Positions 1 through 21,273 of a DNA stretch of 21,273 nt are shown here, in pieces. The notes below the pieces were generated by a model. The model was given only the letters and a program-made list of their open reading frames with translations. It had not been told where the DNA came from and searched no databases. The first letter of the stretch is position 1. Every line of letters begins with the position of its first letter. The position numbers were made by a program, and so were the translations under genes. The DNA is taken from contig RFFU01000006.1 in the NCBI GenBank assembly GCA_003697085.1, forward strand, positions 1 through 21,273, written 5' to 3'. The DNA is from Candidatus Hydrogenedentota bacterium. Lineage in GTDB: Bacteria; UBA8481; J006.

Positions 1-1
1 C

Positions 2-481
2 GACGCCGACACCAACTACAACCACCTCGAAATCCCCTTTTTGCTCGAAATGATGACAACCCCCGATCCGAAAACGGGAAAACTTCCGGATGTCGCGACA
101 GGTTCTCCTTTCCATCCCGACGGGTACCGAGCCGGTTTTCCTTGGTATCGCTTTCTCTTCTCGATCAGCGTCTTCCATCTCTACAAATGGGCGCTGGCGG
201 GCCACTGTTGCGTACACACGATGACCTGCGGGTTCCGCGCTTACCGACAAGAGGTCCTTCCGAAGATCATTTCCGAATCCGACGATTTTCTCGCCACCGC
301 CGAGATGCTCGTCAATGCAATGCGCCACAATCTCACGATCGTCGAATATCCCACGACCGTTACCGACCGCCGGTTCGGACGATCAAAGTTACCTACACTG
401 CGGATGATCCGCCGCCACCTCGGTCTGATCGGAAAAGTTTGGAAGGAGACCCGCACAAACAGATTTCTCCGGAGTGTTTAG
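2..481 (+). CDS. Glycosyltransferase family 2, DPM1-like (3' part; 5' end off the window)
   Basis: The frame is open from the window edge and ends at TAG (479-481). The visible 159 residues begin exactly at a DADTNYN motif, which fits the metal-binding DxD region of GT2 enzymes of the dolichyl-phosphate mannosyltransferase/polyprenyl-phosphate sugar transferase type. Further on, TCGFRAYRQEVL matches the conserved TGFR-Y acceptor-loop region of that family, and DRRFGRSKL matches the ER--G-SKL segment near the end of the catalytic domain. No C-terminal membrane domain follows, so this is the soluble short form. The family transfers a sugar from a nucleotide donor to a polyprenyl phosphate or glycan acceptor. 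The substrate cannot be read from this fragment. The N-terminal nucleotide-binding half lies outside the window. Confidence 0.8.
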   Translation, partial: DADTNYNHLEIPFLLEMMTTPDPKTGKLPDVATGSPFHPDGYRAGFPWYRFLFSISVFHLYKWALAGHCCVHTMTCGFRAYRQEVLPKIISESDDFLATAEMLVNAMRHNLTIVEYPTTVTDRRFGRSKLPTLRMIRRHLGLIGKVWKETRTNRFLRSV

Positions 482-505
482 CATGAACACAGCTGTACGC
501 TGCAT

Positions 506-620
506 GGAATCCCCTCCACGTGGTATCCCGAGCTGGGAGGTCGTTCGGCGCCCCTGGGGGATTCCTCGCTTACGCTCGGAATGACATGGCGGGAGCAGGC
601 AGGATGCCTGCGCTCCCAGG
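506..620. repeat. Dispersed palindromic repeat, partial copy 1
   Basis: This copy starts with GGAATCCCCTCCACGTGG and continues through GGGGGATTCCTCG and CTCGGAATGACA. It ends with the hairpin GCAGGCAGGATGCCTGC followed by CTCCCAGG. The same blocks in the same order recur near 1731-1976 and 13418-13562. It lacks the left terminal repeat and the central CCCGACCCTCTCC block of the complete copies. Translations of these blocks give arginine/proline-rich open frames that are not genes. Confidence 0.75.
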
Positions 621-660
621 AGCGTCTGCGGCTCCATTTGCGGGACATCCCGCGCCACCG

Positions 661-870
661 TGTCATTCCGAGGCGCCTTGGCGCCGAGGAATTCCCCCCA
701 CGTGGTATCCCGTGCTGGGGGCCGATACTCCCCCCTCACCCCGACCCTCTCCCCGGCGGGGCGAGGGAGAATAAGGCGGCCGCCGCCGGTCCTGGGGGAT
801 TCCTCGTCGGACTACGCCCACCTCGGAATGACAGGGAGAGTGTCGCTCCGCTCCGCCTCGCTCGGAATGA
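661..870. repeat. Dispersed palindromic repeat, complete 173-bp copy 2 plus tail
   Basis: A 13-bp perfect terminal inverted repeat, TGTCATTCCGAGG at 661-673 and CCTCGGAATGACA at 821-833, bounds a 173-bp unit. Inside are a stem around GGCGCC, a CCACGTGGTATC block, a CCCCGGCGGGGC palindrome and GGGGGATTCCTCG. A tail (834-870) repeats the CTCGGAATGA end. The copy at 1731-1903 has identical length and lies in the same orientation. The structure resembles a MITE or large palindromic intergenic repeat; no transposase is present. Confidence 0.8.
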
Positions 871-969
871 TCAAGGGGAGCGCCCTGCCGGCCGGGGAAC
901 GACAACCGGGCGTTCGGAGGGCGATCGGCCGGTCGCCTCCAGCACTCAGTTGGGCTTTTCCTCACCCTG
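871..969. other. Gene-free stretch between repeat copy 2 and the toxin gene
   Basis: This is a GC-rich spacer between the convergent glycosyltransferase and toxin-antitoxin units. I see no gene here and no convincing rho-independent terminator. Together with the two repeat copies it makes 482-969 entirely non-coding. Confidence 0.6.
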
Positions 970-1242
970 TCACTTCCGGAACAGGTCGGAATGTGTTCCC
1001 GTGCGTTCAAATAGGATACGATCTTCCTCTGTCTTGTATATCAGAAGCCAATCGGACTCAATATGGCATTCCCGTCGTTCCTGCCAGTTGCCGATCAGCT
1101 TGTGGTCTCGGTGAATAGGGTCGAGAGGTTCTTCCGCGACCAAAGAGCGGATGATTATCTTGAGCTTATCCAGGTTCTTCCCACGCCTCTGCATCCGTCT
1201 GACGTCTCTCTCAAACTGTCGTGTGTATACTGGAGTGAGCAT
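970..1242 (-). CDS. yafQ: YafQ-family mRNA interferase toxin
   Basis: This 90-residue protein belongs to the RelE superfamily YafQ branch, type II toxins that cleave mRNA at the ribosome. The residues important in E. coli YafQ (His50, His63, Asp67, Trp68, His87) are all present with a uniform shift of three: His47 (RDHKL), His60, Asp64, Trp65 (CHIESDWLLIYK) and His84 (RTGTHSDLF). The toxin therefore looks active. The ATG at 1242 overlaps the antitoxin stop (TGATG, one shared base), the usual antitoxin-first coupled arrangement. An in-frame extension up to 1284 lies inside the antitoxin gene and is not needed. The pair sits isolated among dispersed repeats, which suits a mobile or stabilising module. 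Confidence 0.9.
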   Translation of the reverse strand: MLTPVYTRQFERDVRRMQRRGKNLDKLKIIIRSLVAEEPLDPIHRDHKLIGNWQERRECHIESDWLLIYKTEEDRILFERTGTHSDLFRK

Positions 1243-1502
1243 CAAATACCGAGTTTTCTGAACATGTCGTCGGCATCTTCGCAAACCACCAGGTTACTTC
1301 CGGCATCGGTATCGTCAAACGTCCGGCGTGTGGTCTCGTTAGGAATGGCAACTTCAAAGGGAAGCCCGTTTCGCAACTCGACCTGCTTGTAAAAGAGTGT
1401 GATCGCTTGAGTCGTGGTCAGTCCGAGTCTGCGGAATACATTCTCTGCCTTGTCCTTCAGATCAGGTTCTATCCGGGCTCGTACGGTCGCTATCTTGCTC
1501 AT
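1242..1502 (-). CDS. dinJ: DinJ/RelB-family antitoxin
   Basis: This 86-residue protein starts MSKIATVRARIEPDLKDKAE and contains VFRRLGLTTTQAITLFYKQV, the ribbon-helix-helix DNA-binding region of DinJ/RelB antitoxins. The C-terminal half (after FEVAIPNETTRR) would wrap the toxin. DinJ-type antitoxins neutralise YafQ by binding and, with the toxin, repress their own operon. The ATG at 1502 is preceded by GGAGG with a 7-nt spacer; a TTG one codon upstream is less likely. The gene ends TGA, overlapping the toxin ATG. The only likely regulatory region is upstream, where a good promoter is visible at 1530-1558. Confidence 0.9.
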   Translation of the reverse strand: MSKIATVRARIEPDLKDKAENVFRRLGLTTTQAITLFYKQVELRNGLPFEVAIPNETTRRTFDDTDAGSNLVVCEDADDMFRKLGI

Positions 1503-1529
1503 CAACTCACCTCCATTCCTGCCTCAAAC

Positions 1530-1558
1530 AATGTAGCACAAACGGGGTACAATCTCAA
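1530..1558 (-). promoter_or_regulatory. Promoter of the toxin-antitoxin operon
   Basis: Read on the minus strand, TTGAGA (1558-1553) and TACATT (1535-1530) are separated by 17 nt, matching 5/6 and 4/6 bases of the sigma-70 consensus. Transcription would start near 1523, giving a leader of about 20 nt that contains the GGAGG ribosome site of the antitoxin. Confidence 0.6.
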
Positions 1559-1730
1559 CGCTCTCATTGATCTCGTGTGGAAATGCACAGGTAGATGGTG
1601 GCCGCCTGAAGAGGGAAGGAAAAGGGGAGAATGGAAAGCGAGAACAAAAGGAGAGCGGAGGATGGACAAGCGGTACCGTTTTGTATTCTCTTGCCTTTTT
1701 TGCTTTTTCCTTTGCGTCCCCTGCCCTTCT
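1559..1730. other. Gene-free purine-rich then pyrimidine-rich stretch
   Basis: From about 1608 to 1665 the plus strand is strongly purine-rich, and from 1675 to 1730 it is pyrimidine-rich (TTGCCTTTTTTGCTTTTTCC). Open frames here give lysine/arginine-rich low-complexity translations. I see no gene. Confidence 0.55.
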
Positions 1731-1976
1731 TGTCATTCCGAGGCGCGTCAGCGCTGAGGAATCCCCTCCACGTGGCATCGCGTCTTGTGCGCCGATACTC
1801 CCGCCTCACCCCGACCCTCTTCCCGGCGGGGCGAGGGAGAATAAGGCGGACGCCGGCGGTCCTGGGGGATTCCTCGTCGGACTACTCCCACCTCGGAATG
1901 ACAGGGAGAGTGTCGCTCCACTCCGCCTCGCTCGGAATGACATGGCGGGAGCAGGCAGGATGCCTGTACTCCCAGG
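1731..1976. repeat. Dispersed palindromic repeat, complete 173-bp copy 3 plus hairpin tail
   Basis: The terminal inverted repeat TGTCATTCCGAGG (1731-1743) / CCTCGGAATGACA (1891-1903) bounds a unit of exactly the length of copy 2, with the same internal blocks. The tail continues through CTCGGAATGACATGGCGGGA and ends in the hairpin GCAGGCAGGATGCCTG plus CTCCCAGG (1951-1976). This is the fullest copy in the window and the best reference for the family. Confidence 0.8.
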
Positions 1977-2040
1977 TTCGCATTCTTTGGCTTTTTCTCG
2001 CTTTCGCAGGTTGGAGAGCCTGCGCTCCACTTTCGGCTCT

Positions 2041-2106
2041 CAGGGGTTGCCCTCCTCGTTCTGTTCCGCTCCTATCCTTGTTTTCTCCCCTTCCCTTTTG
2101 CCTTTT
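2041..2106. repeat. 66-bp direct repeat, copy A
   Basis: This block matches 2998-3063 at 61 of 66 positions by my alignment, in the same orientation. Both copies run from CAGGG through TTCCGCTCCTATC to CCCCTTCCCTTTTGCCTTTT, both follow a GCAGGATGCCTG hairpin, and both lead into pyrimidine-rich tracts. Confidence 0.75.
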
Positions 2107-2170
2107 GACTTTTACCTTTTGACTTTTGATTTTTCCTTTCCCTTTTGCTTTTTTTCTTTTTCCTTTTGCC
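2085..2170. repeat. Pyrimidine-rich short tandem-like repeat tract
   Basis: The plus strand consists of degenerate units of about 8-10 nt of the form CCTTTTG, CTTTTGA or TTTTTCC, for example TTTTGACTTTTACCTTTTGA. The complementary strand reads as runs such as AAAAGGCAAAAGG. A shorter tract of the same type lies at 3040-3090. It is non-coding; its Lys/Gly/Arg translations are artefacts. Confidence 0.7.
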
Positions 2171-2258
2171 TTTCCATTCCCCTCCGTGAATTCTGTGTCT
2201 TCCGTGGTTTTTCTTCCCTCCGTGAATTCCGTGGTCCGCTGTGGAGTTGCAGGAACAA
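2171..2258. repeat. TCCGTGAATTC/TCCGTGG direct-repeat remnant
   Basis: Two near copies of CCCTCCGTGAATTC(T/C)GTG occur here with a CTTCCGTGGTTTTTC spacer, followed by GGAGTTGCAGGA. The series resembles the right arms of the elements at 11694-11983 and 20130-20370, which carry TCCGTG repeats and a TTGCAGGAG end. This is probably a decayed copy of that family, abutting the stop codon of the next gene. Confidence 0.55.
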
Positions 2259-2876
2259 TCACACGGCGAGAATCCCTCCTTTATCGATCCCAGGAGGCGC
2301 GGGCGTTCCGATACGAAGAATCTCGGGATGCGCACCGGTGAGATCGATAACGGTCGAGGGAGCGGGGGAAACCGGGCCGCGATCGAGCACGCGTTCGGCT
2401 TCGGGATAGAGCCAAGCGACTTCTTCCGCCGTCTCGGCATAGCCGCCTTCGGGGCGCGCCGCCGAGGCACTGACGAGCGGGCCTCCGACGGCCTCGCAAA
2501 GGGCATTGATGATGGGACACTCGATGATGCGGATCCCGACGGTCCGTTGCCGCGTCAGTGTCAAACGAGGCAAGGCCTTGGTGGCCCTGAGAATGAAGGT
2601 GAAATGCCCCGGCGTGAGCCGGCGGATCAGTCTGTAAGCCGGACGGTCGAGAAAGGCCAGTTTTGAAACCCGGGAGAAGTCATTGAGAAGAAGCGCAAGC
2701 GGTTTTGCGGGAGGAATCCGGCGTATCTCCCGCAAGGTTGCGACTCCCCGGCGCGAATCGAGCGCGGCGAGAAGAGCATAGACGGAATCCGTCGCCGCGC
2801 CGATCACTTCTCCTTTGCGAAGGACGGCGGCCACCTCCCGCAAGGGTCGTTCGAACTCTCCGTGAATCCTGGGCAT
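2259..2876 (-). CDS. yciO: Sua5/YciO/YrdC-family protein, YciO type
   Basis: This 205-residue single-domain protein carries the YrdC fold. The N-terminal IGAATDSVYAL matches the PTDT-YGL nucleotide-site motif, and RRIPPAKPLALLLND matches the K-R/KP-PL segment. The middle and end (FLDRPAYRLIRRLTPGHFTFI, VGIRI, PSTVIDLT) follow E. coli YciO more closely than TsaC. YrdC/Sua5 enzymes make threonylcarbamoyl-AMP for tRNA t6A; the role of YciO is less certain, so the exact activity is left open. The ATG at 2876 has no Shine-Dalgarno sequence; TTTAAA lies 8 nt upstream. The gene is separated by 214 bp of repeats from the lytic transglycosylase gene upstream and may be its own transcription unit. Confidence 0.85.
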   Translation of the reverse strand: MPRIHGEFERPLREVAAVLRKGEVIGAATDSVYALLAALDSRRGVATLREIRRIPPAKPLALLLNDFSRVSKLAFLDRPAYRLIRRLTPGHFTFILRATKALPRLTLTRQRTVGIRIIECPIINALCEAVGGPLVSASAARPEGGYAETAEEVAWLYPEAERVLDRGPVSPAPSTVIDLTGAHPEILRIGTPAPPGIDKGGILAV

Positions 2877-2884
2877 GGAATCAG

Positions 2885-2912
2885 TTTAAACCGGATCACG
2901 AGGCGGTGCCCA
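2885..2912 (-). promoter_or_regulatory. Possible promoter of the yciO-type gene
   Basis: On the minus strand TGGGCA (2912-2907) and TTTAAA (2890-2885) are separated by 16 nt, each matching 4/6 consensus bases. The -10-like hexamer ends only 8 nt before the ATG, so the transcript would be leaderless or nearly so. The match is weak on its own. Confidence 0.3.
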
Positions 2913-2971
2913 TAAAAAACGGTTGATCCCTTGGGCATGCGATTCCAGCGCTTGCGGTTTTTGCGGGCCAA

Positions 2972-3090
2972 CAGTGCAGGCAGGATGCCTGCGCTACCAG
3001 GGTTTGCCGTCCTCGTTCAGTTCCGCTCCTATCTTTGCTTTCTCCCCTTCCCTTTTGCCTTTTTCCTTTTTCCTTTTGCCTTTTGCCTTT
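2972..3090. repeat. Hairpin GCAGGCAGGATGCCTGC, 66-bp repeat copy B and pyrimidine tract
   Basis: The hairpin and CTACCAGG (about 2977-3000) lead into the 66-bp repeat copy B (2998-3063) and then a CCTTTTT/CCTTTTGCC tract running to 3090. The tract stops exactly where the TAA of the lytic transglycosylase gene (3091-3093, minus strand) begins, so the repeats form its immediate 3' flank. No separate terminator is seen. Confidence 0.65.
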
Positions 3091-3846
3091 TTATTTGGCC
3101 GTGACGTAAATCTGGCCGTCGGCGCCCCGGTAATAAACGAAGCGCGCCTTCCGTGGTTTCCTGCGCGGGCGGCGCTTTCCGAAAAGAGAAGATACCTCGT
3201 CGTCGGGAATCTTTCCTCCGCTATAGGCCTTGTAATACCGCAGGACCTTCGGAACATATCTCCGCGTCTCGGGAAAGGGGGGGATTCCGCCGTATTTCTC
3301 GACGGAGGCGGGGCCGGCGTTGTACGCGGCAAGGGCGTAATCCATCCGGCCGAAACGGTCGAACATCATTCGGAGATAACGCGCTCCTCCCAGAATGTTC
3401 TCCCGCGGGTCGAACAAATTCCGCACGCCTACTATGCGTGCCGTCGAGGGAATCAGCTGCATCAACCCCTGAGCCCCATGCCGGGAAACGGCGTAGGGAT
3501 TGAAGTTGGATTCAACCTTCATTACAGCCCATATCAAGGCTTCCGAAAGATTGTATCTCCGCGCCGCCTCCGCAACGTAACGCCGGTATCGGCTCTGGGG
3601 GCCATAGGAGCCGATATCATAGGCCGTTTCGGCGATCGGCTCCGTCCCTTCTTCGAAGGCCCCATCCTCATCGATGTCCTTTCCCTTTTCCGGAAGAGGA
3701 ATATTGAACAACTTCAAATTTCCTTCGGCATCCTGATAAACGACGATCCGCGACCGATTCGATTCCGCGTGAAGCGGCGAGAGGAGACTCACGGAGAGGA
3801 GAAGAATCCCCGCGCCCCCGAGCCACCTCGACTTAGACGTGCCCAT
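3091..3846 (-). CDS. Secreted lytic transglycosylase (SLT/Slt70-like domain)
   Basis: This 251-residue protein starts with a signal peptide (charged start, hydrophobic residues 9-23, likely cleavage after LHA near 27). A short YxDxxGxLxLFN segment (residues 36-48) resembles DUF4124-like regions. The SLT catalytic domain spans about 85-205. Catalytic Glu112 lies in VMKVESNFNP, followed by GLMQLIPSTA (127-136), a NILGGARYL helix and AAYNAGP (173-179). A basic linker precedes a tail (ARFVYYRGADGQIYVT) that echoes the N-terminal segment. The family cleaves peptidoglycan glycan strands to 1,6-anhydro products. The start overlaps the upstream gene's 3' end by 14 bp, and GGAGGAG precedes the ATG. 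As the last gene of a flagellar operon it may open the wall for flagellum assembly (inference). Confidence 0.9.
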   Translation of the reverse strand: MGTSKSRWLGGAGILLLSVSLLSPLHAESNRSRIVVYQDAEGNLKLFNIPLPEKGKDIDEDGAFEEGTEPIAETAYDIGSYGPQSRYRRYVAEAARRYNLSEALIWAVMKVESNFNPYAVSRHGAQGLMQLIPSTARIVGVRNLFDPRENILGGARYLRMMFDRFGRMDYALAAYNAGPASVEKYGGIPPFPETRRYVPKVLRYYKAYSGGKIPDDEVSSLFGKRRPRRKPRKARFVYYRGADGQIYVTAK

Positions 3847-4318
3847 CCACTCTCCTCCCTTTTCGATTCCTCTGACTGAAACGATTTTTCAATTTCCGAA
3901 TCTTTTCGTTTCTTTTCCGCTGTCCGGCTATCTCCTCGCGAAACCGAACAAGCCGCTGGTGCAACTGCCCGCGCAAATGCGTCACGTCCCGCACCGCCGC
4001 CGTCGCCGCCACAATCTCCTGCCCCAAGCCGAGTTTTTCCGCGACGTCGCGGATCGTTCCCGCTTTCCGGGAGGATTCTACAAAACCTTTCCGGACGGCT
4101 TCAAGTTCTTCTCCGACCCGGCGGGCCCGAAGCGGAAAACTCGCCTCCTCCGCTTCAATCATATTCATCACGGTCTCCGGATTCTCCTCGAACTCCTCCA
4201 GCCACCCCCTGACCTTCCCGGCATACTCGTCGTACGTTGCCCGCAACCGGTTCAGCCCTTCAGCGAATTTTCTCCGCCACTTCTGCTCTGGTTGATCGTT
4301 CCGCGAAATCTCCGTCAC
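3833..4318 (-). CDS. Small coiled-coil protein, candidate FliT/FlgN-like flagellar chaperone
   Basis: I do not recognise this protein by sequence. From a GTG at 4318 it has 161 residues, starting VTEISRNDQPEQKWRRKF, and is rich in charged residues with long helical, coiled-coil-like segments and a very basic C-terminus (QRKRNEKIRKLKNRFSQRNR). The GTG overlaps the fliS stop (GTGA, 4318-4315), indicating translational coupling. An in-frame extension to 4399 runs inside fliS and is rejected. A small helical protein directly after fliS is usually FliT or another export chaperone. At 161 residues it is longer than typical FliT (about 100-120) and closer to FlgN, so the role is inferred from context only. 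Confidence 0.7.
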   Translation of the reverse strand: MTEISRNDQPEQKWRRKFAEGLNRLRATYDEYAGKVRGWLEEFEENPETVMNMIEAEEASFPLRARRVGEELEAVRKGFVESSRKAGTIRDVAEKLGLGQEIVAATAAVRDVTHLRGQLHQRLVRFREEIAGQRKRNEKIRKLKNRFSQRNRKGRRVDGHV

Positions 4319-4746
4319 GTTGTGATCGAGACACCCCCCGCTTGCGGCGGCGGTGGCGAGACGGTTCCGCTCTCCACGCGCTTGAAGACCTCGATCCACG
4401 TCTCGCGGAAATCCTCCAGATCCTTGATCACTTCCTTGGCGAGTTCCTTATCCTTGCGGACATTGGCGCGAACCATTCGATTCCTGATGTTCTCGTAGGC
4501 CGCCTCGATCGTCCGGGAGACCTCCCCTCCCTTCTCGTGATCCAGGGCCAAAATCAATTCCGTCATAATCCGTTGAGCCTTCATCGAGTTGTTATGAGCA
4601 TCCTGAATGTCTTCCTTCTCAACGGCCGAAATAAACTGCCCCATAAAGCGGATGGCTCCCTCAAAGAGCAACGTGATCAGTCGGGCCTGGCTGGCCGTCT
4701 GGATCGAAGTGTTGCGATACGCCTGGTTCGCCTGTCCGAAATCCAT
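4315..4746 (-). CDS. fliS: Flagellar export chaperone FliS
   Basis: This 143-residue protein matches FliS throughout: MDFGQANQAYRNTSIQTAS at the start, then RLITLLFEGAIRFM (the conserved L--LYDG-I-F helix), KAQRIMTELILALDHEKGGE and AYENIRNRMVRANVRKD. FliS binds the C-terminal helices of unpolymerised flagellin in the cytoplasm and prevents premature assembly before export. The ATG at 4746 is preceded by GGGAG with good spacing; the ten-residue upstream extension is unlikely. A proline-rich tail (SPPPPQAGG) follows the helical bundle. It sits 81 bp after the Maf gene and overlaps the next gene by 4 bp. FliS next to Maf is the classic arrangement for glycosylated flagellin. Confidence 0.92.
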   Translation of the reverse strand: MDFGQANQAYRNTSIQTASQARLITLLFEGAIRFMGQFISAVEKEDIQDAHNNSMKAQRIMTELILALDHEKGGEVSRTIEAAYENIRNRMVRANVRKDKELAKEVIKDLEDFRETWIEVFKRVESGTVSPPPPQAGGVSITT

Positions 4747-4827
4747 CCGCTCTCCCTTTTTCCTTTCCCTCTCCAACGGAGGACCACCGGTCCGCCTCTC
4801 ATCTCTCTTATTTTACCCCCTTTCTTC

Positions 4828-6102
4828 CTATTTCTCGACGTTTTTTCTCCGTTTCTCAAGCCAGTCTGATAGCGCCATCGATGGTACTCCTTCGATTTCA
4901 GCGCCGAAGGGGGCCGTCTGGATAAAGCGAACCTCGGGATTCGCCCGGGCCAGACGCGAAAAAAACCGGCGGTAAGAATCGAGCGCGGGGGTGGTCCAGA
5001 CGGTCTTTCCGGAAACGGAACGAACCGGACGGAGATTCCGGGTCCGACGAATCCGGAAGGCGCGATCCTCCCTACTGAAAAACCGATAGCGGAGCGGCGC
5101 CTGTGTTTCGCGCGAATGGGTCACTCCCTCGGCAAACGCGAGGTCCTGTCCGACGAGGACGATCTCGGAGACTCCCCACCCGAGAAGGATTCCCGCGGCG
5201 GTGGTGGAGACGGAACCTCCCGGATCGGCGACCCTTGCCGTCCTGGGAACTCCAAGTGAATCTTCCAGGGGATGGTTCTGGCCGTAGAAGAAGAGACGCG
5301 TCGCCCGACCGACGATCTCGGGCGGGGACAAGACCGAGGCCACGAGCGGTGTCTCGCCGAGCGCCGAGAGATACTCCGCCTTGACGGGTTGAGGATCGGT
5401 CGTGAAGCAATAATCGACGGGAAGAGCAGCCGTCCGCAGAAAGGGGAAGGCGGAATCGACCGAGACCAAGACCGTCTTCGGAAGCCGCTTGGTTCCCACG
5501 AGACCCCTCCAATCCTCGATCTGCCTCTCCAATCCCGGCCCGGCTGCGAAGAGAACGGCGGCGTATCCGCGGAACGCTCCGACCAATTCCGAAATCCATC
5601 TCGCTCTCGGAAAACTCTCCGCGTTGGCGCGGATGTTCCTTTCCCAAAGTTCCCCGAACGCCTCGATCGTAAGCCGCTGTTCGACCGCCTTCTCCAACGC
5701 CGCCTCGATCGCGCTTCTGACGCGGGAGTAATACCCGCGGTCTTCCTCGAGAACGACTCCCTCGAGGAGAACCAGTCTCTTCTTGCCGGTATCGATGAAG
5801 TCCAGCGCCTCCTCGTAGACCTTCTCGAAGGAGGGGGCGACGAGAAAGTCGAGATCGTCACGAAGCGCGGCGATCTCGGGATGGCGCTCGACGAGCCGGA
5901 CGCGTTCCGGACCGATCACATCGGCGAGGTACCCGAGGCCCGGGCTGAGAACGAAGACGATATCCTCTTCCCCCACCTTCTCCGCCTGTCGACGGGCCTC
6001 CTTAACAGGATCATAGCGGCTGTGGAAGAATTTTCCATTGACGAGAAGGGTATCTTGACCCGCGGGGGTTTTTCGACGTTCAAGTTTCAGTCGACCGCTC
6101 AC
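4828..6102 (-). CDS. Maf-type (DUF115/MptE-like) flagellin glycosyltransferase, short form
   Basis: This 424-residue protein has the motility-accessory-factor core at about 155-345: NIRANAE, VLFAAGPGLERQI (183-195), VSVDSAFPFL (213-222), FTTDPQPVK (233-241), YGQNHPLE, DPGGSVSTTAAGILLGWG (293-310) and IVLVGQDLAF (314-323). These are hallmarks of Maf proteins, which add nonulosonic acids such as pseudaminic or legionaminic acid to flagellin in the cytoplasm. An N-terminal segment (1-140) with VLSPGLGYLAD may be a degenerate duplicate of the same fold. Maf proteins commonly exceed 600 residues, so this is short. It starts at GTG (6102), 16 bp after the fusion gene. Function is well supported; the sugar is unknown. 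Confidence 0.85.
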   Translation of the reverse strand: MSGRLKLERRKTPAGQDTLLVNGKFFHSRYDPVKEARRQAEKVGEEDIVFVLSPGLGYLADVIGPERVRLVERHPEIAALRDDLDFLVAPSFEKVYEEALDFIDTGKKRLVLLEGVVLEEDRGYYSRVRSAIEAALEKAVEQRLTIEAFGELWERNIRANAESFPRARWISELVGAFRGYAAVLFAAGPGLERQIEDWRGLVGTKRLPKTVLVSVDSAFPFLRTAALPVDYCFTTDPQPVKAEYLSALGETPLVASVLSPPEIVGRATRLFFYGQNHPLEDSLGVPRTARVADPGGSVSTTAAGILLGWGVSEIVLVGQDLAFAEGVTHSRETQAPLRYRFFSREDRAFRIRRTRNLRPVRSVSGKTVWTTPALDSYRRFFSRLARANPEVRFIQTAPFGAEIEGVPSMALSDWLEKRRKNVEK

Positions 6103-6118
6103 GGCTCGCGCCGTCTTC

Positions 6119-8350
6119 TCACGAGGAGACGGAGATCAGAACGTCCGGTTTCACCTCGGCCACCGACCGGGTTCCCGTCAGGATCAAGGCGCGTTCCAAT
6201 TCCTCGCAGAGCGTCTCCCAAAAGAGGCGAACGCCCTCCTCGCCGGCCCCGACGGCGGCGATTGCGACCGGGCGACCGATGAGGCAGAATTCCGCGCCGA
6301 GCGCCAGCATCTTGAGGACGTCTTCGCCGGTCCGGATTCCTCCATCGACGCCGATCCGTATGGCGCCCTTGACGGCCGAGACAATCTCGGGGAGCACGTC
6401 CGCGGTACCCGGCATCTGATCCATTACGCGACCGCCGTGATTCGAGACGACGAGGGCGGCCGCTCCCGCCCGAACGGCCAGTTCGGCGTCATACGGGGTC
6501 ATCACACCCTTGAGGATGAACGGGCGTTCGGACTGGTAAGCCAGTTCCCGCAGTTCATCGACGCTTTTCGGAGAGACGGCTTGACCGCGGCGGCGCATCG
6601 TGAGGAAAGCAGCCCCGTCGATATCGACACCGACGGCGACACACCCTGCAGCCTCCGCCGCCCGGATTCGGGTCCGAATCTCCTCCTGCGACCGAGGTTT
6701 GAAGATCGGAACCGCATGACCGCGGACGAGGGATGCAGCCTCGAGGCCGATGCGGTATTTTTCCGGGGTCGCACCGTCGCCCAGCCACGCGATCGTCCCC
6801 GCCTTGACCGAACCGTTTACGACCGCCCGCGCGTACTCCTCCTCCGTGATCGCTCCGCCCATATTCGTCACGGTTCCGGTCACCGGAGCGGCCATCACCG
6901 GAAACGCAAGTTCGACGCCGAAGAAATCCGCGACCAGCCTGGGAGTGGAAACATCGTGAATGACCCGCTCGCGGATTCGATACTGTTCGAGCGCCTCGAG
7001 ATTGTTCATAAAGGTCTTCCCGGTCCCAATCCCTCCCATTCCGGGCATCATTCCGGCGCAATAGACGCCGTCGCAAACCCGGCAGGCGCGGCAGATCCTG
7101 CCGAACTTCTGCCTCGCCTGAGCCGCGACGATCTGCGGCGTCAGGGTCCGTTCGCTCTTCGTTTCGATCACAATCATCTCGAAGGCACGGCGGAGAATGG
7201 CCTCACACTCGTCGTAACTTGCTCCCGCCACAATCACGTGGCCTTGTTTCTCCATATTCGATCTCGGAGGATTCACGACGTCGCCGATACGGCAGTTGAG
7301 GATTACCTCCGCCACGCCGGGAAGGGAACGCGCATCCCGGATGCCGTCAATCTTGGTAACAACGCCCGGAGTGGAAATAATCGCGCGTTCCATCGCAACG
7401 CGATTCTGAAACCGCGGGATCTCCGGTTTCACGCCCAGCGCGATCTCGATGGCTCCCCGAATCATCGAGTAGCCGGTTGCCAGCGGAAAGGTGTGGGAGC
7501 TCATCCATCCGCCCGAAAGTCTCGCGGCGACTTCTCCCACCATCGGCCCGTCGGGAGTGAGTTTGATGTCGCCCTTGGCGGCACCGGTCGTGATTCCCAA
7601 GGCTCGGACCGCCTTCAGCATCACCGCCTCGACCTCCCGCAGGACCGAGTCCGGTTCCCGCGTCGGCAACGTGTGGCCGAGTTCCACGAAATAGGGCGGC
7701 AAACCGATGATCCGGTCGGCGATTCCGATGCAGATGATATCGCCATCCCAAACGAGGGCATCGATGGAAAGTTCGGGTCCGGTCATCATCTTCTCGACGA
7801 TCACTTCCCCGGTCGTGGAGCAGGACTTGGCATACCGAAAGGCCGGTTCCAGCGTTCCCGGACCCGTGGCCCGGCTCACCCCGCGCGCGCCCATATTGTC
7901 CACCGGTTTCAACACGACCGGATATCCGATTTCGTTTGCGGCCTCCTTCGCCTCCTCGATCGTCCAGACGCCCTTGAAATCCGGAACCGCGACGCCTCCT
8001 TCCCGCAGTGCTCGGCGCATCTTCACCTTATGTGTCGCATTCTCCGCGGCTTCGTAGTGGATGCCCGGCAACCCCAGCGCTCCCGAAACCGCGGCAACGG
8101 TGAGCGAAGCGTCGGTTCCGACGGTGAGCACTCCTCTCAAACTATGCCGGTACTGTCGCGCGACGCGGACCGTCCCCTCGACATCCTTCGTGGACATCAC
8201 GATCGGGATGTCCGCCAGCGCCAAACCGACGGCGTCGGGATTGTAATCGGTAACGAGCGTCTTGAGTCCCATCTCCCGCGCGATATTGATCGCAGGGACC
8301 TGCATCGGTCCTGCTCCGACAATCAGAATCGTCGCTTCGCGGCCCAGCAC
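6119..8350 (-). CDS. ATP-grasp ligase fused to FMN-dependent alpha-hydroxy-acid oxidase
   Basis: This 743-residue protein has two enzymes in one frame. Residues 5-110 form a Rossmann-like pre-ATP-grasp domain (ATILIVGAGPMQVPAINIAR), and 115-400 an ATP-grasp domain of carbamoyl-phosphate-synthase type (GYPVVLKPVDNMGARGVSRA, EVIVEKMMTGPELSIDALV, GEVAARLSGGW). A linker leads to a four-cysteine motif at 420-431 (CRACRVCDGVYCAG) and PGMGGIGTG, the N-terminal signature of bacterial lactate-oxidase-like proteins. The FMN_dh barrel (about 465-735) has FILKGV (Lys614), SNHGGR (His638) and GVDGGIRTGEDV. It should join an acid to an amine or similar with ATP, and oxidise an alpha-hydroxy acid to a keto acid. 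The GTG at 8350 follows GAAGG and lies 4 bp after the aldolase stop. The open frame to 8545 is only overlap with that gene. Confidence 0.85.
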   Translation of the reverse strand: MLGREATILIVGAGPMQVPAINIAREMGLKTLVTDYNPDAVGLALADIPIVMSTKDVEGTVRVARQYRHSLRGVLTVGTDASLTVAAVSGALGLPGIHYEAAENATHKVKMRRALREGGVAVPDFKGVWTIEEAKEAANEIGYPVVLKPVDNMGARGVSRATGPGTLEPAFRYAKSCSTTGEVIVEKMMTGPELSIDALVWDGDIICIGIADRIIGLPPYFVELGHTLPTREPDSVLREVEAVMLKAVRALGITTGAAKGDIKLTPDGPMVGEVAARLSGGWMSSHTFPLATGYSMIRGAIEIALGVKPEIPRFQNRVAMERAIISTPGVVTKIDGIRDARSLPGVAEVILNCRIGDVVNPPRSNMEKQGHVIVAGASYDECEAILRRAFEMIVIETKSERTLTPQIVAAQARQKFGRICRACRVCDGVYCAGMMPGMGGIGTGKTFMNNLEALEQYRIRERVIHDVSTPRLVADFFGVELAFPVMAAPVTGTVTNMGGAITEEEYARAVVNGSVKAGTIAWLGDGATPEKYRIGLEAASLVRGHAVPIFKPRSQEEIRTRIRAAEAAGCVAVGVDIDGAAFLTMRRRGQAVSPKSVDELRELAYQSERPFILKGVMTPYDAELAVRAGAAALVVSNHGGRVMDQMPGTADVLPEIVSAVKGAIRIGVDGGIRTGEDVLKMLALGAEFCLIGRPVAIAAVGAGEEGVRLFWETLCEELERALILTGTRSVAEVKPDVLISVSS

Positions 8351-8354
8351 AGCG

Positions 8355-9152
8355 CTACCTTCCCAACCGCCGGCGCAAAGCGCGGATGCGCTCTTGCGCT
8401 CCCGGCAGTCCTTCCACGCGGCAAAGGAGAATTTCGACCTCCAAAGCCGCTTTGACCGCGTTCGAAAGGTTCTGCTCTCCCGTCCGCGCCACCTCGAACG
8501 CAAAATTCCGCGTATTGACACAACTCGGTCCCACCTGTTCCACAAGCCCGCGGACTCTTCCCGGCGTGATTCCGCCGCCCACCGAGGTCACATACCCGCG
8601 ATGCCGTGCGGCTTGGATGACCCGACGCGTCCAGCGCGTTACCTTTTCCGCCTCGAGCGGTTCCCCGGCCGACTTCGCCAGATCACTTCGGCCCACGGTC
8701 ACCTGTCCCACCGGTCTGTCCTGCGCTTCCTCGAGAATGCGATCCAAAACGCGAAGGGCCGTTACCGTCTCGATATTGATCCCCAACCCCCAGGCCGTAC
8801 GGCGCCAAAAGGTCTTGTCGGTGCCGAGGCGAAATCGGCGAAAAATCCGCGTTCCGAAGACTTCTTTCGCGGCGGCCGCATAATCCCGCAATGCGTAGGG
8901 CGATTCCACCATCGGCGCAATCACGCGTCGAATTCCCAACTCGCGGCAGAGCCGAAGATCTCCTCGAGCCGCCGGCCCCCCGATCTTCATTTCGAAGAGA
9001 ATCACATCGCCGTATGTTTCCCACCTCCTCCGAACGTCGTCGTGGGTCAACCCCTCATCCTCGGTTGCAATCTTAAAGAGACGACAGCCGAACTCCTCAA
9101 CGAGCCGGCGCATACCGTCACGGACTCTTCTTTTTAAAACTCCGCTTGCCAT
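8355..9152 (-). CDS. HpcH/HpaI-type aldolase (citrate-lyase beta/aldolase superfamily)
   Basis: This 265-residue TIM-barrel protein has, in order, ILFEMKIGG (52-59), VIAPMVESPYALRDY (78-91, matching the PMV-S--EA segment), GINIETVTAL with Glu128 and VTVGRSDLAKSAG with Asp157. Glu128 and Asp157 align with the two divalent-metal ligands of HpcH/HpaI aldolases, which cleave or form 2-keto-3-deoxy acids with pyruvate as one partner. The substrate is unknown and the protein is divergent. The start is ATG at 9152 with GGGGAGG upstream; the TTG at 9173 is not needed. It overlaps the PseG-like gene's region by none (10-bp gap) and is 4 bp before the fusion gene. In this setting it may supply or replace the condensation step of a sugar-acid pathway (inference). 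Confidence 0.75.
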   Translation of the reverse strand: MASGVLKRRVRDGMRRLVEEFGCRLFKIATEDEGLTHDDVRRRWETYGDVILFEMKIGGPAARGDLRLCRELGIRRVIAPMVESPYALRDYAAAAKEVFGTRIFRRFRLGTDKTFWRRTAWGLGINIETVTALRVLDRILEEAQDRPVGQVTVGRSDLAKSAGEPLEAEKVTRWTRRVIQAARHRGYVTSVGGGITPGRVRGLVEQVGPSCVNTRNFAFEVARTGEQNLSNAVKAALEVEILLCRVEGLPGAQERIRALRRRLGR

Positions 9153-9162
9153 TCCGCCTCCC

Positions 9163-10167
9163 CTAAAATCCAATCAGTTCCCGTATCTCCGTCACGATCC
9201 GGTCCAACCCCTCCCCGTCCACCAGTTCCCGGATTTTTTCCGCCATTCCTTCTCTTCTTTCCTTATCGGCCAGTTCTTTCAAGATCCCGGGGAGCTTCCG
9301 CACGTTTTCTCTCGTTCCCACGCCGAGATCGATCACGGCGCCGGCTTGCCGAAACGGTGTCACGTTCCGGGCTTGGACGTCGCTTTGCGAAAGCACAACG
9401 GCTGGGACCCCCAGAAACGCCGCTTCACAAAGTGTAATCCCTCCCGAAACGACAGCAACATCGGCGGAAGCGAACGCTTTACCGAGATGCAGCGGCCGAT
9501 CAAGAATCCGAAACTCCCGCGACGTCTTGAGCAGAACCCGATTCAGTTCCTCTTCCTTCTTGAACGCGGGACCGACCACCACCATAAGATCGACATCGGA
9601 ATCGAACGCGTCGAGGGCCTTGATCGCCTCGATCGTTATTCCCGCCGGATCACTTCCCCCGAAGGCGAGAAGGACCGACTGAAGTTCACGCACGCGACGA
9701 CGCGGAGCCACGGCCGTGATCTCGGGCGAAAGGATCACGTAATCGAGCCCAAGAAGATAGCGGGTGCCGGTTACCATCTTCTCGGGATTGGTCCGCGTGG
9801 TGAGATTGGCGTCCACGACGAGATCCGCGAGATAGCGGCCGTCGCCGAGATCATCGAACGTGACAACGGCGCATTCCGCCTCCTTGAACGGAAGCATCCG
9901 TTCATGAGTCGTGTTGCCGACATCCATCACGACAACCGCGGGACCGACGTCCAACACGGCGTCGGCTTCCTCCTCCGGGTCTTCGAGGATGATCGTCCTC
10001 CTTGCGCCCCGCTCTCTCAAAAACGGCTCCGCCGAAGCCGCGCGGGAGGTCACGAAGACAACCTCGTCGGCTCGCTCCCGAAGCGCTCGGCCCAAAACCG
10101 CCATCCGCGCCGCGTTCCCCAGCCCGATCTCGGGCGAGGCATCGACGCGAATCGCGATCACCGCCAC
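9163..10167 (-). CDS. PseG-like nucleotide-sugar hydrolase/glycosyltransferase-fold protein
   Basis: This 334-residue GT-B-like protein resembles PseG (UDP-2,4-diacetamido-trideoxyhexose hydrolase) and SpsG. The N-terminus IAIRVDASPEIGLGNAARM fits the R-D-S--IG-GH--R signature. FGGSDPAG (about 180) fits the GG-DP nucleotide loop, and SGGITLCEAAFLGVPAVVL fits the C-terminal donor-site motif. PseG removes UDP from the sugar before condensation to pseudaminic acid. The histidine of the GxGH motif, catalytic in Campylobacter PseG, is Asn18 here, so it may not be a classical hydrolase. The best start is GTG at 10167 with only a weak ribosome site; no in-frame ATG exists nearby. It lies 28 bp after the acetyltransferase gene. 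Confidence 0.8.
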   Translation of the reverse strand: MAVIAIRVDASPEIGLGNAARMAVLGRALRERADEVVFVTSRAASAEPFLRERGARRTIILEDPEEEADAVLDVGPAVVVMDVGNTTHERMLPFKEAECAVVTFDDLGDGRYLADLVVDANLTTRTNPEKMVTGTRYLLGLDYVILSPEITAVAPRRRVRELQSVLLAFGGSDPAGITIEAIKALDAFDSDVDLMVVVGPAFKKEEELNRVLLKTSREFRILDRPLHLGKAFASADVAVVSGGITLCEAAFLGVPAVVLSQSDVQARNVTPFRQAGAVIDLGVGTRENVRKLPGILKELADKERREGMAEKIRELVDGEGLDRIVTEIRELIGF

Positions 10168-10195
10168 AGCGACACCATCCCCGACACCTTTTTCC

Positions 10196-10786
10196 TTAGA
10201 GATCTTCGGCGGCCCGTGGAAGGAAGTCCTCTTCTGTCACCCGGTAAAGGCGGCCGCACCGCGCGCAGCGGTATTCACCGGTCAGGGTGCCGATCCTTCC
10301 CGCCAGTTCTCCGCAGGCACAGACATAGCCGTAGGGGCGAGCCGGCGCACCGACCACGACCGTGTAAGGAGGTACGTCCTTCGTCACCACGGCCCCGGCG
10401 CCGACGAAGGAGTACTCGCCCAGCGTCACGCCACAGACGATCGTTGCGTTGGCACCGATGGAGGTTCCGCGTTTCACCAGTGTGTCGCGAAACTCGTCCT
10501 TCCGCTCCACCTCGGCACGAGGATTGAGCACATTCGTAAAGACACAGGACGGACCGCAAAAGACTCCGTCCTCGAGGGTGACTCCGGTATAGACGGAGAC
10601 GTTGTTCTGAAGTTTACAGCGCGAGCCGATCCGAACGTTTCGGTCCACGAAAACATTCTGGCCGAGGATGCAGTCTTTCCCAATTACGGCTCCCGGCATA
10701 ATGTGGCAAAAGTGCCACACGCTTGTTCCGTCCCCAATCACCGCTCCTTCGTCCACCACGGCCGTCGGATGTATCTTCGCTCCCAT
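10196..10786 (-). CDS. Left-handed beta-helix N-acetyltransferase (WbpD/WlbB-like) with zinc-ribbon-like tail
   Basis: This 196-residue protein is built of hexapeptide repeats from residue 4 to about 148 ([51 protein letters not shown]). [11 protein letters not shown] (83-93) and [13 protein letters not shown] are typical of UDP-amino-sugar acyltransferases such as WbpD/WlbB, which acetylate a 3- or 4-amino group of a nucleotide sugar. After residue 152 the tail has Cys156 and Cys158, then Cys174 and Cys177 (CACGE...CARCGRLY), resembling a metal-binding ribbon. The ATG at 10786 is preceded by GGAAAGG. It is second in the operon and would act early, on the amino sugar before the PseG-like step. 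Confidence 0.87.
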
Positions 10787-10851
10787 TGCGCCTTTCCTTT
10801 CTCCTCCCTATCGGCTCGTCTCCCGCCGCCGCCTTTCCGCCGCGTGCTTTG

Positions 10852-11313
10852 TCATCGCGGCGGGCGGGATGCCTTCTCTCGCGCCCCGTTCCCCGTTTGG
10901 CCTTCCTGCACGTCGCTTTCTTCACAAAGTCCGTTCAACCACTGCCTCAATCGTTTCCCTTGCCCCGCCACAACGGCTTCGGCAGCGACCGCCGTGACCG
11001 CCCCGTCGAGCGCCAGCAGCTCGAGCGCCGGGCGCGGATCTTCTCTCCGAACCATCTCCGCCTTCGAAAGCAGACGGTTCAGCACGTCGTTGAGCCGCTT
11101 CCAATCGTCTTCATTCGCGGAACACCCGTCGCATACCTCACCGAAAAGATCGCGATAGACCTCTGTGAACTCCGCCAGCGATTCCGCCCGCGGGTCGAGC
11201 AGAGGCTCGGGGAGCGCCACACCCGCACGATCTCGATTCTCCTTCTCCGCCTTCAAGACTTCCTCGCGTCTCCTCGTGGTTGCTCTTTTTCGTTTTCCCT
11301 TCCTCTTCCCCAT
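10852..11313 (-). CDS. Hypothetical protein, first gene of the flagellar-glycan operon
   Basis: This 153-residue protein matches no family I recognise. It begins with a strongly basic segment (MGKRKGKRKRATTRRREEV), followed by an acidic, helix-rich core (SLAEFTEVYRDLFGEV, WKRLNDVLNRLLSKAEMV, PALELLALDGAVTAVAA). It ends in a tail rich in Gly, Arg and Glu. Two core cysteines occur as CDGC. No signal peptide or membrane segment is seen. The start is uncertain: ATG 11313 has only a GC-rich upstream stretch, and an in-frame GTG lies at 11352. It is 65 bp from the acetyltransferase gene and on the same strand, so it is probably cotranscribed. The regular amino-acid pattern supports a real gene, but function is unknown. 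Confidence 0.6.
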   Translation of the reverse strand: MGKRKGKRKRATTRRREEVLKAEKENRDRAGVALPEPLLDPRAESLAEFTEVYRDLFGEVCDGCSANEDDWKRLNDVLNRLLSKAEMVRREDPRPALELLALDGAVTAVAAEAVVAGQGKRLRQWLNGLCEESDVQEGQTGNGAREKASRPPR

Positions 11314-11456
11314 ACGCCGCCCCGGGATACTTCTCCAGGATACTTTCCTCACGACCGAGGTCCATTGTTTTTCGATAGGGTTGATAGGGGAACAGGAAAG
11401 GGAGACGAAAAGGGGATGGGAAGCGCTTCCTGCGACCGAAGGCCTGCCTCCTTCGT

Positions 11457-11663
11457 TGTTATGCCGAGGCGCTCCAGCGCCCAGGAATCCCCGCCATAAG
11501 TCATCCCGCGCTGGCGGCGCCCCCCCTCACCCCGACCCTCTCCCCGGCGGGGCGAGGGAGAATAAGACGGTTGCCGGCAATCTCGGGGGATTCCTCGTCG
11601 GGCTACGCCCTCCTCGGAATGACAGGGAGAGCGTCGCTCCGCGCCGTCTCGCCCGGAATAACA
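11457..11663. repeat. Dispersed palindromic repeat, copy 4 (168 bp plus tail)
   Basis: The left end is diverged (TGTTATGCCGAGG, 11457-11469) and the right end is intact (CCTCGGAATGACA, 11612-11624). The internal GAGGAATCCCC-like, CCCGACCCTCTCCCCGGCGG and GGGGGATTCCTCG blocks match copies 2 and 3. A tail repeats GTCGCTCCGC...CCGGAATAACA. It lies just upstream of the flagellar-glycan operon, close to where its promoter should be. Confidence 0.75.
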
Positions 11664-11693
11664 TCGGGGAGGTGATGGATACGTTGCTTTGTG

Positions 11694-11983
11694 TCCGGAC
11701 CGGAGTTCTGCAGGTTCCCGAAAAAAAGGATACACCACAAAGACACAGAGATCACAGAGGACGAAATGAAAAAAAGGAAGAGACCCCAGAAAACCCGCGG
11801 ATTCAACGCATTGGGGTTTTTCTTTTCCTCTTTTCCGCGCGGGGTAAACCTTTCCTTCAAGTTTTACGCTTTCAGAAAACAACATTCGCCGGTCTCGTCT
11901 TCCTTTCTTTCTCCGTGACTTCTCCGTGTCCTCCGTGTTCTCTGTGGTTTCCTCGTATGCGACTTGCAGGAGTCCGGTCCGGA
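11694..11983. mobile_element. About 290-bp MITE-like element with 21-bp terminal inverted repeats
   Basis: The ends are inverted repeats matching at 18 of 21 positions: TCCGGACCGGAGTTCTGCAG on the left (11694-11714) and TTGCAGGAGTCCGGTCCGGA on the right (11963-11983). Just inside are a second pair of arms: CACAAAGACACAGAGATCAC near 11729 and TCCGTG-containing direct repeats at 11910-11950. The centre has no gene. The right 74 bp (11905-11978) match 20297-20370 at 69 of 74 positions. No transposase and no clear target-site duplication are seen, so mobility is inferred from structure only. Confidence 0.6.
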
Positions 11984-12139
11984 GGTGGATGTGGCAAGCC
12001 AGGGAGACATAATCGACGAGGCAAAAAAGAATTTACGTGAATCGCTTGAACTTTTTTTGAAATGGCTTCGGCAGCGGTAAATAAAAAAAGGCTTCATGAG
12101 GAGATTTATGTTACGAATGTGAAGGTAAACGTCGGGTAA
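11967..12139 (+). pseudogene. HicB-family antitoxin remnant (5'-truncated and frameshifted)
   Basis: From about 11979 the frame reads PEVDVASQGDIIDEAKKNL and RESLELFL, the core of HicB antitoxins (CPELDVASQGD--EEA--NL-EALELF). It then meets a stop at 12078. One base shift at the run of seven T (12052-12058) restores the expected end: FFEMASAAVNKKRLHEE and IYVTNVKVNVG then TAA (12137-12139), which is the usual HicB C-terminus. One extra T would repair the frame. The N-terminal part is missing because the MITE-like element ends at 11983, inside or right next to the gene. No hicA is visible. A sequencing error in the T run could mimic the frameshift, but not the lost 5' end. Confidence 0.7.
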
Positions 12140-12190
12140 ATTCCAAACTCTTTCAGGCAGGGAACTTTGTCGCAGTTCGGCCGGCTCTGG

Positions 12191-13255
12191 CTAAAGGTTT
12201 CGTTTCCAAACTCCAGGAATCTTCCTTCCGCAGTCCGGGCAGCGGCCCTCGCGGGTGACACGACAGGAGAAGACCTGAAAGTGTCTTCGTTCCACAAGGA
12301 CCGCACCGCAGCCGGCGCAGGCGGTATCTTCCGTCCTTCCTACCCTCCCGGGACGGTTCCCGCAATAGACATAACGCATTCCCTCCTCGCGGGCGGTCTC
12401 GAAAAGACGAAGCAGATCCTCGGGCTGCGTTGCGCGTTTGTCGCGCATCTTGTAATCCGGATGAAACGCGGTCAGATGCCACGGGATTTCGGGATCGATC
12501 CCCGCGAGAAACCGCGCCATCCTTCGAATCTCCTCCTCGTCGTCGTTCCACTCGGGAACGATCAAAGTGACGATCTCCGTGTGAAATCCACGTGTCACCA
12601 CCTCGGAAATCGAATCGAGAACCCGCGCAAGAGACCCGCCGAGTTGGCGATAGGCGGATTGGTTCATCGCCTTGAGGTCGATCTTGATCATATCGAGTCG
12701 GGGCCGGAGGAAATCGAGCACTTCGGGAGTCGCGTTTCCGTTGGAGACGAACGCGGTCAAGAGCCCCGCTTCGCGCGCACGATCGAAAACGGCCGCGGAC
12801 CACTCGGCCGTGATCAACGGCTCGTTGTAGGTCGAACAAATGATCGCACAGTCGTACCGCCGGGCGGCCTCGACGAGGTCCGCCGCATCGATCGGACGCA
12901 GCGATTCCGTTGCCGCCGGATCCTTGAGCGCCTGCGAAGTCAGCCAATTCTGGCAATAGGGACATTTTAAGTCACAACCGAGCATCCCGAAGGAGAGGGC
13001 GGAAGCGCCGGGAAGGACGTGGAAGAAGGGCTTCTTCTCGATCGGATCGACCTGCACTCCGGCGACGTACCCGAACGGGACCTTCAGCGTCTCTCCCTCG
13101 ACGAAACGAACCTTGCATGCCCCACGACGATTCGGTTCCACGACGCACCGGTGGCCGCAGGCAAGGCAACGAATCGCACCGTTCCGTTCCTTCCGTACAA
13201 GGGCCTCCGCAGCCTCGGAGGTGTATCGATCCAGAGGTGTCAACAATCCCGCCAT
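12191..13255 (-). CDS. amrS: AmmeMemoRadiSam system radical SAM enzyme (AmrS)
   Basis: The protein has 354 residues from the ATG at 13255. An N-terminal cysteine set (IRCLACGHRCVVEP, then RRGACKVR) precedes the radical SAM cluster motif GCDLKCPYCQNW (CxxxCxxC). Later come CSTYNEPLI, FVSNGNATPEVL, DLKAMN and WHLTAFHPDYKM, all typical of the AmrS family, and a C-terminal zinc site (CAGCG...CPDCGRKIPGVW). AmrS is a pyruvate-formate-lyase-activase-like protein found with Memo and AMMECR1 homologues; those partners are not in this window. An ATG at 13267 would overlap the perfect -10 TATAAT (13266-13271), so the ATG at 13255, 10 nt after it, is chosen. Confidence 0.9.
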   Translation of the reverse strand: MAGLLTPLDRYTSEAAEALVRKERNGAIRCLACGHRCVVEPNRRGACKVRFVEGETLKVPFGYVAGVQVDPIEKKPFFHVLPGASALSFGMLGCDLKCPYCQNWLTSQALKDPAATESLRPIDAADLVEAARRYDCAIICSTYNEPLITAEWSAAVFDRAREAGLLTAFVSNGNATPEVLDFLRPRLDMIKIDLKAMNQSAYRQLGGSLARVLDSISEVVTRGFHTEIVTLIVPEWNDDEEEIRRMARFLAGIDPEIPWHLTAFHPDYKMRDKRATQPEDLLRLFETAREEGMRYVYCGNRPGRVGRTEDTACAGCGAVLVERRHFQVFSCRVTREGRCPDCGRKIPGVWKRNL

Positions 13256-13265
13256 CACGACTTCC

Positions 13266-13295
13266 ATTATAACGGAAAACAGACACGTCGGCCAA
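13266..13295 (-). promoter_or_regulatory. Promoter of amrS, apparently giving a leaderless transcript
   Basis: On the minus strand a perfect TATAAT (13271-13266) follows TTGGCC (13295-13290) at 18-nt spacing. The expected transcription start (about 13259-13257) lies 2-4 nt before the ATG at 13255, leaving no room for a ribosome site on the mRNA. Confidence 0.5.
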
Positions 13296-13314
13296 AAGGG
13301 GAAATTCTTGCTAC

Positions 13315-13362
13315 AGAGAACTTTGCCACCGAGACCCAGAGACTCAGAGACACAGAGAAGAA
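13315..13362. repeat. GAGACxCAGAG short-repeat arm
   Basis: CCACCGAGACCCAGAGACTC and AGAGACACAGAGAAG are degenerate tandem units. They resemble the left arms at 11729-11760 and 20148-20170. This is probably a half-copy of the 11694-11983 element family without its right end. Confidence 0.55.
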
Positions 13363-13417
13363 AAGTGGAAGGGAAGAAAAACGGAGGAACTCCTGAACGA
13401 GGAATCCCGCATCACCG

Positions 13418-13562
13418 TGTCATCCCTCGTTCGCCGCAAGGCGAACGAGGGATCTCCCCCACGCGGTATCCCGCGCTGGGGGGCGGTCGGCTCCCCTGGG
13501 GGATTCCTCGCTTTCGCTCGGAATGACATGGCGGGTGCTGGCAGGATGCCTGCGTTCCCAGG
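13418..13562. repeat. Dispersed palindromic repeat, short copy 5 plus hairpin tail
   Basis: It starts TGTCATCCCTCG and contains a perfect stem, CCCTCGTTCGCC / GGCGAACGAGGG, then CCACGCGGTATCC, GGGGGATTCCTCG and CTCGGAATGACA (ending 13528). The tail holds GGCAGGATGCCTGCGTTCCCAGG. The CCCGACCCTCTCC central block of the 173-bp copies is absent, making this an internal-deletion derivative. Confidence 0.75.
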
Positions 13563-13676
13563 AGAGACGGCGTTCTGCCCCCCCTCGGTGGGACACCAAA
13601 GGGAAAAAACAACGTCGTCAAGATCTGCCGCACTTTCTCTTTTCCTTTCCCGCCCTCTTTCGTATTATTTTTCACG

Positions 13677-13705
13677 TTGAGACGGCATGGGCGTTGCGTT
13701 AAGGT
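13677..13705 (+). promoter_or_regulatory. Possible promoter of the HD-GYP/yraN operon
   Basis: TTGAGA (13677-13682, 5/6 match) is followed after 17 nt by TAAGGT (13700-13705, only 3/6). Transcription would start near 13712, leaving the GGAG site before the ATG at 13729. TATTAT at about 13663 is an alternative -10 but has no good -35. Confidence 0.3.
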
Positions 13706-13728
13706 AGACAGAAGGGGAATTGGAGAAA

Positions 13729-15120
13729 ATGGGCGAAGAAGCGACAAACACCCCGGAAATCGAGCAGAAGTTCGTCTTCGAGTTACTGACGGGCGATATA
13801 CTGGCCCGCCCGGTCTTCGCGCGCGACGGCCACGTTCTGCTCGACGCCGGCGCGTATCTGACGACCGATTTGATCTCGCGCATCGAGACGTGGGGAGTGG
13901 ACACGGTCTTCGTGAAGAAGACCGCCGACTCCGCCGGCCTGCTCGAGGAAACAGGAAACCAGGAGATCGTTCTTCTTTCCGAGGAAGAAGCCAAGGAGCC
14001 GTTTCTGCTCAGCCTGGGGACACTCGAGCCGGAAGAGCCAATCGAATGGGAGGAGATCTCGAAAGCGGAGCCGCCGCCTTCGGAAGAGAAGATGGAGGTT
14101 CTGGAGGAGGAGATCGAGAAGCGGCAGCCGCAGCGAAAGCCCGTCGAGCGGACGTTGGCCGCGCCGCCGCCGATCGTTTACAACCGGCGGGAATTCCGCG
14201 AAGCGAAACGAGTTCTGCACGAAGTTCACCGGCAAGTCGTAAACGAGTCGCGGATCGCCATTTCGAATCTGGCACGGCGGAAGGAAACAAACGTGATGGC
14301 CCTGCGCCGCCTGATCGTCCGGCTCGTGGACGACGGCTTGGCGAATCACAATGTGCTCGGCGCCTTGGCGAATCTCACCCGCTTCGACGATCAACTTCTC
14401 TCTCACACCGTTTCCACCACCGTCTATTCCATCCTCGTCGGATATATGCTCGGAATGAAACGCGAAGAACTCTTCGAACTGGCCGAATCCGCGCTGCTGC
14501 ATGACATCGGGATGAGCCGAATCTCTCCCGACGTGTGGAAGAAGCAGGGGCGTCTGACGGACGACGAACTGCTCGAAATTCAGAAACACACCATCTTCGG
14601 CGCCGACCTTCTCCACAACATTCCCGGAATCACGTTCGTTTCGGAGATCGTGGCGTACCAACACCATGAGCGTTACGACGGATCCGGATATCCGAAGGGA
14701 CGGCGAGGGATCGCAATCAACGAATACGCCCGCATCGTCGGGCTCGTGGACGTTTATGCGGCGATGACGGCGCCGCGGCCATGGCGGGAACGGCTTCTGA
14801 GTTACGAGGTGATGAAGCACATCCTGGCTTCATCGTCCTCTCTCTTTGATCCGCTGGTCGTCAAGGCCTTTCTGCGGTGTATGTCGCTCTATCCCGTGGG
14901 GAGCCTGGTGGAACTGACGAACGGCTCCAAGGGGGTCGTCGTAGCGGCGAATCCGCTCTATCCGTATCGCCCGCAGGTCAAAATCACTCAGGAAACTTCG
15001 GGGAAGGTTGCCGGCAGTGACGGCGACGTCGTGAATCTCTGTGAGGAACCTTCGATCAGCATTTTGCGGGCGATCCGCGACGAGAACGTCTCGAACGACG
15101 CGATCTGGAGAGCGATCTGA
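13729..15120 (+). CDS. HD-GYP domain phosphodiesterase-like protein
   Basis: The protein has 463 residues. An N-terminal region (about 10-60: LTGDILARPVFARDGHVLLD, GAYLTTDLISRIETWGV) is the common leading segment of HD-GYP proteins. An acidic low-complexity linker (about 85-150) follows, then the HD-GYP domain (about 185-370). That domain has LLSHTVSTT, LLHDIGMSRI, QKHTIFGADLL, YQHHERYDGSGYPKG and IVGLVDVYAAMT, so its metal ligands and the GYP signature are intact. A C-terminal segment (YPVGSLVELTNG, GVVVAANP) is also typical. Active members degrade cyclic di-GMP, affecting motility and surface attachment. ATG 13729 follows GGAG; a TTG lies three codons upstream. It overlaps the start of the YraN-family gene by 4 bp. 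Confidence 0.9.
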   Translation: MGEEATNTPEIEQKFVFELLTGDILARPVFARDGHVLLDAGAYLTTDLISRIETWGVDTVFVKKTADSAGLLEETGNQEIVLLSEEEAKEPFLLSLGTLEPEEPIEWEEISKAEPPPSEEKMEVLEEEIEKRQPQRKPVERTLAAPPPIVYNRREFREAKRVLHEVHRQVVNESRIAISNLARRKETNVMALRRLIVRLVDDGLANHNVLGALANLTRFDDQLLSHTVSTTVYSILVGYMLGMKREELFELAESALLHDIGMSRISPDVWKKQGRLTDDELLEIQKHTIFGADLLHNIPGITFVSEIVAYQHHERYDGSGYPKGRRGIAINEYARIVGLVDVYAAMTAPRPWRERLLSYEVMKHILASSSSLFDPLVVKAFLRCMSLYPVGSLVELTNGSKGVVVAANPLYPYRPQVKITQETSGKVAGSDGDVVNLCEEPSISILRAIRDENVSNDAIWRAI

Positions 15121-15482
15121 GTTCGAGGAAGGAGATCGGCCGTCGCGGCGAGGAGATCGCCGCGACGTATCTCCTCGAAAACGGGTTCGAAGTGCTCCGG
15201 CGTAACCTCAGGCTGGAGAGCGGCGAGATCGATATCGTGGCCCGCGACGGCGATGGCGTGGCATTGATCGAGGTCAAGACCGTCCGCCGCAGCGGCCTCA
15301 TCGATCCGACGGACAAGATGGACGAACGGAAATTGCGACGCTACAAGAGGCTCTTCGCGGAATACTTTTCCATCTACCACAAGCAGGCACCGTGGCGAGG
15401 CCGCATCGATTTCATCGGTGTCGTTCTGGAACCCCGTCCCAGGATCGCGCACTACCGCGATATCACGGGTCGTTTCGAGTAG
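15117..15482 (+). CDS. yraN: YraN family (UPF0102) endonuclease-like protein with probable CTG start
   Basis: This 121-residue protein has the restriction-endonuclease-like YraN pattern: GRRGEEIAATYLLENGFEVL, RRNLRLESGEIDIVARDG and LIEVKTVRR (the E-IDIVA ... E-VK nuclease core), ending with GRIDFIGVVLE. The conserved GRRGEE helix must be included, and the only start-like codon before it is CTG at 15117, since no ATG, GTG or TTG lies between it and that helix. GGAG at 15107-15110 is spaced 6 nt from it. CTG overlaps the HD-GYP stop (CTGA), the usual coupled arrangement. The first GTG (15192) would cut off 25 conserved residues. The biological role of YraN is unsettled. The 3' end overlaps rnhB by 20 bp, tail to tail. 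Confidence 0.85.
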   Translation: MSSRKEIGRRGEEIAATYLLENGFEVLRRNLRLESGEIDIVARDGDGVALIEVKTVRRSGLIDPTDKMDERKLRRYKRLFAEYFSIYHKQAPWRGRIDFIGVVLEPRPRIAHYRDITGRFE

Positions 15483-16143
15483 CCTTCTTCGCCCTCGCGC
15501 CGCGGCGGCGGAGATTGGCGATCGTTCCCCATGTCCAGCGGATATGGCGACGGGCATCCTTTCCGGCCTTCAAAACGAACCGCCGTGTCCGCGCGTCGGA
15601 GGGATACCCCGATCCGACCGGACCGTACCGGCCCGCGAGTTTCTCGTTCAGTTCCCGGATCGCGGCATCGCGTTCCGTCTTTGCGATGATGGAGGCTGCC
15701 GAGGTGATCGGATACAAGGTGTCGGCCCTGCGGGCGACCGTCAGGCGCGGCCGCGCGCTCATCAGCCGCATCAACTGCCGCTCCATAGCCTCCGGCCGGC
15801 TTCCCACCAGATCACAGTATGCCTCCGATGGGGCCAGTTTCTCCAGAATCAGCGCCATCGTGGACAGGGTCAGACCGTTGAGGGTCAGAGAACGGTTTCG
15901 AACCGCCGCATCGATCTCGTACGGCGCAAGATGAACCGTGATGATTCGGATGCCGGGCAGACTCCGCACCCCCAGCGCCACCGCCTCCCTCCGCTTCGGC
16001 GAAAGTCTCTTCGAATCGTCCACGCCGAGTTCTTCAAGCCGACCGAGCTCCTCCCGTGGTAATGCCACCCCGGCGACAACCATCGGGCCCACCACGGGGC
16101 CCCGCCCCGCCTCGTCAACCCCCGCAATCATAAAAGGTGTCAT
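15463..16143 (-). CDS. rnhB: Ribonuclease HII, archaeal type
   Basis: This 226-residue protein removes ribonucleotides from RNA:DNA hybrids. The acidic active site is intact: Asp10 and Glu11 (GVDEAGRGPVVGPMVVAG), Asp111 (AYCDLVGSRPE) and Asp159 (IIAKTERD). The wording of the motifs follows archaeal RNase HII: GPVVGPMV instead of GPL-GAVV, DDSKRLSPKRRE and the GSGYPSDARTRRF loop, where bacterial enzymes have YGF--HKGY. The C-terminus is basic and has no PCNA-binding tail that I can see. It starts at ATG 16143 with only a weak AAG upstream; an internal ATG four codons on is an alternative. It is 108 bp after the LysM gene on the same strand. Confidence 0.92.
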   Translation of the reverse strand: MTPFMIAGVDEAGRGPVVGPMVVAGVALPREELGRLEELGVDDSKRLSPKRREAVALGVRSLPGIRIITVHLAPYEIDAAVRNRSLTLNGLTLSTMALILEKLAPSEAYCDLVGSRPEAMERQLMRLMSARPRLTVARRADTLYPITSAASIIAKTERDAAIRELNEKLAGRYGPVGSGYPSDARTRRFVLKAGKDARRHIRWTWGTIANLRRRGARAKKATRNDP

Positions 16144-16226
16144 TCTTACAGTTTGACACTTTCACGGCTCGGACCGGTGGAGGCTTTCCGGACGGGGGAG
16201 GCTGCGTTCCATCGTGCGGCCTTCCC

Positions 16227-16255
16227 TCCATACAAGAAAGGTATCCGCATGTCAA
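16227..16255 (-). promoter_or_regulatory. Possible promoter of rnhB
   Basis: A perfect -35 TTGACA (16255-16250) overlaps the LysM stop codon, with TATGGA (16232-16227) 17 nt downstream. The -10 matches only 3/6 bases. It would give a leader of about 75 nt before rnhB, so read-through from the LysM gene is equally possible. Confidence 0.35.
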
Positions 16256-18381
16256 AACGACCGCACGACCTGAAAGAGATCCTCGGCCATTCGCGCGTAA
16301 AATTCTTCCCGTCCCAAAATCGTCGCGCGAGAAGCCGTCCACTGGCGCGTGACCCGCTTCCAACCACGCCAGACTTCGACCCGCAATACGACGGCATCGG
16401 ATTCGAGCCAGTATTTCCCGACGATCACGGGAATTCCCGAGTGGCGTTCCCCGGCAAAGGCACCGTAACGCAACCAGGTCTCTTTGAAACGTTCGTTCAA
16501 GACCCGCTCCACTTCCGCATCCTCCCGCCTCGACATATTTCGAAAACCCTGAAAGAGGATCGCCGGCCGGTCTTTCTTGGAAACAGATCCGGGGGAGAAA
16601 GAAGGTTCTTCCCTTTTTCGCCGGTGATCTTTCTGATCATTTTTTCCGCCTGGCCCGTGAATCTCCTCGTGCGGTCTTTCTTCCGTCTTGCTCGGTCCCT
16701 TTCGAGTCTCGCCCGGAGTCCTCGACGACGGCGCTTTCTCTTCCGGAAGGCTCATTCCCTGCCGCCGAGCGCGGGCCTTCGCTCGCTCCAGATCTCTGCG
16801 CGCCTTTTGAAGAAGCCATTCCGGATCCTTCTCCCGCCCGGGAGGAGCAGTCTCCTCCTCCTCAAGATCGATCGTCGTTATCTCACCGGAGGCTTCATCG
16901 AGCGTTCCGCCGGATTCTTCCTCCTCGATCGCACGAGATGTTCCCGAATCCGTTCTTTCCTCGTCTTTTGCTTCTTCCGTAATTTGTTTCGCCGAAGCCT
17001 GAGTTTCCTTCGACGGGAAGGAAAGGTATTGTTCTTGTTCCTCCTCAGCGGCTCTTTCAACCTCGGGTTCCGAAGAAGGACCCGTAGAAGGCACTCCCTC
17101 CGCCTTCGGCGCCTTCCCGAGCGCTGCCTCTTCTTCTTTTATCTTCTCTTTTTCCTCCATCCGCCGCGTAATTCCCCCGGTACTCCCCCCAGTCTCCGAT
17201 AGCAAGGACTTCGTCAAAGGCTCTTCGGGGGGCCGTTCAAACTCCCGGAGGCGTTGAACGGCAACCGAATCACCGGGAACGAACTCCGATCTCTTTACTT
17301 CCGATACTCCCCCCTCTTCCGCAACCCGCCGTTCTCTCACCTCCGAAATCCGTTCCGCCTTCCCCCTTACCCGGAGCGCCCCCTTTCCTTCAGCCGCCGA
17401 ATTCTTCGCATCAACTCCGCCGCTCTTCTCGGAAGGAAGAGGCGGGACCCGCGGAGGGGAAGTCTCTTCCCCCGCGGTTTGCTCCCTTTCGATCCGTGCC
17501 GCCTCGGTATCGGCCGGGAGGGGGACTGGAGGAGCCGGGGGTTCGGGCGTTGCGAGCACAGGAACCGGCGCCGACTCCGGCCGTGCATCGGGTGGCAGAC
17601 GGAGGACCAGACCGACGGGGAGACGGCCGGGCGCGGCCAGGCGATCCTTGTTCAATCTCGCGATCTCCCGCCAACGTTGAGGATCTCCGAGCCGTCGGCG
17701 GGCGATCCCGCGTAATGTCTCCCCTTTTTGGACGACGTGCCAAAGGGTGACCGGTTCCGGCGGCTTGCGTTCCTCGACAGCGGGGGCTTCCTTCAGGGAT
17801 TCCGTAAGATTTTCGACCGGTGCCGGTTTCCTCGGCTCCGGTTTCTCCTCCGCCCGCGGCGTTGCGGAAGCGCCCGGCGGGAGGTAGAGTTTCGTTCCGG
17901 ATTGGAGGTGCGCGGGATCCTCGATCGGATTGAGTTCCAAGAATTCCTTCCAACGGCCACCGGAACCGAGATACCGGCGTGCGAGACTCATCAAGGTTTC
18001 TCCCGGCTTGAGTTGGACGCGGCGAAGCGAGAGCGGCCGCGCGCCTCGGGCCGGCGGGGAAAGCACGCGCGCATCCGAGGGAAGGCGAAGAACTTGCCCG
18101 ACGCGAATCCTTTGCGGATTCGAAAGTGTTCCCCGATTCAGTTCATATATCTCCTTCCAGCGCCCCCCGTCTCCCAAACGAACCTGCGCAATCGCGTAAA
18201 GTGACTCGCCCTGCTGAACGATGTGCCAGTGTCGCACGGTTTCCCGGGAAAGGACCGAGGGCGGGAAAAAGAGAAAAAGAAAAACGAAGAGGAAGACGGC
18301 CCCACGGATCGTTGAAGCGATCGGTCTCCGCTGAAAACGGCTGAAAACCGGAAAAAAGAGAATACGATCCGCCGTCTTCAT
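16252..18381 (-). CDS. Large LysM-repeat envelope protein with disordered linker and unknown C-terminal domain
   Basis: This 709-residue protein has a hydrophobic stretch at about 28-40 after a basic N-terminus, acting as a signal anchor or signal peptide. Three LysM peptidoglycan-binding domains follow at about 51-100 (WHIVQQGESLYAIAQ), 120-168 (VQLKPGETLMSLARRYLG) and 213-263 (WHVVQKGETLRGIARRRLG). Each LysM is followed by a W-EI--LN-type segment. Residues 265-600 are low-complexity, rich in Glu, Lys, Pro and Ser, and likely disordered. The last 105 residues (from RPAILFQGFRNMSRREDAE) look folded but match nothing I recognise. ATG 18381 has GGAAGAGGA upstream and overlaps the OmpA-like stop (ATGA). 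The pair probably acts together at the cell wall (inference). Confidence 0.87.
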   Translation of the reverse strand: MKTADRILFFPVFSRFQRRPIASTIRGAVFLFVFLFLFFPPSVLSRETVRHWHIVQQGESLYAIAQVRLGDGGRWKEIYELNRGTLSNPQRIRVGQVLRLPSDARVLSPPARGARPLSLRRVQLKPGETLMSLARRYLGSGGRWKEFLELNPIEDPAHLQSGTKLYLPPGASATPRAEEKPEPRKPAPVENLTESLKEAPAVEERKPPEPVTLWHVVQKGETLRGIARRRLGDPQRWREIARLNKDRLAAPGRLPVGLVLRLPPDARPESAPVPVLATPEPPAPPVPLPADTEAARIEREQTAGEETSPPRVPPLPSEKSGGVDAKNSAAEGKGALRVRGKAERISEVRERRVAEEGGVSEVKRSEFVPGDSVAVQRLREFERPPEEPLTKSLLSETGGSTGGITRRMEEKEKIKEEEAALGKAPKAEGVPSTGPSSEPEVERAAEEEQEQYLSFPSKETQASAKQITEEAKDEERTDSGTSRAIEEEESGGTLDEASGEITTIDLEEEETAPPGREKDPEWLLQKARRDLERAKARARRQGMSLPEEKAPSSRTPGETRKGPSKTEERPHEEIHGPGGKNDQKDHRRKREEPSFSPGSVSKKDRPAILFQGFRNMSRREDAEVERVLNERFKETWLRYGAFAGERHSGIPVIVGKYWLESDAVVLRVEVWRGWKRVTRQWTASRATILGREEFYARMAEDLFQVVRSF

Positions 18382-19244
18382 TCCTCTTCCAGTGATTCCG
18401 TTCGAAAGACCGCGATGATCTCGACTCGACGGTTCCGCGCCCGGTGTTCGGCAGAATCGTTCGGCACAAGAGGATGTTCTCCCGCGCGTCCGACCACCGT
18501 CACTTTCGCCGGTGGAATGCCCATCTTTCGGATCAGGTAATCCACCACGGAAGCGGCGCGCGCGGCCGAGAGCGCCCAGTTCGAGGAATACCGCGGTCCC
18601 TTGATCTCGAGATCATCCGTATATCCGACGACACTGATCGCGGAGGCTTCCTCCAAAGGTTGACGCAACGCCGCGATCTTCTCTCGTTCCGCCTTCGCCA
18701 GGCGCGCCGAGGCCGAAGGGAAGAGAACCTCATCGGTCAAGAGAACACTGGTTTCCGCGTTCAATTTCCTCCGAACTTCCGCCAACTCGCGTCGTGTCGC
18801 GTCCAACTCCTCCTTCGTCCGGCTCACACTCGTCGTCAACTCTTCGATCGTCTCTTTGGCCGCGGTTTGATTCTTCTCATACTCGGCCAAAACAGTATCG
18901 AGCCGTTTCTGAACACGATCCTGTTCCTTCCTCGCCCGCTGTAGTTCGTCCATCAGTTGGAGCCGTTTCCCCTCTTCCCGACCGACCTGCGCCTCGAGAT
19001 GCGCGATGCGCTCCCGAAGAACATCCTTCTCGGCTTCCGCCTTCTTGCGCATCTCCTCCAGCGACCGGTAGTATTCCGAGCGAAGCATGTAATGTTCCTG
19101 AACCGGCATCACCGTCGTGCAAGCGGACAGAAGGAACGGTAGGAGAAGGACAAGGATAAAGTCGGATTTCGGGAATCGAAACTCCAAAGGGTTCTTCAAG
19201 GTCTCCTTGACGCCTACGAAACGCTCTGTAAAGTTCCCGAACAT
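18378..19244 (-). CDS. OmpA/Pal-like lipoprotein with coiled coil
   Basis: The protein has 288 residues from the ATG at 19244. A hydrophobic segment (29-40) ends in the lipobox LLSAC (Cys42). A long coiled coil (about 50-165, rich in Glu, Lys and Arg) leads to an OmpA C-terminal peptidoglycan-binding domain (about 168-280) with VVGYTDD, NWALSAARAASVVDYL and HRARNRRVEI. It would tether the outer membrane to the wall. The lipid-modified cysteine lies unusually far from this start. A TTG at 19199 preceded by AAGGAG would give a normal 26-residue signal peptide but has only 3 nt of spacing. An open frame to 19595 runs antisense through nadC and is not coding. The ATG overlaps the nadC ATG as CATG. 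Confidence 0.85.
   Translation of the reverse strand: MFGNFTERFVGVKETLKNPLEFRFPKSDFILVLLLPFLLSACTTVMPVQEHYMLRSEYYRSLEEMRKKAEAEKDVLRERIAHLEAQVGREEGKRLQLMDELQRARKEQDRVQKRLDTVLAEYEKNQTAAKETIEELTTSVSRTKEELDATRRELAEVRRKLNAETSVLLTDEVLFPSASARLAKAEREKIAALRQPLEEASAISVVGYTDDLEIKGPRYSSNWALSAARAASVVDYLIRKMGIPPAKVTVVGRAGEHPLVPNDSAEHRARNRRVEIIAVFRTESLEEE
19207..19234 (+). promoter_or_regulatory. Promoter of nadC, inside the 5' end of the OmpA-like gene
   Basis: TTGACG (19207-19212, 5/6) and TAAAGT (19229-19234, 4/6) are spaced 16 nt. The -10 ends 8 nt before the nadC ATG (19243), so the message would be leaderless or have a 1-2 nt leader. Confidence 0.45.
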
Positions 19245-20103
19245 GGCGAAAAAAAGTGTAACTCTTCCTTCCGACGCAATCAAGCGGCTCGTCCGGGAGG
19301 CGCTGAACGAAGATCGCGCCTCCGAGGATGCGACCTCACGCTTGATCCCGGCCCGCCGTAGAATCGCGGCCGTCGTTCTCTGTGAAGAAGACTGTGTCCT
19401 GGCCGGAACGGCGTTTCTCCCCGAGATCTTCGGTGGCTCTCTTCGCTGGAAGAGCGGGAGAGGGATACGCGACGGCCGGCGGGTCTTGCGCGGTTCGATC
19501 ATCGGACGCCTGGAGGGCTCGGCGCGGAAGATTCTCTCGCGCGAGCGAACCGCGCTCAATCTTCTCTCCCATCTCAGCGGGATCGCCACCCTCACCCGGC
19601 GTTACGTGGACCAAATTCCGCCGGGTTGCCGAACCCGAATCCTGGATACCCGGAAGACGCTTCCGGGCCTGCGCCTACTCGAAAAGTACGCCGTCCGGTG
19701 CGGCGGAGGGGTGAACCATCGCTTTTCTTTAGCCGAAAATATCTTCCTCAAAGACAATCATCTCGCCTCCCTCGACTGGTCCTCGTGGAGGCGCCGCTTG
19801 CTCCGTCTCGATCGGAGCGGAACACGGCCGTTCCTGATCGTCGAAGTGGATGCCGTGGAGCGAGTGGAAGACGCGCTTTCTGTCCGCCCCAACCGCATCC
19901 TTCTCGACAATCTTTCCAACACCGAGGTCCGAAGGGCCATGCGGATAATCGACGGCCGCGCCGAGATCGAGGTTTCGGGTGGAGTCACTCCGGATCGCGT
20001 AAAATCGCTTGCCCGTCTCGGCGTCGATTATATCTCGGTCGGAGCGCTTACGATTTCGGCTCCCGCCATCCCGTTTTCGCTGGAGGTTCTCGGACCGAAA
20101 TGA
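19243..20103 (+). CDS. nadC: Nicotinate-nucleotide diphosphorylase (carboxylating), NadC
   Basis: This 286-residue protein converts quinolinate and PRPP to nicotinate mononucleotide, CO2 and PPi in de novo NAD synthesis. The family pattern is complete: VREALNEDRASEDATS at the start, then SRERTALNLLSHLSGIATLT. DTRKTLPGLRLLEKYAVRCG and GGVNHR form the quinolinate/PRPP site. IFLKDNH, VEVD, ILLDN and EVSGGVTPDRV complete the barrel, and the length is normal. ATG 19243 fits the family start; longer in-frame extension to 19117 runs into the divergent gene. No Shine-Dalgarno sequence is visible upstream. nadA and nadB are not nearby. A 265-bp repeat-rich gap separates it from birA on the same strand. 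Confidence 0.95.
   Translation: MAKKSVTLPSDAIKRLVREALNEDRASEDATSRLIPARRRIAAVVLCEEDCVLAGTAFLPEIFGGSLRWKSGRGIRDGRRVLRGSIIGRLEGSARKILSRERTALNLLSHLSGIATLTRRYVDQIPPGCRTRILDTRKTLPGLRLLEKYAVRCGGGVNHRFSLAENIFLKDNHLASLDWSSWRRRLLRLDRSGTRPFLIVEVDAVERVEDALSVRPNRILLDNLSNTEVRRAMRIIDGRAEIEVSGGVTPDRVKSLARLGVDYISVGALTISAPAIPFSLEVLGPK
19255..19283 (-). promoter_or_regulatory. Promoter of the OmpA-like/LysM operon, inside the 5' end of nadC
   Basis: On the minus strand TTGATT (19283-19278, 4/6) and TACACT (19260-19255, 4/6) are spaced 17 nt. The -10 ends 10 nt before the ATG at 19244, implying a leader of only 2-5 nt, unless translation starts at the downstream TTG (19199). Confidence 0.42.
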
Positions 20104-20129
20104 AGTGCTGCGAACGTGCAAGGTGGTTA

Positions 20130-20370
20130 GTGATTTGCCACAGGGACAAAGGGAACACAGAAAAGAAAATGGAATTCAAGGATGAAATGAAGAATCCCCC
20201 TAAGAAAATCCGCCTTTCATCTCTTGCGTCGGAGAACCGGCTTTTCTCCTGGATTTCCCGTTCCCCGAAAAGGAAACCCTTTCTTGCTTTTTTCCATTCT
20301 TTCTCCGTGACTTCTCCGTGTTTTCCGTGTTCTCCGTGGTTTCCCCGTATGCGACTTGCGGGAGTCCGGT
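20130..20370. repeat. Dispersed element related to the 290-bp element, fused to the birA start
   Basis: A left arm (GCCACAGGGACAAAGGGAAC, near 20147) and a right arm of TCCGTG units (20303-20340) form an imperfect inverted pair around a gene-free centre. The right 74 bp (20297-20370) match 11905-11978 at 69 of 74 positions, including CGTATGCGACTTGC(G/A)GGAGTC. The match ends inside the birA GTG start codon, so the repeat supplies the birA ribosome site. The outer left terminal repeat is not recognisable. This covers nearly all of the nadC-birA gap. Confidence 0.6.
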
Positions 20371-21187
20371 GAAATACTGGATTCGGCATCTTCGCGCCGT
20401 CGATTCCACGCAAAATCACCTCCGCCGTCTTCTCGATCGCGGCGCGACACCGCCGCACGGAATGGTCATACTCACCGACAAGCAGACACGCGGCCGCGGG
20501 CGGCACAACCGGCGCTGGCTTTCCCCTCCCGGTGGCTTGTATTTTTCTCTTCTTCTTTACGCGAATCGCGCCGGCGCTCCCGGACCCTCGGAGGCACTTT
20601 CCCCGGAAATCCTTCCTCTGCTGCCGCTTGCGATCGGAGCCGCGGCGGCCGAAGCGCTGGATCCCCGAGGCGAATCCATCCTTATCAAATGGCCGAACGA
20701 TCTGGCGGCCCGAAACCGCAAACTCGGCGGCATTCTGGTCGAATCCGACACGCGCGCCGCGATCGCCGGCGTGGGAATCAACATCGAGCCGGTCCCTCTC
20801 TCCTCGGCCATCTCCCTCGCGGAACTCTTTCCCGGCCGGACCTTCGAGAAGCGGATTCTTCTCTCCAAAATCTTGGATCGCTTTTCCCATTTTCTCGAAG
20901 AGGGGCCCGGCGCGGTGACTCAATCCGTCAACAAGCGACTGTACGGTCGTGGTGTGGAAGCCGTTCATGAAGGAAAGACGGGATTCGTCCGAGAAGTTCT
21001 TCCGAATGGAGCGCTTCGACTCGAGGGAAAAAACGGAGATTCTTGTGATATAATTTCAGGGGAGATTTTCCCTCGGGATTGGAAAGGTGGAAATCTTCCG
21101 GAAGAAGCGGAATGCGGACCTCGGGAAGCGTTGGACGTGGAGAGGTCCATTGAGACCGTTGAAGAGAAAGGAGCCGAGAGACGATGA
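20369..21187 (+). CDS. birA: Biotin-[acetyl-CoA-carboxylase] ligase BirA, without DNA-binding domain
   Basis: This 272-residue protein activates biotin with ATP and attaches it to biotin carboxyl carrier protein. Visible motifs are RAVDSTQNHL, TDKQTRGRGRHNRRWLSPPG (the biotinyl-AMP loop), LYFSLLL, IKWPNDLAARNRKLGGILVE and GVGINIE. A C-terminal SH3-like segment (YGRGVEAVHEGKTGFVREVL) follows. No N-terminal helix-turn-helix is present, so it is a ligase without repressor function. The start is GTG 20369 with GGAG 4 nt upstream. Continuing to 20318 would translate a dispersed repeat and is rejected. The gene ends TGA (21185-21187), overlapping the next ATG. Biotin ligase next to a probable acyl-CoA enzyme gene suits fatty-acid or carboxylase metabolism. 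Confidence 0.92.
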   Translation: MKYWIRHLRAVDSTQNHLRRLLDRGATPPHGMVILTDKQTRGRGRHNRRWLSPPGGLYFSLLLYANRAGAPGPSEALSPEILPLLPLAIGAAAAEALDPRGESILIKWPNDLAARNRKLGGILVESDTRAAIAGVGINIEPVPLSSAISLAELFPGRTFEKRILLSKILDRFSHFLEEGPGAVTQSVNKRLYGRGVEAVHEGKTGFVREVLPNGALRLEGKNGDSCDIISGEIFPRDWKGGNLPEEAECGPREALDVERSIETVEEKGAERR

Positions 21188-21273
21188 GTGACGAGGCGGC
21201 GAGACAGGCGATGGACGTCGCGGAAGAAGCGAGAGAGGCGGAGTGGAAGCATCCGAGTTTTGGAGCCGGGATA
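21184..21273 (+). CDS. Start of a probable acyl-CoA dehydrogenase (3' end off the window)
   Basis: The ATG at 21184 overlaps the birA stop (ATGA) and is preceded by AAAGGAG. Only 30 residues are visible, reading MSDEAARQAMDVAEEAREAE and then WKHPSFGAGI. As I recall, an N-terminus with a VAEESRE-EWKYPSF pattern is found in a group of acyl-CoA dehydrogenases from Deltaproteobacteria and related lineages. The fragment is too short to show any catalytic motif, so the start is secure but the product is tentative. Confidence 0.45.
   Translation, partial: MSDEAARQAMDVAEEAREAEWKHPSFGAGI

Follow-up and report, generated by a model that had tools for sequence, protein, structure and literature searches.

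An aldolase-like protein and an ATP-grasp/FMN fusion form a conserved pair in a probable Maf-type flagellin glycosylation operon of a Candidatus Hydrogenedentota bacterium

Maf enzymes are known for nonulosonic acids, and the closest described relatives of the operon analyzed here are the Maf-dependent systems that glycosylate flagellin with Pse/Leg in Campylobacter, Helicobacter, Aeromonas and Clostridium. As in these systems, Maf, a PseG-like hydrolase and FliS stand together in our locus, and genes for NeuB, SpsF and PseB-, PseC- and LegC-like proteins are also present in its genome. In contrast to these systems, the pathway genes are scattered, a WlbB-like enzyme takes the place of PseH/LegH, and the operon has two extra genes, one for an aldolase-like protein and one for a fusion of an ATP-grasp ligase with an FMN-dependent domain.

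Three other described pathways share parts of this inventory. The flagellin of Shewanella carries a nonulosonic acid of 274 Da and a further group of 236–264 Da that is thought to be free of nitrogen, and the ATP-grasp protein SfmE is needed for the full modification (PMC3765264). Like ours, the sfmABCDE locus of Shewanella oneidensis encodes an ATP-grasp protein for flagellin modification close to a Maf gene, and we count the addition of a group to the nonulosonic acid as a likeness to the role proposed below; its partners, in contrast, are NeuB, a TPP-enzyme, a reductase and a methyltransferase, and no such aldolase or FMN domain has been described for it (PMC3765264). The legionaminic acid pathway of Bacillus subtilis sps employs the same enzyme types in SpsG (PseG-like), SpsE (NeuB) and SpsF, but serves the spore crust rather than flagellin and, as reported, contains neither an aldolase nor an ATP-grasp/FMN fusion (PMC7439481). 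Finally, the WlbA–E/Wbp pathway to 2,3-diacetamido-2,3-dideoxy-mannuronic acid has a WlbB-type acetyltransferase in common with our locus, but it is an O-antigen pathway, and the remaining Wlb/Wbp genes are absent from the operon.

The stretch of DNA analyzed (the window, 21,273 nucleotides) belongs, as contig C109, to a genome of 3.2 Mb that comprises 145 contigs and is 94.6% complete. Its open reading frames include nine minus-strand genes at 3091–11352 that overlap or are separated by no more than 65 bp, confirming the nine-gene cluster that had been proposed at this site from the sequence alone. Transcription starts with the gene for a small helical protein (10852–11352; its start is uncertain, and its end had earlier been placed at 11313), followed after 65 bases by that for a WlbB/WbpD-like hexapeptide N-acetyltransferase (10196–10786) and, 28 bases further, by that for a PseG-like UDP-sugar hydrolase (9163–10167). 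The latter overlaps by 11 bases the gene for the HpcH/HpaI-superfamily aldolase-like protein (8355–9173), which is separated from the ATP-grasp/FMN fusion gene (6119–8350) by 19 bases as listed, or by 4 if the fusion begins at its likely GTG start at 8350. A Maf-like flagellin glycosyltransferase gene (4828–6102) follows after 16 bases, and the FliS flagellin chaperone gene (4315–4776) after another 51. FliS overlaps by 85 bases a coiled-protein gene as listed (3833–4399), an overlap of 4 bp if the latter begins at its likely GTG start at 4318 (3833–4318), and the coiled-protein gene in turn overlaps by 14 bases the last gene, for an SLT-type lytic transglycosylase (3091–3846).

The flagellar character of the operon is supported by a family match above the cut-off for Maf/MptE (PF01973, E 1.3e-17) and, in the same operon, by matches for FliS (PF02561, E 6.7e-33; TIGR00208 above its cut-off), so that it qualifies as a Maf locus. 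The sequence-only reading of the cluster as a flagellin-glycan operon is supported, and so is the linkage of aldolase and fusion, described below, to PseG, SpsF, Maf and FliS and to flagellin-bearing genomes. Its "wall hydrolase" is present at the expected place and is more exactly an SLT lytic transglycosylase (PF01464, E 8e-29). Domain-family searches gave no family match for the proteins at 3833–4399 and 10852–11352, a scan for sigma-28-like promoters returned matches no commoner than chance, and no RNA families were found in the window.

The aldolase-like protein matches PF03328 with E 7e-5 when searched alone, just below the curated cut-off; all 13 of 13 relatives match this family, placing the protein in the HpcH/HpaI superfamily. 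A profile of the family retrieves class II HpaI-type aldolases, with YfaU (2vws) as the best match (5e-7). The Glu and Asp that serve as metal ligands in class II pyruvate aldolases of the HpaI/YfaU kind are kept: E135 and D164 are invariant in 42 aldolase sequences and align with those of YfaU. In contrast, the catalytic His and the substrate-binding Arg of the first barrel half of HpaI-type enzymes appear here as Asp/Ala and an invariant Lys in an alignment made by eye, because the profile alignment spanned only the second half, and K34, E38, K63 and T221-R222 are invariant instead. Given the weak match of the protein itself to PF03328, the retained metal ligands and the apparent replacement of His and Arg, "aldolase" is used here as a superfamily label; the earlier assignment to HpcH/HpaI-type aldolases holds at the level of the superfamily only. 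In a tree of the 42 sequences, the aldolase clade is set apart from relatives in polysaccharide and metabolic loci with a support of 1.0. A structure prediction from the single sequence reached a pLDDT of 47 and was not used.

In the fusion, the N-terminal half (about 7151–8350) is an ATP-grasp ligase composed of PF13535 and the L-amino-acid-ligase C-terminal domain PF18603, and the C-terminal half (about 6119–7150) is an FMN-dependent 2-hydroxyacid dehydrogenase-like domain (FMN_dh, PF01070, E 5e-66). The ATP-grasp half is 36–38% identical to ligases encoded in capsule/EPS loci of Enterococcus hirae and Parabacteroides, which also carry aminotransferases. The catalytic Lys and the NHGGR motif of the FMN half (K609, H633, R636) are invariant in 27 fusions. 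This half begins with an invariant C-x2-C-x2-C-x4-C motif that is common to stand-alone relatives and could hold a metal or an iron-sulfur cluster.

Within the phylum, the comparison covers two genomes, that of the window and G001. In G001 the operon is split into two blocks: the small protein, WlbB, SpsF, PseG and the aldolase on contig C77, and the fusion, Maf, FliS, the coiled protein and SLT on contig C180, with divergent genes before the fusion. Both blocks are joined in the genome of the window, where the SpsF homologue (45% identical) lies on contig C111. Identities between the two genomes are 70% for WlbB, 63% for the fusion, 47% for SLT, 42% for the aldolase, 41% for Maf and 38% for PseG. 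SLT occupies the same position in both, the coiled protein shares 30% identity with its positional counterpart in G001 (E 3e-18), and a small G001 ORF in the position of the first gene (locus L038, 3358–3666) shows no significant similarity to it (E 0.15). The recurrence of the two blocks in the second genome of the phylum and the conservation of the fusion as a fusion indicate that the arrangement is more than chance.

For more distant relatives, we searched 386 genomes from across the domain with a profile built from four aldolases; strong matches (E below 1e-40) came from 15 genomes of other phyla. The aldolase and the fusion follow a SpsF-PseG gene (one protein) in G019 and G166; the order is PseG, aldolase, fusion, Maf, NeuB, FliS in G147 and SpsF, PseG, aldolase, fusion, Maf in G284, and G133 has PseG-aldolase. 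In G394, SpsF and PseG are transcribed divergently to the aldolase gene, and the 7.5-kb contig that carries them also has a flagellin gene. The aldolase–fusion–Maf order that the sequence-only reading had put forward as a check therefore recurs, with PseG in front, in the distant genomes G147 and G284, whose Maf-like proteins are similar to that of the window. Full-length homologues of the fusion occur in other phyla, and the fusion adjoins the aldolase at 28 of the 34 loci of the aldolase clade that were read. Counted by phylum, the aldolase was found in 4/19 genomes of that of G147, 2/2 of that of G019 and 39/77 of that of G293.

Flagellin accompanies the pair in nearly every genome tested. 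The genome of the window encodes flagellin, with nine PF00669 matches, some of them hook-associated proteins. Flagellin was found in 44 of the 46 genomes tested, the exceptions being G458, which is 70% complete, and G065. The latter, like G221, holds only a deeper aldolase type and falls outside the clade count, which stands at 43/44 genomes under twelve family labels, a raw figure that relatedness inflates and that can be set beside a count of 4/14 in well-known control genomes.

We estimate a probability of about one half that the locus is a Maf-type flagellin glycosylation operon in which the aldolase-like protein and the fusion form a two-protein module that makes a substituent and attaches it to the sugar, while the CMP-nonulosonic acid is partly made in trans. 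This reading draws on the linkage of the pair to PseG, SpsF, Maf, NeuB and FliS in G147 and G284, its adjacency at 28/34 loci, the co-occurrence with flagellin in 43/44 genomes, and genes in trans for NeuB, SpsF and PseB/PseC/LegC-like proteins. It also draws on the flagellin regions read in the phylum of G293, in 7/9 of which a SpsF homologue directly precedes the flagellin array. The reading draws further on the kinship of the ATP-grasp half to capsule/EPS ligases, its L-amino-acid-ligase domain, the invariant FMN residues and the parallel with SfmE. Against it stand the loci at which the pair is alone, an aldolase without a match to the HpaI-type His and Arg, and a WlbB-like enzyme that points to a different sugar.

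The pair is free of sugar genes in G356, G030, G312, G177 and G293 and also stands alone in family f31. In the phylum of G293, the fusion adjoins the aldolase at 18 of 20 loci read (the other two have the deeper aldolase type), and the pair mostly has next to it two adjoining genes, read by eye as those of ATP-citrate lyase, and no sugar gene. This conserved position, the absence of sugar genes around the pair in f31 and G356, and a relative of the FMN half in a lactate-utilisation-type locus of Carboxydocella would fit a role of the pair in general 2-hydroxy/2-oxo acid metabolism or in another cell component, with its place in the flagellar operon incidental or secondary. We regard this as unlikely, in view of the independent ties to PseG, SpsF, Maf and FliS that recur among the loci and of the near restriction of the pair, among the genomes tested, to those that bear flagellin.

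The identity of the sugar is addressed by the two enzymes upstream of the pair. The PseG-like protein scores 129 bits against TIGR03590 (E 2e-37), below the equivalog cut-off of 154. The acetyltransferase is a hexapeptide enzyme (PF00132), as proposed earlier from the sequence alone, and is of the WlbB/WbpD-like kind: its best match among solved structures is WlbB (3mqg, E 9.4e-67, residues 3–185 of 196), a match much stronger than to the other hexapeptide transferases of solved structure, and an assignment to NeuD/PglD was rejected on this ground. It points to a 2,3-diacetamido uronic acid over a classical nonulosonic precursor. That the sugar on flagellin is such an acid, made by the WlbB route with the PseG-like and other enzymes acting on it, nevertheless appears quite improbable, because the PseG-like and SpsF-like enzymes suit a nonulosonic acid better, the Maf enzymes are known for nonulosonic acids, and the loci read in other phyla showed no WlbB-like gene next to the pair. 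In its favor, the acetyltransferase is the most conserved operon protein within the phylum (70%), a Gfo/Idh oxidoreductase near a NeuB gene on contig C75, read by eye, could serve as WlbA, and di-N-acetylhexuronic acids have been reported on the flagella of Clostridium botulinum (PMC13317340).

The remaining steps of nonulosonic acid synthesis are represented elsewhere in the genome. Two full-length NeuB genes occur in trans; their scores are 358 and 294 bits, where the NeuB cut-off is 400. NeuB is encoded on contig C75 and, accompanied by its own PseG-like and SpsF-like genes, on C121; G001 has three full-length copies. SpsF-type nucleotidyltransferases, which have no equivalog match to CMP-sugar synthetase, are encoded on C111 and C121, the former a likely orthologue of the SpsF in the G001 cluster, which makes a missing CMP-synthetase improbable. 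PseB-, PseC- and LegC-like proteins are encoded in trans with strong matches that stay below the curated equivalog cut-offs. The sequence-only reading had the aldolase and the fusion take the place of NeuB/PseI and the CMP-sugar synthetase, a claim that finds no support, given NeuB in trans in both members of the phylum, NeuB in the same cluster in G147, and the presence of SpsF. It had also named, as evidence that would count against it, a complete canonical Pse or Leg pathway elsewhere combined with a lack of conserved linkage to Maf; near-canonical nonulosonic acid genes do exist elsewhere in the genome, which bears out the first half in part, but the linkage to Maf is conserved, so that the test as a whole did not go against it.

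It seems quite improbable that the aldolase-like protein forms the sugar acid, or a carbon branch on it, with no PEP condensation of the NeuB type, the fusion completing a flagellin sugar of a new class that is used in several little-studied phyla. A plain replacement of NeuB, in which the aldolase would condense the PseG-released sugar with pyruvate or another such 2-oxo acid and the fusion would tailor or activate a non-canonical sugar acid, could account for the aldolase directly downstream of PseG in several phyla, the retained class II metal ligands and the clusters of G019, G166 and G284, within which no NeuB was seen, but it is very unlikely given the NeuB gene inside the G147 cluster and those elsewhere in the genomes of both phylum members, the apparent replacement of the HpaI-type His and Arg (in the alignment by eye) and the many genomes with the pair and no PseG.

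Under the preferred reading, that of a module making and attaching a substituent, the operon's PseG-like hydrolase and WlbB-like acetyltransferase would take part in making a CMP-activated nonulosonic (sialic-like) acid, NeuB condensation and SpsF-type activation being supplied from elsewhere in the genome. The aldolase-like enzyme would form or cleave a C–C bond adjoining a 2-oxo acid, a 2-hydroxy/2-oxo acid would have its oxidation state set by the FMN domain, and the ATP-grasp domain would couple a carboxylate with a sugar amino group; by analogy with SfmE, the module would supply an organic acid and fix it to the amino group. Maf would put the sugar on flagellin in the cytoplasm and FliS would chaperone the flagellin; a possible task of the SLT enzyme is to open the wall for the flagellum. 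The gene order, the homologies, the conserved linkage, the co-occurrence with flagellin among the genomes tested and the presence of NeuB and SpsF in the genome are observed; we infer the order of these steps, the substrates, the role of the acyl substituent and the use of this sugar by this Maf.

In the open literature searched, we found no description of the aldolase, of the ATP-grasp/FMN fusion or of the pair they form in flagellin glycosylation, and SfmE was the only parallel found within the same scope. The operon is of a known kind, Maf-type flagellin glycosylation, and its undescribed part, by that measure, is the aldolase and fusion, a two-protein module conserved in several little-studied phyla. 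Flagellin sugars affect flagellar assembly, motility and recognition, and what is known of their biosynthesis rests on few cultured species. A module that in some phyla is found with PseG, SpsF and Maf and, among the genomes tested, nearly only with flagellin points to unexplored flagellin sugar chemistry.

The aldolase of the operon (8355-9173, minus strand), a protein of the HpcH/HpaI superfamily, carries an in-frame insertion of approximately 14 residues ahead of the strand bearing the metal-ligand Glu, and this insertion is not present in the aligned homologues. A deeper aldolase clade, which is separate from that of the operon, is hosted by sugar clusters at two loci, L106 and L107; these clusters also encode a TPP enzyme, a HAD phosphatase and DegT aminotransferases.

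A relative of the FMN-dependent half of the fusion protein occurs in Carboxydocella as a stand-alone protein (locus L027, 8983-10020), encoded in a lactate-utilisation-type locus; the four-cysteine motif of the FMN half is also found in this protein.

Outside the operon, intergenic DNA of the window contains interspersed repeats at 506-2000 and 11483-13482, exemplified by a 210-base unit with copies at 661 and 1731 that are 91% alike. An overlapping pair of small minus-strand ORFs at 970-1505, recognized by eye, is toxin-antitoxin-like in appearance and comprises a DinJ/RelB-type antitoxin-like ORF (1242-1505) and a YafQ-type toxin-like ORF (970-1284).

Elsewhere in the same genome, a second cluster on contig C121 (locus L019, 6359-12239) contains NeuB, PseG-like, SpsF-like, radical SAM and sulfotransferase-like genes, and contig C138 (locus L040, 3-4883) contains three Maf/MptE-like ORFs in tandem, with carA/carB a short way downstream. 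In the phylum of G293, where the aldolase and fusion genes mostly adjoin genes read by eye as ATP-citrate lyase, an SpsF-like nucleotidyltransferase gene immediately precedes tandem flagellin gene arrays at seven loci (L161, L162, L164, L166, L173, L174 and L175), and a gene read by eye as a Gfo/Idh-type oxidoreductase lies past the array in the same loci.
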